Below are positions 1-64,000 of a DNA stretch of 64,000 nt, in pieces; within the stretch, counting starts at the first letter, position 1; every line of letters begins with the position of its first letter. The stretch comes from Thermococcus sp. 2319x1. GTDB lineage: Archaea > Methanobacteriota_B > Thermococci > Thermococcales > Thermococcaceae. The notes under the pieces are model-generated. The model searched no databases and had not been told where the DNA came from. It was given only the letters and a program-made list of their open reading frames with translations. The position numbers and the translations under genes were made by a program. The stretch spans positions 304,321 to 368,320 of the forward strand of contig NZ_CP012200.1 of NCBI RefSeq assembly GCF_001484685.1, given 5' to 3'.

Positions 1-710
1 TAGGCACAAACAAGAGGGAGATTGTAGAAAAAGCTGTTAAAGAGGCTGTTCTTGAAGTTCTAACACCCGAAAGACACATAGACCTCTTAGGGATGGTCAA
101 ATCAAAAAAAGAAAAGCCGTTCGTGATAGTTTTTGTTGGCTTTAACGGAAGTGGAAAAACCACTACAATAGCTAAGCTTGCCAGCTGGCTTAAGAAAAAT
201 GGTTTAAGCGTTGTTATAGCCGCTAGCGATACCTTTAGGGCGGGAGCAATAGAGCAGGTGGAGGAACATGCGAAGAGAATTGGTGTTAAGCTCATCAAAC
301 ACGGTTACAAATCTGATCCAGCTGCTGTGGCTTACGATGCCATAGAGCATGCAAAAGCGAGAGGAATCGACGTGGTTTTAGTTGATACAGCCGGAAGAAA
401 CGAGCTTAACAGAAATCTCATGGATGAAATGAAAAAAATAGTCAGGGTTACAAAGCCGGATCTGGTTATATTCGTAGGAGATGCTCTTGCCGGAAATGCA
501 ATAATAGAGCAGGCAAGGCAGTTTAATGAGGCGGTTAGGATTGACGGAGTTGTTCTAACAAAGCTTGACGCGGATGCAAGGGGAGGTGCCGCATTAAGCA
601 TAGCCCACGCCATTGGTGCGCCAATACTTTTTGTTGGGGTTGGTCAAGGATATGACGATTTAATGCCCTTTGATGAAAAATGGATGCTGGAGAAAATTTT
701 TGGTGGGTGA
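1..710 (+). CDS. ftsY: Signal recognition particle receptor FtsY (5' end outside window)
   Basis: This is the C-terminal part of the SRP-receptor GTPase, which docks SRP-ribosome complexes at the membrane. The frame is open from position 3, so the gene begins upstream of the window. The NG-domain landmarks appear in order: the P-loop GFNGSGKTT, the [10 protein letters not shown] motif, the G3 element DTAGR, and the G4/G5 region [10 protein letters not shown], ending in the usual FtsY tail. An ATG at 93 lies inside the conserved domain and is not the start. The stop overlaps the ribosome-binding region of the MarC gene, so the two are probably cotranscribed. The family call is secure; the N-terminal acidic domain cannot be seen. 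Confidence 0.95.
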
Positions 711-712
711 AA

Positions 713-1339
713 ATGTTTTTTAAGACATTCCTTTATGTGTTTGGCACCCTCTTTGCAGTGATGAACCCCATTGGAGCTGTTCCGGTATTTCTTTCTATTA
801 CCCAGCACTGTAAATCTCGCGAGGCAAGGATCAGTCTGGCAAAGAGAACATCAGCGGCCGTTTTTGTTACCTTGGTAACCTTTGCACTCTTGGGGGAGTG
901 GATATTCAAGTTCTTTGGCTCCACAATAGATGCCTTTGCAATTGCAGGAGGAATTTTGCTCTTCAGAATGGCATTGGAAATGCTAAGTGGTAGTCTCTCT
1001 ACTATAAAAATAACCCATGAAGAGGAGGAAGAGGCCGTAAGTTTAAGCGAGATTGCCATAATCCCCTTGGCAATTCCCTTGATTTCTGGTCCGGGTTCAA
1101 TAACAACTGTGATGATACACATGGCAAAGAGCAGCGACTATCTGGGAAAAATGGCCGTTATTCTTGCGATTTTTGTGGCAAGTCTTTCAGTTTACTTGGT
1201 GCTTAGGTCTGCAGAAAAGGTGCAGCGGAAGCTTGGTAGAGTGGGAATAAGAGTTACCACAAGAATGATGGGTCTTATACTGGCTTCAATGGCCGTTCAG
1301 CTTGTAATCAACGGAATTAAAGGAGCATTTGGACTTTAA
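713..1339 (+). CDS. MarC family integral membrane protein
   Basis: This is a 208-residue polytopic protein of the MarC/UPF0056 family. Six hydrophobic segments are expected, and the N-terminal FAVMNPIGAVPVFLSIT block is typical of the family. A short acidic stretch (EEEEE, around residue 105) lies in the central loop. MarC proteins have no settled function; the old link to multiple antibiotic resistance has not held up. The start is put at ATG 713, after the GGTGGGTGA sequence at 702-710; an in-frame ATG at 680 lies inside ftsY and is less likely. It follows ftsY directly. Function remains unknown. Confidence 0.88.
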   Translation: MFFKTFLYVFGTLFAVMNPIGAVPVFLSITQHCKSREARISLAKRTSAAVFVTLVTFALLGEWIFKFFGSTIDAFAIAGGILLFRMALEMLSGSLSTIKITHEEEEEAVSLSEIAIIPLAIPLISGPGSITTVMIHMAKSSDYLGKMAVILAIFVASLSVYLVLRSAEKVQRKLGRVGIRVTTRMMGLILASMAVQLVINGIKGAFGL

Positions 1340-1386
1340 TCGCAATCTTTTTAAATTTTTTAGGAAACCCTAATTGTGGTGAGAAA

Positions 1387-2169
1387 TTGATACTGGCTGA
1401 AAACCTAACGATTTACTACGACAACTATAAAGCAGTTGAGGATATAACCTTCAAGCTGGATAGTGGGGAGACTCTTCTTTTGCTGGGTCCAAATGGTGCT
1501 GGAAAAACAAGCCTTCTTAGAACAATTGCAGGGCTTCATAAATCCTATGAAGGCAAGCTTCTTGTTTTTGGAAAACCTCCTACTGAAGTGAAGGATTCAA
1601 TCTCATATGTTCCCCAGAGTCATTCTTTAAACGAACGTGTGCCTTTGAAGGCTATTGAAGTAGTTGCAATGGGGGCCCTTTACAAAAAGGGTCTCATTCA
1701 CTTCAATATTCCAAAATCAATCCTAAAAGAAGCTGAAGAAGCTTTGGACTTTGTGGGGCTTGGAGAGATAAAAAACAAAAGGTTTGCAGAGCTTAGCGGT
1801 GGACAAAAGCAGAGGGTTCTATTGGCCAGAGCACTCGTTTCAAAACCCCAACTTCTCCTTTTGGATGAGCCGTTATCGGCTCTTGACCCAAGTGCGAGAG
1901 TGGAGGTGGTTTCAGTCCTTGCAAAAATAAAGCGGGAAATGGGATTGACAATGATAATAACCACCCATGACCCAAATCCCCTAACGGAAATAGGTGACAA
2001 GGTAATGCTCATCAATAAAAGGCTTATAGCCTTTGGAACTCCGGAAGAAGTGCTGAGGGATGAAATTATCACCAAAGTCTACGGGCCCCTGTCCAAAGCG
2101 GTTAAAGTAGGGGAGAGAATGTACTGCTTTATAGGAGACGTTCACCTTCACGGGAGGGGAAAAGTTTGA
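1387..2169 (+). CDS. Metal-type ABC transporter ATP-binding protein (ZnuC/MntB-like)
   Basis: This is the ATPase subunit of an ABC importer of the zinc/manganese (ABC-3 permease) class. Visible elements are Walker A GPNGAGKTSLL, Q-loop YVPQ, signature LSGGQKQR, Walker B LLLLDEP, D-loop SALD and switch histidine TTHD. The 260-residue length fits the family. The start is a TTG at 1387, a few bases after GGTGAG. Its stop overlaps the next gene, which encodes an ABC-3 permease, by four bases, so the two are translationally coupled. Metal specificity is inferred only from the partner family. No substrate-binding protein is encoded nearby. Confidence 0.88.
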   Translation: MILAENLTIYYDNYKAVEDITFKLDSGETLLLLGPNGAGKTSLLRTIAGLHKSYEGKLLVFGKPPTEVKDSISYVPQSHSLNERVPLKAIEVVAMGALYKKGLIHFNIPKSILKEAEEALDFVGLGEIKNKRFAELSGGQKQRVLLARALVSKPQLLLLDEPLSALDPSARVEVVSVLAKIKREMGLTMIITTHDPNPLTEIGDKVMLINKRLIAFGTPEEVLRDEIITKVYGPLSKAVKVGERMYCFIGDVHLHGRGKV

Positions 2170-2987
2170 TCCCCGAGTACTTGCTCAGGGCCCTCTTAGG
2201 TGGGGTAATGGTCAGCGTTTTACTGGGTATGCTGAGTCCCCTGATAAACATGAAGGGGTTAGCTTTTCTTACCCACGCAACCTTCCACTCCCTGCTCTTT
2301 GGGGCTGTTTTAGGGATGATACTCGGGCTGATATTTTCAAACTTTTCTCTGGTTCTGTGGGTGGCTCTAATAATCACTATTTTTGTTGTTATCTTAATAG
2401 CTCTCCTCGAAGATAGGGGGTTCAGCAGTGACACTGCAATAGGAGTAATAGCGAGCTTTATAGCTGGCTCTACTGTACTGGCTTTTGGAGTTCTGTATAG
2501 GGTTATGGCGAATAGACCCTACTTTGCCCTCTCCCAAAGCATAGTATCCTATTTAACGGGGGAGCTTTTTCTGATAACGCTTAACGACTTGACGTTTTTG
2601 GTCTTGGGGGGTGCCTTGATATTCTTTGTGATGCTTGCATTTTACCGTGATTTCCTATACGTCAGCTTCGATGCTGAGGGACTTGAGACCTACTCCGGAA
2701 ATGCAAAGTTTTATCTCACTTTGCTCTACGCTCTCGTGGGCGCTACTGGTGCGTTAATAGTTAGAACCGTTGGCTTGATAACCCTTCAGGTTGTGGCGGT
2801 TTTGCCGGGTACAATAGCCATGATGCTCAGCAATGACTTGAGAAAGATTCTTGGAATAAGCTTGGGTTTAACTCTCTTAGTGCAGGTACTCTCGATAGTG
2901 CTGGCTTACTTAACAGACATCCCTCCAAGCGGAATAGCTACTATAATGCTGGGGATTGTCTATGGGTTCTTAGTCTTGAGGAGGTAG
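2166..2987 (+). CDS. ABC-3 family metal transporter permease (ZnuB-like)
   Basis: This is a membrane permease of 273 residues with about eight or nine hydrophobic helices. It carries family features such as the FHSLLFGAVLG segment near residue 37 and the late block TVGLITLQVVAVLPGTIAMM. It would form the channel of the importer powered by the upstream ATPase. The TTG start at 2166 overlaps that gene's stop and is preceded by GGGAGGGGA at 2152-2160. Four bases after its stop begins rnhB. Zinc, manganese or iron are the usual substrates in this family; the sequence does not decide between them. Confidence 0.88.
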   Translation: MIPEYLLRALLGGVMVSVLLGMLSPLINMKGLAFLTHATFHSLLFGAVLGMILGLIFSNFSLVLWVALIITIFVVILIALLEDRGFSSDTAIGVIASFIAGSTVLAFGVLYRVMANRPYFALSQSIVSYLTGELFLITLNDLTFLVLGGALIFFVMLAFYRDFLYVSFDAEGLETYSGNAKFYLTLLYALVGATGALIVRTVGLITLQVVAVLPGTIAMMLSNDLRKILGISLGLTLLVQVLSIVLAYLTDIPPSGIATIMLGIVYGFLVLRR

Positions 2988-2991
2988 AAAT

Positions 2992-3666
2992 ATGAAGCTG
3001 GGGGGAATAGATGAAGCTGGAAGAGGACCTGTTATAGGACCTCTTGTAATTGCGGCGGTTGTTGTCGATGAATCCCGTATGCAGGAGCTTGAAGCTTTGG
3101 GGGTTAAAGATTCAAAAAAGCTAACGCCAAGAAGAAGAGAAGAACTCTTTGAGGAGATTTTAGGGATGGTTGACGATTATGTCATCCTCCAGATTTCCCC
3201 GGAGGAGATAGACAGCAGAGATGGGACGATGAACGAGCTTGAAATTGAAAACTTTGTCAGAGCGTTGAACTCCCTTAAAGTTAAGCCTGACGTGCTCTAC
3301 ATAGATGCGGCTGACGTCAAGGAGAAGCGCTTTGGCGACATTATAGGTGAAAGACTTTCCTTCTCTCCGAAGATAATCGCCGAACATAAGGCAGATTCAA
3401 AGTATATTCCAGTGGCTGCTGCATCAATACTGGCTAAAGTTACCCGTGACAGGGCAATAGAGAAGCTCAAGGAGGTTTATGGGGAGATAGGCTCAGGATA
3501 TCCAAGTGATCCAATTACAAGGAGGTTTCTGGAGGAGTATTACAAGGCTCATGGGGAATTCCCCCCAATAGTGAGGAAAAGCTGGGAGACCCTTAGAAAG
3601 ATAGAAGAAAAACTAAAAGCTAAAAAGACTCAGTCCACTATCTTGGACTTCTTAAAAAAGCCTTAA
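2992..3666 (+). CDS. rnhB: Ribonuclease HII
   Basis: The enzyme cleaves RNA in RNA/DNA hybrids and at single ribonucleotides in DNA. The N-terminal GIDEAGRGPVIGPL block supplies the first catalytic Asp and Glu, the segment DVLYIDAADVK the next Asp, and ADSKYIPVAAASILAKVTRD the last. The 224 residues match other Thermococcales RNases HII. The C-terminus QSTILDFLKKP resembles a PCNA-interacting tail (Q-x-x-I/L-x-x-F), which is an inference. GAGG just before ATG 2992 serves as ribosome-binding site. The 3' end overlaps the convergent glycosyltransferase gene by 29 bases. Confidence 0.96.
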   Translation: MKLGGIDEAGRGPVIGPLVIAAVVVDESRMQELEALGVKDSKKLTPRRREELFEEILGMVDDYVILQISPEEIDSRDGTMNELEIENFVRALNSLKVKPDVLYIDAADVKEKRFGDIIGERLSFSPKIIAEHKADSKYIPVAAASILAKVTRDRAIEKLKEVYGEIGSGYPSDPITRRFLEEYYKAHGEFPPIVRKSWETLRKIEEKLKAKKTQSTILDFLKKP

Positions 3667-5185
3667 CCCTTTCGAAGGTTTCCCTTACCCACGTTGAGAT
3701 GCCCCTCATCCACTCCCAGTACATTCTGATAGACCTCTCGAAGTACTCCCACTTTATTATGTCGTATGCCATTACTCCAAGTGTCACCGCTCCCGGAGGA
3801 ACTAACGGAGTGGCATAAAAGCTGAACTGGGTTTTTCCACCTAAAATCCACTGGAGGGCATAAAACGCTATTGTGCTCCAGAATATCCCAAAAGGCACCA
3901 AAAGCTTTCTTCTTCTTGTCGCAGCATAGGGAATTGCGAATATAAACACTACCATGGAGAGCATCAAAATTGGGTCCGTTGCCGCGAAGATATCTGGGGT
4001 GTAGTGAAAGGGAAATGGCTTAAGGCTTAGGAACCACTCCCAGAAAGGTGAATTCGCTGGATGATCTCCCTTGTAACTGAGATGCCATCCAAAGCTTCCA
4101 ATGAACTCAGAAAGCCATGGGAAAAAGCCTATTGCCTTTATTATCGTAATCTGAGGTAGCAAAAATCCGAAGGCGGGTAAAATAAGTGCCGAGAGCGGAA
4201 TCTCCCTAATCCTAATTTTATCCCTTAAGAGTTTTATTAGCAAAACTGGGTAGGGAAAGGCACCGTTTAATTTTGTGGCTGCAGCGAGGCCTATGGAAAT
4301 ACCGCTCGAATTGTATTTCTCAGAAATCAAGAAGTACATGAAAACCGCAGTGAAGAACGCCACGTGTATATCAAGCATTGCAGCAAGGGACGTTGCGTGA
4401 AGAAGGGGATCAAAGGCAGAAAATATTAACGCTATGAAAGCTGCGAGATAACTCCTTGAGATTTTATACGCAGCTAAGAAGACGAGGATGTTTATTATAG
4501 CGTGTTCTATCAGCCCCGGCAAACGCCAGAAGATAGGCTTATCCTCTATCAGCATTCCAAGCATTATTATATCCTTCCCCAAAAATGGATGCTCCGTGTT
4601 CAGGTAGTTTTGGATGTTCTCCTTATCAGGATAGCGGAAACCCTTTACGATTTCAACCCCTTCTATGCTTTTGACTTCTTCTATGAAGGCTTTGAGGTTT
4701 TCGCGGGGGATTTCATAGTAAACGCCGTCAAAATTGGAATAGGGTCTGTAATAAGTATAGTTGTATTTTCTCGCTATCGTTTCAATTTTAAACTTGGTCT
4801 CATCAAAATCAGAGGCTTGGGTTTTGTTTAAGGGTATGAATTCTACTCTTATTCCCAACTTTGAGAGAATTGCTGGCGTTTGAAGGTTTACGTTTCTCGT
4901 ATAAGGTCTTGTGAATTCAAATCCAAAAGCAGAGACTTTCACGTGTCCCTTAATAATTTCTCCGCTTGCAATTATGTTTACCCCTTCTGAATTCGTTGTA
5001 TCGTTTACATAGTGGAGTTCAACCCCAAGCTTGTGGAGAACGTTCCTGGCTGCTGGGATGTACCATACCTCATCCCCAATGTAATCATGGAGTTCTAGGC
5101 TTGAGGCTTTTTCATATGAGTACCAGAAGGTTCCGATTATTATCGCGACCACTGCCACAAAGTAAAGTTTTTTTCGAAGGCTCAT
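3638..5185 (-). CDS. Membrane glycosyltransferase, dolichyl-phosphate-mannose-protein mannosyltransferase-like
   Basis: This is a large polytopic protein (515 residues) of the PMT/ArnT-like GT-C superfamily. One N-terminal helix is followed by an acidic pair in DYIGDEVWYIPAA (D38, E39), where GT-C enzymes hold a catalytic acid in the first external loop. An extracytoplasmic region of about 150 residues and then at least eight hydrophobic helices follow. Such enzymes move sugars from lipid-phosphate carriers to proteins or glycans outside the membrane; donor and acceptor are unknown. The ATG at 5185 is preceded by GGTGGGAG. It converges on rnhB with a 29-base overlap and diverges from the methyltransferase at 5274. 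Confidence 0.75.
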   Translation of the reverse strand: MSLRKKLYFVAVVAIIIGTFWYSYEKASSLELHDYIGDEVWYIPAARNVLHKLGVELHYVNDTTNSEGVNIIASGEIIKGHVKVSAFGFEFTRPYTRNVNLQTPAILSKLGIRVEFIPLNKTQASDFDETKFKIETIARKYNYTYYRPYSNFDGVYYEIPRENLKAFIEEVKSIEGVEIVKGFRYPDKENIQNYLNTEHPFLGKDIIMLGMLIEDKPIFWRLPGLIEHAIINILVFLAAYKISRSYLAAFIALIFSAFDPLLHATSLAAMLDIHVAFFTAVFMYFLISEKYNSSGISIGLAAATKLNGAFPYPVLLIKLLRDKIRIREIPLSALILPAFGFLLPQITIIKAIGFFPWLSEFIGSFGWHLSYKGDHPANSPFWEWFLSLKPFPFHYTPDIFAATDPILMLSMVVFIFAIPYAATRRRKLLVPFGIFWSTIAFYALQWILGGKTQFSFYATPLVPPGAVTLGVMAYDIIKWEYFERSIRMYWEWMRGISTWVRETFERVKAFLRSPR

Positions 5186-5273
5186 ACTACTCCCACCAAA
5201 TTTTGTTTAACATCTTTAAATTCTTTCCCGTAAACCTTTAAAAATTGAACGAAAATGGAACAACGGTGAGAGA

Positions 5274-6419
5274 ATGGAAGAGATGGAAGCGCTTATTGAG
5301 CAGACTGTTGAGATGATAAAGCGAGGTCTGGACGAGAGAAAAATACGGGCGAGACTCCCGAAAGAGAATGCTGACGAGATAATCGAGATAGCGAGGGCAA
5401 GGATAAGGGCAAAGGATAAGTTCTCAAGAACCGATCTGTGGATGGACTTGGAAGGTCTTAGGTACGCCACTCACGAAGTTGTGGCTGAATATAGGGCAAA
5501 GAGAGTCAAACCAAAAAGCATAGCAGATGTGAGCTGTGGAGTTGGAATCCAGCTGATATTCTTCGCGAAATATGCAGAAAAAGCCTATGCTATAGACATC
5601 GATGAGAAAAAGCTCTTCTACGCAATGAAAAATGCCGAGAAGTATGGTGTTAAAGATAAGATAACCTTCATTCATGGGAACAGCTTAAGTAAGGAAGTTG
5701 TTGATCAGATAGATGCTGATGTAGTATTCTCCGATCCCGCAAGACCTCCGGAGATGCCTGAAAGAAGGCTTGAGGATCTTCTCCCGAGTCCTCTTGAAGT
5801 TTATGAAGCTTATAAGCACAAAACCGATGCTTTTATCTTTGATCTCCCACCTCAGATAAGGAGAGAAAAAGTCCCGTGGAGAGGTGAATTTGAGTACATT
5901 GATTTATATGGAACACTCAACAGGCTGACTTTCTATTTTGAGCCCTTGGCTAAGGCAGAGCGCTCTGCAGTTATGCTGCCTAAAGGGGTTAGACTTGAAA
6001 GCAACCCCAATCTTGAAAACATCGTCGAGTGGAGTGGAGAAGTTAAAGATTATTTGTATGAAATTCCGCAGAGCATTGACTATGCTGAGTTAATAAACGA
6101 GCTCTTCCATGCCGTAAAGGGCAACTTATGGATGCTCATTCGGGAAAAACGCAGAGCAGTTGCAACGAGTGATGAAGAACTTAACAGCGAATACTTCAAG
6201 AGACGCTACATCGTAAGAAGTGTTCTCGACTTCCATCCAGTGAGGATAAACGAGTTTTTAAAGAGGGAAGGATATGGCAGGGTTACCCTAAAGATTTCAA
6301 TTCCTGAGAAGGAATACTGGCAGTTCAGGAGAAGAGTCGAGCAGGACTTAAGGGGAGAGAAGAGGGTTTACCTATTCAAATTCAAAGACAAAGCGATAAT
6401 AGCTGAGCCCCTCGATTAA
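5274..6419 (+). CDS. Class I SAM-dependent methyltransferase (THUMP-like type)
   Basis: A protein of 381 residues. An N-terminal helical region of about 75 residues precedes a Rossmann methyltransferase domain: motif I VSCGVGIQLIFFAK, an acidic loop YAIDIDEKKL, and DADVVFSDPARPPEMPERR, where the DPAR block resembles the active site of the PG1098/THUMP-like methyltransferase group. The C-terminal 130 residues form a separate domain. An RNA or nucleoside substrate is likely by family, but the target is unknown. GGTGAGAGA precedes ATG 5274. The stop TAA shares TTAA with the stop of the convergent TIP gene. Confidence 0.75.
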   Translation: MEEMEALIEQTVEMIKRGLDERKIRARLPKENADEIIEIARARIRAKDKFSRTDLWMDLEGLRYATHEVVAEYRAKRVKPKSIADVSCGVGIQLIFFAKYAEKAYAIDIDEKKLFYAMKNAEKYGVKDKITFIHGNSLSKEVVDQIDADVVFSDPARPPEMPERRLEDLLPSPLEVYEAYKHKTDAFIFDLPPQIRREKVPWRGEFEYIDLYGTLNRLTFYFEPLAKAERSAVMLPKGVRLESNPNLENIVEWSGEVKDYLYEIPQSIDYAELINELFHAVKGNLWMLIREKRRAVATSDEELNSEYFKRRYIVRSVLDFHPVRINEFLKREGYGRVTLKISIPEKEYWQFRRRVEQDLRGEKRVYLFKFKDKAIIAEPLD

Positions 6420-6619
6420 TCCTCCTGAATCTCGACTATTTTTGCTCTCTGTATCCTTTTTGAGCCGATGCGAAGGGCTTTAAAATAGTTTATGTGCTCA
6501 TCGGGTAAAAAATTGTCCAGTTTGGTTGATTTGAGTCTCCTTTTCTTGGAGGTTTTGGCTTTATTTTCGCCCCTTATTTTAATGGAACCGTTTATGAATT
6601 CATCCAGCGTTTTATCCAT
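6416..6619 (-). CDS. PCNA-binding inhibitor TIP (Thermococcales inhibitor of PCNA)
   Basis: This is a small basic protein of 67 residues. The N-terminus MDKTLDEFI and the middle TKLDNFLPDEHINYFKAL match, as I remember it, the Thermococcales-specific protein TIP. TIP binds the PCNA sliding clamp through a shortened PIP-like motif and blocks PCNA-dependent functions. ATG 6619 is chosen over the upstream TTG at 6631 because GGGTGGG sits just before it. A TATA-like element lies near 6645-6655. The stop shares TTAA (6416-6419) with the methyltransferase gene. The identification is from motif memory and should be confirmed by a profile search. Confidence 0.72.
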   Translation of the reverse strand: MDKTLDEFINGSIKIRGENKAKTSKKRRLKSTKLDNFLPDEHINYFKALRIGSKRIQRAKIVEIQED

Positions 6620-6873
6620 TAGCCCACCCAAGATATTAGGGTCGCTTTAAATATATAGATTTTTTGGAAGCCTCTCTTGTTTTACCTCCTTTTTTCTGGA
6701 GTTTAGTTATTTTCAGAATCCTCAAAAACCAAAAGAAAGTGTTTTGAACAATATCTCAAAAGAAACACCAAAAGAGAGTGGAAAACACAACGGTTGCATT
6801 AAGGGTTTTATGGAAATCCTTTTAATTGGTTTGAACCATTACGATTTACAGTACAAAGAGCGGAGGCAGCGCA
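6620..6873. promoter_or_regulatory. Divergent promoter region between TIP and glmS
   Basis: About 250 AT-rich bases without a convincing ORF. For the minus strand, a TATA-like tract (read TATATATTTAAAG) lies about 30 bases before the TIP start. For glmS, CTTTTAATT at 6819-6826 lies roughly 25 bases before an expected start near 6848, followed by GGAGG at 6862-6866. The middle, 6660-6800, is purine-rich on the plus strand and shows no clear repeat, palindrome or RNA gene. Nothing resembling the bacterial glmS ribozyme is seen. Confidence 0.5.
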
Positions 6874-8679
6874 ATGTGCGGTATAATCGGGTATATTGGA
6901 GACAGGGAAGCCGCTGAAATTTTAGTGGAAGGTCTTAAAAGATTGGAATACAGAGGATATGATTCGGTTGGGATTGTAACGGAAAAAGGAGAGCTTTTTA
7001 TAAAAAAGGGAGCCGGGAAAATAGATGAGCTTAAAGAAAAGCTTAAACTTCACGAAATGCCCGGCAACAGGGGAATTGGGCACACGAGATGGGCAACGCA
7101 TGGGATTCCTAACGATATCAACGCCCATCCCCATACCGATTGTACTGGAAAAATAGCGGTTGTTCACAATGGAATAATTGAAAACTACCTTGAGCTTAGA
7201 AGCGAGCTTGAGAAAAAAGGCCACACGTTCAAGAGCGACACTGATACAGAGGTGATAGCGCATCTAATTGAAGAAGCTTTAAAGGATTCATCTACCTTCG
7301 AAGGTGCCCTCCGCAAGGCGTTGTTGAAGCTTAGAGGCTCGTTTGCCCTTGGCATAATGTATGCTGAGGATAAGGAACGTCTATATTTTGTGAGAAATGA
7401 AAGCCCGCTCGTCCTTGGAATCGGAAACGGGGAGATGTTTGCTGCCTCCGATATTCCTGCATTTTTACCTTACACGAATAAAGTTGTGTTTCTTGATGAT
7501 GGAGAGTATGCAGTGGTTAGCAAAGATGCATTTACGGTGAAAGACCTTGGGACAGGAAAAGAAAAGAAAAAAGAAATCCACGAGATTAATTGGACTCTTG
7601 AAATGGCTGAAAAGCAGGGTTACCCGCACTTCATGCTTAAGGAAATCCATGAACAGCCAAAGGCTGTAAAGGAAGCAATTTACGGCAACTTGGAAACAAT
7701 AGATAAAGTTGCTGAGGAGATAGCCAAATACGAGAAGATATTTGTCGTGGCTATGGGGACTTCTTATCATGCAGGAATTGCCGCGAAATACCTCTTCCAA
7801 AGACTGGCGAACAAGCCCGTCCTTGTTGAAGAAGCGAGTGAGTTTAGGTATGAGTTTGAGAACATAGTTGACGAGAATTCCCTCGTAATCGCCATTACTC
7901 AGAGCGGGGAAACTGCCGACACTCTGGCGGCAATAAGATTGGCTAAAAAGAAGGGTGCAAAAGTTCTAAGCATTGTTAACGTTGTTGGGAGCATGGCTAC
8001 CAGGCTGAGCGACCTTGTAGTATACACCCATGCAGGTCCGGAAATAGGGGTAGCGGCAACAAAAACCTATACAACCCAGCTTACCGTTTTGACAATGCTT
8101 GCAATAGCACTAGCCAAGGTACTCAATACAGTTGATGAAGATTACCTTAAGAAACTCAAAGCTGAGCTTTTGGAGCTTCCGAGGTACATTGAGGCTGTGC
8201 TTGGATATGAGAACAAGATAAAATCCCTTGCTGAGGAGCTAATAGACAGGAGAGATTTCTTCTACATAGGACGGGGGATAAGCGTTGCAACAGCTCTTGA
8301 GGGTGCTCTAAAGCTTAAGGAAATCAGCTATATCCATGCGGAGGGTCTTTCTGCCGGAGAACTTAAGCACGGCCCCCTAGCTCTGATTGAAGAAGGTGTT
8401 CCAGTCGTTGCCATTTCCCCAAGCGGAAAGACGTTTGATAAGATGGTCTCCAATATACAGGAAGTCAACGCAAGAAAGGGATTTGTAATCAGCTTGGGAG
8501 ACAATGAAGAGCTGGAAAAAGTTAGCAAAGTCTTTTTGAAGATGCCAAAAATAGATGAGCTTTTAAGTCCTATAGTGTATATAGTACCACTCCAACTGCT
8601 TGCCTATCACTTGGCTGTGTTGAGGGGTAACGATCCCGACAAGCCGAGAAATCTGGCGAAATCTGTAACCGTAGAGTGA
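6874..8679 (+). CDS. glmS: Glutamine--fructose-6-phosphate aminotransferase (isomerizing)
   Basis: GlmS makes glucosamine 6-phosphate from fructose 6-phosphate and glutamine, the first step to UDP-GlcNAc. The protein starts [10 protein letters not shown], so Cys2 becomes the N-terminal nucleophile of the class II glutaminase domain (residues 1-215, with GHTRWATHG and HNGIIENY). Two SIS sugar-isomerase domains follow ([35 protein letters not shown]), and the C-terminus [15 protein letters not shown] is canonical. Its 601 residues are full length. GGAGG precedes ATG 6874. The gene is followed after ten bases by aglB, joining sugar precursor supply to glycan transfer. Confidence 0.97.
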
Positions 8680-8689
8680 GGTGGTATAA

Positions 8690-11548
8690 ATGGTTAAAAC
8701 AAAAGTTAAGGAAAAACCAAAAACCGAGAGTGAAAAGCCTTCCTCTTTAGATTTTTCAAAAATCAGGCTTTACCTTTTCCCCATAGTGGTTGTGATCGTT
8801 GCTTTTATTGGCTACAAGATTAGAGCAGCAACTGGGCAAACAAAATACTTCATAGACCCAGATACCTTCTATCATTTTGAAATATACAAGCTCGCGATAA
8901 AGGAGTGGGTTCCCAAGTATTACCCCTTGGCAGATGCTCCATTTGGTTCTCTCATTGGGGAACCCCTTGGTTTGTACATAATTCCGGCTTTACTCTATAA
9001 GCTCCTCTCTGCATTTGGGTTTGAAGTGATAAAGGTCTTCAAGATGTGGCCCCCCCTTGTTGGATTTTTCAGCATAATTGGAGTGTACTTCCTAGGGAGA
9101 AAGCTCCATTCAGAATGGGCAGGACTTTGGGCGGCTTTGGTGATGATGTTCTCAGTTGCCCACTGGACAAGAACCTTCTCGGGAAACGCCAGAGGAGATG
9201 GACCGTTTTTGATGTTCTTCATCTACGCAGTTCTGTTCATGTTCTACTACCTCGAAGCCACAGAGGTCAGGAGAAAATCACTTTTTGGCGCTTTATTTGT
9301 GCTCTTTGGAGTTTTGATGCTCTCGGTATGGAACGGCTCCCCATTTGGTCTTATGGTTCTCTTGGGCTTTGCAAGCCTGTACGTGATTGTATCATTTATT
9401 TTCGGAAAAGTTGAGGGGGTAAAGAGGTTTGCCATGGAATTTTATCCAGCCTACCTGGGGATATTGCTCGTTGGCTACGCATTGACTCCAAGTGGAATTG
9501 TAAGGGTTGGAGGGCACATAAAGTTCGCCTTTGAAGTTTTCCTTGGACTGGCACTACTCACGACGATAATGCTCTACGGTGGGGGATACCTAAATTACTC
9601 CGACAGAAAACATAGGTTTGGAGTTGTTGCAGTGATAGTACTCTTGGGCTTTGCTGGAGCTTATCTTTACGTTGGCCCCAAGCTCTTTTCCCTTATGAGT
9701 GGAGCATACCAATCCACTCAAGTTTATGAAACTGTTCAAGAGCTTGCAAAGACGGAATGGAACGATATACAGAGGTATTACTCGGTCAAGGGAACCGATG
9801 GGATAATCTTTCTCCTCTCACTTGTCGGAATTGCAATAGTTGCGTTTAGATTTTTGAAAACCTTAAACCAAGACAAAGTCGATGCAAAGAATTTGTTCCT
9901 TCTGATCTTTTACGGGCTTTCAGTATATCTCATGTGGACAGCGGTGAGGTTTTTGTTCCTTGCTTCAGGCGCAGTTTTGCTAACCTTTGGAATTCTCGTG
10001 GGGGAGCTCTTTAAAATAGTGGAGAATATGCAGGAAAAGGTTTCAACAAAAGCTCTCTATGCTTTCTTGCTGGTCCTCCTCTTCATTCCGATTCCAATAG
10101 TGGGAGCAAACACTACCTACAACTCTGCAAAGGTTAGCGGTGAAGCTGTAAGCCCGAGCTGGGAAGAAACCCTTAAGTGGCTTAGAGAAAACACAAACGA
10201 ATACGATACGGCAACTTCCTGGTGGGACTACGGTTACTGGATTGAAAGCTCTCTCCTTGGAAACAGGAGGGCAAGTGCGGACGGTGGTCATGCCAGAGAT
10301 AGGGATTACATAATAGCACGCTTTTTGGCAAACGATGGCAGCAAAAGTGAGGTTGACTTCGAGAGCTGGCAGCTTAACTATTTTATTGCTTGGATTCAAG
10401 ACTGGGCCAAGTTCAATGCTATAAGCTACCTTGGAGGAGCTATAACAAGAACTGAAAGAGACAGATCTGGGATGATTATTCCTTTTACTCAAAAAATAGA
10501 TGATAACGCTTTTTACAGTCCATATGGCATTCAGCTTCAGATAGTGGAACAAGGAGGACAGAAAAAGGCGATAATCGTAGCGGGTAACCAACAGGGAGAG
10601 CCAGTGCAGGCAATAATCATGCAAACCGGGGAAGTCATAAACGGAAAGGGAGACTTTCCATATGCAGCTTATGTCTTCCCCAACTATGCAGTGGCAGTTT
10701 ACTACAAAGTTGCAGCAAGCAACTTCCTAAAGCTTGCGTTTGGTATACCCATCAGCTCTGAAGCGGATTTTGCACAAAAGTTGCTCTCAAACTTTAGGCT
10801 TGTAAAAAATACCGGAGATCTGGCAACCTATGAATTTGTTCCATTTGGGGTGTATAGAATTGAAGTTTACAAGAATGATACATGGACATCAGTGTCAAAG
10901 CTTATTCCCGGGGAATACAAGGCTAAGCTCTACATATCAGCATTTGGAAGAGACGTTAAAGATGCCACCATAAAGCTCAGGGCTTACAATGGAGATAAGC
11001 TCATAAGTGAGCAGATTATAGCGCAAAACGTTAACATCGATCATTTAAACGAGACGCCGGTAGAAGTTAGTCTCAAAGTCCCAAACGCTACAAAGTATCA
11101 GCTTGTCCTTGTGCAGAAAGGTCCCGTTGGAGCTCTTACAGAAGCTCCAAAATTAAATGGCAGGCTTGTCAGTCCAATAAAAGTTTTAAACGATGGCCAA
11201 AGTGGAGAGCTTGAGTTAAGGGCCGGGTTCAGAAAAGACTACTCCAACTTGGAGCTTTACCTTAGGGCTACAGTTATATATCTTATCAGAACCGAGGGAG
11301 AGAACAGAGACGATCCAAAAGCCGCATTTGAGCCTCACATGGATATAATCCATTATGAAAAAATTGCCGGTGGCTTGAGTACATCAAACAGAGAGCTTCA
11401 TTTCAAAGGTCAAGCAAGCTTTCCAGAAGTTATTCAGCCTTATATAGAGAAGCTCAAGAACGAATACGGAGATAAGGTAGAAATAATGGGGGTAAGGGTC
11501 GAACCGGTGTTTATAGCAGACAAAGAATACATAATATACGAGGGGTGA
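8690..11548 (+). CDS. aglB: Oligosaccharyltransferase catalytic subunit AglB (STT3)
   Basis: This single-subunit oligosaccharyltransferase transfers lipid-linked glycans to Asn in N-X-S/T sequons outside the membrane. The N-terminal half (about residues 25-480) is polytopic, with the first acidic motif in FIDPDTFYHFE and a second in GNARGDG. The hallmark WWDYGYW sits at residues 511-517, opening the C-terminal globular domain, which runs to 952. Length and motif position fit the long archaeal AglB form. GAGGTGG precedes ATG 8690, ten bases after glmS, suggesting an operon. Probable substrates include surface proteins such as those at 23118 and 42765. Confidence 0.96.
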   Translation: MVKTKVKEKPKTESEKPSSLDFSKIRLYLFPIVVVIVAFIGYKIRAATGQTKYFIDPDTFYHFEIYKLAIKEWVPKYYPLADAPFGSLIGEPLGLYIIPALLYKLLSAFGFEVIKVFKMWPPLVGFFSIIGVYFLGRKLHSEWAGLWAALVMMFSVAHWTRTFSGNARGDGPFLMFFIYAVLFMFYYLEATEVRRKSLFGALFVLFGVLMLSVWNGSPFGLMVLLGFASLYVIVSFIFGKVEGVKRFAMEFYPAYLGILLVGYALTPSGIVRVGGHIKFAFEVFLGLALLTTIMLYGGGYLNYSDRKHRFGVVAVIVLLGFAGAYLYVGPKLFSLMSGAYQSTQVYETVQELAKTEWNDIQRYYSVKGTDGIIFLLSLVGIAIVAFRFLKTLNQDKVDAKNLFLLIFYGLSVYLMWTAVRFLFLASGAVLLTFGILVGELFKIVENMQEKVSTKALYAFLLVLLFIPIPIVGANTTYNSAKVSGEAVSPSWEETLKWLRENTNEYDTATSWWDYGYWIESSLLGNRRASADGGHARDRDYIIARFLANDGSKSEVDFESWQLNYFIAWIQDWAKFNAISYLGGAITRTERDRSGMIIPFTQKIDDNAFYSPYGIQLQIVEQGGQKKAIIVAGNQQGEPVQAIIMQTGEVINGKGDFPYAAYVFPNYAVAVYYKVAASNFLKLAFGIPISSEADFAQKLLSNFRLVKNTGDLATYEFVPFGVYRIEVYKNDTWTSVSKLIPGEYKAKLYISAFGRDVKDATIKLRAYNGDKLISEQIIAQNVNIDHLNETPVEVSLKVPNATKYQLVLVQKGPVGALTEAPKLNGRLVSPIKVLNDGQSGELELRAGFRKDYSNLELYLRATVIYLIRTEGENRDDPKAAFEPHMDIIHYEKIAGGLSTSNRELHFKGQASFPEVIQPYIEKLKNEYGDKVEIMGVRVEPVFIADKEYIIYEG

Positions 11549-11590
11549 TTCTTGCTACTCTTCTCATTTTTGCTATTTTGGAAGGAAAGA

Positions 11591-11598
11591 TTTAAAAA
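11591..11598 (+). promoter_or_regulatory. TATA-like promoter of the L7Ae gene
   Basis: TTTAAAAA at 11591-11598 in the gap after aglB lies about 60 bases before the rpl7ae start. Transcription would begin near 11622 and the SD-like GGAGG at 11646-11650 follows. Inferred from position and composition only. Confidence 0.4.
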
Positions 11599-11657
11599 GC
11601 AAGCATCCTTCCCTAACTTGATGACTCGATGAACGATGAAGTTTGGAGGGATGTGAA

Positions 11658-12029
11658 ATGGCAAAGCCAAGTTACGTGAAGTTTGAGGTTCCAAAGGAGC
11701 TTGCCGAGAAAGCCCTTGAGGCTGTTGAGATTGCAAGAGATACTGGAAGAATTAGAAAGGGTACAAACGAGACAACAAAAGCCGTTGAGAGGGGCCAGGC
11801 AAAGCTTGTAATAATCGCTGAAGATGTTGACCCGGAAGAAATCGTTGCTCACCTGCCACCCCTCTGTGAGGAGAAGGAGATTCCCTATATCTATGTTCCA
11901 AGCAAAAAAGAACTTGGTGCTGCCGCTGGCATTGAAGTTCCAGCTGCAAGTGTTGCTATAATCGAGCCGGGTAAGGCTCGTGAACTCGTTGAGGAAATTG
12001 CTATGAAGGTAAGGGAGCTCGCCAAGTGA
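11658..12029 (+). CDS. rpl7ae: Ribosomal protein L7Ae
   Basis: L7Ae is a 123-residue kink-turn binding protein. In archaea it serves in the 50S subunit and in C/D box, H/ACA and RNase P ribonucleoproteins. It starts [12 protein letters not shown] and contains the RNA-binding core [15 protein letters not shown] and the block [21 protein letters not shown], both diagnostic. ATG 11658 follows GGAGGGATG; an in-frame ATG at 11643 is upstream of the SD and is rejected. S28e and L24e follow on the same strand, the usual archaeal order. Confidence 0.97.
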
Positions 12030-12097
12030 GCTCCCTTTTCCTCACTCTCATAACTAGGCGAGCTTTCATGATTATAATTGAATTAGAGGTGTGAGAG

Positions 12098-12310
12098 ATG
12101 TCAGATGAGGCATACCCTGCAGAGGTCATCGAAATTGTAGGAAGGACTGGAGTTACCGGCGAGGTTACTCAAGTAAAGGTTCGCGTTCTTGAAGGAATGG
12201 ACAAGGGTAGGGTAATTAGAAGAAACGTTAAGGGGCCAGTCAGGATTGGCGACATAGTCATCCTCAGAGAGACAGAAAGGGAAGCAAGAGAGATCAAAGC
12301 AAAAAGGTGA
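12098..12310 (+). CDS. rps28e: 30S ribosomal protein S28e
   Basis: A 70-residue OB-fold protein of the small subunit. The text [20 protein letters not shown], then [12 protein letters not shown] and the tail [15 protein letters not shown], is characteristic of S28e. GAGGTGTGAGAG precedes ATG 12098. It lies five bases before rpl24e in a ribosomal protein operon with L7Ae. Confidence 0.96.
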
Positions 12311-12315
12311 TGTAA

Positions 12316-12516
12316 ATGGCAAGATGGAACGTCTGCTCATATTGCGGAAAAGAGTTCGAGCCAGGAACGGGAAAGATGTACGTTAGAAACGATGGGAGAG
12401 TCTATTTCTTCTGCTCAAGAAAATGCGAAAGGTACTTCTTTATGGGTAGGAATCCAAGAAAGCTCAAATGGACAAAAGCCTTTGAAGAAGCGAGGCTCCA
12501 GAGAGCCAAAAAGTGA
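12316..12516 (+). CDS. rpl24e: 50S ribosomal protein L24e
   Basis: A 66-residue zinc-ribbon ribosomal protein. The motif [13 protein letters not shown] with the later CSRKC supplies the four Zn-binding cysteines (CxxC and CxxxC), and [11 protein letters not shown] follows as in other archaeal L24e. GGTGATGTAA precedes ATG 12316. In many Thermococcales the operon goes on to ndk and infB; here the strand switches and dnaG converges. Confidence 0.96.
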
Positions 12517-12582
12517 CTCTTTTTATTTTTTAACCTTCGTCGGAAGTTTTGAGCAAGATTATTAAAAAAGATAAAGAAACTT
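12514..12582 (+). terminator. T-rich end of the ribosomal protein operon
   Basis: After the L24e stop the plus strand reads CTCTTTTTATTTTTTAACC, two runs of five or more T, the usual form of archaeal intrinsic termination. The gap to the convergent dnaG stop is 66 bases. Confidence 0.5.
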
Positions 12583-13893
12583 TCACTCTGCAAAGGTTAT
12601 TATTTTAAGATCAACAGGCCTTCTAACCACATTGCTCTTTCTTGCTCCGATTAGGTACTTGATTCCCTTCTCACTCACCATATCTATTAACCTCTGAGTT
12701 ATGATTCCGTTAAATATTATTGTGTGTACATTTTCTTTGTCGTTTAGAGAGGTGAGTAGATCCCTTACCGGTATCTCCGCGATTACGTTCTTGTTTTCAT
12801 CTAAGAGAATTGCTGTGAGGTCTTTTTTCACTTTTTCAATCCACTCTTTAAATTCATCAAGCTCAAGAACTTTAGGCGGCTGTATTGGCTTTACGAACTT
12901 TTCTTCTCTTGCTGGGGATATCACTTCAACTTTTGTCTCTCTTGTGGTTTCTATTTGGGGTTCAACGGCTTTTTCCATCTTTGGCTCTACATGTTGGGGC
13001 TGATTAGCCGTTTGGTGTTCTTTCTCCTTGACAAGTTCGTAGAAACTCTTTCCTTTAGCAAAGAGCTCGTTTATAACCTGCTCTGCTGGAACTTTGCTCC
13101 TTAATGCCTTTATTATCTCTTTCTTTGTCAGCTCCTCGACCTCTTTTCCTTCTGGAGCTCTGGCCACATAGTCAATGTCCGCAACTTGAAGGAGTTCCTT
13201 AAGTATGAGCTCTCCTCCCCTATCACCATCGGTAAATGCGGTTACAATTCTCTCCTTGCTGAGTTTTATTATCGTCTCTGGCACTGAAGTTCCTTCAACG
13301 GCTATGGCGTTTTTGATTCCATGTTTTAGAAGGTTAAGCACATCCGCCCTTCCTTCAACGACGATTATTGAATCTGAAAACGGCACATGTGGGCCAGCCG
13401 GGAGTTTTTCTGGACCATACTCAATAAGCTCCTTAGCCCTAACCTCCTTTTTAACTTCTTCAGTAATCTCTTGTGTTTCTGGAATTTCTTCCTCCATAAG
13501 GGTCTCAAGTATCTCTTTAGCTCTCTCTATGATGTATTTTCTCTTCGTTGCCCTGACGTCCTCGATCCTTATTACTCTAATCTTGGCCTCGGAAGGCCCT
13601 ATTCTGTCTATTGTTTCTAGGGCGGCTGCCAGTATTGCCGTTTCTACCCTATCCAAGCTGGAGGGTATTGTTATTGTTCCATAACTTTTTCCAGCTCTTG
13701 TGTTAACGTCAACCTTTATCCTTCCTATCCTTCCAGTTTTTTGAAGCTCCCTTAAGTCCAGGTCATCTCCAAGTAAACCTTCAGTCTGCCCAAAAATAGC
13801 ACCTACAACATCTGGCCTCTCAACAATTCCATTTGCTTCAAATTCTGCGTGGATTACATATTTGGTGGTTCCAAAATCATCCTTTGCAGCCAT
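12583..13893 (-). CDS. dnaG: Archaeal DnaG-type protein (TOPRIM, exosome-associated)
   Basis: A protein of 436 residues. A TOPRIM domain near residues 165-250 shows IIVVEGRADVLNLLKHGI and TAFTDGDRGG. The N-terminal HAEFEANGIVERPDVVGAI region binds the exosome in archaeal orthologs. Archaeal DnaG is bacterial-primase-like but is mainly found with the Rrp41/Rrp42/Csl4 exosome in RNA processing. A charged linker around 290-320 separates a C-terminal domain. The start is placed at ATG 13893, preceded by GAAGGTGAT; the open frame extends to 14049 with no better signal. It lies downstream of another small TOPRIM gene on the same strand. Confidence 0.92.
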   Translation of the reverse strand: MAAKDDFGTTKYVIHAEFEANGIVERPDVVGAIFGQTEGLLGDDLDLRELQKTGRIGRIKVDVNTRAGKSYGTITIPSSLDRVETAILAAALETIDRIGPSEAKIRVIRIEDVRATKRKYIIERAKEILETLMEEEIPETQEITEEVKKEVRAKELIEYGPEKLPAGPHVPFSDSIIVVEGRADVLNLLKHGIKNAIAVEGTSVPETIIKLSKERIVTAFTDGDRGGELILKELLQVADIDYVARAPEGKEVEELTKKEIIKALRSKVPAEQVINELFAKGKSFYELVKEKEHQTANQPQHVEPKMEKAVEPQIETTRETKVEVISPAREEKFVKPIQPPKVLELDEFKEWIEKVKKDLTAILLDENKNVIAEIPVRDLLTSLNDKENVHTIIFNGIITQRLIDMVSEKGIKYLIGARKSNVVRRPVDLKIITFAE

Positions 13894-13999
13894 GTTATCA
13901 CCTTCTATTCCTTTCTTTTTTAACATTCTTTGCTTTTCAAGCAAAATCTGCTGGATTGTAGTCTTTTTTCTCTTCAATCCGTACCCCTCCTTTTGGGGG

Positions 14000-14380
14000 T
14001 CAGAAACGGAGATTCCTAACACGGGTATAGAGGGAATACAAGTCTTCAATGCCCTTAATGTCTTTTTTTGCTATTTTCTTGAGCTCTTTTCGTGTTTCTG
14101 TGTCTACCTTACATTTGTACCCTTCCAAATATCGGGTTAGTTTTTTTGCAAGTTCTTCACCCTTTCTGTCGAAATCTGTCAATATCATGACATTATGATA
14201 GTGAGAGGCTATTAGAGCAATCTCCGCCAGTGGTAAGCGGGAAAGTCTGATTATCTCCGTTTCGACCCCCAATTTTCGTAGGGCCACCTCGTCTCGCATT
14301 CCCTCTACGAGGATAACACCCTCAAACTCTCGCAGTTTGTCTATAAGTTGTTCGAATCTTTTATAATTTTCGGCGTACAT
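14000..14380 (-). CDS. Small stand-alone TOPRIM domain protein
   Basis: A 126-residue protein made of little more than a TOPRIM fold: the glutamate motif GVILVEGMRDEVALRKLG near residue 20 and the aspartate motif NVMILTDFDRKGEELAKKL near residue 67. Similar small TOPRIM proteins, related to the RNase M5 / primase fold, are common in archaea and mostly uncharacterized. A role in RNA or DNA cleavage is an inference. The open frame extends upstream to 14563, but residues before MYAENYKRF look non-coding, so ATG 14380 is used although its SD is weak. DnaG follows 106 bases downstream. Confidence 0.75.
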   Translation of the reverse strand: MYAENYKRFEQLIDKLREFEGVILVEGMRDEVALRKLGVETEIIRLSRLPLAEIALIASHYHNVMILTDFDRKGEELAKKLTRYLEGYKCKVDTETRKELKKIAKKDIKGIEDLYSLYTRVRNLRF

Positions 14381-14443
14381 ATTGCCGTCATGATGATGAG
14401 GGTTCGATAGTGTTATAAAGTTTTGGGAAAATAAAAACTCCAT

Positions 14444-14624
14444 AAAGTGTCCACTTTGTTTGAAAATCACTGCCCATAACAAGAGTATGTGTAAATGTAT
14501 GTTACATGTTCTGTTGTGTATTTTTAACCATTTTAATAGTAACAAAACTGCATATTTATGCATTCAAAATAAAATTACACTTAGAAAAAGTGCAACTAAA
14601 ATTAATAAGAAAAAATTTATATAG
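14444..14624 (+). promoter_or_regulatory. Control region of trmBL2 with two AAGTG palindromes and a TATA box
   Basis: In this AT-rich gap AAAGTG-TC-CACTTT lies at 14444-14457 and CACTT-AGAAA-AAGTG at 14578-14592, two inverted repeats built from the same AAGTG/CACTT arms. A further palindrome TGCAT-ATTT-ATGCA lies at 14549-14562. The TATA element TTTATATA is near 14615-14622, with transcription expected around 14645, and GAGGTGATGG precedes the ATG at 14665. The arms could bind TrmBL2 itself or another regulator; this is not shown. Confidence 0.45.
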
Positions 14625-14664
14625 GTCTTTGGCTATTGTTATAAAGTAGAAGAGGTGATGGAAG

Positions 14665-15459
14665 ATGGTGAAAGAAAGAATGGTAGAACTTTTGCAAGAA
14701 CACTTTGAGCTGAATTTATACGAAGCCAGAGCATATGTTGCACTAGTTGGCTTCGGAGTTCTTACACCAGCAGAGCTTGCAAGTGTTTCCGAAGTACCAG
14801 CTCCAAGAACTTACGACGTTTTAAGGAGTTTGGAAAAGAAGGGGTTTGCATTAAGCCAGCCCGGAAAAGCCAACAAGTACAGACCAGTGCACCCAAAAAA
14901 CGTTCTTGAAAAGTTTATTGAGGACTGGCAGGTCAGAGTAAAAGAAGAGCTTGAGGCCAAGAAGAAGGCCAAGGAAGAGCTGTTAGAACTCATGACACCG
15001 CTAATAGAAACAGAGGTTCCTAAATACGGAGTAGAGAGAGTCTGGGTGGTCAGAGGTATTAAGAACTCCACTCTCAAGACTCAGGAAATGCTTGAAGAAG
15101 TTGAAAAGGAAATACTGCTGGCAGACAATGGTTACGTTGCAGTGAACCTCGATGAAGAAATAGCAAAAGCCGCCGATAGGGGAGTTAATGTAAAAATAAT
15201 AGTATCCAAACAAGTTCTCCCAAGAATTGAGACATCAAAGATAATGGACTACTACAAAGAAGGAAAGCTTGAGCTTAAAGTACTTGACAAAATAGAGCTC
15301 CCCATGCTAATCTGTGACGAGGAAGTGTTCTTTGCTTTGGAGGACTTGGCTGCTAGATACTTCAACTACGAAACCCAAGTGTGGATAAAGGACTTTAGAG
15401 TGGTTGAACTCTTTAAAGGAAAGTTCAATGAATATTGGGAAAAAGCAGAGAAAGCTTAA
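14665..15459 (+). CDS. trmBL2: TrmB-family chromatin protein TrmBL2
   Basis: The 264 residues and the sequence identify the TrmB-like 2 subfamily. In T. kodakarensis TrmBL2 is an abundant protein that coats DNA into thick filaments and represses genes broadly, rather than being a sugar-responsive repressor. An N-terminal winged helix (residues 5-75, with TPAELASVSEVPAPRTYDVL) is followed by a coiled-coil rich in Lys/Glu (about 90-115) and the C-terminal TrmB domain. The long sugar-binding extension of TrmB is absent. GAGGTGATGG precedes the ATG. The stop TAA shares TTAA (15456-15459) with the convergent small HTH gene. Confidence 0.88.
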   Translation: MVKERMVELLQEHFELNLYEARAYVALVGFGVLTPAELASVSEVPAPRTYDVLRSLEKKGFALSQPGKANKYRPVHPKNVLEKFIEDWQVRVKEELEAKKKAKEELLELMTPLIETEVPKYGVERVWVVRGIKNSTLKTQEMLEEVEKEILLADNGYVAVNLDEEIAKAADRGVNVKIIVSKQVLPRIETSKIMDYYKEGKLELKVLDKIELPMLICDEEVFFALEDLAARYFNYETQVWIKDFRVVELFKGKFNEYWEKAEKA

Positions 15460-15665
15460 ATGTATTTAAATTCTTCCTCTTCCTTGCTTTTTTCTTTCAA
15501 CTTCCAAAAGACTTTTCCATCTCTTTCAATGCTTTCTACCTTCCCCTGCTCCAGAAGTCTAAGCAAGAATCTCCTGGTCTCAGCTAGGCTTAAACCACTC
15601 TCTTTTGCAATTTCTTCTGTTGTCATTTCCCTTGTTAAGGTATTCAAAATCCTCAGATGTTTCAT
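15456..15665 (-). CDS. Small winged-helix DNA-binding protein
   Basis: A 69-residue protein folding as one winged helix-turn-helix: LRILNTLTREMTTEEIAKES, then the recognition helix LSLAETRRFLLRLLEQG and a wing around GKVFWKL. It has no effector domain. It overlaps the upstream zinc-ribbon gene by four bases (ATGA), so it is translated in the same operon as that protein and the arginase-like enzyme. Targets are unknown. Confidence 0.75.
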   Translation of the reverse strand: MKHLRILNTLTREMTTEEIAKESGLSLAETRRFLLRLLEQGKVESIERDGKVFWKLKEKSKEEEEFKYI

Positions 15666-15982
15666 TTTATCTCCTCCATTTTCCTATATTTTTCCAGCAG
15701 CTCCAATATCATTTTCATAACTTCCAGGTGCTTTTTTAACTCCTCTATATCATCCGGGAGTTGGTTTGCCAGTAGTCTTAGCTTTTCTATAAGACTCTCT
15801 TCGATACCCTTTAGTTCGACTCTTTCCTCCCTTTTTCTGTGCTCACAAATTGGACAAAAAACCTTTCCGTTCAGTTCAAAAAGAGGAGAACCGCATCTTG
15901 GACAATGCTTGTCAAGCATCTTTGCTCCAGATAAGAGGAGTGGAGTTATTATCTCTCTAATCTCCTTATCACTTAGTGCCAT
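15662..15982 (-). CDS. Zinc-ribbon protein, Sjogren's/scleroderma autoantigen 1 (p27) family
   Basis: A 106-residue protein with one zinc ribbon, CPRCGSPLFELNGKVFCPIC (about residues 28-47), preceded by the family-typical helix REIITPLLLSGAKMLDKHC and followed by a long coiled-coil-prone helix. This architecture matches the archaeal members of the p27 autoantigen family, whose role is not known. ATG 15982, after GGGTGAGTG, is preferred over an upstream start at 15997. The gene sits between the arginase-like gene and the small HTH gene with one-base to four-base junctions. Confidence 0.75.
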   Translation of the reverse strand: MALSDKEIREIITPLLLSGAKMLDKHCPRCGSPLFELNGKVFCPICEHRKREERVELKGIEESLIEKLRLLANQLPDDIEELKKHLEVMKMILELLEKYRKMEEIK

Positions 15983-15983
15983 T

Positions 15984-16712
15984 TCACTCACCCACAAGAG
16001 CCGTGTAAACTTCTATCAAAGCCTTCTTTCCGAGTTTTGATCTCTTTATCCTATCTGAGATTTCCGCTATGTCACATGCTATTATTTTGAAGTTTTTCTT
16101 AATTTCATCTATAAGTTCCAACAGCTCCTCCAAGGTAAGCTCCCCATGTTGAAATCTGGCAATTTTGTATTCGGGCTTTAAAACGTCCATATCAACTGTC
16201 AGGTAGACCTCTTCCCCAAGGTATTTCCGCGTATCGGCAATTATCTCATCTATTGAAGACGTTTTTAGACTCCTGTATGCCTTCCATTCCCCCCTTATTT
16301 TTCTGGTTCTTGGGAGTGCTGGGAAGATTTTAGCTCTTCTCGTCCATAAACTCGTTCCCCCAGTGGTGGGTATCATCAATACAGATCCAATAACCGCCGC
16401 TCTGTTCACCACTTTTTCTTCCAGGGCATAAGCGAGCCATGAACCATGGTCAAGGTAATCATGCATTAAGTCGGTATGAGCGTCAATACTTATTATAGAA
16501 GGCGGCTTTATCCTTTTGATTACCCCATACGTTGCTAAATGCTCCCCAATAATGTAGCATTTATCCAGGGGTACTCTGTCTGCGAGGAGCTCTACATTGT
16601 TCGATTCAACAATCATAAACTCCCCTATTAATTTGTTCTTTTTTAGCAAGTCTATGGTGTACATAACCCCCTCTTTATTGGGCTTCTCTCCGAAAGGGAT
16701 AAATGTAACCAT
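15984..16712 (-). CDS. Ureohydrolase-fold (arginase-like) protein of unknown substrate
   Basis: A protein of 242 residues, shorter than typical arginases or agmatinases (about 290-310). The metal-binding core is partly kept: SIDAHTDLMHDYLDHGSW (Asp-x-His-x-x-Asp) and TVDMDVLKPE (Asp-x-Asp). The usual N-terminal GGDHS motif is replaced by IIGEHLATYG, so one metal-ligand histidine sits in a changed setting. Members include agmatinases and histone-deacetylase-like enzymes; I do not assign a reaction. The ATG at 16712 follows CCGGGGAAAG in the divergent gap to hps-phi. It heads a three-gene operon. Confidence 0.7.
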   Translation of the reverse strand: MVTFIPFGEKPNKEGVMYTIDLLKKNKLIGEFMIVESNNVELLADRVPLDKCYIIGEHLATYGVIKRIKPPSIISIDAHTDLMHDYLDHGSWLAYALEEKVVNRAAVIGSVLMIPTTGGTSLWTRRAKIFPALPRTRKIRGEWKAYRSLKTSSIDEIIADTRKYLGEEVYLTVDMDVLKPEYKIARFQHGELTLEELLELIDEIKKNFKIIACDIAEISDRIKRSKLGKKALIEVYTALVGE

Positions 16713-16840
16713 TTCTTTCCCCGGAGCTATTTCAGACTCATCCCTTTTAAATTTATAGCTTAGTCTTTGATTGCAGGTGAGTTAAAGTTAAAAGCACCCA
16801 ATTTGATGTTAATTTGAAGATCATTGGGGGGTAAGTCAAG

Positions 16841-18061
16841 ATGATCCTGCAGGTAGCTCTTGATTTAACTGATATCGAGCAGGCGATTTCTATAGCAGAG
16901 AAAGCCGCTCGTGGTGGAGCTCACTGGCTTGAAGTGGGGACTCCTTTGATAAAGAAGGAAGGCATGAGAGCAGTAGAGCTGATGAAAAGAAGATTCCCTG
17001 ATAGAAAAATCGTGGCGGATTTAAAAACAATGGATACTGGGGCACTTGAAGTTGAAATGGCAGCAAGACACGGTGCCGATGTTGTTTCAATACTTGGAGT
17101 TGCGGATGACAAGACGATAAAAGATGCAGTGATGGTTGCAAGAAAGTATGGAATAAAGGTGATGGCTGATTTAATCGGGGTTAAGGATAAGGTAGAAAGG
17201 GCTAAAGAACTTGAAAAAATGGGTGTGCACTACATTTTAGTTCACACGGGAATAGACGAGCAAGCTCAAGGGAAAAACCCTCTGGAAGATTTAGAAAAAG
17301 TTGTAAAGGCCGTAAAAGTTCCAGTTGCTGTTGCTGGAGGCTTAAATCTAGAGACAATTCCAAAGGTTATTGAGGCGGGAGCCACTATTATTATCGTTGG
17401 TGGGGCAATAACAAAGGCAAAGGACCCCGAAGAAGTCACTCGGAAAATACTTGATCTGTTCTGGGGAGAGTATATGGCTACCATAAAAAAAGCAATTAAA
17501 GACATTCTCGAACACATAAACATGGTTGCCGATTCCTTAAAGCTCGAGCAAGTTAGGGGAATGATAGATGCCATGATAGGTGCCAATAAAATCTTCATCT
17601 ACGGTGCCGGAAGGAGCGGTTTGGTTGGAAAGGCCTTTGCAATGCGCTTGATGCATCTTGACTTTGACGTCTACGTGGTTGGTGAAACGATCACCCCCGC
17701 TTTTGAGAGGGGAGATCTGCTAATCGCCATTAGCGGAAGTGGTGAAACAAGAACTATAGTGGATGCAGCTGAAATCGCAAAGAAGCAGGGAGGAAAAGTT
17801 GTTGCTATAACATCTTATAAAGACTCAACCCTTGGAAGACTTGCGGATGTCGTAGTAGAAATCCCGGGGAGGACAAAAACGGACATTCCAACGGATTATA
17901 TTGCAAGGCAAATGCTCACCGAATACAAGTGGATTGCCCCAATGGGAACGCTGTTTGAAGACTCAACGATGCTGTTTTTGGACGGTATTATAGCACTACT
18001 AATGGCGACATTCCAAAAAACCGAAAAAGACATGAAGAGAAAACATGCAACCTTAGAGTGA
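16841..18061 (+). CDS. hps-phi: Bifunctional 3-hexulose-6-phosphate synthase / 6-phospho-3-hexuloisomerase
   Basis: This fused enzyme interconverts ribulose 5-phosphate plus formaldehyde with fructose 6-phosphate. In Thermococcales, which lack the oxidative pentose phosphate route, it supplies ribulose 5-phosphate. Residues 1-210 form the HPS barrel related to OMP decarboxylase (VGTPLIKKEG, VADLKTMDTG, VAVAGGLN). Residues about 215-406 form a SIS-domain isomerase (FIYGAGRSGLVGKAFAMRL, AISGSGETRT). The 406 residues match the known fusion. GGGGGGT precedes ATG 16841. It heads a run of six genes with gaps of five bases or less. Confidence 0.97.
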   Translation: MILQVALDLTDIEQAISIAEKAARGGAHWLEVGTPLIKKEGMRAVELMKRRFPDRKIVADLKTMDTGALEVEMAARHGADVVSILGVADDKTIKDAVMVARKYGIKVMADLIGVKDKVERAKELEKMGVHYILVHTGIDEQAQGKNPLEDLEKVVKAVKVPVAVAGGLNLETIPKVIEAGATIIIVGGAITKAKDPEEVTRKILDLFWGEYMATIKKAIKDILEHINMVADSLKLEQVRGMIDAMIGANKIFIYGAGRSGLVGKAFAMRLMHLDFDVYVVGETITPAFERGDLLIAISGSGETRTIVDAAEIAKKQGGKVVAITSYKDSTLGRLADVVVEIPGRTKTDIPTDYIARQMLTEYKWIAPMGTLFEDSTMLFLDGIIALLMATFQKTEKDMKRKHATLE

Positions 18062-18066
18062 TACAC

Positions 18067-18822
18067 ATGGCTTCTTTTCCCCATATTTTTGTTGGGATTG
18101 GAAATAATGGAGGCAAAGTTGTTCAAAACATCGATATAGAAGGGGCTCCAAAGATCGTGATAAATCCGACATATTATCTACTTGGAAAAGCATCTTTTCG
18201 TCAAAAAATTAGGAATTTGTTCTGGAATGTCCCGGATGATGCAATTTTGTGGTTTATACTTGAAAATAAACCAACAAACATCGAAATCATGCAGGTTATT
18301 CTTGAATATGTACCAAGAAAACCCCTCAAGTTGGCTTATATCCTCACCCCTCAGAAGGAGCTTGTTAATGAAGAAAAGCCCCAATGGGCAGAGGACTTTG
18401 ATACAGTATTTTATGACTCATTGTGGGAATTCTTAGATGAATACACATCCTCTTCACTCGAGTCTGCATTTCAAATGGCTACAAAAAATATTGGGTTGAT
18501 GTTCACTAGGCTCCACTATTACTTGGAAAATCAAATGCTTGTGAATGTTGACTACGCCGATTTCTTTAATATGGTAGAAGGAAACAACATAGGCATACTC
18601 CGCCTTTTAAAGAAGGTTGATTTCGACTGGCACTGGGGGATATGGGATAGAGGCCTGGTAAACATTTTAGTGGGTGAGAAAGTCCCGCTGAGTTATGCCC
18701 ATAAAATACTCCATACGTTTCAAGGTCTCTTAAAAGAGAAAGACATAATATGGGGGATAAAAATGGAGGAGGGTTTGGAGGAGCAGGTGGAAATCCTCTC
18801 ACTTCTAGTTAAGAGGTGGTAA
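18067..18822 (+). CDS. Degenerate FtsZ/tubulin-superfamily-like protein, function unknown
   Basis: A 251-residue protein I do not recognise as a named family. Read against FtsZ, several blocks line up in the right order: FVGIGNNGGKVVQNI (8-22) with the FtsZ T1 glycine loop, AYILTP (90-95) with the strand before the core helix, LVNVDYADFF (158-167) with the T7 loop NVDFADV, LVNILVGEKVPLSYAH (197-212) with the C-domain strand and helix, and IIWGIKMEE (227-235) with the penultimate strand. The tubulin signature GGGTGTG is missing; the matching region reads ILWFILENKPTN. GAGTGAT before ATG 18067 sets the start, five bases after hps-phi. Homology is inferred by eye and needs structure-based checking. 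Confidence 0.6.
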   Translation: MASFPHIFVGIGNNGGKVVQNIDIEGAPKIVINPTYYLLGKASFRQKIRNLFWNVPDDAILWFILENKPTNIEIMQVILEYVPRKPLKLAYILTPQKELVNEEKPQWAEDFDTVFYDSLWEFLDEYTSSSLESAFQMATKNIGLMFTRLHYYLENQMLVNVDYADFFNMVEGNNIGILRLLKKVDFDWHWGIWDRGLVNILVGEKVPLSYAHKILHTFQGLLKEKDIIWGIKMEEGLEEQVEILSLLVKRW

Positions 18823-18823
18823 A

Positions 18824-19468
18824 ATGGATGCAATATTCTTTGACATCGATGAAACCCTCTTAAGTGAAAGAGCACTTGTGATGCTCTTTCTTCCCCAAGT
18901 TTATGAGAGGCTCTCAAAGAAGCTGGGAATCTCAAGAGGGGATGCAAGATTAAAATTCCTTAGAGAGCTCTCTGAGAAAAGGGATAAATATGAATGGCAC
19001 GACTGGAACTTCTTTTTCGAGAGCTTCGGGTTGGATTTTAAATACGAGGACCTCTTGAAGGCATATCCCCACAAGATCCGCGTTTTTCCTGATGTGAAGC
19101 CGACTCTGGAATGGCTAAAAGAGGAGGGATATAGGCTCGGTGTAATAACAAGTGGTCCAGAATATCAGAAGCTAAAACTAAGGATAGCAAGGCTTGATAA
19201 GTACTTTGATGTGATTGTTACTAGGGAAGATGTAAAAACTGTAAAGCCTGACCCTAAAATATTTTTATATGCCTGCGAAAAATTAAATGTAGAGCCTGAA
19301 AATGCCATGATGATTGGGGACAATCTGCACCAAGATGTCTATGGAGCAAAAAATGTTGGAATGCTTGCAGTATGGATCAATAGGGAGGGGTTGGAGGATT
19401 ATAACTTTGCAGACTTTGAAATTAGGAGCCTTCACCAGTTGAGAAAAATCTTGGGGGGTTTAGGATGA
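18824..19468 (+). CDS. HAD superfamily hydrolase
   Basis: A phosphatase-type HAD protein of 214 residues. Motif I is FFDIDETLL (Asp nucleophile and acid/base Asp), motif II VITSG near residue 108, motif III lysine in VKPDPKIFLYA, and motif IV MMIGDNLHQDVYGA. A helical cap lies between residues 15 and 85. Substrate unknown. GAGGTGG precedes ATG 18824, one base after the FtsZ-like gene's stop, so they are in one operon. The stop overlaps the next small gene as ATGA. Confidence 0.85.
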   Translation: MDAIFFDIDETLLSERALVMLFLPQVYERLSKKLGISRGDARLKFLRELSEKRDKYEWHDWNFFFESFGLDFKYEDLLKAYPHKIRVFPDVKPTLEWLKEEGYRLGVITSGPEYQKLKLRIARLDKYFDVIVTREDVKTVKPDPKIFLYACEKLNVEPENAMMIGDNLHQDVYGAKNVGMLAVWINREGLEDYNFADFEIRSLHQLRKILGGLG

Positions 19469-19644
19469 GGGAGATATTCAATAGGGAGGGAATTTTTGTA
19501 GAATATAAAGAAAAAATTGTGGAACTTGAGAATGGTGATAAATTAACACACAGGCAAGAATCTCCAACTGAACTGTGGTGGCTCCTCAAAGAGGCAATAA
19601 AGGGCAAAAAAGTCAAAATCATAGTGTATGAAATCGAGGAATGA
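19465..19644 (+). CDS. Small conserved-looking protein of 59 residues
   Basis: A short ORF translated MREIFNREGIFVEYK at its start and ending VKIIVYEIEE. It overlaps the HAD stop by four bases (ATGA) and ends three bases before the next gene, with GGGGGGTTTAGG before its ATG. Codon use and the alternating beta/helix pattern (IFVEYK, IVELENG, ELWWLLKEAIKGK, VKIIVYEI) look like a genuine small folded protein. No family is recognised; its place suggests a partner of the HAD or DUF4392 proteins. Confidence 0.68.
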   Translation: MREIFNREGIFVEYKEKIVELENGDKLTHRQESPTELWWLLKEAIKGKKVKIIVYEIEE

Positions 19645-19647
19645 AAG

Positions 19648-20463
19648 ATGATAGGGCATCTAATAAACACCGACATCTATGGGAGGAATGTTTTAAAGCT
19701 TTATCTTGAATATCGCAGGGAGAACTTTGATTTTTTGAGAGAAGCTACTTCCTTATTTTTAGATAATCTCGACAGAGTTTTGATTGTTTCATGTTTTCCA
19801 ATTCCACCAATGCAGATAGCTGAAACGGATGGTCCACCGGGGGCTTTGGCAATTTACAGAACTGTTGAAAAGTTGGGAGGGAAAGCCGAGATATTGACAT
19901 GTAAAAAGATTCAAGGGGCTCTGAGAGGTTTTAAAGTTAATTTTGCAAAGAATCCTGCCATTGAAGATTATTCCCTTTTGATAAGTGTTGAAACCCCGGG
20001 AAGAGCCAAGGATGGAAAGTATTACTCAATGAGTGCTTTGGAAATAGATGTGCCCCCTTTTGATGAGCTGTTCTTAAAATCTAAAGAGCTTGGCATTCCC
20101 ACAATTGGAATTGGGGATGGGGGAAATGAAATAGGGATGGGGAATATAAGGGATTTAGTCTGCAAACACATAAAATTTGGAGAGAAGATAGGTAGCGTTG
20201 TTGAAGTTGATTCTTTAGTTCTTTCTGCGGTGTCTAACTGGGGGGCTTATGGGTTAATCGCTCAGGCATCTATTGATCTTGGGAAAAACATGATAGCTGG
20301 TTGGGAGAAGGAGGAGGAAAAGATTTTGAGGGCTTTGGTTTCTTCGGGGATTATAGATGGAGTTACCAAGAAACCCGAGCTCAGTGTTGACGGCATCCCC
20401 CTTAAAGTTCACAAAAGCTTTTTAACTCTACTTAATTCAATTGTTGAGAATAAAATCGGGTGA
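19648..20463 (+). CDS. DUF4392 / D-glutamate cyclase-like C-terminal domain protein
   Basis: A 271-residue protein. The motifs PPMQIAETDGPPGALAIYR (about 51-69) and PTIGIGDGGNEIGMGNI (about 151-167) define the DUF4392 domain, which forms the C-terminal part of mitochondrial D-glutamate cyclase. Stand-alone archaeal versions are uncharacterized, so a cyclase or related lyase activity is only a family hint. ATG 19648 follows GAGGAATGAAAG. It lies in the hps-phi operon between the 59-codon gene and the HD hydrolase. Confidence 0.75.
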   Translation: MIGHLINTDIYGRNVLKLYLEYRRENFDFLREATSLFLDNLDRVLIVSCFPIPPMQIAETDGPPGALAIYRTVEKLGGKAEILTCKKIQGALRGFKVNFAKNPAIEDYSLLISVETPGRAKDGKYYSMSALEIDVPPFDELFLKSKELGIPTIGIGDGGNEIGMGNIRDLVCKHIKFGEKIGSVVEVDSLVLSAVSNWGAYGLIAQASIDLGKNMIAGWEKEEEKILRALVSSGIIDGVTKKPELSVDGIPLKVHKSFLTLLNSIVENKIG

Positions 20464-20468
20464 AGGAT

Positions 20469-21083
20469 ATGAAGCTTGAGGAATACATAGAAGACAAGGA
20501 GAGTATAGAACTTATCAAAAAGGCCGAAGAATTAGCTAGGAATTTCTTTGAGCGAGAGGGAACACATGGATTTTCTCACGTGAAAAGGGTCTTCAACCTC
20601 TGCCTGCATATTGGCAAAGCAGAGGGAGCAGATCTGGAAGTTTTGGCTTTAGCTGCTCTGCTTCACGATGTTGCCAGGCCTCTGGAGGATAAAGGAATTG
20701 TTGAAGACCACGCTAAGGAAAGTGCAAAGATTGCCCGTAGGTTTTTAACGTCCCTTAAGTATCAGAAAGTTGATGAAGTTGTTCACGCAATTGAGGCACA
20801 TAGGTTCTCAAGGCCTCCGGAGCCTAAAACGCTTGAAGCAAAAATCCTCAGTGATGCGGATAAGCTTGACGCAATAGGAGCTATAGGGGTTGCGAGGGTT
20901 TTCATGTATTCGGGAGAGCACGGGAGGGATATAGAAACTTCCATAAAGCACTTTGAAGAGAAAATACTAAAGCTTAAGGATTTAATGCATACAAAGACCG
21001 CAAAGAAATTAGCTGAAGAGCGGCACAAGTTTGTGGAAGAGTTTATTGAAAGGCTCCTTAAGGAGATCGAAGGGGAGCTTTAG
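20469..21083 (+). CDS. HD-domain phosphohydrolase
   Basis: A 204-residue metal-dependent phosphohydrolase. The HD signature is complete: HGFSHVKRVFNLC supplies the first His, LAALLHDVARP the HD pair, HAIEAHRFS a further His, and LSDADKLDAIGAIGVAR the distal Asp. Related proteins act on nucleotides or cyclic dinucleotides; the substrate here is unknown. GGGTGA at 20458-20463 sets ATG 20469. It is the last gene of the hps-phi operon; a 125-base gap follows. Confidence 0.85.
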   Translation: MKLEEYIEDKESIELIKKAEELARNFFEREGTHGFSHVKRVFNLCLHIGKAEGADLEVLALAALLHDVARPLEDKGIVEDHAKESAKIARRFLTSLKYQKVDEVVHAIEAHRFSRPPEPKTLEAKILSDADKLDAIGAIGVARVFMYSGEHGRDIETSIKHFEEKILKLKDLMHTKTAKKLAEERHKFVEEFIERLLKEIEGEL

Positions 21084-21208
21084 GGGCTAATATCGGCTTA
21101 GGTTTTCTTAATTTTGACTCTTTTGTTAGCGGGATAAGGTTTTTAAATAACATCTGCAAAAGAGTGTTAGCTTATGTTCATTTTTGCAAATAACTGGGAG
21201 GTGAGCTG

Positions 21209-21718
21209 ATGAAAGCGCCAATCTGTGAGGTGTGTTTAAAAACGGAGGACATTTTGTGCCCGGCAGATGAAAAGAAACTTCAAGAGGGGTTGATTTCTGA
21301 ACTTGATGTTAAGATTTCAAGGATGCTCTTTAAACTTTTGGGCGACGCTGACGTTGAGTTTAAAAAAGCTGTTGAGGCCGGGGATTTGGTAGTAATAATG
21401 GTCGGAGAAGGAAACGTCCCCCTTGTTATCGGAAAGGGCGGCAAAAATATTAAGCTTCTTATGAGAGAGCTTGGAAAGAGGGTTAGAGTTATCGAGGGCA
21501 GGGAAATTAAAGGCACCGATGACCTCAAGAAACTTGCCACAGACCTTTTATATCCTGCGGGAGTCTTTGGAGTTAACGTTGTCTATGCCCCACATGGACA
21601 GTACTACAAAGTGCTTGTGATAAGGAAGGACAAGCAGAAGCTTCCCGAGAGGCAGGAGATTTTGGAGGATATCCTTTCAAAGATAGCCGGTACCGATGTT
21701 AAGATATCTTTCATCTGA
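21209..21718 (+). CDS. KH-domain RNA-binding protein, archaeal NusA-like
   Basis: A 169-residue protein. An N-terminal segment with CEVCLKTEDILC may bind zinc. It is followed by a KH domain with the loop VIGKGGKNIKLLMRELGKRV (about residues 76-95) and a second KH-like half containing VYAPHGQYYKVLVIRKDKQ. Archaeal proteins of this sort are often labelled NusA-like or transcription elongation factor; their precise role is unsettled. A promoter TTTTTAAATAAC lies near 21139-21150 and GGGAGGTGAG precedes ATG 21209. The next gene is aspS. Confidence 0.75.
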   Translation: MKAPICEVCLKTEDILCPADEKKLQEGLISELDVKISRMLFKLLGDADVEFKKAVEAGDLVVIMVGEGNVPLVIGKGGKNIKLLMRELGKRVRVIEGREIKGTDDLKKLATDLLYPAGVFGVNVVYAPHGQYYKVLVIRKDKQKLPERQEILEDILSKIAGTDVKISFI

Positions 21719-21742
21719 TTTCTAATTTTTGGAGGTTTAAGC

Positions 21743-23059
21743 ATGTACCGAACCCATTATTCGAGCCAAATAACCGAGGAGCTACACGGGAAGAAAGTGA
21801 AAGTTGCGGGATGGGTTTATGAGGTCAAGGATCTCGGTGGAATAAAGTTTCTTTGGCTGAGGGACAGGGAGGGCATAGTTCAAGTTACGGCTCCAAAAAA
21901 GAAGGTCAGTGAAGAAATTTTCACCCTCATCCCAAAGCTTAACGGTGAGGATGTAGTTGCCGTTGAGGGCGTTGTCAACTTTACCCCTAAGGCCAAGCTT
22001 GGGTTTGAGATTATCCCAGAAAAAATCGAAGTCCTAGCAAAAGCCGAGTCTCCCCTTCCTTTAGACCCTACGGGCAAGGTTAAGGCCGAGCTTGACACGA
22101 GGCTTGACAACAGGTTTATCGATCTGAGGAAGCCCGAGGTCATGGCAATATTCAAAATACGCTCAAGTGTTTTTAGGGCGGTTAGAGAGTTCTTTTATCA
22201 AGAGGGATTCATTGAGATTCACACACCCAAAATAATAGCCACCGCCACAGAAGGTGGCACAGAGCTCTTTCCCATGAAGTATTTTGAAAGAGATGCATTT
22301 TTAGCCCAGTCCCCACAGCTTTACAAGCAGATCATGATGGCCTCCGGACTGGACAGAGTGTTTGAGATAGCCCCCATCTTCAGAGCTGAGGAACATAACA
22401 CAACCAGGCACTTAAACGAAGCTTGGAGCATTGATGCTGAAATGGCCTTCATAGAAAACGAGGACGAGGTCATGCAACTCCTTGAAAGGCTTGTTGCCTA
22501 TGCAATTAATTACGTTAGAGAGCACAACGAGAAAGAGCTCAAGATTCTAAACTTTGAGCTTGAAGAACCAAAGCTTCCCTTTAGAAGGGTTACATATACG
22601 CAAGCCCTCGAAATACTTAAAGACCTTGGAAAAGAAATCCCCTGGGGAGAGGACATCGATACAGAAGGGGAAAAGCTGCTGGGACAATATATCAAAGAGA
22701 CCTATGATGAGGATCTCTACTTTATCTACCAATACCCGAGTGAAGCAAAGCCCTTCTACATAATGAAATACGATGATAAGCCAGAAATCTCAAGGGCATT
22801 TGACCTGGAGTATAGGGGTGTGGAGATAACCTCTGGAGGTCAGAGAGAACACCGCTATGAAAAACTAAAGGCCCAAATTGCAGAGAAAGGCTTGAATGTG
22901 GAAAGCTTTGAGTTCTATCTTAAAGCATTCCGCTACGGTATGCCGCCTCACGGGGGATTTGGTCTCGGGGCAGAGAGGTTGCTCAAGCAGATGCTTAACT
23001 TGAGCAATATCCGAGAAGTTATACTATTCCCAAGGGACAGAAGAAGGTTGGAACCATAA
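21743..23059 (+). CDS. aspS: Aspartyl-tRNA synthetase
   Basis: A 438-residue class IIb synthetase charging tRNA-Asp. The N-terminal OB-fold anticodon-binding domain (1-105) shows [23 protein letters not shown]. Motif 1 lies around [17 protein letters not shown], motif 2 at [20 protein letters not shown], and motif 3 at [16 protein letters not shown]. The length equals that of the archaeal-type enzyme. GGAGGTTTAAGC precedes ATG 21743. Discrimination against tRNA-Asn cannot be judged here. Confidence 0.97.
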
Positions 23060-23117
23060 GAGCTTTATATCATTTTGTCTTTTTATGATTTTAGGAAACA
23101 ATTTGCTGGAGGAGAAA

Positions 23118-25190
23118 ATGATGAGAAAAGTCGCCATACTCATTGTTGGAGTATTGATTTTGTCCGTTGTACCCCTTGTAAAATCAGCGGTGCCCTCAAC
23201 TGCCCAAGTAACCCTAATAGAGCTTGGCCTTGGAGATTCAGTAATTTTTGGCAACTATGAAATCAAGTTTGCGGATGTTAATCCTTCCTGGACTAAGGTG
23301 AACATACACATCTATGAAAAAGGCAAAACTACACCCAGTGTCACCCCTGTACTCGGGGTTGGGGAGAGTTATCCATTCCCTACTGAGAACAATCCGCTAT
23401 TTTATGTCAAAATTGCCTGGATAAAGTCGGATGCAAAGACAATATATCTTAGAATTGAGTCTCCCCTAAAAAAACTGGAAAGCAAGACCCTAAGTGAAGG
23501 AGAAACCTATCAATTGCCCCCTTGGCTGCCGGAGATCAAGATAAAAGTGGTGGAAGCAGATGATACCAGTGCTAAGTTCGAGATAATCCTCCCCTATGAG
23601 ACCATCACCCAGCCTATCGAAGAGGGCAATGGATATGGTGTTCCCTATAAACTCACCGAGATTTCAGGGAAAACGATATCTTACCACCCATACCTCTATA
23701 TATATCTCAAGAGTTCCACAAACAACGGGGATGTCAATTTTGATATATACATTCCGGAGTATGCAACAACTTCACTTCAGGTAAAGAGAGCACAGGTTAG
23801 CGAAGAGACACCCCAACAAGTAGTTGCCGAGCCTACGGAACTTATCTACAACGACATCCTTTATGTTGGGGAAATATTGACCTTTAGTATTAACCAAACT
23901 ACTTACAAACTGAGACTCAACTCTGTCGGATATTATTATTCAAGCTTTAGCGTCTTTGATGAGAACAACACACCAATAAAGACGTTTACCGTGAAAGAAG
24001 ACTCAGGATATCAGTTATCCCAGGTGCCCATCAGAGTAGAGATTCTTCCGACCATTGAAGATTTGGACTATAATCGCACAAAAGTTAGATTGTATGCTCC
24101 TGAAGGTTCTGAAGTTCAGCCAATTGTTAGAGAAGCAAACATAAAAGTTGAATTAAGCGTCAGCACGACCAGTATTCTACTCGATGGAGATGAACTTATA
24201 GTATTTGTCAACGTTGAAAATCAAGGAAGAGGCAAGGCGTTTGATGTTAACGTTGTTGCCCCGATACCAAGCGGCTTTGAGCTCAGAAGCGGAATTGGAA
24301 CCTGGAGCCTAAAAATGCTCGATGCCTTCACAAAAATGCCGGTTTTGGTTTACACCCTAAAACCCACTCAGGTGGGGAGTTATAAGCTTGATACAGTAAA
24401 CGTTCAGTATTACAATGAAGCAGGAGAAAGGAAGGTCGTAAAATCAAATACAATCAATCAGATCATCGTTTATGGCTTGCCAAAACTCTCTTTGAGTGGA
24501 GAAGCCTTCAACGGAACTTGGAGCTCTTATGTCCACACACAAGAAAAGACCGTCAAGCTTAAGTTTACAGTCTCTGCCGAAGGTAAAGATGCAAAATACG
24601 AGTTCATAAGGAATGCCACGATTAAATTACTTCTCCCGGACAGCCTCGATGGGGAGACGGAGCTTTTTATTGGGGATCTTAAAGCCAGAGAAACCAAAAC
24701 TTTAGAAAGTGAGTATGCAATCTTAAAGCCGGATAATGCCATAATAAGTGCAATGCTAGTTTACCAAGATCCCTTGGGCAAGTGGCATGAAGAGAACTTT
24801 GGAAACCTTGTGATAGTGAATTCCCTCCCACCTGCAGTGGAGATTAAGGAAGTCAAGGTTTACCCATCTCCAGAGGAGCTTCCGCAATACGTGAACTCGA
24901 CATTGGCAAAGTTGGACAACAAAACAAGGGAAGCGCTTGCGGAGAAGCTCAATAACATAACCATTTCCTATCTACCGCCATCAGAAAAAGGCATCAACTG
25001 GTGGCCGATCTTGACCGTCCTCTTCCTTGTAGCTTCGGCGCTCTTGGCTTACGGCTACATAGATCTCAAATCCAAATACGAGAAAGCCCTTAAAGAGCTT
25101 GGAAGGAGGAAGAGAAGACCCGGAGGGCTTCCAAAGAAAGAGGAGACATTAAAAGTCGAAGAAAAGGCTGTTGAAGAGACACAAACTTGA
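23118..25190 (+). CDS. Membrane-anchored surface protein with CARDB-like domains
   Basis: A 690-residue extracellular protein. A signal peptide MMRKVAILIVGVLILSVVP is followed by beta-rich repeats. A CARDB-like adhesion domain (about 365-450) contains LDGDELIVFVNVENQGRGKA, and another lies near 470-580. One C-terminal helix (WWPILTVLFLVASALLAYGY) and a basic cytoplasmic tail close the protein. Many N-X-S/T sequons suggest AglB glycosylation. It resembles the COG1361 S-layer-like group. GGAGG at 23108-23112 fixes ATG 23118. Function is probably structural or adhesive; no enzyme motif is seen. Confidence 0.75.
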   Translation: MMRKVAILIVGVLILSVVPLVKSAVPSTAQVTLIELGLGDSVIFGNYEIKFADVNPSWTKVNIHIYEKGKTTPSVTPVLGVGESYPFPTENNPLFYVKIAWIKSDAKTIYLRIESPLKKLESKTLSEGETYQLPPWLPEIKIKVVEADDTSAKFEIILPYETITQPIEEGNGYGVPYKLTEISGKTISYHPYLYIYLKSSTNNGDVNFDIYIPEYATTSLQVKRAQVSEETPQQVVAEPTELIYNDILYVGEILTFSINQTTYKLRLNSVGYYYSSFSVFDENNTPIKTFTVKEDSGYQLSQVPIRVEILPTIEDLDYNRTKVRLYAPEGSEVQPIVREANIKVELSVSTTSILLDGDELIVFVNVENQGRGKAFDVNVVAPIPSGFELRSGIGTWSLKMLDAFTKMPVLVYTLKPTQVGSYKLDTVNVQYYNEAGERKVVKSNTINQIIVYGLPKLSLSGEAFNGTWSSYVHTQEKTVKLKFTVSAEGKDAKYEFIRNATIKLLLPDSLDGETELFIGDLKARETKTLESEYAILKPDNAIISAMLVYQDPLGKWHEENFGNLVIVNSLPPAVEIKEVKVYPSPEELPQYVNSTLAKLDNKTREALAEKLNNITISYLPPSEKGINWWPILTVLFLVASALLAYGYIDLKSKYEKALKELGRRKRRPGGLPKKEETLKVEEKAVEETQT

Positions 25191-25247
25191 ACTTCTTCTT
25201 CTTAAACCTTTATATATCCTTTTTGTTTGTTATTCTTGGGATGGGAG

Positions 25248-25604
25248 ATGTTCAAGTACAAGCAAGTTATGGTAGTTAGAGCAGATTTAAAGCTCAGTAA
25301 GGGCAAATTAGCAGTTCAAGTGGCTCATGGGGCAGTTACAGCAGCTTTTAAAGCTTACAAAGAAAAGCCAGAATGGTTTAAAGCCTGGTTCAACGAGGGG
25401 CAGAAGAAAGTTGTCGTAAAGGCGGAGAACGAAAGAGAGCTTTTTGAGCTAAAGGCTCAAGCAGAGAATCTAGGGATTCCAACGGCATTAATAAGGGATG
25501 CGGGCTTAACGGAGGTTCCGCCGGGGACGATAACGTGTTTGGCAATTGGTCCAGCACCGGAGGAGATAGTTGATAAGGTTACTGGAAACCTAAAACTTGT
25601 GTGA
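25248..25604 (+). CDS. pth2: Peptidyl-tRNA hydrolase, archaeal type (Pth2)
   Basis: Pth2 frees tRNA from stalled peptidyl-tRNA. The 118-residue protein starts MFKYKQVMVVRADLKLSKGK and shows the conserved blocks AVQVAHGAVTAAFKAY, DAGLTEVPPGTITCLAIGP and APEEIVDKVTGNLKLV. A promoter CCTTTATATATCC lies near 25206-25218. ATG 25248 is preferred over the open frame from 25227, which adds unconserved residues. It is followed directly by truD. Confidence 0.96.
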   Translation: MFKYKQVMVVRADLKLSKGKLAVQVAHGAVTAAFKAYKEKPEWFKAWFNEGQKKVVVKAENERELFELKAQAENLGIPTALIRDAGLTEVPPGTITCLAIGPAPEEIVDKVTGNLKLV

Positions 25605-25613
25605 GTGATGAAA

Positions 25614-26879
25614 ATGGACTATAAGGAATTTTTTAGTCATTTCAAATATTTAAGCTCGTCTCCGGGAATAGGGGGAAGAATTAAAACCTGCCCGGAAGAT
25701 TTTATAGTGAAGGAAAAAATTCCAAAGAGCATTTTTAAAGGGGATAATTGCTTGATATACCTCCTCAAAAAACGAAACTGGGAAACAATGGCTGCTATAA
25801 AGGAAATAGCCAAGAGAATTGGTATAGATTACAAGCAGATTGGATTTGCTGGCACCAAGGATAGGCATGCGGTAACTTATCAGTACATCAGCATCTGCAC
25901 TGAAAACTCGGAAGAAATAAAAAAGCGTCTTGACTCTTTAGAGATTTCGGACATTTCATTGGAGTTTGCGGGATATGGGAAAAGGCTAAAACTTGGCATG
26001 CTTCTCGGGAATTATTTCCAGATAACCGTGAGAGACATCAATCCTGACACCGCTCTGGAACGTACTAAGGACATTTTGGCAGAGTTAAAAGTCAAAGGGG
26101 GCTTTCCAAATTATTTTGGCTATCAGCGTTTTGGTGAGAAAAGGGTCATCAATCATGAGGTGGGAAAGCTTCTGCTGAAGGGAAATTTTGAAGAAGCAGC
26201 GTTTAAGTTTTTGGGGGAATATACAGGTGATATGATGGGCGATGAAGCAAGAAAGAACTTTTTGGAAAGTGGCGATGTTGAAAAAGCTCTGGAAGAGTTT
26301 CCCAACTTTTTAAGGTATGAACGGGCCATGCTCTATAAGTATAAAGAGACAAAAAGCTGGAAAAAAGCCTTTGCAGTTCTTCCAAGGCCAATAGTGAGGA
26401 TATTCATCCACTCCTATCAGTCTTATCTCTTTAACAAAGTGCTCTCGAGGAGAATCGAGGAAGGATTACCTCTTAATGAAGCACTACCTGGGGATGTTGT
26501 CTGTCAGGTAAAAAGGGGGCTCCCTATAAGGAGCAAAACGTTCAGAGTTACTGAAAGAACCCTTCGCTTCGTAAATGAAAAAATCAAAAAAGGAGAGGCA
26601 ATGGTTACGGGACCTATTTTTGGATTCGCCTCGCGACTTGCCGGTGGGGAAATGGGCAGGATTGAGAGAGAAGTGCTGGAAGAGGAAGGTATAACGCTTG
26701 AGGAATTTAAAATGAAGCATCTAAAAATTTTGGCAGAGCCTGGCGGGAGAAGAGAGCTGTTAATAAAGCCCAAGAAATTCAGATATAAGGCCTTTGAAGA
26801 GGGACTTGTTTTCAGGTTTTTCTTGCCCAAAGGCGTTTATGCCACAAGTGTTTTGAGGGAAATTATGAAAGATCATTAA
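25614..26879 (+). CDS. truD: tRNA pseudouridine(13) synthase TruD
   Basis: TruD makes pseudouridine 13 in tRNAs. The 421-residue protein has the catalytic motif [19 protein letters not shown] (Asp in TKDRHA) and the TruD insertion domain, with GNYFQITVR and [17 protein letters not shown] typical of the family. Starts at 25605 (GTG), 25608 and 25614 (ATG) are all possible; 25614 gives the usual MDYKEFF beginning after GTGAGTGATG. It is ten bases from pth2 and eleven from the next gene, suggesting a three-gene transcript. Confidence 0.95.
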
Positions 26880-26889
26880 GGTGGGGGAA

Positions 26890-27591
26890 ATGAAAATTAG
26901 GGCGATATCCATAGACATTGACGGCACAATAACGTATCCCGATAGAAGACTTCATGAGAAGGCACTTGAAGCAATTAGAAAAGCGGAAAGCCTTGGAGTC
27001 CCTGCGATGCTTGTTACGGGAAACAGTGCATGCTTTGCTTATGCAGCGAGCATTTTAATAGGGACAAGCGGCCCGTTTATTGCCGAGGACGGAGGCGTTA
27101 TAGGGGATAAGCGTAACAACAGGATTTTTCTTGGAGATATGGGGGATTCCATGATCTTATGGAGCGAGCTCAAAAGACGCTATCCCCAGGCAGAGATGAG
27201 CGACACAATGAAATTTGGCGAAAGAAGGGCGGGACTTGTGATAAAAAGAACGGTTCCAGTTGAGGCGGTTAGGGAGATTATAAGGGAACTTGGCCTGAAT
27301 CTTGTGGCAGTAGACAGCGGATATGCAATACATGTAAAGCAGCCCCACGTGAACAAAGGGGAAGGGATAAGAAAAGCATGCGAGCTCTTGGGCATAAGGC
27401 CAGAGGAAGTTGCTCATATTGGAGACGGCGAAAACGATCTTGATGCCTTTAGAGTAGTTGGCTACAGAGTTGCAGTGGCTCAAGCTCCAGAGAGTGTTAA
27501 AAAGGAAGCGGATTACGTAACAAGTAAGCCATATGGCGAGGGCGCTGCTGAAGGAATTTTGCACATCTTAAAAAAGTTTGGATATATCTAA
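26890..27591 (+). CDS. Phosphoglycolate phosphatase (archaeal HAD type)
   Basis: A 233-residue HAD phosphatase of the archaeal phosphoglycolate phosphatase group, also close to sucrose-phosphate phosphatases. Motif I is [15 protein letters not shown], motif II VTGNS, the cap domain spans about 80-155, and motif III/IV is [24 protein letters not shown] at 26880-26887 directs ATG 26890. The stop shares four bases with the stop of convergent pyrF (27588-27591). Confidence 0.85.
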
Positions 27592-28337
27592 TCAAAATAC
27601 TGTCTTGCCAGCAGCTCTCTGAACTCTTCCGCTTTTCTTCTCACATTGTCTGCAAATATGATGGCTCTCGAGACGTTAACAACAACGTCCCTTCCCTTCA
27701 ATTCCCTAATAATCTCTGGACTTCCCCCTTGTGCTCCGATGCCCGGGATAAGCCATGAAAGGGTTCCACTTTTTTCTGCTATTTCAGCTATGTGCTCTCC
27801 CCTTGTTGCACCCACCACTATGCCGATTCTTTCCGGATAGCTTTTTTCAAGTTCCTTTGCAAGCTCGAGGACTTTGTGATACACATGAAGCTCAACATCT
27901 CCAATTGACTCGTTGCTCGTCAAGAGCAGAACAAATGCATGTCCCTTCTCCAAAAACGGTATTATGGCATCTCTCCCCATATAAGGGTTAACTGTTACCG
28001 AGTCCACTCCAAGTTTGTCAAAATATGCCTTGGCATAGGCTCTCGCAGTGTTCCCGATATCTCCCCTCTTGGCGTCGAGTATTATTGGCAAGCCTGTTTC
28101 GTTTTTTATGAGCTCTATTGTTTCTTCAAGCTCTTTATATCCTCTCCAGCCAAGCTTCTCGTAAAACGCGATGTTTATTTTATACCCACACACCAGATCG
28201 GCCGTTTCTTTCACGATATGCTCGTTGAACTCCACCATGCTTTTAAATCCCTTTATCCTTTCGACGTCGCTGTCAAGACCAACCACTAAAATTGACGTGT
28301 TCTTGTCTCTCGCCTTCCTATATTTCTTAATAAACAT
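27588..28337 (-). CDS. pyrF: Orotidine 5'-phosphate decarboxylase, long (type 2) form
   Basis: PyrF converts OMP to UMP, the last step of the pathway. The 249 residues and the motif [17 protein letters not shown] (catalytic Asp-x-Lys-x-x-Asp) with [12 protein letters not shown] and [12 protein letters not shown] place it in the long subfamily (TIGR02127 type) known mostly from bacteria. Most archaeal OMP decarboxylases, including the short form I would expect in Thermococcales, are about 210 residues. Its ATG overlaps the pyrD stop (TGATG), with GAGGTGGG upstream. It is the last gene of the pyrBICKDF operon. Confidence 0.9.
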
Positions 28338-29257
28338 CAGAACCCACCTCTATGGGCTATTCCGATTATGTCCTTAAATCTCTCGATCCCTTTTTGCCTT
28401 AGAAAGCTCTCAATACCATGCAAAATTTCAAGCGGTGCTTGAGGATCTACCATAATGGCTGTCCCTATTCCGATAAGAGATGCTCCGGCCATTGCATATT
28501 CCAAAGCATCCTGCCAGTTCATAACTCCTCCAATACCTATAATGGGGACTTTTAAAGCTTCCGCCACTCTAAAAACTCTTGCAAGAGTAATCGGCTTTAT
28601 TGCAGGACCGCTCAAGCCACCGGTTTTGAGTTTAAGGAAAGGCAATCCGGTTTCTATGTTTATTCTCATCGCCTCTATTGTGTTCCCAATGCTCAGGGCA
28701 TCGGCACCTGCATTTATTGCTTTCTTTGCTACCTTCACTATATCCGTAACGTCGGGGGCAAGTTTGGCTATTATTGGCTTATCCGTCGATTCTCTTACTG
28801 CCTTTATTGCCTCTTGAGTGAGTTCCTCGTCTTTAGCCCACATCCCCTTTCCTTCCACGTTGGGACACGAGAGGTCGAGCTCAATTGCCCTTATCTCTTT
28901 GATTTTATCCATTTCTTCCCCCAAAATTTTCCATTCCTCTATGGTGAATCCCGCAATGCTTCCAATTTTGATCGTCTTAAGGTCTTTGAGCCTTGGAGCA
29001 ATGGTTCTCACGAACTCTTTGATGCCCGGATTTTGGAGCCCTATGGAGTTTATTATTCCCCCATGGGTATCAACAAGCCTTGGAGGGGCATTTCCCTCTC
29101 TCGGCATTATGGTAATGGTTTTTAGGGTTATTGCGCCTATCCTTGAGATGTCTAAATATTGCTGGAGCTCAAAACCAAATCCCGCCGGTCCAGAAGCAAG
29201 CACAAGCGGATTTTTAAATGTTAGCCCAAATATTTCGACGCTTAAATCCACTCCCAT
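28337..29257 (-). CDS. pyrD: Dihydroorotate dehydrogenase, class 1B catalytic subunit
   Basis: This FMN enzyme oxidizes dihydroorotate to orotate. The 306 residues form a TIM barrel with NPLVLASGPAGFG near the start, the catalytic-cysteine loop ELDLSCPNVEGKGM (Cys base, as in class 1B), IAKLAPDVTDI, and the FMN phosphate-binding end PIIGIGGVMNWQDALEY and GIGTAIM. GGGGGAGAT precedes ATG 29257, inside the end of pyrK. Pairing with PyrK indicates electron transfer to NAD+. Confidence 0.95.
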   Translation of the reverse strand: MGVDLSVEIFGLTFKNPLVLASGPAGFGFELQQYLDISRIGAITLKTITIMPREGNAPPRLVDTHGGIINSIGLQNPGIKEFVRTIAPRLKDLKTIKIGSIAGFTIEEWKILGEEMDKIKEIRAIELDLSCPNVEGKGMWAKDEELTQEAIKAVRESTDKPIIAKLAPDVTDIVKVAKKAINAGADALSIGNTIEAMRINIETGLPFLKLKTGGLSGPAIKPITLARVFRVAEALKVPIIGIGGVMNWQDALEYAMAGASLIGIGTAIMVDPQAPLEILHGIESFLRQKGIERFKDIIGIAHRGGF

Positions 29258-29946
29258 TGTATCTCCCCCTTTCTAAAGAGCGGCCCGTCCTTGCATACCA
29301 TTTTAATGCCCTCTTTTGTCTTTATGGCACAGCTTTTGCATGTTCCTATTCCACATCCCATTACAGCCTCAAGGGAAACGTATGAATCATGAGGAAGGTT
29401 TTTCAGCATTGGGATTGGGCCACATGCTAAAATCCCTACTTCCTCTGAATAAACATCCACAAGTACGTCTACAACTGTTTTCCCACTTTCTTCTTCTATT
29501 ACAAGGGTTGACTGCTCCTCCTCAAAGAGCTCTCTTATGTACCCTCCCTTGAACCCATAGAGTTTTTTATAAACAAGCTCGGGATAAAGCTCTGAAAAGA
29601 AATTTAAAGGTGCTATCCCGCTTCCTCCTCCAATGAGTATGTACTTTTTTTCTCTGCTAATAGTTTCAATGTACGGTGTTCCATAGGGCCCTCTTATGTA
29701 GAACACTTCCCCTATGGGGCTTGAGAATATCTTTCCTGTCAACCTTCCAACACGCTTTATAAATAGGGTGAGGTTTTTGTTTTTGTAGGAATAAATGGAG
29801 AACGGCTTTGCAAGAATCGGCTCATCAAGAGCTTTTAGCATCACAAACTGTCCGGCATCCGGGTTTTCCAACTTTTCACTTAGTTTAAATTTAAAGAATC
29901 CGTAATCTTTTGCTGTTTTCTTTTCTATAAGTTCTGCCTCAATCAA
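29242..29946 (-). CDS. pyrK: Dihydroorotate dehydrogenase electron-transfer subunit
   Basis: PyrK carries FAD and a 2Fe-2S cluster and passes electrons from PyrD's FMN to NAD+. In 234 residues one sees the FAD-binding KPFSIYSY, the nucleotide-binding ILIGGGSGIAPLNF, and the C-terminal cluster motif MGCGIGTCKSCAIKTKEG with a fourth Cys in MVCKDGPLF. The start is a TTG at 29946 overlapping the pyrC stop; an in-frame stop lies just upstream, so no longer form exists. GGAGGGATGACC precedes the TTG. Confidence 0.93.
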   Translation of the reverse strand: MIEAELIEKKTAKDYGFFKFKLSEKLENPDAGQFVMLKALDEPILAKPFSIYSYKNKNLTLFIKRVGRLTGKIFSSPIGEVFYIRGPYGTPYIETISREKKYILIGGGSGIAPLNFFSELYPELVYKKLYGFKGGYIRELFEEEQSTLVIEEESGKTVVDVLVDVYSEEVGILACGPIPMLKNLPHDSYVSLEAVMGCGIGTCKSCAIKTKEGIKMVCKDGPLFRKGEIQWEWI

Positions 29947-31202
29947 AGGTCATCCCTCCAGTATACAATCCTGCCCCCTTTAATGGTCATCTCAACTACC
30001 CCGGGAAGTTTTCTCCCAAGGAAGGGGGTGTTCTTGCCTTTTGAGAACAAACTCCTTTCTGTGACTCTCCACTCTTTATCTGGATCTAAGATGACCAAAT
30101 CTGCTCTGTATCCTTCACTTATGTCCCCTCTCAGGGGAAGATTGAAGAGATTTGCCGGGTTGCAGGTGACCTTTTCTAAAAGGATCTCAAAATTGATCTC
30201 GTGTTTTTCTGCTATTAAAAACAGAGATGAGAGCAGGGTTTCAATACCGCTTATTCCGAAGGGTGCTTCTTCAATGTCTACGTTCTTTTCCTCAAGAGAA
30301 TACGGGGCATGGTCAGTGACTATTATGTCTATTGTGCCGTCAAGGAGCCCTCTTATAAGTTCCTCTTGATCTTCTTCTCTTGGTAGGGGTGGATTAACTT
30401 TTTTAAACGGAGAACGATCCTTCAGGTCTTCATCCTTAAAAAGGAGGTGATGATGAGTAACTTCGGCAGATACTGGAGCTCCTTTTTTCTTTCCTTCTCT
30501 CACTATATCCACGGAGGATTTTGTTGAGAGGTGCTGTATGTGAATATGCGCTCCGGTATACCTTGCCACTTCCACATCCCTTGCAACGGCTATTGATTCA
30601 GCTATGTCGGGAATTCCGCTTATGCCATAAAGCCTTGAGAACTTTCCTTCCCTCATGCTACCCCCAGATAATTCCCCTATCTCTGCGTGGTCTAAGATTG
30701 GCTTGTTTACTTTTTTTGCGTATCTTGCAGCTTCTAAAAATACCCCGAAGCTTTGAGGGGTTGTCCCATCATCACTGAAGCCTACAACGTGTTCTGCTAA
30801 TTTCCCAAAATCCGTGATTTCTTTCCCTTCTCTGCCTTTTGTAATTGCTCCGATTGGGAGAACGTCGACGAGTCCTATTTCTCTTGCTTTCTCTTTTACG
30901 TATCCTATTACCTCGATATTGTCCATGGCGGGATTAGTGTTTGGCATGAGGGCAACGGTTGTAACGCCTCCATGAACAGCCGCTCTTGACCCGCTTTCTA
31001 TCGTTTCTCTGTGTTCATACCCGGGCTCTCGAAAATGGGCATGCATATCTATTAGTCCGGGGATGACGAGTTTGTCCTCTGCATCGATGTCTACGGCCCC
31101 TCCTGGCTTTTTTCGCTGAACTCTCTTGATTAATCCATCTTTGATTATTATGTACCCCCTCCCCTTGAAACTCTTTGAGAGTATCTCTCCTTTGATTATC
31201 AT
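29943..31202 (-). CDS. pyrC: Dihydroorotase
   Basis: PyrC closes carbamoyl aspartate to dihydroorotate. This 419-residue class I amidohydrolase has the metal-binding IDMHAHFREPGYEHRETI (H-x-H), HAEIGELSGG, HIQHLSTKSSVD, and the late Asp in IIVTDHAPYSLEEK. ATG 31202 is preferred over the GTG at 31214, because GAGGGT lies just before it. It overlaps pyrK by four bases and follows pyrI after eight. Confidence 0.95.
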   Translation of the reverse strand: MIIKGEILSKSFKGRGYIIIKDGLIKRVQRKKPGGAVDIDAEDKLVIPGLIDMHAHFREPGYEHRETIESGSRAAVHGGVTTVALMPNTNPAMDNIEVIGYVKEKAREIGLVDVLPIGAITKGREGKEITDFGKLAEHVVGFSDDGTTPQSFGVFLEAARYAKKVNKPILDHAEIGELSGGSMREGKFSRLYGISGIPDIAESIAVARDVEVARYTGAHIHIQHLSTKSSVDIVREGKKKGAPVSAEVTHHHLLFKDEDLKDRSPFKKVNPPLPREEDQEELIRGLLDGTIDIIVTDHAPYSLEEKNVDIEEAPFGISGIETLLSSLFLIAEKHEINFEILLEKVTCNPANLFNLPLRGDISEGYRADLVILDPDKEWRVTERSLFSKGKNTPFLGRKLPGVVEMTIKGGRIVYWRDDL

Positions 31203-31210
31203 TTTGACCC

Positions 31211-32595
<1,385 letters not shown>

Positions 32596-32610
32596 TTAAC
32601 TCTGCAAAGA

Positions 32611-32620
32611 TTTATAAATT
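32611..32620. promoter_or_regulatory. Shared TATA element between pyrB and pyrE
   Basis: The sequence GATTTATAAATTTT is near-symmetrical around TTTATAAA and can serve as TATA box in both directions. Leftward it puts transcription at about the pyrB start codon; rightward near 32643, just before the pyrE ribosome-binding GAGGTGA at 32647-32653. The 78-base gap thus appears to hold both promoters of the divergent pyrimidine genes. Confidence 0.5.
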
Positions 32621-32658
32621 TTTTGTTAATATACCCAAGTAAAAAAGAGGTGATTTAC

Positions 32659-33231
32659 ATGGAAATGCCAATGAAGAAAGACCGGCTTATCGAAATGATC
32701 TTCAAAGAAGAAGCAGTCGAGTTCGGTCACTTCATTTTAAGCTCCGGAAAAGAAAGTGACTATTACATAAACATCAAAAAACTGATAACCAATCCAAAAG
32801 CCCTAAGGCTTATTGCCTTCCTTATGAAGGCCAAGACAGAGGAGCTGGGCCTTGAATACGACAAAATAGCTGGGCCAGAGTTGGGGGCGGTTCCTATAGC
32901 TGTCTCTTTGGCCTTGGAGACAGAAAAGCCCATTTTAATAGTGCGTAAAAAGAAAAAAAGCTATGGAACAGGGAGGCAGATTGAAGGGGTGGTAAAAGCG
33001 GGAGACAGGGTTCTTTTAGTTGAGGATGTCACAACGACAGGGAATAGCGTCTTAAGGGCTGCAAAAGTCTTAGAGGGAGAAGGTGCAAAGGTGGTTGCTA
33101 TTATGGTGGTGGTCGATAGAGAAGAAGGTGCGAAAGAATTACTCTCGAAAGAAGGCTACACGTTAATTCCTCTCGTGACCGTTGGGGAGTTGTTTGAATA
33201 CAAAGAAAAGCAAGAGAAGGATCAGAAGTAA
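32659..33231 (+). CDS. pyrE: Orotate phosphoribosyltransferase
   Basis: PyrE joins orotate to PRPP to make OMP. The 190-residue protein shows the orotate loop [34 protein letters not shown], and the PRPP-binding motif [21 protein letters not shown] 32659 is chosen after GAGGTGA; the frame from 32623 adds 12 unconserved residues inside the promoter. It diverges from the pyrBICKDF operon and completes the pathway from carbamoyl phosphate to UMP. It converges on a small HTH gene with a ten-base overlap. Confidence 0.96.
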
Positions 33232-33434
33232 TCTTCGATAGTCTTTGCCTTTACCATTATTGCAGCTTTTTCCTCTCCGAAAGATATTTCAACAAGCCCT
33301 TCGGATTCTAAATGCTTTAAAGCATTCAAAAGGTGGGGCATGGGAGTTTCGAGTTCTTCACTCAACTTCTGAAGAGAAGTAGCTTTTTTCTTGGTTGCTA
33401 AGAGTTTGTATATGATTTCCCTTCTAGCAACCAT
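33222..33434 (-). CDS. Small winged-helix protein
   Basis: A 70-residue winged helix protein: [22 protein letters not shown], the recognition helix [18 protein letters not shown], and a wing [13 protein letters not shown]. It has no ligand or dimerization domain beyond this. It starts at ATG 33434. A 26-base inverted repeat (33493-33518) lies upstream in the divergent gap and is a candidate operator. Target genes are unknown; the neighbours pyrE and the RNA methyltransferase are possible. Confidence 0.72.
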
Positions 33435-33492
33435 CCAAAAACACCATTGGTATTTACTCCTTTATCATTAATAAGGGTTGTCCCGCAGTAAG

Positions 33493-33518
33493 TTGGCATT
33501 GTGACAATATAATGCCAA
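33493..33518. promoter_or_regulatory. Perfect 8-base inverted repeat, candidate operator
   Basis: TTGGCATT (33493-33500), ten bases, then AATGCCAA (33511-33518). It lies about 26 bases upstream of the TATA box of the m5U methyltransferase gene and about 59 bases upstream of the small winged-helix gene on the other strand. The arms fit a dimeric regulator; which one is unknown. Confidence 0.45.
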
Positions 33519-33573
33519 AGCTTTTCTAAACTTGGGCGGCAGCTTTTTATATGCATCTCAAAAACATTGAAAC

Positions 33574-34833
33574 ATGAGGGCAAGGGTAGAAAGATTAAGT
33601 GAGGAAGGATTCGGAGAAGCAAAGGTTGGGAAAAAGATCATATTGCTTCCTTTTACTTCCCCGGGTGACGTTGTTGAAATCAAGAGATGGCACAGAGAGA
33701 AGAAAAGGTTCGTGGCTCATGATTACGAAATAGTTGAGTTTTCTCCCGACAGAGTAGAGCCAGCTTGCCAGTATTTTGGACGATGTGGGGGATGCTTGCT
33801 TCAGCATATCCCTTACAAAGAGCAGGTAAAGTTTAAAGAAGAGAAAATTGCCCGTCTTCTCAATGTTGAAGTGGAAGTACTCCCATCCCCAAAAATCTAC
33901 GGGCATAGAAACAGAATTGACGTTGCGACAACGACGAGTGGGATAGGATTTAGGAGAAGGGGAACTTGGTGGGATGTTGTTGAGATCGAGGAATGTAAAG
34001 TGTTCGGAGAAAATAGCAAAAAAGCATTGGGTGCATTGAGGGAATTTATAGAGGATTTTAAAATTCAGCTTTGGGATTTAAAAAAGAGTGATGGATTTTT
34101 AAGATACATTGTGCTCAGAGAGGGAAAATTCACGGATGAGCTGATGGTAAATTTGGTAACCTCTGCTGGCGAACTCCCCGAAGAAGTCAGCCGGTATTTT
34201 GACTTTGCGGATTCTCTTTATTGGAGTATCAACGAGACCAAAAGCGATGTATCCTACGGTGAGCCGAGAAAGGCTTGGGGAATGGAATTCATCAGAGAAA
34301 AGCTTGATGGCGTAACCTACTTGATTCACCCAAACTCATTCTTCCAAACAAACTCCTATCAGGCGGTTAACTTGCTAAAAAAGGTTGCAGAATTTGTGGA
34401 AGGGGAGAAAGTACTTGACCTTTATTCGGGAGTGGGGACCTTTGGGATATATCTTGCTAAGAGGGGATTTAAGGTAGAGGGTGTTGAGATAAACCCCTTT
34501 GCGGTTGAGATGGCCAAGAGAAATGCGGAAATAAACAACGTTGAGGCTGAATTTAGAGTTGGCGCTGATAAAGATGTTGAAAGCCTAAACCTTTATGATA
34601 CGGTTATAGTAGACCCCCCAAGAGCTGGTTTACATCCAAGGCTCATAGGAAAGATTTTAAATGATTTACCAGCTAATCTGGTCTATGTCTCCTGCAATCC
34701 AAAAACATTTGCTGAAAATATCGAAAAGCTTAAGGGGAGATACTCCTTAGAAAGCATAATTGGACTTGATATGTTTCCCCATACCCCTCATGTTGAAATC
34801 ATCGCAAAATTAAGTTTGAAGAATGAACTCTAA
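33574..34833 (+). CDS. RNA (uracil-5-)-methyltransferase, TrmA/RumA-like with Fe-S cluster
   Basis: A 419-residue methyltransferase making m5U in tRNA or rRNA. An N-terminal TRAM-like barrel (1-60) is followed by the iron-sulfur cysteines CQYFGRCGGC with a later Cys in EIEECKVFG. The SAM domain shows VLDLYSGVGTFGIYLA, the DPPRAGLHPRL motif, and the catalytic Cys in LVYVSCNPKTFAENI. Pyrococcus has two such paralogs, one for tRNA U54 and one for 23S rRNA; which this is cannot be settled here. The TATA box TTTTTATATG (33544-33553) is about 25 bases from the ATG and there is no SD, so it looks leaderless. Confidence 0.88.
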   Translation: MRARVERLSEEGFGEAKVGKKIILLPFTSPGDVVEIKRWHREKKRFVAHDYEIVEFSPDRVEPACQYFGRCGGCLLQHIPYKEQVKFKEEKIARLLNVEVEVLPSPKIYGHRNRIDVATTTSGIGFRRRGTWWDVVEIEECKVFGENSKKALGALREFIEDFKIQLWDLKKSDGFLRYIVLREGKFTDELMVNLVTSAGELPEEVSRYFDFADSLYWSINETKSDVSYGEPRKAWGMEFIREKLDGVTYLIHPNSFFQTNSYQAVNLLKKVAEFVEGEKVLDLYSGVGTFGIYLAKRGFKVEGVEINPFAVEMAKRNAEINNVEAEFRVGADKDVESLNLYDTVIVDPPRAGLHPRLIGKILNDLPANLVYVSCNPKTFAENIEKLKGRYSLESIIGLDMFPHTPHVEIIAKLSLKNEL

Positions 34834-34888
34834 AGTTCAAAAAAAGTTAATATACATGTTTTGACAAAATAACCACGGGGTGAGATTT

Positions 34889-35314
34889 ATGTTAGACGAA
34901 AGGGATAAGGTCATAATTGATATGCTGACGAAGGATGCGAGGACACCTTTCACGGAAATAGCTAAGGTCTTGGGTGTAAGCGAGACGGCCGTAAGAAAAA
35001 GGGTTAAGGCTTTAGAAGAGAAGGGCATAATACAGCAGTATACGATCAAGGTAAACCCCCAAAAACTTGGGTACAACTTAATAAGCATAACCGGAGTTGA
35101 CACAAAGCCAGAAAAGCTGTTTGAAGTTGCAAATAAACTGAAGGAGTTTGAGTTTGTTAGGGAGCTCTACCTTTCAAGTGGCGATCACATGATAATGGCA
35201 GAAATCTGGGCAAAAGATGGCGAGGATTTAGCGGATATTATGTCAAACAAAATAGGAAAAATTGACGGTGTTACAAAGGTTTGCCCCGCTATAATTCTAG
35301 AGCGCTTAAAGTAA
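34889..35314 (+). CDS. lrpA: Lrp/AsnC-family regulator LrpA
   Basis: A 141-residue feast/famine regulator closely resembling LrpA of Pyrococcus furiosus, which represses its own gene. The N-terminal helix-turn-helix ([20 protein letters not shown], then [13 protein letters not shown]) precedes the RAM ligand-binding domain with [23 protein letters not shown] 34889 follows GGGGTGAG; a start at 34880 overlaps that SD. A TATA-like TTAATATACATG lies near 34848-34859. The stop is close to the tRNA-Gly promoter. Confidence 0.88.
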
Positions 35315-35316
35315 AG

Positions 35317-35325
35317 CTTTTAAAC
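35317..35325 (+). promoter_or_regulatory. TATA box of tRNA-Gly
   Basis: CTTTTAAAC centred about 28 bases before the first base of the tRNA, the standard archaeal spacing. It begins three bases after the lrpA stop codon. Confidence 0.6.
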
Positions 35326-35348
35326 CCTTTCCTTATTATTTCTGTTGA

Positions 35349-35426
35349 GCGGTGGTAGTCTAGCCTGGTCCAGGACACCGGCCTCCCAAGCCGGTGACCC
35401 GGGTTCAAATCCCGGCCACCGCACCA
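35349..35426 (+). tRNA. tRNA-Gly (anticodon CCC)
   Basis: The 7-base acceptor arms GCGGTGG and CCACCGC pair fully and are followed by discriminator A and an encoded CCA (35424-35426). The D arm contains AGCCTGGTCCAGG-type sequence, the anticodon stem CCGGC/GCCGG encloses the loop CTCCCAA with anticodon CCC, and the T arm reads CCGGG-TTCAAAT-CCCGG. No intron is present. Confidence 0.97.
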
Positions 35427-35430
35427 AATT

Positions 35431-35700
35431 CTATTCAACTATCTTAACGGAGTCTATCTCTTCGTCTCCAAACACATAGAAGCGTAGCTCAAGGATTTCT
35501 CCATCAGGTTTATGCAGCTCCCATGCCTCATAAAGCCTCTCTTCTGTTTCCTTTCGCTTTAGAAAACTCCCGCCATCTTTATAAAATTTATTAAGGCTTT
35601 CATAAATGAAGTTGTTTATCCTCTCCTTATCCCCTATAAGCACCACCAGATCTATCAGCTTACCTTTTGATATTGTCTCTTCAACGAGCACATACACCAT
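35431..35700 (-). CDS. Hypothetical protein of 89 residues
   Basis: No family recognised. The protein starts MVYVLVEETISKGKLIDLVV, is mixed alpha/beta and acidic, and ends with EILELRFYVFGDEEIDSVKI. The open frame reaches 35805 from a GTG, but GGGTGAATTTT directly before ATG 35700 and a TATA-like TTATTTATATTTG upstream favour the shorter form. It lies between tRNA-Gly and the decayed antiporter copy, four bases from the tRNA 3' end, a typical site for integration or small accessory genes, though no direct repeat of the tRNA end is seen. Confidence 0.6.
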   Translation of the reverse strand: MVYVLVEETISKGKLIDLVVLIGDKERINNFIYESLNKFYKDGGSFLKRKETEERLYEAWELHKPDGEILELRFYVFGDEEIDSVKIVE

Positions 35701-35801
35701 AAAATTCACCCAATAACTTTTTGGTCTTACTCTGTTATGTAGTTTCTTCAAATATAAATAATTTTCTCTTCGAATTTTTAAGGGAATTGGTTTATTGGCT
35801 T

Positions 35802-36285
35802 TCACAACTTATATGCCCATTTTAGCAAAGGAGGTGTTGATATAGTTGTTACAAATACCATGAATATTGCTATGGTCAATGCCTCCGGCCCAATAACTCC
35901 ACTTGAAAGTGCTATAGTCAGCATAGCGAGCTCAACTCCAAGCCTTGGGATCATTCCAATGCCAATTCTCAAAGATGCTTTAAGATCAAAGCCCGCCAAA
36001 TATGCCCCCAGGATAGAGGCTACTCCAACTCCAGCAACAAAGATGCTTGGCTTTCCCACTCGTTTAAATTCTTGCAGATCACTTTCTATACCCGCAAGGA
36101 ATAGAAGTATGAGGACTCCAAGGTTTGAAAACTCTCTAATTATCTCGTTGCTCTCTGTAAAAACCCCTATAATCAGTCCCCCAAAGAATCTGACCGAGAA
36201 CAATTGGTTGCCCAAGTTTTTCAAATATCCATCCGAGGAGCTTTGCGGTAGCCAGCATCAGTGCCAACAGTAGGAGCGTTTCCGT
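35802..36285 (-). pseudogene. Decayed tandem copy of the adjacent cation:proton antiporter
   Basis: The remnant reads like the intact gene next to it (36287-37429). Its 5' part (from 36285) encodes TLLLLALMLATAKLLGW, matching LELAVILIVAKLFGYL, without a start codon, and runs into GQPIVLGQIL. At the G run near 36177-36182 the frame shifts by one to FFGGLIIGVF, matching IGGMLIGP. It continues NLGVLILLFLAGIESDLQEF, jumps after about VAGVGVA to SILGAYLAG, then to ASLRIGIGMIPR and the C-terminal TPPLLKWAYKL. About 230 residues of the middle are missing. So it has no start, a frameshift and internal deletions. Confidence 0.82.
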
Positions 36286-36286
36286 G

Positions 36287-37429
36287 CTACTCCCTCGAGA
36301 AAACCCACTTCAAGAGTGGGGGAGTTATAAATGTCGTTAGGATTACCATCGTAACTGGAATCGAAAATACTCCTTTGTCAAAAACTCCTTCCGTAAGGGC
36401 GACGTTAGCCATAATCAGTGCAACCTCCATCCTGGGAATCATCCCAATCCCAACTCTGAGGGCTTCTTTAGGTTTGAATCTGGCTATCAATGCACCCGCT
36501 CCACAGCCTACGATCTTTCCTATTATGGCAATTATTGAATACAGAATCGCAAACATTCCCGCATGGAGGAGAACCCCTATGTCAGTTTTTATCCCGATTC
36601 CCACAAGGAAAACAGGAACGAAGAGAGAGTAAGAGAGGGTTATCATTCTGTCGCTTATTCTCTTTGCCTCATCTGTTTGTGCTATCAGCACTCCCGCCAA
36701 ATACGCCCCGGTTATCCCCGCTATTCTGAACTGCTCGGCTATATATGCAAAAATAAGGGTTATGGCAAGGGCAAATGCCGTTAAGGTTTCCGGTAAATCA
36801 ATTCTTTCTGAAAGTAGCAGAACTTTCTTAACAACTGGCTTTCCAACAAGCCAGCTCATTATAAAGAACACCGCTATTTCCCCAACTAAAATTCCCAAGT
36901 CTTCTATGTAAACATGTCCCTTCCTGTGCATGGCAATTAGGGTTGTGAGTACTATAATCCCAAGGACGTCATCAACGACAGCACTGGCTAAAATAGCCGT
37001 TCCTTCCTTTGTGCGGAGCCTTTTCATTTCCATCAATATGCTTGCGGTTAACCCAACACTTGTAGCCGTTAAAATCCCACCTAGGAACAGGGCTTCAGTT
37101 CTTTCGTAACCAAACCATTCTGATAGGTAGTAACCCATCGCAAAAGGAACAATAACACCGCCGAGGGCGATAAGAAAAGTTGGCACTCCAACGCTCCTGA
37201 ATTCCTCGACATCGGTTTCAAGGCCGGCAAGGAAGAGGAGCAAAACTACTCCCATCTCGCTTATTAAATGAACCCCTTCAGAATAGCTCACTACGTTTAG
37301 AAGAGAGGGACCAATAAGCATTCCCCCAATAAGCTGACCCAAAGCCCCGGGCATTTTGATTTTTGTGGCTAGATATCCGAACAGTTTGGCAACTATCAGG
37401 ATCACTGCGAGTTCAAGGAACACGTCCAT
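36287..37429 (-). CDS. Cation:proton antiporter, CPA2 type (NapA/Kef-like)
   Basis: A 380-residue integral membrane exchanger of Na+ or K+ for H+. About twelve helices are visible; the ion-binding Asp pair lies in LASAVVDDVLGIIVL near residue 150, and GITGAYLAGVLIAQ and VGIGMIPRMEVALIM are family blocks. No TrkA regulatory domain is attached; the CBS protein just upstream in the operon may act instead. GGGGATGAAAGC precedes ATG 37429. The stop is two bases before the remains of a second copy. Confidence 0.88.
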   Translation of the reverse strand: MDVFLELAVILIVAKLFGYLATKIKMPGALGQLIGGMLIGPSLLNVVSYSEGVHLISEMGVVLLLFLAGLETDVEEFRSVGVPTFLIALGGVIVPFAMGYYLSEWFGYERTEALFLGGILTATSVGLTASILMEMKRLRTKEGTAILASAVVDDVLGIIVLTTLIAMHRKGHVYIEDLGILVGEIAVFFIMSWLVGKPVVKKVLLLSERIDLPETLTAFALAITLIFAYIAEQFRIAGITGAYLAGVLIAQTDEAKRISDRMITLSYSLFVPVFLVGIGIKTDIGVLLHAGMFAILYSIIAIIGKIVGCGAGALIARFKPKEALRVGIGMIPRMEVALIMANVALTEGVFDKGVFSIPVTMVILTTFITPPLLKWVFSRE

Positions 37430-37446
37430 GCTTTCATCCCCTCTGA

Positions 37447-38034
37447 TTAAAGCGCAACAATTCTAATAAGTCGGATTATGTCCTTAACTTCCAGCAAGCC
37501 ATGAACTTTTTTCTTATCGTCTATGACCGGCAGATGGTGCTTCCCAGTTTCTGTCATAAGCTTAATGGCGTGCCCGAGGTTGTCGTCAACATGAATGGTT
37601 ACGGGCTTCGTCACCATTATGTCCTCTACCTTGGAGGCTCGAGTTAAAGTGTATTTTTTCAGCAGGCCTAAGCCGACAACTGAATATCTTCTTGGCATTG
37701 TAAAAAAGTGCAGAAGGTCTTTCATCGTTATAAATCCAAGGAGTTTTCCTTCTTCGTCAACAACTACTGCAGAAGTTTCTTCACTTGTAAACTTACCAAT
37801 TAGAACCGTTAGAGGATCCTCAGGATGAACCGTTAGGAATTCTCTGTCCATAACAAGCTTGACCGGAACCTTAGAGATGTACCTTATGTTGTGGCTCAGC
37901 TCCTCTTTTCTTTGAAGCATAATATGGCGTTTTTTGCCGATGATTATTGATACCTTTTTATTCTTTGCCTCTCTCGGTTTGCTTGGGAAAGGGTAGTCCA
38001 CATTTACCCCCCATAATTTTTGTTTGCTCTCCAC
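37447..38034 (-). CDS. CBS-domain pair protein
   Basis: A protein of up to 195 residues whose main content is two CBS domains: MDREFLTVHPEDPLTVLIGK to GFITMKDLLHF and VEDIMVTKPVTIHVDDNLGHAI to GLLEVKDIIRLI. CBS pairs bind adenine nucleotides and gate transporters or enzymes. It lies 17 bases upstream of the antiporter in the same direction, suggesting control of ion exchange by energy charge; this is an inference. The start is uncertain: GTG 38034, GTG 38001 (after GGGGGGTAAAT) or ATG 37920. Confidence 0.82.
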   Translation of the reverse strand: MESKQKLWGVNVDYPFPSKPREAKNKKVSIIIGKKRHIMLQRKEELSHNIRYISKVPVKLVMDREFLTVHPEDPLTVLIGKFTSEETSAVVVDEEGKLLGFITMKDLLHFFTMPRRYSVVGLGLLKKYTLTRASKVEDIMVTKPVTIHVDDNLGHAIKLMTETGKHHLPVIDDKKKVHGLLEVKDIIRLIRIVAL

Positions 38035-38077
38035 TTAAAATTTTCTCCTGGCTGTAAAGCAGAATATCCCCCACGTG

Positions 38078-38098
38078 GTTGCTATATACATATACAAC
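38078..38098. repeat. Imperfect palindrome in the divergent gap 38035-38186
   Basis: GTTG-C-TATA-TACA-TATA-CAAC, symmetrical except for one extra base. It lies between the CBS gene and the FAD-protein gene. The rest of the gap holds a TATA box GTTTATAAAG near 38148 for the plus-strand gene. Possible operator; no regulator is known. Confidence 0.3.
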
Positions 38099-38186
38099 GC
38101 AAAAATCCAGATGAAAAAGCTCTTCTTAACCTTGTATCAGGCAAAAGTTTATAAAGTGGTCATACCCAAATATCGGTAAGGGAAAT

Positions 38187-39641
38187 ATGAATTCTGATGA
38201 AAGGTTTGATGTAGTTATAATAGGCGCAGGCCCAGCAGGCCTTTTTGCGGCTTACGAGCTTGCAGAAAAAAGCGATTTGAAAATTGCAATTTTTGATGAA
38301 GGTGGAGACATAGAGCAGAGAACATGCCCAATGGACGAACTTGGCTACTGCATTGAGTGTAAGCCTTGCCATATAATGAGCGGCGTTGGGGGGGCCGGTG
38401 GTCTAAGCGATGGGACAATAAATCTAAGACCCGACATTGGAGGAAACTTGACTGACCTTACAAAAGATGAAAACTATTCCTGGCAGCTTGTATGGGAAGT
38501 CGACCGGATATTCCTAAGGCATGGTGCCCCTGCGGGAGTTTACAAGGGGAATGAAGACGAAATCAGGGAATGGGAGAGAAGAGCGGCTCAGGCAGGGGTG
38601 AAGTTCATACCAATAATTCAACGTCATATAGGTTCAGACCACACAAAAGAAGTCATAAAGAGCATTAAAGACTATCTGGAAGCCAAAGGAGTGAAGTTCA
38701 TCTTGTGGACAAAAGTCGAGGGATTTAGAAAAGGAGAGGTGGTGGCGAAGAGAGGAAAGGACAAATTCACGGTAAAGTCCAGATACATAATAGTCGCCCC
38801 CGGTAGGGGAGGGGCGGAGTGGTTCCATGATGTTGCCCAAAAAATTGGACTAAAAGCCAGACACGGCCCAATAGATGTTGGTGTTAGAGTTGAAGTCCCG
38901 GCAATAATAATGGAGCCCATAACAAGGATAAACCACGACCCGAAGTTCCACATATACACAGACACATACGATGATTTTGTGAGGACTTTTTGCACCAATC
39001 CAAACGGCTTTGTTGTCGAAGAAAAATATGACGGCTACGTTGGTGTAAACGGCCACTCCATGAGGGACAGAAAGAGCAACAATACAAACTTTGCGTTTCT
39101 CACAAGGATAGAACTAACCGAGCCGGTTGAGGATACAACGGCATACGGCAAAAGCATAGCACAGCTTGCCACTACCATCGGGGGAGGAAGGCCCATACTC
39201 CAAAGACTCGGGGACTTGAGAAGGGGGAGAAGGAGCACATGGGGCAGAATCAGGAAGAGTGACGTTGAGCCGACGCTGAAACACGTAACCCCCGGAGACA
39301 TAGCAATGGCGTTGCCCCACAGGGTTGTGACGAACATAATTGAGGGACTTGAGAAGCTCGACAAGGTAATCCCCGGTGTTGCGAGCGACCACACCTTACT
39401 CTACGCTCCGGAGATAAAGTACTATGCAATGCAGGTTGAGGTTAATGAGCTCCTTGAAACCAGCATAGAGAACATATTCGCCGCGGGTGATGGGGCCGGG
39501 TTGAGCAGGGATATAGTCAACGCCGCTGCCACGGGTCTCCTAGCTGCGAGGGGAATATTGATCAAGGAGGGATTGTACACAGAGAAGGACTTCAAAAAAC
39601 CGGGCAACTGGAAGAGAGTTGTTGAGAGTTTGGAAGCTTAG
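38187..39641 (+). CDS. FAD-dependent oxidoreductase (COG2509-like)
   Basis: A 484-residue flavoprotein. The N-terminal Rossmann fold VVIIGAGPAGLFAAYELAEK binds ADP of FAD, followed by two Cys pairs in CPMDELGYCIECKPC and the glycine-rich MSGVGGAGGLSDG. A second dinucleotide region lies at YIIVAPGRGG, and the C-terminal NIFAAGDGAGLSRDIVNAAATG closes the FAD site. The family is widespread and poorly characterized. Its stop is 46 bases before ttuA, with which it may be cotranscribed. A TATA box lies near 38148. Confidence 0.88.
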   Translation: MNSDERFDVVIIGAGPAGLFAAYELAEKSDLKIAIFDEGGDIEQRTCPMDELGYCIECKPCHIMSGVGGAGGLSDGTINLRPDIGGNLTDLTKDENYSWQLVWEVDRIFLRHGAPAGVYKGNEDEIREWERRAAQAGVKFIPIIQRHIGSDHTKEVIKSIKDYLEAKGVKFILWTKVEGFRKGEVVAKRGKDKFTVKSRYIIVAPGRGGAEWFHDVAQKIGLKARHGPIDVGVRVEVPAIIMEPITRINHDPKFHIYTDTYDDFVRTFCTNPNGFVVEEKYDGYVGVNGHSMRDRKSNNTNFAFLTRIELTEPVEDTTAYGKSIAQLATTIGGGRPILQRLGDLRRGRRSTWGRIRKSDVEPTLKHVTPGDIAMALPHRVVTNIIEGLEKLDKVIPGVASDHTLLYAPEIKYYAMQVEVNELLETSIENIFAAGDGAGLSRDIVNAAATGLLAARGILIKEGLYTEKDFKKPGNWKRVVESLEA

Positions 39642-39687
39642 AGGCAAAGATTTAAATTTATTCCTCTTTTCTCATTTTGGTGAGAGG

Positions 39688-40620
39688 ATGAGGTGCAGGG
39701 TTTGTGGGGGGAGAGCGTTTATAAAACTCCATTATCCAAAAATGTATCTTTGCGCTGATCACTTTGTGGAATATTTTGAAAGGAAAGTTAAGAGGACGAT
39801 TGAGAAATACAAACTTCTCAAGCCAGATGAGAAAGTTCTCGTGGTCATTAGTGGCGGGAAAGATTCTGCCGTTACGGCCTACGTTCTAAAGAAGCTCGGC
39901 TACAATGTGGAATGCCTCCACATAAACCTTGGCATAGGGGAATACTCGGAAAAAAGCGAAAAATATGCAAGGGAGCAGTGTAAGCTTATAGGGGTTCCCC
40001 TTCACATAGTTAGGGTAAAGGAACTGCTAGGAGCAGGGATTGGGGAAGTGAGAACTAGAAGGCCAGCCTGCTCTTATTGTGGCCTCACAAAGCGATACAT
40101 CTTCAACAAGTTTGCCTATGACAACGGCTTTGATGCAATTGCAACCGGCCACAACTTGGACGATGAGGCGAGCTTTATCTTCTCCAACCTCATGAACTGG
40201 AACACCGAGTATCTGGCAAAGCAGGGACCTCTTTTGCCGGGGGAGGGGAAGTTTGTAAGAAAGGTTAAGCCCCTCTATGAGCTTACCGAGAGGGAAGTGG
40301 TGGCTTATGCCCTTGCAGTCGGATTGGAGTATATAATCGACGAATGTCCCCACGCAAGGGGAGCTACAACACTGGAGTACAAGCAAATTTTAAATGAGCT
40401 TGAAGAAAAAAGGCCTGGGACTAAAATAAACTTCGTCAAAGGCTACTTAAGAAAAAAGCATCTATTTGAGGCTGAACTTGGGGAGATAGAGCTCAAGGAA
40501 TGCAAGATCTGTGGTATGCCTGCTCAAGGAGAAAAATGCTCATTCTGCAGATTCTGGGGCTTGGAAGAACCTGTCAATCTTAGGATGGTTGATACCGATG
40601 AAGAGACTTTCGGGCCCTGA
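39688..40620 (+). CDS. ttuA: tRNA-5-methyluridine(54) 2-sulfurtransferase-like protein (TtuA/Ncs6 group)
   Basis: A 310-residue PP-loop ATPase that thiolates tRNA uridine. An N-terminal zinc finger (CRVCG with C22 and H25) precedes the PP-loop VVISGGKDSAVTAYVLKKLG. The Fe-S cysteines lie in RRPACSYCGLTKR and IIDECPHARG, and ATGHNLDDEA is family-typical. A C-terminal zinc ribbon has CKICGMPAQGEKCSFC. This layout fits TtuA/TIGR00269 more than anticodon-type Ncs6, but both are close. GGTGAGAGG precedes ATG 39688. The partner m5U54 may be made by an enzyme such as that at 33574. Confidence 0.88.
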   Translation: MRCRVCGGRAFIKLHYPKMYLCADHFVEYFERKVKRTIEKYKLLKPDEKVLVVISGGKDSAVTAYVLKKLGYNVECLHINLGIGEYSEKSEKYAREQCKLIGVPLHIVRVKELLGAGIGEVRTRRPACSYCGLTKRYIFNKFAYDNGFDAIATGHNLDDEASFIFSNLMNWNTEYLAKQGPLLPGEGKFVRKVKPLYELTEREVVAYALAVGLEYIIDECPHARGATTLEYKQILNELEEKRPGTKINFVKGYLRKKHLFEAELGEIELKECKICGMPAQGEKCSFCRFWGLEEPVNLRMVDTDEETFGP

Positions 40621-40648
40621 GGGGTGATGAGGGCCTTCCTATCTGAGG
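40595..40648 (+). ncRNA. Candidate C/D box guide RNA overlapping the ttuA end
   Basis: Boxes in order: a weak C box CCGATGA (40595-40601), a 15-base guide, D' CTGA (40617-40620), a four-base spacer, C' TGATGA (40625-40630), a 12-base guide, and D CTGA (40643-40646). The total length of about 54 bases and the short D'-C' gap are typical of archaeal C/D RNAs, but box C departs at two positions and half lies in coding sequence. No rRNA or tRNA target was established. Confidence 0.25.
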
Positions 40649-40671
40649 GGTAGAGTTAAAAAAAGAAAGAT

Positions 40672-42651
40672 TTAGAGCTCCTTAAACCTTACTGTTAACT
40701 CTAATTCTTTTTCTACTGGGAAGAGCATGGTATAGCTGACCCCCTGCTGTATGAAGTCCCACCCAGCCTCACTCTGGCTGAGCGTTTTTATCGGGAACTT
40801 CCAGATTTTTGCTTTTCTATCGAGTTCTATCCTAACTTTTCCTATGCCGTATGGGTCATTCACTTCAAGTTCTTTTGTCTCAAATTCTTCTGGCTTCTCC
40901 ATGACGCTGTGTACTGCCAGGTTAATCTCAACTCCGAAGAGGGCTCTATATGGTTTTTCAAGCGAGACTCTGTATTTTGCAATGAAGCCGTCTTCCGTTA
41001 GCTCTATTGTCTTCTCCACCCTTGCAGGAGTCTTCTCTTCTGCATAAATCCCTCCTTCACGCCACAGCTTTACTCCGTTTTCTATCATTTCATACCCGTA
41101 GGGCTGATTCACAAAGTCGCCGAGCTCGCGGTACTTTACAAGGCGGTAGTTGTCGAGGGTTTCCTCTGGTTTGATGAAGTGGTCTTGTAGAATAGCCCTC
41201 AGCTGCCAGTCATAGGCAAGCTCTCGCTTTATCTCCTCTGGAATCTTTTTTCCAAGCTCGTGTATGCTTGCAACACCTTCTTCGCTTTCCTCCTCAGGCG
41301 TGGCTGCTTCCGGCACTTCGTGATAGTGTTCCCATCTTCTCGAGAGAACATCGTTGTAGTTCACGGCCTTTCTCTTGGAGCTCAGTTCAAAAATGCTGCC
41401 ACCATAGTGGGGCTTTATCGTGGCAATAAAGCTATCGTTTTCCAGCATAACCTCTTCCCTTCCGTCAAAATCAACGTCAAGGATTTTGTTTTCTGGCTTC
41501 AGGTATCTTTGGGCTTTTATTATGTTCTCCCACACCGTTCTCCTCAAGTGAGGCAGATAAATTCCCCCAAAGACGCCGTGCCAGTATGCGTCATTGCACT
41601 GTGCCTTGAGAACGTATTTTCTAGCTTCGGGGTTATCTCTCACGGCTTTGCTTACCATGAGCATTCTTTTGTGCATAAAGTTGCTCTCCGGATACTTAAA
41701 GAAGAAGTTCTTCCATATGCCCCCTCTGACAAAGACGCGGTACTTTTCAAACTTCCCCTCTTTTTTCAGTCCTTCTACAAACTCCACGAAAAGTTTTGCC
41801 TGCTTTGCTGGCAGAGACCATTCGCTCATCTCAAAGTATGATGCTATTGGAAGGTACACCAGTCCCCTCGGGGTGAATTTGCTTAGGTATTCTGTGTAAG
41901 TCATGAGGTTAATCTTTTCGTTGCTTGTAATTGTGTCAAAGAACTCCCTAAGCCAGCCTTTCTCATAGACCCATTCATAAGTGCCCGGCCATACCCCGAA
42001 CTTTTCGCCGTCGTCGTGGAACACGGCTACCTTTGAGGGGTCATCACTTGCAAGACTCTCTAAATATTCGATGGTCTTCTTGACCGGACGGAAGGGTATC
42101 AAATAGCGCAATTTTTCATCTATGGGGAATACCGCTATGACCTCTCCTCCATCTTCCGTATAATACGGCCAGAAGAGTTCTTCTTTGCTCAATCCGGCAC
42201 TCATGAAGTGATAATCATCGACGACCACGTACTCGATTCCAGCCTCCCTAAGCGACTTTACGAGTTCTGGCTGCCATACCCTCTCCGTAAGCCACACGCC
42301 CTTTGCCTCATAGCCGAGCTTTCTTGCGTAATCTTTTAGCATTTCTATCTGAACCAGTCTGTCTTCTTTTGGAATGGCCGCTAACACCGGCTCATAAAAT
42401 CCCGCCACAACGATCTCGAGCTGACCCTTTTTTATGAGGGATTTAAGAAGATCAAGATAATCTGGTCTGTTTTGCTCGATCCACTCTAAAAGCGGCCCGC
42501 TGAAGTGAACGTTTACCTTCATATCTGGAAACTCTTCCAGAATCTCCATAAAGGGCCTGTAAGAGCGGTTATACGCTTCCTCAAACACCCAGCCAAAGTT
42601 GCCCAGCGGCTGATGATTGTGAATGCCAAATATGAAGTTTATCCTTTCCAT
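40672..42651 (-). CDS. jgtA: 4-alpha-glucanotransferase, GH57
   Basis: This cytoplasmic enzyme disproportionates maltodextrins and can form cycloamyloses. It has 659 residues, like the characterized T. litoralis enzyme. The (beta/alpha)7 catalytic domain begins INFIFGIHNHQPLGNF; the nucleophile Glu is in VVAGFYEPVLA (about E123), the acid/base Asp in AVFHDDGEKFGVWPG (about D214), and WLTERVW is a GH57 block. The C-terminal beta-sandwich runs from about 400. GGGGGTGCAGG precedes ATG 42651. A glycolytic-motif operator lies between its TATA box and start, pointing to repression by TrmBL1/Tgr when sugars are absent. Confidence 0.96.
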   Translation of the reverse strand: MERINFIFGIHNHQPLGNFGWVFEEAYNRSYRPFMEILEEFPDMKVNVHFSGPLLEWIEQNRPDYLDLLKSLIKKGQLEIVVAGFYEPVLAAIPKEDRLVQIEMLKDYARKLGYEAKGVWLTERVWQPELVKSLREAGIEYVVVDDYHFMSAGLSKEELFWPYYTEDGGEVIAVFPIDEKLRYLIPFRPVKKTIEYLESLASDDPSKVAVFHDDGEKFGVWPGTYEWVYEKGWLREFFDTITSNEKINLMTYTEYLSKFTPRGLVYLPIASYFEMSEWSLPAKQAKLFVEFVEGLKKEGKFEKYRVFVRGGIWKNFFFKYPESNFMHKRMLMVSKAVRDNPEARKYVLKAQCNDAYWHGVFGGIYLPHLRRTVWENIIKAQRYLKPENKILDVDFDGREEVMLENDSFIATIKPHYGGSIFELSSKRKAVNYNDVLSRRWEHYHEVPEAATPEEESEEGVASIHELGKKIPEEIKRELAYDWQLRAILQDHFIKPEETLDNYRLVKYRELGDFVNQPYGYEMIENGVKLWREGGIYAEEKTPARVEKTIELTEDGFIAKYRVSLEKPYRALFGVEINLAVHSVMEKPEEFETKELEVNDPYGIGKVRIELDRKAKIWKFPIKTLSQSEAGWDFIQQGVSYTMLFPVEKELELTVRFKEL

Positions 42652-42673
42652 TCCTGCACCCCCGCAAACTTAT

Positions 42674-42690
42674 TATCACTAAGAGTGATA
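42674..42690. promoter_or_regulatory. Thermococcales glycolytic motif (TGM), exact copy
   Basis: TATCAC-TAAGA-GTGATA is an exact match to the TATCAC-N5-GTGATA operator bound by TrmBL1 (Tgr). For jgtA it lies downstream of the TATA element, over the expected transcription start, the position for repression. For the divergent surface-protein gene it lies just upstream of the TATA element, the position linked with activation. Confidence 0.88.
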
Positions 42691-42700
42691 GTGGAAAAGG

Positions 42701-42713
42701 TATATAAATATTT
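42701..42713. promoter_or_regulatory. Shared TATA region of jgtA and the secreted protein gene
   Basis: TATATAAATATTT can be read as TATA box in both directions. Leftward it places the jgtA start near 42676-42680; rightward the start falls near 42733-42737. The divergent gap is only 113 bases, so both genes share this element. Confidence 0.6.
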
Positions 42714-42723
42714 TATGCTCATA

Positions 42724-42740
42724 TATCAACTAGGGTGAAC
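42724..42740. promoter_or_regulatory. TGM-like operator, second copy
   Basis: TATCAA-CTAGG-GTGAAC differs from the consensus at three positions. It begins exactly 50 bases from the first motif and covers the expected transcription start of the secreted protein gene. Confidence 0.5.
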
Positions 42741-42743
42741 AAA

Positions 42744-42760
42744 TATCACTTGGGGTGAAT
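42744..42760. promoter_or_regulatory. TGM-like operator, third copy, overlapping the ribosome-binding site
   Basis: TATCAC-TTGGG-GTGAAT differs from the consensus at one position (final A to T) and starts exactly 20 bases after the second copy. Its right half GGGGTGA (42752-42758) is also the Shine-Dalgarno sequence for ATG 42765, so part of the match may be coincidence. Confidence 0.55.
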
Positions 42761-42764
42761 AAAG

Positions 42765-45362
42765 ATGAAGAGGAGTGTGTCTCTGTGGATTGTTTTTTTG
42801 ATGGTTCTCAGCTTAGTGCCAGCAGCAGAATTTGCCAGTGCCCTCTACGGGACAAAAGTTATCGATGGAAATCTAGGTGATTGGGGAACCTTGGACCTTA
42901 TTGGGCAAGCAAAGGATAACGGTCTGGCAGGAGCAAATCTAGATAAATTGTATGTTGCGTGGGATGACCAATACCTCTATATTGCCGTAAAAACCAATAA
43001 CACCCAAAGCTGGAGCATAGCTTATGGAATTGGGATAGACGTTGATCCGGGAAGCGGGAATGGGTATACTGGGGACTCTTCCCCCAATGACGCTTGGGGA
43101 AGGCGCATAGGATTCGGAAACGGCTATGCGATTGATTACGAGATATACTTCTGGTGGGACTGGGGCAACGGCATGAGTGCTAACAACTTTATCACATGGA
43201 CTGGCGGTGGATGGGACTACAAGAGTCTTGCGGACGTCGGCGCGAACTTTGCTTACACGGGCGATACCTCAACTGGCCTTCAAGTTCTCGAAATCAAGAT
43301 TCCCTGGAGTGCACTCGGCGGAAAGCCAAACAAGCTCGCTCTTATAACTTGGGCTGCAGGCGGGGGTGAAAGCTCTGCCGTAAGCTCCGTTCCGTGGGAT
43401 GCAACATTGGAAAGCCTGGATTCTCCGTTTGCTTCTTGGTATAGTGGGGATGAATGGGGGGATAGTGATTACTTCACAGAGTTGGCGGAAGTACAAATAG
43501 CTCCAAAAACTATTGATGGGGACTTGGGTGATTGGGCAAGCTATGAATTAGTAGGTGTTAGCACATTAAAGGGCCCGGATGGTGCAGATCTTGACAAACT
43601 TTACGTCTCATACGATGACCAATATTTATACCTCGCTTTGACAACAAACAACACAGCGAACTGGGGAATAGTGTATGGCTTTGGAATAGACGTTAAGGAC
43701 GGCGGATACAGTGGAGACACCGATGCCTGGGGAAGGAAGATAGGTTTCATAGGTAGAGGTGTTGATTATGAGATTTACTTCTGGATGGACACAGGAAATG
43801 CTAAGATCGGTGGAGGAAACTTTATTACATGGAATGGACAGGGATGGGACTTTCAGGATGTTGGAACAGTTGTAACATATGATGCCCAAGTTGATCCAAA
43901 TTTGGGTCTTCAAGTTCTTGAAATGGCGATCCCATGGGAGGCCATAGGGGGAAGAGTCTCACAGGTCGCAATAATAGCATGGGTTGCGGGTGGTTTTGGA
44001 GGAGATTCGGCGGTTGATACAGTTCCTTTGGATCCCGAAGTTGATGGAAGTGACTGGACAGACCAGGATTACCTCTCAAGCTTTGCCATCATTGATATTC
44101 CAATTCCAAAACCGGAGCTCACAGTTAGCCTCTCCTCCAACGTGCTTGATGTTGAGCAGTGGCAACCTGCCAACATAACGATCAAAGTCAAGAACATAGG
44201 GGAAGTTGATGCCCAGAATGTGACTGTCCACCTTTACGATGGAAATGACCTATTAAAGAGCTGGGTAGTTAACCTGTCAGCTCATGCCGAGGTTAATCTC
44301 ACCTACCTCTACTCTTACTCGGAAGCCTGGGGAGTTCACACCTTAAGGGCCGTTGTTGATCCAAATAACGAGATAGATGAGGCCAACGAGGACAACAACG
44401 TTGCAACCCTTGATATCATTGTTGGACAGATTGCAGAAAGGCAGAACAGATTGGTAAGATTCGGCATGTACGTATGGCCGAGGCTTTATCCTGCAAAATA
44501 CGAAGAGACGAAAGAAATGGTGGAGAATCTCCTCTCCATGGGCTTACCTTCAAAATACGAGGACATCATAAAGGGATTTGAGCTGAGGCTTAATGAAAGC
44601 TTAGAACTCTTCAATGAAGGTAAATCCCTCATTTATGAGCCCCACTACGAGTTGAGAGGGGCAATGAAAATGTTCTCAGCGTACTCACGCCTTCTAAGAT
44701 TGCAGAGGGAGATAAAAGACTTTTTGGAAAGCTTGGGGTTCAAGAAGAAGATTGACGGGTCATTGAGCGATTGGGATGAAACTTCGCTGGTTGCTCAAAA
44801 TAAAGCGGGGGCCGGAGCTGGGGCTTACTTAGATGCCCTCTATGTGGATTACGATGACGAATACATCTATATAGCCCTAAGCACCAAGAATACGGAATCA
44901 TGGAGAATTGCCTATGGATTTGCATTTGACTACAAAGATGGTGGATACACCGGAGATACCGATGCCTGGGGAAGGAAAATCGGATTTGCCAGAGGCGTTG
45001 ATGCGGAAATTTACCTCTACTGGAATGGACCGTTCTTTGGCGAACCTGGAACAAACACAATAACAAGTGCGGAATTTGCAATATGGAGTGGAACTGGGTG
45101 GAACTATCTGCCTCTCTTCAAGAACGCATCGGTTAAATACACTGGTGGCGAAAAAGGATTGCAAACCCTTGAGATAGCTATTCCATGGGAGCTCTTTGGA
45201 GAAAAACCCGAAAAGATTTATATTGTTGCCTGGATTACTGGAGCCAACGCAGGGGATTCAGCAGTTACGACAATCCCAGACGATCCAAGTGTACACGACA
45301 GTGACAACGAGTGGGGCGATGCAGACGTTATAAGCACCTTTGCGGAAGTTTACATTGAGTGA
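42765..45362 (+). CDS. Secreted three-module protein, probable carbohydrate-binding (CBM9/DOMON-like) with CARDB domain
   Basis: An 865-residue exported protein with a signal peptide (MKRSVSLWIVFLMVLSLVPA). Three homologous modules begin with IDGNLGDW (33), IDGDLGDW (about 248) and IDGSLSDW (about 663). Each repeats a block like GYTGDTDAWGRKIGF and an end like LQTLEIAIPWELFG. Modules 1 and 2 are followed by a CARDB-like domain (about 448-555, VEQWQPANITIKVKNIGEV) and a helical stretch (565-655). The IDGxLxDW start is seen in CBM9 and DOMON-like sandwiches. No catalytic domain or C-terminal anchor is visible. Its operators tie it to alpha-glucan use with jgtA. Confidence 0.8.
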   Translation: MKRSVSLWIVFLMVLSLVPAAEFASALYGTKVIDGNLGDWGTLDLIGQAKDNGLAGANLDKLYVAWDDQYLYIAVKTNNTQSWSIAYGIGIDVDPGSGNGYTGDSSPNDAWGRRIGFGNGYAIDYEIYFWWDWGNGMSANNFITWTGGGWDYKSLADVGANFAYTGDTSTGLQVLEIKIPWSALGGKPNKLALITWAAGGGESSAVSSVPWDATLESLDSPFASWYSGDEWGDSDYFTELAEVQIAPKTIDGDLGDWASYELVGVSTLKGPDGADLDKLYVSYDDQYLYLALTTNNTANWGIVYGFGIDVKDGGYSGDTDAWGRKIGFIGRGVDYEIYFWMDTGNAKIGGGNFITWNGQGWDFQDVGTVVTYDAQVDPNLGLQVLEMAIPWEAIGGRVSQVAIIAWVAGGFGGDSAVDTVPLDPEVDGSDWTDQDYLSSFAIIDIPIPKPELTVSLSSNVLDVEQWQPANITIKVKNIGEVDAQNVTVHLYDGNDLLKSWVVNLSAHAEVNLTYLYSYSEAWGVHTLRAVVDPNNEIDEANEDNNVATLDIIVGQIAERQNRLVRFGMYVWPRLYPAKYEETKEMVENLLSMGLPSKYEDIIKGFELRLNESLELFNEGKSLIYEPHYELRGAMKMFSAYSRLLRLQREIKDFLESLGFKKKIDGSLSDWDETSLVAQNKAGAGAGAYLDALYVDYDDEYIYIALSTKNTESWRIAYGFAFDYKDGGYTGDTDAWGRKIGFARGVDAEIYLYWNGPFFGEPGTNTITSAEFAIWSGTGWNYLPLFKNASVKYTGGEKGLQTLEIAIPWELFGEKPEKIYIVAWITGANAGDSAVTTIPDDPSVHDSDNEWGDADVISTFAEVYIE

Positions 45363-45385
45363 TGCCTCTTTTTACTCTTTTTTAT
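45363..45385 (+). terminator. T-rich terminator between convergent genes
   Basis: CTCTTTTTACTCTTTTTTATC follows the stop of the secreted protein gene: two T runs of five and six. It separates it from the convergent kinase-like gene. Confidence 0.5.
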
Positions 45386-46006
45386 CTACAAGACGGCCTT
45401 TCTGAACAAGTATATTGCAAACGCCACGGCAAGCTGGTTTGAAAAGTTGTCATCTGGGGGCAACTCATAAAATTCTGCCAGCATTCCCGCTAATGCTCCC
45501 ACAAAAGCATGGGGAAGGTCTACTAAAAGAAAGAGTATTAAAAAAGCACTTAAAAAATACGCTAAGCTCCCTTCTACGCTTTTTCCGTTTTTAAACCTGT
45601 GCTTTCCGAAGGGTTTGCCCACTATCGCTGCAATGGCATCTCCAAGGGTTGCAACAGTTATGGCGCCTATGGCTATCTCCTTGGGGAAAAAGCAGACTAT
45701 TATTAACGCTGCAGCTGTGAAGTATATGTGTGCTCCAATTGAGTGTCTCTCATGTTCTCTGGAAATTGCGTCCAGTTCTCGCTCTACGAGAGCTATCACT
45801 TCATTCCCCACATAAATCCCGAGCTTCTTTTTTACTTTGTCCCTCAGTTCCTCGACTATCCTAAAAGGCTCCAAAATTAGAAAGATTATTAATGCAAATG
45901 CAACAAATCCTGTTGCTGCTTTTTGCCCAAATATCAAATATATCAAGGGGACGGTAAGCCCAGTGAGATGCAGTGCTTTTCTCTTAAGTTCGCTTTTTAT
46001 GCTCAT
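45386..46006 (-). CDS. Polyprenol/dolichol kinase-like membrane protein (SEC59/DGK group)
   Basis: A 206-residue protein with about six helices. KRKALHLTGLTVPLIYLIFG and the late ITVATLGDAIAAIVGKPFG followed by GKSVEGSLAYF are hallmarks of the dolichol kinase / CTP-dependent lipid kinase group. A role in recycling lipid carriers for AglB-type glycosylation or in lipid synthesis is plausible but not shown. GGAGGTGAT precedes ATG 46006, inside the end of the HAD gene, so the two are translationally linked (23-base overlap). Confidence 0.8.
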   Translation of the reverse strand: MSIKSELKRKALHLTGLTVPLIYLIFGQKAATGFVAFALIIFLILEPFRIVEELRDKVKKKLGIYVGNEVIALVERELDAISREHERHSIGAHIYFTAAALIIVCFFPKEIAIGAITVATLGDAIAAIVGKPFGKHRFKNGKSVEGSLAYFLSAFLILFLLVDLPHAFVGALAGMLAEFYELPPDDNFSNQLAVAFAIYLFRKAVL

Positions 46007-46676
46007 TCCTTATCACCTCCAGTGCCTCTCTGAGGTCCTTGACTATATAGTCGGCATGCTTTGGCAAGAGAGACTTGAAGTACCCTCTTCTCACGAGGAT
46101 TGTCGTTGCGCCTATCTCTTTTCCTCCCCTCATGTCCGTATCGTCCCTGTCCCCCACCACATAAATCTCGTTTTCCTTTGGGAACAGTCTCTTTGCGAGT
46201 ATAAAATTGTACGGCTCAAGCTTGCTATGTCCGGTTTCTCCGCTTATTATAAGATGATCAAAGTAGTGCTTCAGGTTGAGGTATTCGAGTTTTTTCCTTT
46301 GCCACTCAGAGGAGGAATCCGTCACAAGTATAACCTTTGCCCCCATGTCCTTTAACCCCTTTAAGAACTCAACGGCATCTGGATAAAGCTTTAAATTTGA
46401 GAAAAATGTTCTATCGACCAGTTCAAACATCTCTTTCAAGTCCTCTTCCGGTATTTTCTGGTAGATTCTCTCCATAAAGTTCTCAACGAGTTCATCTAAA
46501 TCAAGTAGATGCAGCTCTCTTGACTGCTCCAGCTCTTTGTATCTCTGGGTAAGGATGTAGAGGAGCGCCTTAAACTTTCTCTTTCTGATTAAATGGGGTA
46601 AAAGCCGAAGAACGCTCCATCTTGCTGCTTCCCATGTGTTGCAGAGGGTATCATCTAGGTCAACAATCACAAGCAT
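45984..46676 (-). CDS. HAD superfamily hydrolase
   Basis: A 230-residue HAD phosphatase. Motif I VIVDLDDTLCNTW, motif II VILVTDSSS, motif III Lys in GETGHSKLEPYNFIL, and motif IV YVVGDRDDTDMRGG are all present, with a large helical cap between 15 and 100. Substrate unknown. It precedes the lipid-kinase-like gene with a 23-base overlap. GAGAGGTGTTCC lies before ATG 46676. Confidence 0.85.
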   Translation of the reverse strand: MLVIVDLDDTLCNTWEAARWSVLRLLPHLIRKRKFKALLYILTQRYKELEQSRELHLLDLDELVENFMERIYQKIPEEDLKEMFELVDRTFFSNLKLYPDAVEFLKGLKDMGAKVILVTDSSSEWQRKKLEYLNLKHYFDHLIISGETGHSKLEPYNFILAKRLFPKENEIYVVGDRDDTDMRGGKEIGATTILVRRGYFKSLLPKHADYIVKDLREALEVIRNEHKKRT

Positions 46677-46748
46677 GGAACACCTCTCCTTATATAGCTT
46701 TAGCGTTAAAGCTTAAAAACTCTAAGCGTAGTTTTTCCATGAGGGGCC

Positions 46749-46994
46749 ATGAAGGGAGAGTTACTTGTGCTAACGGGGATGGGGTTGATATTCATAGGCT
46801 TCATGCTGATTTTCATAGGAACTTTAATGGCGGCATCTGCCGAAGAGGCCGACGTTGAGGGCGGGGGAGTGATAATGATTGGCCCCATCCCGATAGTCTT
46901 TGGAACGAGCAGAGGAGCCACTCTGGCAATGGTACTCGCAATCTTTCTAATGCTCCTGTGGATAATAGGGGCTTTGCTGAGCAGGAGGGTATGA
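46749..46994 (+). CDS. Small membrane protein, TIGR00304/DUF131 family
   Basis: An 81-residue protein with two hydrophobic helices, VLTGMGLIFIGFMLIFIGTL and AMVLAIFLMLLWIIGALL, joined by VIMIGPIPIVFGTSRGAT. That loop is the hallmark of this archaeal family of unknown function. It ends one base before the antiporter gene, so the two are probably cotranscribed and may act together. Confidence 0.8.
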   Translation: MKGELLVLTGMGLIFIGFMLIFIGTLMAASAEEADVEGGGVIMIGPIPIVFGTSRGATLAMVLAIFLMLLWIIGALLSRRV

Positions 46995-46995
46995 A

Positions 46996-48174
46996 GTGGA
47001 GTACATCCTTGACCTTTCCATTCTTCTGGTCTTTGCAAAAACCTTAGAGTGGCTTTTCGAAAAGAAGGAAATTCACCCTATAATTGCCCACATACTTACC
47101 GGGATGGTACTTGGGCCGTTTCTTCTCAACGTTGTCTCTCCTTCCGAGCCTTTAAAAGTTCTATCCGAGTTTGGCCTTCTGATGATGATGCTCTACATGG
47201 GTCTCACGAGCAACTTTTCGTCAATTGCCTCCAACAAAGCAAAAGCAATTTCGGTAGCTGGTTTAGGTGTTGCGTTTTCATCCCTTTTTGGCTTTTTAAC
47301 TGTTTACTTCTTTGGAAAGGGCTTAGCCGCTGCTATCTTTGTGGGAGTGGCCTTGGGGAATACCGCAATTGAGGTGACAAGCGGGGTATTGCTGAAATCG
47401 AGGGTTAGGAAGGAAATCTCATCAATATTGATGGGAGCTGCCTTTGCCGATGATATAATGGCAGTTTATTTAATCGGGATAATCACAGCAATGACAAAAG
47501 GCGAGCTTGCACTCTTTCCCCTTGTTATCTTGACGATTAAAATAGCCATATTCATAACGGCGGTTCTCTTGCTTTCAGAATATATTTTTAAGCGTTCTAC
47601 AAGGTTTTACAGCATACTGAGAAACCTGAACATCTTCTTCACCTTCACAATAATTCTTACGTTTCTCTTGGCAATAGTGGCGGAAAGAGTTGGCTTGCAC
47701 CAGATAATCGGAGCTTATCTTGCAGGTTTAACAATAAGCAGACTCAGGGAAAGAAGGGATCCGCTTGTACTAAGCAAGATAAAGCTTAACGAACTCATTG
47801 GAGACCTTCAGGTGGTTCTTACAGAGTTCTTCATACCCCTGTTCTTCATTTACGTGGGGTTAATGTTTAATCCATCCCTCAGTGAGCTCAGCATTGCTCT
47901 GATAGTTCTTCTTTACCTGGCTGCGGTTTTGGGGAAGCTCCTTGGCTGTGGATTAGGAACGAAGGCGTTTGGATTTGACTGGCGGTCAGCGATTCTTGTG
48001 GGCATAGGAATGGGTGGAAGAGGCAGCTTGGAGCTTGCCATATTGAAGTTCGGGATTGAAGAAGGACTAATAGACCAGAACCTCTTTGCCACTGTTGTCA
48101 TAGTCTCGATGCTAACAGCCATAACCACTCCCCAGTTCTTCAGGCTTTATTTGTCCCGCATAAGAGGAGAGTGA
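46996..48174 (+). CDS. Cation:proton antiporter, CPA2 family (second paralog)
   Basis: A 392-residue exchanger with about twelve helices. The Asp pair lies in MGAAFADDIMAVYLIG (about residues 150-156), and GLHQIIGAYLAGLTIS and VGIGMGGRGSLELAI are characteristic. The sequence is only distantly similar to the antiporter at 36287, so it is not the source of the decayed copy there. The start is GTG 46996, after GAGGGTATGAA. It follows the small membrane protein gene by one base. Confidence 0.87.
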   Translation: MEYILDLSILLVFAKTLEWLFEKKEIHPIIAHILTGMVLGPFLLNVVSPSEPLKVLSEFGLLMMMLYMGLTSNFSSIASNKAKAISVAGLGVAFSSLFGFLTVYFFGKGLAAAIFVGVALGNTAIEVTSGVLLKSRVRKEISSILMGAAFADDIMAVYLIGIITAMTKGELALFPLVILTIKIAIFITAVLLLSEYIFKRSTRFYSILRNLNIFFTFTIILTFLLAIVAERVGLHQIIGAYLAGLTISRLRERRDPLVLSKIKLNELIGDLQVVLTEFFIPLFFIYVGLMFNPSLSELSIALIVLLYLAAVLGKLLGCGLGTKAFGFDWRSAILVGIGMGGRGSLELAILKFGIEEGLIDQNLFATVVIVSMLTAITTPQFFRLYLSRIRGE

Positions 48175-48218
48175 CAAAAGCTTAAATGCCATGCCGATAA
48201 GTCTAGGCTGGTGAGAGC

Positions 48219-49376
48219 ATGATTCCAAAGGAAGGAATTAGCGAGGAAGAAGTGTTCGCTGAACTTGAAAAAAGGCTTAAAGTAGACTTGACTTTTAATT
48301 CAGGTAAGATTTTGGGATCAATGTGCACTTACCCTCATCCACTTGCCCAAAAGATAATTCAAAAATACATAGACAGAAACTTAGGAGATCCTGGACTGCA
48401 CAAAGGGAGCAAGGAAATTGAGGAAGAAGCCGTTCAGATGCTTGGAGAACTTTTGCACCTGAAGAGAGCCTATGGTAACATAGTAAGCGGCGGCACCGAG
48501 GCGAATATCCTGGCGGTTAGGGCCTTTCGCAATATATCAGATGTCGAGAACCCCGAATTAATTCTCCCAAAAAGCGCCCACTTCTCTTTTCTAAAGGCAA
48601 GCGATCTGCTGGGGGTAAAACTGGTCTGGGCTGAACTCAATGAGGACTATTCTGTTAATGTGAAAGACGTTGAGAGCAAGATAACCGACAATACCATTGG
48701 GATAGTTGGAATTGCCGGTACAACCGGGTTAGGTGTTGTGGATGACATTCCCGCTCTTTCAGATATTGCCGTAGATTACGGGATTCCCCTTCATGTTGAC
48801 GCAGCCTTTGGTGGGTTTGTGATACCCTTTGCAAAAGCTCTGGGTTATGAGTTACCAGATTTCGATTTCAAGCTCAAAGGTGTGCAGAGCGTTACCATAG
48901 ATCCACATAAAATGGGAATGGCTCCAATTCCAGCCGGTGGGATAGTTTTTAGGAGGAAAAAGTACATGGATGCCATAAACGTTCTGGCGCCATACTTGGC
49001 TGGTGGGAAGGTATTCCAGGCCACGATAACGGGCACCAGACCGGGTGCGAATGCAATAGCCGTTTGGGCTCTCTTAAAGCATCTGGGCTTTGAAGGGTAT
49101 AAGAGAGTCGTCAAGGAAGCCATGGAAAATGCACGCTGGTTTGCAGAGCAGATAAAAAGCCTAAGGGGGGTGTACCTGATAAGGGAGCCAATGCTGAACA
49201 TAGTCTCCTTCGGCTCCAAGAAGCTTGGGAAAATTGAAGCGGAGCTTAAGGCGAGGGGCTGGGGAATAAGTGCCCATAGAGGATACATAAGAATCGTTAT
49301 GATGCCCCATGTAAAGAGAGAGCACCTTGAGGAGTTTCTAAAGGATCTGAGGGAAATTCTGAGAAGGGTTCTTTAG
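48219..49376 (+). CDS. mfnA: PLP-dependent L-aspartate/L-tyrosine decarboxylase
   Basis: A 385-residue group II decarboxylase of the MfnA family. In methanogens it makes tyramine for methanofuran; in Thermococcus the ortholog is reported to make beta-alanine from aspartate for coenzyme A, which fits an organism without methanofuran. Seen are VSGGTEANILAVRAF, the cofactor-binding LHVDAAFGGFVIP, and the PLP lysine in TIDPHKMGMAPIPAGG. GGTGAGAGC precedes ATG 48219, with a TATA-like CTTAAATG near 48180. The end is followed by T-rich sequence. Confidence 0.9.
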   Translation: MIPKEGISEEEVFAELEKRLKVDLTFNSGKILGSMCTYPHPLAQKIIQKYIDRNLGDPGLHKGSKEIEEEAVQMLGELLHLKRAYGNIVSGGTEANILAVRAFRNISDVENPELILPKSAHFSFLKASDLLGVKLVWAELNEDYSVNVKDVESKITDNTIGIVGIAGTTGLGVVDDIPALSDIAVDYGIPLHVDAAFGGFVIPFAKALGYELPDFDFKLKGVQSVTIDPHKMGMAPIPAGGIVFRRKKYMDAINVLAPYLAGGKVFQATITGTRPGANAIAVWALLKHLGFEGYKRVVKEAMENARWFAEQIKSLRGVYLIREPMLNIVSFGSKKLGKIEAELKARGWGISAHRGYIRIVMMPHVKREHLEEFLKDLREILRRVL

Positions 49377-49405
49377 TTTTTGTTATTTTTCAAAAAATTA
49401 AAAAG
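49377..49405 (+). terminator. T-rich terminator after mfnA
   Basis: TTTTTGTTATTTTTC directly follows the mfnA stop, and the opposite strand has matching T runs (from AAAAAATTAAAAAG) that could end the convergent small gene. Confidence 0.45.
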
Positions 49406-49407
49406 TC

Positions 49408-49572
49408 TCAAATCCAGCACTGGTGCTCGGGTTTAGTTGTGCTATAAAACCTCACAAACTCTCCATGTTCTTTTATCTCGTAAAAGCCTTCTGGCAAGTC
49501 TTGAAGCAGCTCCTCCAAATTTTCACCCGTCCTAATAATTTCGCCAGTAGACAAGTTTATAAGCTCGTACAT
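49408..49572 (-). CDS. Small protein of 54 residues next to the CRISPR array
   Basis: A short ORF below the usual size cut. It starts MYELINLSTGEIIRTGENLE and ends STTKPEHQCWI. GAGGTAGTCAAA precedes the ATG and a TATA-like TTTATATTC lies about 35-45 bases upstream. The beta-turn pattern and acidic helix LEELLQDLPEGFYEI look like a real folded protein. No family recognised. It is transcribed toward mfnA and away from the CRISPR array, 137 bases off; a link to CRISPR is not implied. Confidence 0.6.
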   Translation of the reverse strand: MYELINLSTGEIIRTGENLEELLQDLPEGFYEIKEHGEFVRFYSTTKPEHQCWI

Positions 49573-49709
49573 TTTGACTACCTCAATTACGAAAATTCAT
49601 CGATAGAATATAAATTTTACGGAATATTTTCCGTCTATATTGGGCATTAACAAGAAATTTTTTCCAATCTATGTGACAAACATTTAAGACACAGAGCAGG
49701 AGATTGCAG

Positions 49710-50433
49710 CAGAAGAGCTTTTTGAAGTCTTATTGGAACTAAACCATTTGGCAAATTCTTTAGAGTTATATCAGTAGACTTTCAATTCTTTTGAAGTCTT
49801 ATTGGAACTTTTTCTATGTTGATGTTTTCTAACTGTATTATGCCCCCAAGTACCTTTCAATTCTTTTGAAGTCTTATTGGAACCGAGAAGACGGAAGTCA
49901 AGGTCATCAAGAGAGAGACACTTTCAATTCTTTTGAAGTCTTATTGGAACAGGGAATCCGGTGGCTTCTCGAAGGAAATCCTGCTCGACTTTCAATTCTT
50001 TTGAAGTCTTATTGGAACTCTGGACACGCTGAAATCAAAGTCCTCTACAACAAGAGCTTTCAATTCTTTTGAAGTCTTATTGGAACTACAAGGAGGTCGA
50101 TGGAGTGCGGTATTACTATGCAGACATCTTTCAATTCTTTTGAAGTCTTATTGGAACGGACAATATAGAAGAGCTCCTCAGTAGACTCGAAGAGGAAGCT
50201 TTCAATTCTTTTGAAGTCTTATTGGAACCTTGCTTTAATCTTGTCTCTGTCGAAAATCCCCCACTTTCAATTCTTTTGAAGTCTTATTGGAACAATTATT
50301 GCCAGAACACCTTCCTTCTTCCGACCGACCTTTCAATTCTTTTGAAGTCTTATTGGAACGACCTACGATGACGTCATAAGGCGATTGATATACGCATACA
50401 AAACTTTCAATTCTTTTGAAGTCTTATTGGAAC
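49710..50433 (-). CRISPR. CRISPR array: 11 repeats of 30 bases, 10 spacers
   Basis: The repeat on the plus strand begins CTTTCAATTC and ends TCTTATTGGAAC. Read on the minus strand it begins GTTCCAATAAGAC and ends ATTGAAAG, the Pyrococcus/Thermococcus type whose last eight bases form the crRNA 5' tag. Repeats start at 49710, 49779, 49854, 49921, 49989, 50057, 50128, 50199, 50264, 50330 and 50404. The one at 49710 is degenerate in its first ten or so bases and marks the leader-distal end. Spacers are 39, 45, 37, 38, 38, 41, 41, 35, 36 and 44 bases. Transcription runs right to left. No cas gene is in the window, so the effector must be elsewhere. Confidence 0.98.
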
Positions 50434-50906
50434 AGGGGTGAATTTTCCTTGAAATCCTTTACAAAGTAATTAGATGGCTTGAATCTTATAAGCTTTTCGT
50501 CAAAGGGTCAATAAAACTCCCTTCAAAAAGCTCGAATTCGGGCCCTCAGAAAAGACTCCAAAACACTCACTCGCCTGAACTTACTCTTTTTCTCCCATGT
50601 TCAATCTTGTTCACGAGACTTCCAGAGACAGAACGAAGGCTAAAATTAAAAATAGGCTAATAAAAACACTTTAAACTAAAAATGGTCGAATTTCCGCGAG
50701 GAGAGAACGTTAAAGAATTCCTGAGAAGCCTTCGCTCAAAAACCCGAAAAAATTTCGTTACAAAAACCCAAAAACTTGTGACTCTTTGTCCGATAATAAC
50801 CTTCAGTTACTAAAAACATCCAGAGCAACCTTGGAGGCTAAAAATCAAAAACAGCCCAACAGAAGAAAGAAAACCCGAAAAAGAAAAAGCTAAACGTGAT
50901 ACGGAA
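50434..50906 (-). promoter_or_regulatory. CRISPR leader region
   Basis: These 473 bases hold no plausible gene. They adjoin the repeat end opposite the degenerate repeat, are AT-rich and A-rich on the plus strand, and match the size of Thermococcales leaders. CTTATAAG at 50485-50492 (palindromic) lies about 50 bases from the first repeat and could be the TATA box, placing transcription near 50460. The far end abuts the stop of thiDN. Confidence 0.7.
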
Positions 50907-52247
50907 CTATTCGATAAGTATTCTGAGTTTTCTCAATACAACCTGAGGGGTTTCTCCGAATATCAGGATCATCGCTTCTTTGCCCCAGTCTCCAAGATGA
51001 TAAATTATGTCGGGTTTGCCGTTTATCCTCTCAATAGCTGTTCTTATTCCCCAGGGAATGGTGCCCCCTTCCCGGGCTTTTATCTCCTCCGGCTCTTCCC
51101 TTCTATCGTAGAAAGATATTCTAAGCCCCAAGTTAGAGGCTTTTTTAATCAGCTCCTCGCTGTATTTTAGGTTTAGCGCACTTCTGGTTTCTGGGAAGAA
51201 CTCCATGAAGGTTAGGATTGCCCTTGCCAGATGATCTGATGCCCCAAACTCCACTCCTCCTACCGGCTTTACAGCACTTCCGAACTTTACTATCCTTCCC
51301 TTAACTCCGGCAACGTCGTCTTTGCTTTTTGCGTAAAGCTTGGGCAGTGCGTAGACAAAGTTCATGCCCACCTCTGGAACGTGTTGGGGAAGATTTTCAA
51401 TCGCTACAAGTTCCTTAATGGCATTTCTCAGGGACTCATGGACTCTCCATTTTTCAGCTGGAATCTCTATCCAGGCGTTTTGATTAACGGGGCAATGACC
51501 GTGGCCGATTCTCGCTCCATAGTAAATTCCCATTGTGATGAATTCCTTCGCTATTTTTACAGCTTCTTCGAGCTCCTTTCCTTTGGCTAAATTTGCCGCT
51601 ATTGCCGCAGAGAAAGAACATCCGGTGCCGTGGGTGCAGCCATCAACAAACGGTGCCCTGTATTCCTTGAACTCGCCGTTAAAATAAAGCACATCAACGG
51701 CTTCACTCAATCCCAGGTGTCCCCCCTTAACTATTGCGCCCTCCGCCCCTAGCTCCTCCACGATGATTTTTGCGGCTTTTTTTGCATCTTCAAGGTTTTC
51801 AATTCTTATTCCGCTCAGCTTTTCAGCTTCTGGCTTGTTTGGAGTTACGACCTTTGCGAGGGGGATAATCTTCTCAACCAAAGCGTCCATTGCGTCTTCC
51901 CTCAGCAACGGTGCCCCGCTTTTGGCTATCATTACCGGATCCACCACGAGGGGAAAGCTGTATTTTTTCACCGTTTTTGCAACGGCTTTAATAATCTCGG
52001 CGTTGCTCAGCATTCCGGTCTTTGCGGCATCCACTCCGATATCCTCAGCAACGGCCTCTATTTGCTTTGAAACGACCTCTGCCTCAATATCGTGGATTGC
52101 CCTTACTTCTTTGGTGTTTTGAGCTGTTACTGAGGTAATTGCAACCAAGCCGTGAACACCAAAAGCTGAGAAGGTCTTCAAATCTGCCTCTATTCCGGCT
52201 CCACCCCCACTATCACTGCCGGCAATTGTTAGGGCTTTTCTAATCAT
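50907..52247 (-). CDS. thiDN: Bifunctional HMP(-P) kinase ThiD fused to thiamine-phosphate synthase ThiN
   Basis: A 446-residue fusion. Residues 1-265 are ThiD, phosphorylating hydroxymethylpyrimidine twice: TIAGSDSGGGAGIEADLKTF, DPVMIAKSGAPLL and the catalytic loop VDGCTHGTGCSFSAAIAANL. Residues about 275-446 are ThiN, which joins HMP-PP with thiazole phosphate in archaea (GRIVKFGSAVKPVGGVEFGASDHLAR and GGTIPWGIRTAIERI, each within the family pattern). ATG 52247 follows GGGGGTGATAG. It overlaps thiW by four bases and ends the thi operon. Confidence 0.93.
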   Translation of the reverse strand: MIRKALTIAGSDSGGGAGIEADLKTFSAFGVHGLVAITSVTAQNTKEVRAIHDIEAEVVSKQIEAVAEDIGVDAAKTGMLSNAEIIKAVAKTVKKYSFPLVVDPVMIAKSGAPLLREDAMDALVEKIIPLAKVVTPNKPEAEKLSGIRIENLEDAKKAAKIIVEELGAEGAIVKGGHLGLSEAVDVLYFNGEFKEYRAPFVDGCTHGTGCSFSAAIAANLAKGKELEEAVKIAKEFITMGIYYGARIGHGHCPVNQNAWIEIPAEKWRVHESLRNAIKELVAIENLPQHVPEVGMNFVYALPKLYAKSKDDVAGVKGRIVKFGSAVKPVGGVEFGASDHLARAILTFMEFFPETRSALNLKYSEELIKKASNLGLRISFYDRREEPEEIKAREGGTIPWGIRTAIERINGKPDIIYHLGDWGKEAMILIFGETPQVVLRKLRILIE

Positions 52248-52729
52248 TCTATCACCCCCATCTTTCTTAGGGCTTTGAGGGTTAGAAAACCAAGAGTCGT
52301 TCCAACAAGGGTGCTGGGGGCAAAAGCTATCCAAAACCACACAACCCCTTTGTGGACGTTTATGAGGGGCCCAAAGAGGAGGGAGCTCAGAGTGCCTCCT
52401 ATAAATACAGTTGCAAGGGGCTCGCTAAATGCTGCCCAGTCCTTTTTTACCGCCCCATATACTAAACCGACTGTAAATGCTCCTGGAATTCCACCGGGAA
52501 TTGAGAATATCGTGCCCACCCCTAAGGACATCCTCAAGATTCCTATAAAGAGGGCCGTTAGAGAGGCCCACCACGGGCCGAGCAGAACCCCCGTTATTAC
52601 GTTTATGAAATGCTGAAAGGGAGCGACTTTCGCTGGACCAACTGGAAAAGAAATCGTGCCGAGGATAACTCCCAATGCAGTGAAAATGCCTACATAAGCG
52701 AGCTTTTGTGTCTTTGTTTCAGCCTTCAT
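52244..52729 (-). CDS. thiW: ThiW, thiazole-uptake membrane component
   Basis: A 161-residue membrane protein with about five helices, resembling S-components of energy-coupling transporters. YVGIFTALGVILGTISFPVG and VAPFQHFINVITGVLLGPWW, then IPGGIPGAFTVGLVYG, fit ThiW, linked to uptake of the hydroxyethylthiazole precursor by its genomic context. No ECF ATPase or T-component is encoded here. It starts in the thiE stop (TGATG) and overlaps thiDN. Confidence 0.85.
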   Translation of the reverse strand: MKAETKTQKLAYVGIFTALGVILGTISFPVGPAKVAPFQHFINVITGVLLGPWWASLTALFIGILRMSLGVGTIFSIPGGIPGAFTVGLVYGAVKKDWAAFSEPLATVFIGGTLSSLLFGPLINVHKGVVWFWIAFAPSTLVGTTLGFLTLKALRKMGVIE

Positions 52730-53349
52730 CCGATAACCTCCTCTATAATCTCTCTCATTTTTTCAGTGGCTTCCCTCACGTTTTCTGCCCCCATTATTGC
52801 AGATATCACAGCGATCCCATCCACTCCGGCTTTGAGAACCTCTCTAACGTTTTCGTGATTTATGCCGCCTATTGCCACCACGGGGATTTTTACCGACTCC
52901 ACTATTCCCCTAAGCCCTTCTATGCCAATAACCTTAACATCCCTCTTTGTGGGCGTTGGAAAGACAGAACCCGCTCCCAGATAATCTGCCCCCTCGTTTT
53001 CCGCTTGCAGGGCCTCCTCCAAACTGTAAACGGAGGCACCTATGATTAGATTGGGTGCTATCTCTCTGGCAATTGAGATGGGCATGTCCTCGGGCCCTAA
53101 CTGAACCCCATCTGCATTTGTTGCTAAGGCCACATCCAACCTATCGTCCACAAAGTAGAGAGCATCGTATTCCTCTGTGAGCTTCCTTATTTTCTTACCT
53201 ATATCTATCATCTCCCTTGTCGGGGCGTTTTTTATTCTCAGTTGAATAGAGGTTGCACCACCCTCCAATGCCTCTCCGACGCTTTCCACCTCTCCCCTTA
53301 GCCTTCTATCAGTGATTACATAAAGCCTCAGTTTTTTTCTAAGGTTCAA
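52726..53349 (-). CDS. thiE: Thiamine-phosphate synthase ThiE
   Basis: ThiE couples HMP-PP to thiazole phosphate, giving thiamine phosphate. The 207-residue barrel has LYVITDRRL near the start, SIQLRIKNAPTREMIDIGKK, DRLDVALATNADGVQLGPED, YLGAGSVFPTPTK, and VVAIGGINHENV. The start is a TTG at 53349 after GGTGAGGGAAG, overlapping the thiM stop. The ThiN domain of thiDN catalyzes the same reaction, so the operon encodes two unrelated thiamine-phosphate synthases. Confidence 0.94.
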   Translation of the reverse strand: MNLRKKLRLYVITDRRLRGEVESVGEALEGGATSIQLRIKNAPTREMIDIGKKIRKLTEEYDALYFVDDRLDVALATNADGVQLGPEDMPISIAREIAPNLIIGASVYSLEEALQAENEGADYLGAGSVFPTPTKRDVKVIGIEGLRGIVESVKIPVVAIGGINHENVREVLKAGVDGIAVISAIMGAENVREATEKMREIIEEVIG

Positions 53350-54139
53350 CTTCCCTCACCTTGGCTCTCTCTTTTATGAGTTCTCCATCAATCCTGTAGA
53401 GCCAGTCGTAGAGCTTCATATGAAAACTCCCCGGATACGGGGATTCTTCAAAGGCCCTCTCTGCGGCGATCTCAAATGTTACCAATCCGGCTATAGATGC
53501 TTTCAAAGGTTCTTCAACCGCTAAAAATGCTCCTATTATTGCAGTAGCCATGCATCCAGTTCCCGTTACCTTTCCGAGCATGGGGGTTCCGTTTTCTATA
53601 GCGTAAGTTCTCTTGCCATCGCTTACGTAATCCACAGAGCCGGTGACTGCTGTCACTGTGTTGAATTCTTCAGCCGCTTTCTCCGCTAAGTCCTTTGCAG
53701 CTTCTTTATCATAAACTGTTGAATCTACACCTCTGGTTTTGCCGTGTTCACCCAAAAGAGCTGCTATCTCCCCAAAATTGCCCCTTACTACGCTTATATC
53801 TCCTACCTCCAACAGTTTTAGAGAGGTCTTTGTTCTCAGCTTTGTTGCCCCGGCTCCAACGGGATCAAGGATTACAGGTTTTTTGAGCTCCTTGGCTATC
53901 TCAACGGCTTTAAGCATGGAGTATATCTTATGCTCGTCAAGGGTTCCAATGTTTATTACCAGCGCGTCTGCCAGGGCTATCATCTCTTCAAGTTCCTCTA
54001 TTGCGTGGGCCATCACTGGAGATGCCCCTACGGCTAAGAGAGCGTTCGCGGTGGTGTTCATAACGACGTAGTTGGTTATATTGTGCACTAAAGGTTTCTT
54101 TTCTCTAAGCTTTTCCAAATCCTTACCAATCCATTCCAT
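53339..54139 (-). CDS. thiM: Hydroxyethylthiazole kinase
   Basis: ThiM phosphorylates salvaged hydroxyethylthiazole. The 266-residue ribokinase-fold protein shows PLVHNITNYVVMNTTANALL, VILDPVGAGATKLR, and the catalytic-end motif LGKVTGTGCMATAIIGAFLA. GGAGGTGAAAGAA directs ATG 54139; the GTG at 54148 overlaps this SD. It starts six bases inside the permease side of the operon and overlaps thiE by eleven bases. Confidence 0.95.
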   Translation of the reverse strand: MEWIGKDLEKLREKKPLVHNITNYVVMNTTANALLAVGASPVMAHAIEELEEMIALADALVINIGTLDEHKIYSMLKAVEIAKELKKPVILDPVGAGATKLRTKTSLKLLEVGDISVVRGNFGEIAALLGEHGKTRGVDSTVYDKEAAKDLAEKAAEEFNTVTAVTGSVDYVSDGKRTYAIENGTPMLGKVTGTGCMATAIIGAFLAVEEPLKASIAGLVTFEIAAERAFEESPYPGSFHMKLYDWLYRIDGELIKERAKVREVEP

Positions 54140-54144
54140 TTCTT

Positions 54145-55422
54145 TCACCTCCCAAGCAAATAATATAAAGCACTTACAAGGAGGAATGTCGGAATGCTTG
54201 AGCCAAGTCTGAAGCCAAGCTCGCTCAAAACTGGAATGTGAAGTCCAAAGAGACCCTCTATTGCTAATCCCATGTAGAACACAAACCCTATCGCCCAGAT
54301 TATTATCGCCTTTAAGTTGTATCCAGCAAATGAACCGTTTTCATCAAGAAGTTCTTCCGGAATGTAAGTTTTCCTTACAAGGAAGTAGTCGGTTACCATT
54401 ATTGCCGCTAAAGACACAAATGCCCCGCCTATAAGTAGTAGAAAACTTTCATACTGTTCCATTGGGAAAACAAGGGCTAAAAGAGTTCCAAGGAAACCAA
54501 CCAAGAGCACCTGTTTCTTTGCATCCGCTTTCGGTGAGATGTTCTTGTAGGTTATTGCCGCCGAGTAAACATCGAGGAACGTTGTGGTGACCGTGGAGAA
54601 TATGACTATCAGCATAGCTGGAATTCCAATTCCGTAAGCTGCTATGATTCCGATTGGATCTCCTTTACCAGTTGCCATATTGGTCAGTGCTCCAACGAAG
54701 TAGAAGAGGCTTGAGGAGATGAAGTAACCCAAGTAGGTTCCCCAGAAGGCCGGACTTTTATCCTTGGCAAACCTTGAGTAATCAGCTATTAACGGTGCCC
54801 ATGAAAGGGGCATCGCTATTACCAGATCCAAGGCAAGCATAATGCCTATTTCTCCAGTTCCGGGTTTGGAAAGGAGTTCATCCAGAGGGAACCTCTCGAG
54901 CGTAACGTAGGTTAGCCACAGGCTTAATGCAAGTAAAAGCAAGGCCGCTATTTTTTCGAGCTTTTCCCAGTTCTTTGGCCCTATATACGTCCATCCAGTA
55001 ACGAGGATGCCTAAGAAGATTACCCAGAGGGCATAGCTTTCAAAACCGAAGACTTTTGATACCGCGTTCATTGCGTTTGCTCCAACTATGAGCATTATTG
55101 CCGTCCATCCTATGAGCTGGAGGTAGTTCAAGACCGATGGTAAAATCGAACCTTTAATTCCCAGGGGGGCCCTTGAGAGCACCATAGTTGGCAGCCCTGT
55201 TTCCTCACCTTCAAGGGCTATTAGGCCCATTACCGTATTTCCAAGAACGTGTCCGGTGATTATTACCAGTATCGCCATGCCAAGCGAAAGTGCTGGAGTT
55301 AGCAACGCCCCTGCCCAGAATTCCGCGATGCTTATTCCTGCTCCAAACCATATTGCAAAGATCGTCAAGAGGGTAAACGTCCTTTTACTCTTCTCTACAG
55401 GTCTTATATCGTACCCCTCCAT
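54145..55422 (-). CDS. NCS1-family permease, probable HMP transporter (CytX-like)
   Basis: A 425-residue transporter with twelve expected helices. The N-terminal FAIWFGAGISIAEFWAGALL and IADYSRFAKDK are NCS1 landmarks. Its place at the head of the thi operon suggests import of hydroxymethylpyrimidine, as for CytX, rather than cytosine. GGTGAAAAC precedes ATG 55422, and TTTAAAAG upstream near 55436-55443 is a TATA candidate. The open frame to 55509 crosses the promoter and is not used. No TPP riboswitch is visible in the 111-base gap. Confidence 0.83.
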   Translation of the reverse strand: MEGYDIRPVEKSKRTFTLLTIFAIWFGAGISIAEFWAGALLTPALSLGMAILVIITGHVLGNTVMGLIALEGEETGLPTMVLSRAPLGIKGSILPSVLNYLQLIGWTAIMLIVGANAMNAVSKVFGFESYALWVIFLGILVTGWTYIGPKNWEKLEKIAALLLLALSLWLTYVTLERFPLDELLSKPGTGEIGIMLALDLVIAMPLSWAPLIADYSRFAKDKSPAFWGTYLGYFISSSLFYFVGALTNMATGKGDPIGIIAAYGIGIPAMLIVIFSTVTTTFLDVYSAAITYKNISPKADAKKQVLLVGFLGTLLALVFPMEQYESFLLLIGGAFVSLAAIMVTDYFLVRKTYIPEELLDENGSFAGYNLKAIIIWAIGFVFYMGLAIEGLFGLHIPVLSELGFRLGSSIPTFLLVSALYYLLGR

Positions 55423-55533
55423 GTTTTCACCTATACCTTTTAAATCCTCCAAGCCTTTATAACCATTTTGTTGAAATTTAAAACCAAGTTGTAAAAGCAA
55501 AAAGAACATGCGACGGATTTCAAGAGAGACGCT

Positions 55534-56535
55534 TCAGGTGCGCATAACGTAAAAAAATCTATCCAGGGAAGAGTGAACCCTCTGGTAGTATTTTTCCAGA
55601 ACTTCAAACCCAATTTTCTCAGCTACTCTATCTGCATCAAACTGAGCGGGAAACGCTATGCTTAAGTACCCGTCAAGAACATCATATATGCTTGATAAGG
55701 CTTTTTCATACAGTTCCTCTCTTTTTCTCCCGCCGAGAGTTGCAGAGCTTCCGTAGGGCGGATCTGTCGCAACGGCCTCAAAAGTTTTATCAGGAAAGAG
55801 CTCTCTAAGTTTTGTCGCATCTCCCTGCTTTAAAACGTAGTTTTTGACCCCATAATGTTCCAGATTCCTTTTAGCGCCTTCAACCATATCTTTTCTTAGA
55901 TCCACCCCGTAGACCTTCAACCCCATAAGACCAGCTTCGATAAGGATTCCACCAGTACCCATAAAAGGATCAAGAACTTCTTTTTTTGCCCTTGCCAGAT
56001 TAACCATTGCCCTCGCCACTCTTGGAGGCAAGGCTATAGGTTTGTAAAACGGCCTTTGGTCAGCTTTTCGTTCATTAAACGGCTTTGCTTTAAAAAATCT
56101 CTCTCTAATCCCAACCCAGAGCTTTTTCCCGCAGTAAACTCTGATTAATGTTTCGGGAGAGCTTAGGTTAACTTTGAACCCTCTTTTTGATATTATCCCC
56201 CCCAGTTTTCTCTCAACGTTCTCTACTAAATGGGAACAGTTCGCCATTGTCTCTCTATCTACCTTAAAGGTTCCCCTGATGCAGTTTTCCCATTTGACGT
56301 TTTCTGCTTTTGAATACAGCTCCTCCAAGCTTTTAGCAGAAAACAAAAGCTCACCAAATTCATGTGCTAAGCCAAGTCTGTTGAGGGAGGAAAAGGCCCT
56401 TTTGTCGCCTTTAACCGCAAGAAAAAGGTAATCCCTCTCTAAGATCCTAAACTCCGGGCCGGCCATCTCCAGCAGTGCCTTAACTTCCCCTTGAGCCATC
56501 TCTGGAAGATTCCCAAGTATCTCGACGTAGAGCAT
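55534..56535 (-). CDS. tRNA (guanine(10)-N2)-dimethyltransferase, Trm-G10
   Basis: A 333-residue enzyme that makes m2G/m2,2G at position 10 of tRNA. The N-terminal THUMP region (1-150) is followed by a SAM domain with [36 protein letters not shown] and the catalytic [14 protein letters not shown]. These match the archaeal Trm-G10 group known from Pyrococcus abyssi. AGAAGGTGTCTAC precedes ATG 56535. It follows the MFS gene on the same strand after 24 bases. Confidence 0.9.
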
Positions 56536-56559
56536 GTAGACACCTTCTTTTAGGGGCTT

Positions 56560-57801
56560 TTAAGATTTTGGAATGAGAATTAGAATGAGTGCCAGGGTGA
56601 GTGGTATTAACGAAGAGAGGAAGTTGAGTTTAAAGCTTATTCCGCTTAGATAGCCCCCTATTAAAGGCCCGACAACCCATCCAATGCTCATCATCGTATT
56701 TAGCATCCCCATAGCCTGTGCCCTTATCTTGTCCTCTGTATTCAGTGCCACATAAGAGGATGAGGCACTGATAAAGGCCGACCATTTTATTCCTGAAAGG
56801 ATGGATAGGATTATCATTGGATAAATGGCTGTAATTGTGCCATATCCATAGAACACTATCATGTAGCCCACTAGTGATAAAATGAAGATCTTTTTCGCAC
56901 CCTTTTTATCAATGACTTTTCCTATGAACGGGGAACCCAATGCTGCTGCCAGAGAATCAACACCAAAGAGGATTCCAACCCACTGACTCCCAAATCTTTC
57001 TTCAAAGTACACGGATAATACGGAGTAAACCTGGCCAGATGCCACCATTGCAAACAAAACAGAGAAGTAAAAGATGCCCAGCTTTCCCTTTAAAAGATTC
57101 TTAAAGGCGTTGCCCTCAAAAATTACCCTTTCGCTCTCTCTGCTTTCTTGCGGAATTATTAGTTGCTTGGAACTTAAAGGTTGATGGGGAGTTTCCTCTA
57201 TGAGCATCACAATCCCGGCTGAAACAATTGATATTACAGCAGATATTACAAAAGCGCTTTTGATGCCGAGGAGTTTGACTATCCCACTCCCTAAAAAGTT
57301 TCCCAGCATGTATCCTATGTTTTCAATGAAGTTAAAGAAACCAAAGGTTGAGCCCACCTTTTCCAGAACCGAAAGCTCGGAAATAAAGGCCGTGTGAGCA
57401 GGGAAAATTGAGGAACTCAAAACTCCCTGAAGAATCCTCATTCCGAGGAGCATAGAAGGGGTTGTGGCAAATATTATAAAAAGGTACGTAACACCTGAAG
57501 AGAATATTCCAAACGCTATGAAGGGCTTCCTTCTCCCGCTTCTATCAGAAAGATACCCAAAGGGATACTGGGCAATGCTTGATGTGAAATTAAAAGCAAC
57601 GCTAAGAAGACCTACAAGAAAAAGAGACCCTCCCAGAATCTTCATGTACACCCCGAGGTATGGGAAGGCTATTCCCCAGCTTATATTTGCCAAAAACATT
57701 GAAATTGCCAGGAGAAGAATGTTTCTTTTTCTCTTTTTTCTTATTGAGGTTTTTACAGTGCGCTCTCTAATGATTTGAAGCAGAGAGCGTTCCCGCTTCA
57801 T
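56560..57801 (-). CDS. MFS transporter
   Basis: A 413-residue major facilitator superfamily protein with twelve helices. The loop 2-3 signature GYLSDRSGRRKPFI and its second-half echo GKVIDKKGAKKIFI are visible, and a charged central loop lies about residues 205-245. Drug or metabolite efflux is a common role but the substrate cannot be told. GGGGGTAAGAAC precedes ATG 57801, twelve bases after the PP-loop gene. Confidence 0.87.
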   Translation of the reverse strand: MKRERSLLQIIRERTVKTSIRKKRKRNILLLAISMFLANISWGIAFPYLGVYMKILGGSLFLVGLLSVAFNFTSSIAQYPFGYLSDRSGRRKPFIAFGIFSSGVTYLFIIFATTPSMLLGMRILQGVLSSSIFPAHTAFISELSVLEKVGSTFGFFNFIENIGYMLGNFLGSGIVKLLGIKSAFVISAVISIVSAGIVMLIEETPHQPLSSKQLIIPQESRESERVIFEGNAFKNLLKGKLGIFYFSVLFAMVASGQVYSVLSVYFEERFGSQWVGILFGVDSLAAALGSPFIGKVIDKKGAKKIFILSLVGYMIVFYGYGTITAIYPMIILSILSGIKWSAFISASSSYVALNTEDKIRAQAMGMLNTMMSIGWVVGPLIGGYLSGISFKLNFLSSLIPLTLALILILIPKS

Positions 57802-57813
57802 GTTCTTACCCCC

Positions 57814-58557
57814 TCAATTTTTGAGGATGTCTCTGATGAGGGCATTTGCTATCTCCTTGTCTATTGCTCCCGCCCTGAGCTCCCTCAATACCCTCTGAAT
57901 GCCAAAGCGCTTTAAAATCGGCGCACTTTTGGTAGCACTTTTCCACAGGGGACACCCAAAGCCCAGTGCGTATTTTCTGCCAAGTATTTTTATTGCCTCC
58001 CTTTTATCGAGGGCTAAAAAGGCCGGAAGGTTCAGCTTTATCAGGTCTCCCTCTTTATAAATTGAAATACTTCCAAAGCTGAGCAGGTCTCCGGAGGCTA
58101 CTATCTTTATCCCTTCTCTTCTTGCGTACTCTTTTACAGCTTCCATTATCATTGAATGACATTTTCCACAGATTGGAGCCCTTTTCTGTATTTGGGAGTT
58201 TATCACCTCCATGTAATTTGGAACCTCCACAAAAACAGCCCCGTAACCTTGGGCCCTCATTAGGATAACATCCCTCATCTGCGGGAGCCTTACCATGACC
58301 GGAACAACATCAAAACCCGCCCATTTAAGGATTAAGAGCGATGCCGTGCTGTCGCTTCCCATAGAAAATGCCAGGGCAATCTTTTCTTCGAGTTTACTTC
58401 GGTCAAACTCTTTTCCGTAGAGCCTGTAATGGAGTAGGGCTTTTAATCTCTCGTAAGCTTCTCCACCAATCTCTCCCCTAACCCGCTCGAGGGCTTCAAG
58501 ACTTTGATGCAGGCGATAGGACTTAACGAAGTCGTCTTTTACTGCCTTTATCATCAT
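57814..58557 (-). CDS. PP-loop superfamily ATPase, function unknown
   Basis: A 247-residue adenylating-type protein. The PP-loop appears as ALAFSMGSDSTASLLILKW, with the S-x-G-x-D-S core, after an N-terminal helical region of about 65 residues. A Cys pair in RAPICGKCHSMIM and a later GFGCPLW could bind zinc or an Fe-S cluster, as in tRNA thiolases. It is too short for TtuA or tRNA thiolation enzymes with full RNA-binding domains. A TATA element TTTAAAAG (58577-58584) lies about 25 bases from the ATG and no SD is seen, so the gene looks leaderless. Confidence 0.75.
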   Translation of the reverse strand: MMIKAVKDDFVKSYRLHQSLEALERVRGEIGGEAYERLKALLHYRLYGKEFDRSKLEEKIALAFSMGSDSTASLLILKWAGFDVVPVMVRLPQMRDVILMRAQGYGAVFVEVPNYMEVINSQIQKRAPICGKCHSMIMEAVKEYARREGIKIVASGDLLSFGSISIYKEGDLIKLNLPAFLALDKREAIKILGRKYALGFGCPLWKSATKSAPILKRFGIQRVLRELRAGAIDKEIANALIRDILKN

Positions 58558-58713
58558 GAATGGGTTTGAGGATAGGCTTTTAAAGGGTTTCTGTGGTGTT
58601 GAAAAGTTTCTGCTGAGATGCTCTATTTTCGGGATTATCAGAAATTAGAATAACGCGGGAGTTCAAAGGGAAAGATTAAATTCCGAAGAGTCTATTGAAC
58701 TATGGTGGTGAAG

Positions 58714-59469
58714 ATGTTTGCAGAGATAATCACCATAGGGGATGAGCTCTTAACCGGCAACACCATCGACAGCAACTCCGCATTTATAGCTCAAAAGCTC
58801 ACGGAAAGGGGCTACTGGGTGAAGAGAATAACAACCGTTGGGGATGACGTTGGGGACATAAAAACTGTAATCAGAGAGGTTCTCTCCCGAAAGCCAGAGG
58901 TCTTGATAATAGCCGGGGGTCTTGGGCCAACCCATGATGACGTTACAATGCTTGCGGTTGCCAAAGCCCTCAACCTTGAGCTGGAATTGAGAGAAGACGC
59001 CCTCAGGAGAATCGAAGAGTTTTATCTGGAGCTCTATGAGAAGGGCTTCATAGATGACCCAAAGATTAATGAAGCGCGGAAGAAAATGGCGTACCTTCCA
59101 AGGGGCGCTGAGATTCTCAACAATCCTGTTGGCGCAGCCCCGGGAGCGTTTTTGATTCATGGGGGTACAAAAATCTTTGTCCTCCCCGGAATGCCAAGAG
59201 AGATGAAGGCAATGCTTGAAAACGAAGTGCTTCCCAGACTTGGAAGGAGAGTTTTCGTTCAGAAGAAGCTCCTTGCCGAGATAACGGATGAATCTAAGCT
59301 TGCTCCAATATTAAATGAAACGTTGAGCAAGTTCAGGGTAAAGATACACTCATCCCCAAAGGGCTTTGGAAAATACATTGGCATAATCCTCTTCGGAGAG
59401 TCAGAGGAGGAAATTGAAAGAGCAAAGGAATTCATGGAGGAAAGGGGAATAAGGTTTGAAGAGGTTTAG
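58714..59469 (+). CDS. CinA-like molybdopterin-binding-fold protein (NMN amidohydrolase-related)
   Basis: A 251-residue protein equal to the N-terminal domain of CinA. It begins MFAEIITIGDELLTGNTIDS and shows GGLGPTHDDVTMLAVAKAL and the loop NNPVGAAPGAF with VLPGMPREMKAML. Full CinA has an added NMN deamidase domain, absent here; the single-domain form is related to ADP-ribose pyrophosphatase activity in bacteria. ATG 58714 follows GGTGGTGAAG. The stop shares four bases with convergent pyk. Confidence 0.83.
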   Translation: MFAEIITIGDELLTGNTIDSNSAFIAQKLTERGYWVKRITTVGDDVGDIKTVIREVLSRKPEVLIIAGGLGPTHDDVTMLAVAKALNLELELREDALRRIEEFYLELYEKGFIDDPKINEARKKMAYLPRGAEILNNPVGAAPGAFLIHGGTKIFVLPGMPREMKAMLENEVLPRLGRRVFVQKKLLAEITDESKLAPILNETLSKFRVKIHSSPKGFGKYIGIILFGESEEEIERAKEFMEERGIRFEEV

Positions 59470-60893
59470 GGGATCTGGAAGATACGCATTGTATTTGTCC
59501 CCGCAGTCTTTCCTATGGGCCTCCCCTCGGTTAAAAGCACTGTATCGTCTTCTTTGGCTATTCCCAATCCCTTTACCAGCATTATTATGTCCTTTTCGTT
59601 GAATTCACTTTCCATGCAGAATGGATAAACGCCATAGGAAAAGGCTAAGTTGTTGCAGACCCTCTCACTGCTTGAAAAAGCTAAGATCCATTGTTTTGGC
59701 TTGAAGCGGGAAATGAGCCTTGGGGTTAGCCCAGTCCTTGTGGGGGTTAGGATGTATTTTATGTCTATGGTACAGAGAGCGTCTATGACACTTCTCGTGA
59801 TGGCTTCTTTTATTGTGCTCCTCTTTGGCAGTGAATCTATCCAGGCCCGAAGCCGTGCGTAACCGAGAGATTCCCTATATTCCTCAGTTGTCTTGGCTAT
59901 CTTTGCCATCATTTCCACCGATTCAACGGGGTACTTTCCTATGGCGGTTTCTTCGGAGAGCATCACCGCATCAGTTCCGTCGAGTATTGCGTTTGCCACG
60001 TCAGTAACCTCTGCTCTTTTTGGTATTCTTTCGGTGGTCATTGAGACGAGCATTTGGGTGGCAGTTATTACAGGCTTCGCAGCCAAGTTGGCCTTTTTTA
60101 TAAGCTGCTTCTGCATTATGGGTAATTTTTCAATCGGCATCTCAACACCAAGATCTCCTCTTGCTATCATTATTCCGTCAGCAGCGTTCAGGATTTCATC
60201 GAAGTTTCTCACCGCGTCTGGTCTCTCTATCTTTGCAATCACGAAGAGATTTGCATTTTTCTTTTCAAGAAAGCTTTTTACCTTCAGCACGTCATATACC
60301 GAACCTACAAAAGATAGCCCTATGGCATCCACTCCGTGTTCAATTGCGAACTCTATTATCTCAAAGTCCCTTGGAGTTATTGCCTCTACCGGAAGGTTAG
60401 CCTTCGGAATGTTTATCCCCTTGTGGGAGAACAGTATCCCTCCGTTCACTACGAGGCATTCGACCTCGTTTTCCCTGACTTCTTCAACCCTCAGCATTAT
60501 ATAGCCATCGCCCAGGTATATGGTATCACCTTTTGAGACCAGCTTTGGGAGTTCTTTAAACTCAACTGGAATGGTTGTTTCGTCACCTTCGACGTCTCTC
60601 GTCGTGAGCACAACTTTGTCTCCCTTTTTTAATGTCACCGAGTCCCCTTTTATCTTTCCAACTCGCATTTTTAATCCCGGCAAATCGCCTAGAATTGCAA
60701 CCCTTTTTTCCAATTTCTCGGCGACATCTCTCACTGTCTCAATGGTCTTTGCATGCTCTTCAAGAGTTCCATGGGAGAAGTTTATTCTCGCAACGCTCAT
60801 TCCGGCTTTTATCATCTTCTCTATAGTTCCCTTCTGCTTGGAGGCAGGCCCGATTGTGGCGATTATTTTGGTCTTATGAGGGGGAAGTTCCAT
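59466..60893 (-). CDS. pyk: Pyruvate kinase
   Basis: The enzyme converts phosphoenolpyruvate and ADP to pyruvate and ATP. The 475-residue protein shows TKIIATIGPASK, VARINFSHGTLEEH, a B domain (about 70-165), the catalytic LFVIAKIERPDAVRN (Lys in AKIE), GIMIARGDLGVEMP, and AVMLSEETAIGKYPVE. ATG 60893 follows GGGTGAGAAA; GTG 60902 overlaps it. No glycolytic motif TATCAC-N5-GTGATA is visible in the 91-base divergent gap, unlike at jgtA. Confidence 0.96.
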   Translation of the reverse strand: MELPPHKTKIIATIGPASKQKGTIEKMIKAGMSVARINFSHGTLEEHAKTIETVRDVAEKLEKRVAILGDLPGLKMRVGKIKGDSVTLKKGDKVVLTTRDVEGDETTIPVEFKELPKLVSKGDTIYLGDGYIMLRVEEVRENEVECLVVNGGILFSHKGINIPKANLPVEAITPRDFEIIEFAIEHGVDAIGLSFVGSVYDVLKVKSFLEKKNANLFVIAKIERPDAVRNFDEILNAADGIMIARGDLGVEMPIEKLPIMQKQLIKKANLAAKPVITATQMLVSMTTERIPKRAEVTDVANAILDGTDAVMLSEETAIGKYPVESVEMMAKIAKTTEEYRESLGYARLRAWIDSLPKRSTIKEAITRSVIDALCTIDIKYILTPTRTGLTPRLISRFKPKQWILAFSSSERVCNNLAFSYGVYPFCMESEFNEKDIIMLVKGLGIAKEDDTVLLTEGRPIGKTAGTNTMRIFQIP

Positions 60894-60984
60894 TTTTCTC
60901 ACCCTTCTATTCTTTTTCTTTCATAGCTAATTAATTTTTCTGGAATTCGAAAGGTATTTTAAAGCCATCCTCTTAACTTTCTTC

Positions 60985-61185
60985 ATGAGAAGAAAATTGA
61001 TAACGGCTATTCCTCCAGATGAGATTCTTAAAATCAGGGAGATTTCCAGAGCTAAGGTTGAGATAAAAATACGAGAAGCCGAGGCTTATTTTGGAATGCC
61101 CAGATGGGAGATAATCATTGATGGAAGCAACGAGGAAATCGAGAAGTTCATGAACGTCTTGATGAAGTCCAGGGCGGGAGGCTAG
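60985..61185 (+). CDS. Hypothetical 66-residue protein
   Basis: A small basic protein starting MRRKLITAIPPDEILKIREI and containing WEIIIDGSNEEIEKFMNVLM. The alpha-beta pattern with a conserved-looking FGMPRWEIIIDGS core suggests a small nucleic-acid-binding or ferredoxin-like fold, but no family is recognised. It diverges from pyk. Its 3' end overlaps, on the other strand, the end of the 56-codon ORF at 61148. A start near a TATA-like TTTTAAAG at 60958-60965 suggests a short leader. Confidence 0.6.
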   Translation: MRRKLITAIPPDEILKIREISRAKVEIKIREAEAYFGMPRWEIIIDGSNEEIEKFMNVLMKSRAGG

Positions 61186-61318
61186 TAAAGCTCTCCAGTT
61201 TTCGTTTTCCTATAGAGTACCAACCGGTATAGATGCGAGGGGTGGGATAAACCGCTATCAAGCTTAGTATTTCTTCTATAAGCTGTCTATCAGCAACTTC
61301 TCTAATCGGAATGGGCAT
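61148..61318 (-). CDS. Possible small protein of 56 residues
   Basis: An ORF starting MPIPIREVADRQLIEEILSL. Its ATG directly follows the stop of the 39-codon gene (TAG-ATG) with GAGGAAG as possible SD, so the three ORFs from the radical SAM gene on are contiguous. The last 13 or so residues overlap the plus-strand gene at 60985-61185 and look less protein-like, which lowers confidence. No family recognised. Confidence 0.4.
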   Translation of the reverse strand: MPIPIREVADRQLIEEILSLIAVYPTPRIYTGWYSIGKRKLESFTSLPPWTSSRRS

Positions 61319-61438
61319 CTATCTTCCTCTTTTTTGTTCCAAATATTCTTCTAAGAGTGTTTTCAAGCCGAAGAGAATGAAAAACAGCAGAAAAAGAATT
61401 AAAACCCATTTTGCGGAAACTCCAGAGGTGACCTGCAT
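61319..61438 (-). CDS. 39-residue single-helix membrane protein
   Basis: A tiny ORF. After MQVTSGVSAK comes one hydrophobic helix WVLILFLLFFILFGL, then a charged tail LEEYLEQKRGR. GGTGGGG just before the ATG is a strong ribosome-binding site, and the ATG begins at the base after the TAA of the radical SAM gene (TAAATG). Both facts favour real translation. Function unknown; a membrane tether or regulator of a neighbour is possible. Confidence 0.6.
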   Translation of the reverse strand: MQVTSGVSAKWVLILFLLFFILFGLKTLLEEYLEQKRGR

Positions 61439-62491
61439 TTACCCCACCAGCGCATTCTTTAATCCAAATTCCTTTACAAGTTCAGCCGCTTTAAACATCT
61501 CATCGTTTGTGAGCCTTCTATTAATCTCTGGGTACTCGTGGGCCCTGTATTCTGGACGGTACTGGAACATTACGTTGACCCTGACGTTCTTGCCGAGATT
61601 TTCGCTTATCCATTCTAAAATTGGCCTTGTGCAGCACTCTAAATGACCCGGCATTACAAGATGTCTTATCAAAAATTCTGCTCTGTAGTGTTTTTTAGCT
61701 AATAAGAAGTTCCTTGTAACTGTTTCCCAGTATCTGGGGGCTTTTGAGTATTTAAGCGCATCTTCATCGTTGCCCCACTTGAAGTCCCCAAGGTAAACAT
61801 CAACAACCCCGTCCAAGAGCTTCATGTTTTTTTCGCTCATGTACATGTTGGAGTTCCATACCACCGGAATAGGAACTTTGACATACTTCAGAGTCTCAAG
61901 AATGAACGGAAGATTTGGAGTTGGCTCGCCGCCAACGAAGTTAACGTTTTTTGCCCCCTCTGCATAGGCTACCGCTATCTTAACGGCCATCTCCTTGGGA
62001 GAGTACCTCAAGCCTACGCGGTATTGGCTTATGTCCCAGTTCTGGCAAAAAACGCACCTAAAGTTGCATCCGGAGAAGAAGACTGTATAAGACGGTACAA
62101 GCTCCGGCTCCTCCCCTATGTGGAGAAAATCACTCGCCACTAAACTTTCTTTTACTCTGCAGTAGCCGATCTCTTCAAATCTATTTGCGTGGCATTTAAA
62201 CTCGCACAGCTCACAGCTTTCGAGCATCCTATGGGCTATTAGGGACTTTAAATCGAGCAGGCTTTTTTCAGGATTTTCTTTTAGATCGTTCTCTCTCAGC
62301 TTTTCCATCCCTTCTTCGTGTGTTTTCCACAGACTCTCAAGATTCTCATCTTCTCCGAAATTAACCTCTACCTGCTTTGAATAGAAGAAATTTGGCTTTT
62401 CTTCTCCGCTTAAGATTGAAAAATAATGCGGTAATGCATCTTTTGCCCTTTTAATTTCATCGAGTTCTACCCGCCTAAACCACATGATCAT
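61439..62491 (-). CDS. Radical SAM protein, PflA-related (COG1313-like)
   Basis: A 350-residue radical SAM enzyme. The cluster motif is in FFSGCNFRCVFCQNWDIS (CxxxCxxC, about residues 145-152), followed by NFVGGEPTPNLPF for SAM binding. An N-terminal group of cysteines, CELCEFKCHANRFEEIGYC (about 98-116), may hold another metal site. Resembling pyruvate formate-lyase activating enzymes, the family is of unknown target. Of several ATGs, 62491 is used; a TATA-like TTTTAATAG about 25 bases upstream and no SD suggest leaderless expression. Two tiny ORFs follow without gap. Confidence 0.78.
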   Translation of the reverse strand: MIMWFRRVELDEIKRAKDALPHYFSILSGEEKPNFFYSKQVEVNFGEDENLESLWKTHEEGMEKLRENDLKENPEKSLLDLKSLIAHRMLESCELCEFKCHANRFEEIGYCRVKESLVASDFLHIGEEPELVPSYTVFFSGCNFRCVFCQNWDISQYRVGLRYSPKEMAVKIAVAYAEGAKNVNFVGGEPTPNLPFILETLKYVKVPIPVVWNSNMYMSEKNMKLLDGVVDVYLGDFKWGNDEDALKYSKAPRYWETVTRNFLLAKKHYRAEFLIRHLVMPGHLECCTRPILEWISENLGKNVRVNVMFQYRPEYRAHEYPEINRRLTNDEMFKAAELVKEFGLKNALVG

Positions 62492-62509
62492 CGATTGATA
62501 ATAGCACAT

Positions 62510-62752
62510 GAACTATTAAAAGTTTAAACCTCTCCGAATGTAGCCCTGAAATACTTCCTTTGTTGAATGATTAACCTTCGATAGCATCTCCCTTTTCTCA
62601 AAGATTCTTCGAAAGATTATACTAAACAAAAAAGCTTATTTAAGCAATAGTTGTTAAATAAGAGCGTTTTCTTGGTTTATGTCAATTAAACTATTTTATG
62701 AACCCAAAACCTTTATTAAAATTCAAGCATTAATGAACTTTGGTGGTCTTCT
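62510..62752. promoter_or_regulatory. Divergent gap between the radical SAM and formaldehyde oxidoreductase genes
   Basis: About 240 bases, AT-rich, no ORF. A minus-strand TATA candidate lies near 62514-62522. For the plus-strand gene TTTATTAAAA at 62712-62721 sits about 25 bases from an expected start near 62745, and GGTGGT at 62742-62747 is the ribosome-binding site, giving a very short leader. The stretch 62580-62690 shows no clear motif. Confidence 0.45.
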
Positions 62753-64000
62753 ATGAAAGGTTGGTGGGGAAGAATCCTAAGGGTTGATCTAACCAACAAC
62801 AAAGTCTGGGTGCAGGAATATTCTCCGGAAGTTGCAAAGAATTTTATTGGTGGTAGAGGCTTAGCAGCCTGGATTCTTTGGAATGAAGCAAAGAACGTTG
62901 ATCCTCTTGGACCGGAAAACAAGTTGGTTTTTGCGAGTGGTCCGTTTAACGGTCTCCCAACACCAAGCGGTGGAAAGATGGTTATAGCTGCCAAGAGCCC
63001 CCTAACAGGTGGTTACGGCGATGGTAACCTTGGAACAATGGCCACCGTGCATTTAAGAAAAGCCGGTTATGATGCCCTTGTCGTTGAAGGAAAGGCCAAA
63101 AAGCCCGTCTATCTCTACATCGAGGACGACAACGTGAGCATTCTCAGTGCCGAAGGTCTCTGGGGCAAAACTACCTTTGAAACGGAAAAAGAGCTCAAGG
63201 AGATACACGGTAAGAACGTGGGTGTTCTGAGCATAGGGCCCGGTGGAGAGAACCTCGTTAAATATGCCGTTGTTGTCTCTCAAGAAGGAAGGGCAGCCGG
63301 AAGGCCCGGTATGGGTGCGGTAATGGGTAGTAAGAAGCTCAAGGCGGTTGTCATTAAGGGTACCAAAGAAATCCCGGTTGCTGACAAGGAGAAGCTTAGG
63401 GAGCTTTCACAAGAGGCTTACAATGCAATTCTCAACTCCCCCGGTTATCCGTTCTGGCACAGACAGGGAACTATGGCGGCTGTGGAATGGACGAATGAGA
63501 ACTCTGCATTACCAACAAGGAACTTCAGCGACGGAAGCTTTGAGTTCGCCCGCTCGATAGACGGTTACACAATGGAGGGAATGAAGGTCAAGCAGAGAGG
63601 CTGTCCATACTGTAACATGCCTTGTGGAAACGTGGTTCTTGATGCGGAAGGCAGAGAAAGCGAGCTTGACTATGAAAACGTTGCTTTGCTGGGTTCAAAT
63701 CTCGGCATAGGAAAGCTTAACGAAGTTTCGGTTCTCAACAGAATTGCAGATGAGATGGGTCTCGATACAATATCGCTTGGAGTTTCAATATCCTACGTGA
63801 TGGAGGCCAAGGAGAAGGGCATAATAAAAGACGACAATGCCCCAGAATTTGGAGACTTCAAGAAGGCCAAGCAATTAGCTTTGGACATAGCCTATAGAAG
63901 AGGAGAGCTCGGAAACCTTGCAGCCGAGGGCGTCAAAGCGATGAGCGAAAAGCTCGGTGCAAAGGACTTTGCAATGCACGTAAAAGGTCTTGAGGTCAGC
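62753..64000 (+). CDS. for: Tungsten formaldehyde:ferredoxin oxidoreductase (3' end outside window)
   Basis: FOR oxidizes short aldehydes to acids, reducing ferredoxin, with a bis-tungstopterin and a 4Fe-4S cluster. The first 416 residues of about 620 are present. The N-terminal [18 protein letters not shown] and [12 protein letters not shown] are typical of the aldehyde oxidoreductase family; [14 protein letters not shown] gives three of the four cluster cysteines, the fourth lying beyond the window. Close resemblance to the Pyrococcus/T. litoralis FOR favours this over AOR or GAPOR. ATG 62753 follows GGTGGT. Confidence 0.93.

Follow-up and report, generated by a model that had tools for sequence, protein, structure and literature searches.

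An FtsZ paralog of the Thermococcaceae that retains the T7 loop without the GTP-binding site and is encoded beside hps-phi

FtsZ hydrolyses GTP only at a site common to two subunits, half of it on each. The locus described here raises the question of what role remains for a protein of this family that carries one half-site and has discarded the other. The window, a stretch of 64,000 nt from the 1.96-Mb, single-contig genome of Thermococcus sp. 2319x1, encodes an FtsZ-like protein of 251 aa, labelled Zl here. A reading made from the sequence alone had reported VGIGNNGGKVV (residues 9-19), LVNVDYADFF (158-167), LVNILVGEKVPLS and IIWGIKMEE in FtsZ order, and translation of the reading frame confirms these elements. 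No published description of Zl was found by locus tag or keyword in open-access text, and the protein is undescribed to the extent of that literature. As a GTP-site-less, T7-keeping FtsZ paralog it is near-universal in one archaeal family, where it is bound to the following sugar-phosphate genes.

16841..18061, + strand: hps-phi, a fusion of 3-hexulose-6-phosphate synthase and 6-phospho-3-hexuloisomerase, matching NCBIfam NF041755 with 553 bits (cut-off 500)
18067..18822, + strand: Zl coding sequence, 251 aa, single copy, defined by the ORF translation, orthologs, dN/dS and predicted fold
18824..19468, + strand: HAD-family phosphatase TIGR02253, directly 3' of the Zl stop, 181.5 bits against a cut-off of 169.75

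Gene order and conservation of the locus

The hps-phi stop codon ends at 18061, placing the Zl ATG five bases beyond it as first read; an alternative GTG start at 18058 would extend the product to 254 aa. A GAGTGAT that resembles a Shine-Dalgarno sequence overlaps the stop of hps-phi, and AGAGGTGGT precedes the start of the HAD gene; read from the sequence, hps-phi, Zl and the HAD gene thus look like one translationally coupled operon. At all 76 intact loci hps-phi is located immediately 5' and the HAD gene immediately 3' of Zl, adjacent or overlapping. The arginase-like and D-glutamate-cyclase genes flanking the three are not universal neighbours, and the outer genes vary on both sides. The suggested link between Zl and metabolism comes from this gene order. 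A TrmB-family sugar-responsive regulator is encoded ~1.4 kb 5' of hps-phi (window 14665-15459, + strand), separated from it by a divergently oriented arginase-like gene. The 662-codon frame joining HPS-PHI and Zl in one draft genome (G007, L002:1501-3486, - strand) was rejected as a gene fusion: it is produced by a single extra A in an A run, either a sequencing error or a true frameshift, and is not counted as evidence of fusion.

Orthologs of Zl were identified in 37 of 37 Thermococcaceae genomes in the first search and in 89 of 94 in the widest. The five remaining genomes are all drafts in which the hps-phi locus is missing or cut at a contig end and therefore provide no evidence of loss; Zl is kept by every Thermococcaceae genome in which the locus is assembled. 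No ortholog was found at E<=1e-9 in 21 further genomes from the same group, nor outside the Thermococci in a species-level genome collection scanned with two peptide patterns, a scan that remote relatives can escape. Viral spread was likewise set aside, with no match among viral contigs, and a 329-aa match in one genome (G037, E 7.8e-9) carries GGGTGSG and is an ordinary FtsZ (L046). The dN/dS ratio between close pairs is 0.02-0.22, indicating strong purifying selection, and 48 residues are invariant among 76 distinct orthologs; the Zl reading frame is a real gene. In one genome a second, frameshifted copy without hps-phi on its 5' side (L068, G092:C2:360947-361698) adjoins HAD and D-glutamate-cyclase genes and represents a decayed duplicate of the locus.

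Homology with FtsZ and probable origin

The single Zl sequence resembles FtsZ only faintly, matching TIGR00065 at E 0.026 (13.8 bits, below the curated cut-off of 295.2 bits) and FtsZ in the PDB at E 0.2. When TIGR00065 was compared with 37 orthologs the best E was 2.3e-6, with 36 of the 37 matching at E<=1, and profiles of the orthologs retrieved M. jannaschii FtsZ from the PDB at 1.1e-6 (37 sequences) and 1.1e-7 (74 sequences). This match is made up of two collinear blocks, H7-T7-H8 and S8-H10-S9, and sets NVDYAD on NVDFAD. An identity with DUF257 (E 0.12) was dismissed as chance, one member alone matching.

AlphaFold2 models built from ortholog-only alignments reached a pLDDT of 86.0 and a pTM of 0.87 for the Zl of this genome; a Pyrococcus-type ortholog that shares about 51% identity with it reached 88.8 and 0.88. 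The models exhibit an N-terminal Rossmann-like domain, a long central helix H7, T7 and an alpha/beta second domain, in the element order of FtsZ minus S3, T3 and H9. In Foldseek searches the best 50 PDB matches of both models were all FtsZ (best E 2.7e-13 and 1.8e-12), with TM-scores of about 0.62-0.74 by query length and an rmsd of 5-7 A over the whole chain. The two-domain FtsZ topology had been named beforehand as a test of the sequence-only reading, and the predicted fold displays it. Taken with the profile matches, the predicted fold and its Foldseek matches settle, as far as computation can, that Zl is a true FtsZ/tubulin homolog. The Pfam Tubulin family PF00091, which was the query used to gather the tubulin superfamily in PMC9871819, matched 0 of 37 Zl orthologs at E<=1, so censuses of archaeal tubulin-family proteins built on the GTP domain miss members such as Zl.

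Among the FtsZ families, archaeal FtsZ2 is both the best profile match and the tree partner of Zl. In hhalign comparisons Zl matched FtsZ2 with E 8e-13 over residues 110-245 and FtsZ1 with 4e-8, and the CetZ comparison was not significant (probability 1%, E 0.05). The Zl family falls on the FtsZ2 side of the tree with bootstrap/SH-aLRT support of 100/99.9, and sisterhood to FtsZ1 is marginally rejected (p-AU 0.04). The simplest reading is that Zl is a Thermococcaceae-only FtsZ2 duplicate that arose at the base of the family, an origin that is provisional because the Zl branch measures 5.9 changes per site. Zl and the FtsZ2 of its own genome (L044, G000:C1:1173925) share the fold, the T7 motif NxDxAD and the S9 motif IxWG. 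FtsZ2 is about 420 aa long, whereas Zl, at 251 aa, lacks T3, the G-box, the H5 arginine, H9 and the C-terminal tail. Zl also bears an FxWxWGxW loop of its own and carries FYDS in place of the T6 N-D-[KR]-L.

Other divergent members of the superfamily also differ from Zl. CetZ is, like Zl, an extra FtsZ/tubulin paralog in the same genomes (L045), but it keeps GGGTGAG, has QTLDASD at T7 and is encoded at another locus. PMC9856176 describes Thermococcales CetZ as pili-associated and present once per species, and mentions an extra divergent protein in two strains; that protein cannot be Zl, which is near-universal. Makarova and Koonin (2010, PMC2875224) described FtsZl1 and FtsZl2, which are divergent FtsZ-tubulin families as well and lie outside the core division set. 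They were found by, and keep, the GTP-binding GGGTG(S/T)G loop and have a long C-terminal extension, and in FtsZl1 T6-H7 and beyond are not identifiable (PMC2875224). Zl is their mirror image, with the G-box lost and T7 and the C-terminal domain kept in 251 aa.

Kept and lost halves of the GTP site

The side of Zl corresponding to the T7 face of FtsZ carries two conserved motifs.

18535..18561, + strand: T7 synergy-loop equivalent, M157-L-V-N160-V-D162-Y-A164-D165, with M157, N160, D162, A164 and D165 invariant in 76/76
18739..18756, + strand: strand S9 motif, K225-D-I-I-W-G230, with K225, D226, I228, W229 and G230 invariant, aligned to IIWG of M. jannaschii FtsZ

HMMER, hhalign and unanchored MAFFT all placed NVDYAD on the FtsZ T7 loop. 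The expectation that residues 158-167 would be conserved, with N160, D162 and D165 invariant, was borne out in all 76 orthologs, these residues being among the most conserved of the family, and residues 157-165 form its second-best distinct conserved block. Very fast divergence from FtsZ and the frameshifted second copy in one genome are what a decaying, functionless paralog might leave behind, and a chance resemblance might also be supposed. Both ideas carry next to no weight and are refuted by purifying selection and conservation: the low dN/dS, the 48 invariant residues and the presence of Zl wherever the locus is assembled argue against decay, as do FtsZ matches at E 1e-6 to 1e-12. The resemblance exceeds chance on the evidence of orthologs throughout the Thermococcaceae under purifying selection, invariant N160, D162, A164 and D165, PDB FtsZ profile matches and the unanchored alignment.

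T7 links the central helix to the second domain, and its conservation in Zl could be structural. The NxDxAD motif is not needed for the fold, however, since the CetZ of the same genomes has QTLDASD. The loop is the least confident region of the Zl models, with residues 154-156 below 50, and its conformation is therefore not predicted. In Staphylococcus aureus FtsZ, the T7 residues N208, D210 and D213 position the catalytic water on the GTP of the next subunit and a change at any of them blocks assembly; T7, H8, S9 and H10 are the contact elements of the T7 side, and D46, Q48, G72 and R143 come from the GTP-bearing subunit (PMC8936486). At the level of aligned residues Zl keeps the T7-side set and is without the GTP-side set, and this is its core asymmetry. 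The elements of the GTP-side, or upper, face and the loop that replaces H9 are as follows.

18094..18111, + strand: T1-like glycine loop, G10-I-G12-N-N-G15, with G10 and G12 in 76/76 and G15 in 75/76
18262..18279, + strand: T4 place, residues 66-71, reading ENKPTN where FtsZ has the G-box GGGTG(T/S)G, an 8-column deletion against FtsZ2, with N71 invariant
18409..18423, + strand: T6-equivalent, F115-Y116-D117-S118-L119, with F115, Y116, D117 and S118 invariant in 76/76
18622..18645, + strand: family-specific F-x-W-x-W-G-x-W loop between S7 and S8, at the place of FtsZ H9, with W188, W190, G191 and W193 invariant

The G-box had been described as replaced by another sequence. Its loss is upheld by joint alignment with FtsZ2, but a plain substitution is not, since about 8 residues are missing between strand S4 (ILWFILE) and helix H4, where all orthologs have an ENKPTN-like sequence. 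The deleted columns in this alignment amount to 27 in T3, 8 in the G-box, 7 in a part of T5/H5 that takes in the catalytic-arginine region, and 16 in H9. The Asp and Gln of T2 are replaced, and invariant Y116 occupies the position of the base-contacting Asn of T6. The claimed loss of the GTP-binding signature is thus correct and reaches T2, T3, T5/H5 and T6, and the upper face of Zl can most likely neither bind nor hydrolyse GTP. Retention of the T1 GxGxxG is compatible with unconventional GTP binding and polymerisation of Zl alone, but this is very improbable given that T3, the T4 G-box, the H5 Arg and the T6 Asn are absent in all orthologs and that PF00091 recognises none of the members searched.

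The upper face is itself well conserved, with F8, G10, G12, W62, N71, P95, E98, P105, W107 and F115-Y116-D117-S118 invariant. The most conserved 9-residue window of the protein is 111-119, the T6-like FETVFYDS block outranking T7, suggesting that a second conserved function resides on this face; the old nucleotide pocket has probably been rebuilt for another ligand or partner. These observations also bear on an alternative in which Zl uses an FtsZ scaffold for a metabolic or sensor role and no longer contacts FtsZ, its T7 being kept for the fold or a homodimer and its upper pocket binding a sugar phosphate, a nucleotide sugar, HPS-PHI or the HAD phosphatase. Strong conservation of F8, G10, G12, W62, N71, E98, W107 and FYDS 115-118 favours it, as does a gene order that stays fixed while the outer neighbours vary, yet gene order alone is weak evidence for contact, and two things are left unexplained: the invariance of precisely those T7 residues (N, D, A and D) that act on the GTP of a neighbouring subunit, and the retention of the S9 IIWG. 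We regard this alternative, in both its parts, as unlikely but worth serious consideration.

A one-sided FtsZ subunit

Zl probably serves to regulate the division filament from within the FtsZ family. The specific proposal, which we judge to stand at even chances, is that it acts as a one-sided FtsZ subunit and negative regulator that uses T7 to dock on FtsZ at its GTP face. Zl retains the fold of FtsZ together with the lower (T7) face for polymerisation, and with T7, H8, S9 and H10 it would dock where a genuine FtsZ, most likely FtsZ2, bears its GTP; H10, S9, H8 and T7 are the parts that hhalign finds common to Zl and FtsZ2. N160, D162 and D165 would be supplied to the GTP of the docked FtsZ and may trigger its hydrolysis, while the upper face of Zl would accept no further canonical subunit. 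PMC8936486 proposes a polarity in which FtsZ monomers join the filament by the GTP face, and Zl would therefore occupy the growth face of a monomer or cover an exposed end. In this way it would sequester GTP-FtsZ monomers or cap the filament end that exposes nucleotide, and either effect would regulate the Z-ring negatively. Through co-translation with HPS-PHI the dose of Zl would follow the supply of pentose phosphate, and a regulatory input would enter by the remodelled upper pocket. The docking, its consequence and sign, and the metabolic input are what we infer here. A fuller version, in which Zl is a trans-acting GTPase-activating half-site and FtsZ2 end-cap whose dead pocket senses a sugar phosphate linked to the reverse ribulose-monophosphate pathway, or a partner, such that pentose supply controls division, is doubtful.

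Zl ends at S10, with W251 or at most about 15 residues beyond, and has no C-terminal linker or SepF-binding tail. Archaeal FtsZs bind SepF by this tail (PMC8178401), and its absence is more in keeping with a soluble regulator than with a component of the ring. The same one-sided geometry would allow nucleation, and near-universal presence across the Thermococcaceae fits a standing role, so that Zl may be imagined as a positive or neutral co-assembly partner that nucleates, stabilises or anchors one end of an FtsZ filament, as gamma-tubulin does with microtubules. Against this, Zl is without a membrane or SepF tail, and T7 set against the nucleotide face should favour GTP hydrolysis and, with it, turnover; we consider such a partner improbable.

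Negative regulation by a one-sided subunit would have parallels elsewhere. The ARC3 protein of chloroplasts has an FtsZ-like domain, and SulA is a bacterial FtsZ inhibitor that blocks a longitudinal FtsZ face. MciZ blocks a longitudinal face as well, by capping or sequestration (PMC8936486), as is proposed for Zl, but neither MciZ nor SulA is an FtsZ homolog and both attach to the T7-side face, while the expected target of Zl is the GTP side. ARC3 inhibits Z-ring assembly (PMC13335998); it is likened to Zl by description, not by sequence, and differs as a plastid protein of another lineage with added domains. OpgH and UgtP are metabolic antagonists that tie sugar metabolism to FtsZ assembly (PMC3723540), a link that for Zl is suggested by operon gene order only, and unlike Zl they are glycosyltransferases unrelated to FtsZ. 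If the proposal is true, Zl is an archaeal FtsZ regulator made from FtsZ itself. A long-conserved natural protein with one half-site, the other discarded, also offers a tool to dissect FtsZ GTP hydrolysis, and the genetic tractability of Thermococcus kodakarensis makes this reading of Zl directly testable.

The FtsZ set of the Thermococcaceae is unusual in more than one member. In most genera the FtsZ2 G-box reads GMGNGTGTG, with Asn for Gly (L044, L047, L104-L108), and two genera (L102, L103) retain GMGGGTGTG. The FtsZ1 T7 loop of two genera (g2 and g3; L089, L091, L092, L093) is NLDFND, with Asn replacing the usual Ala of NLDFAD.
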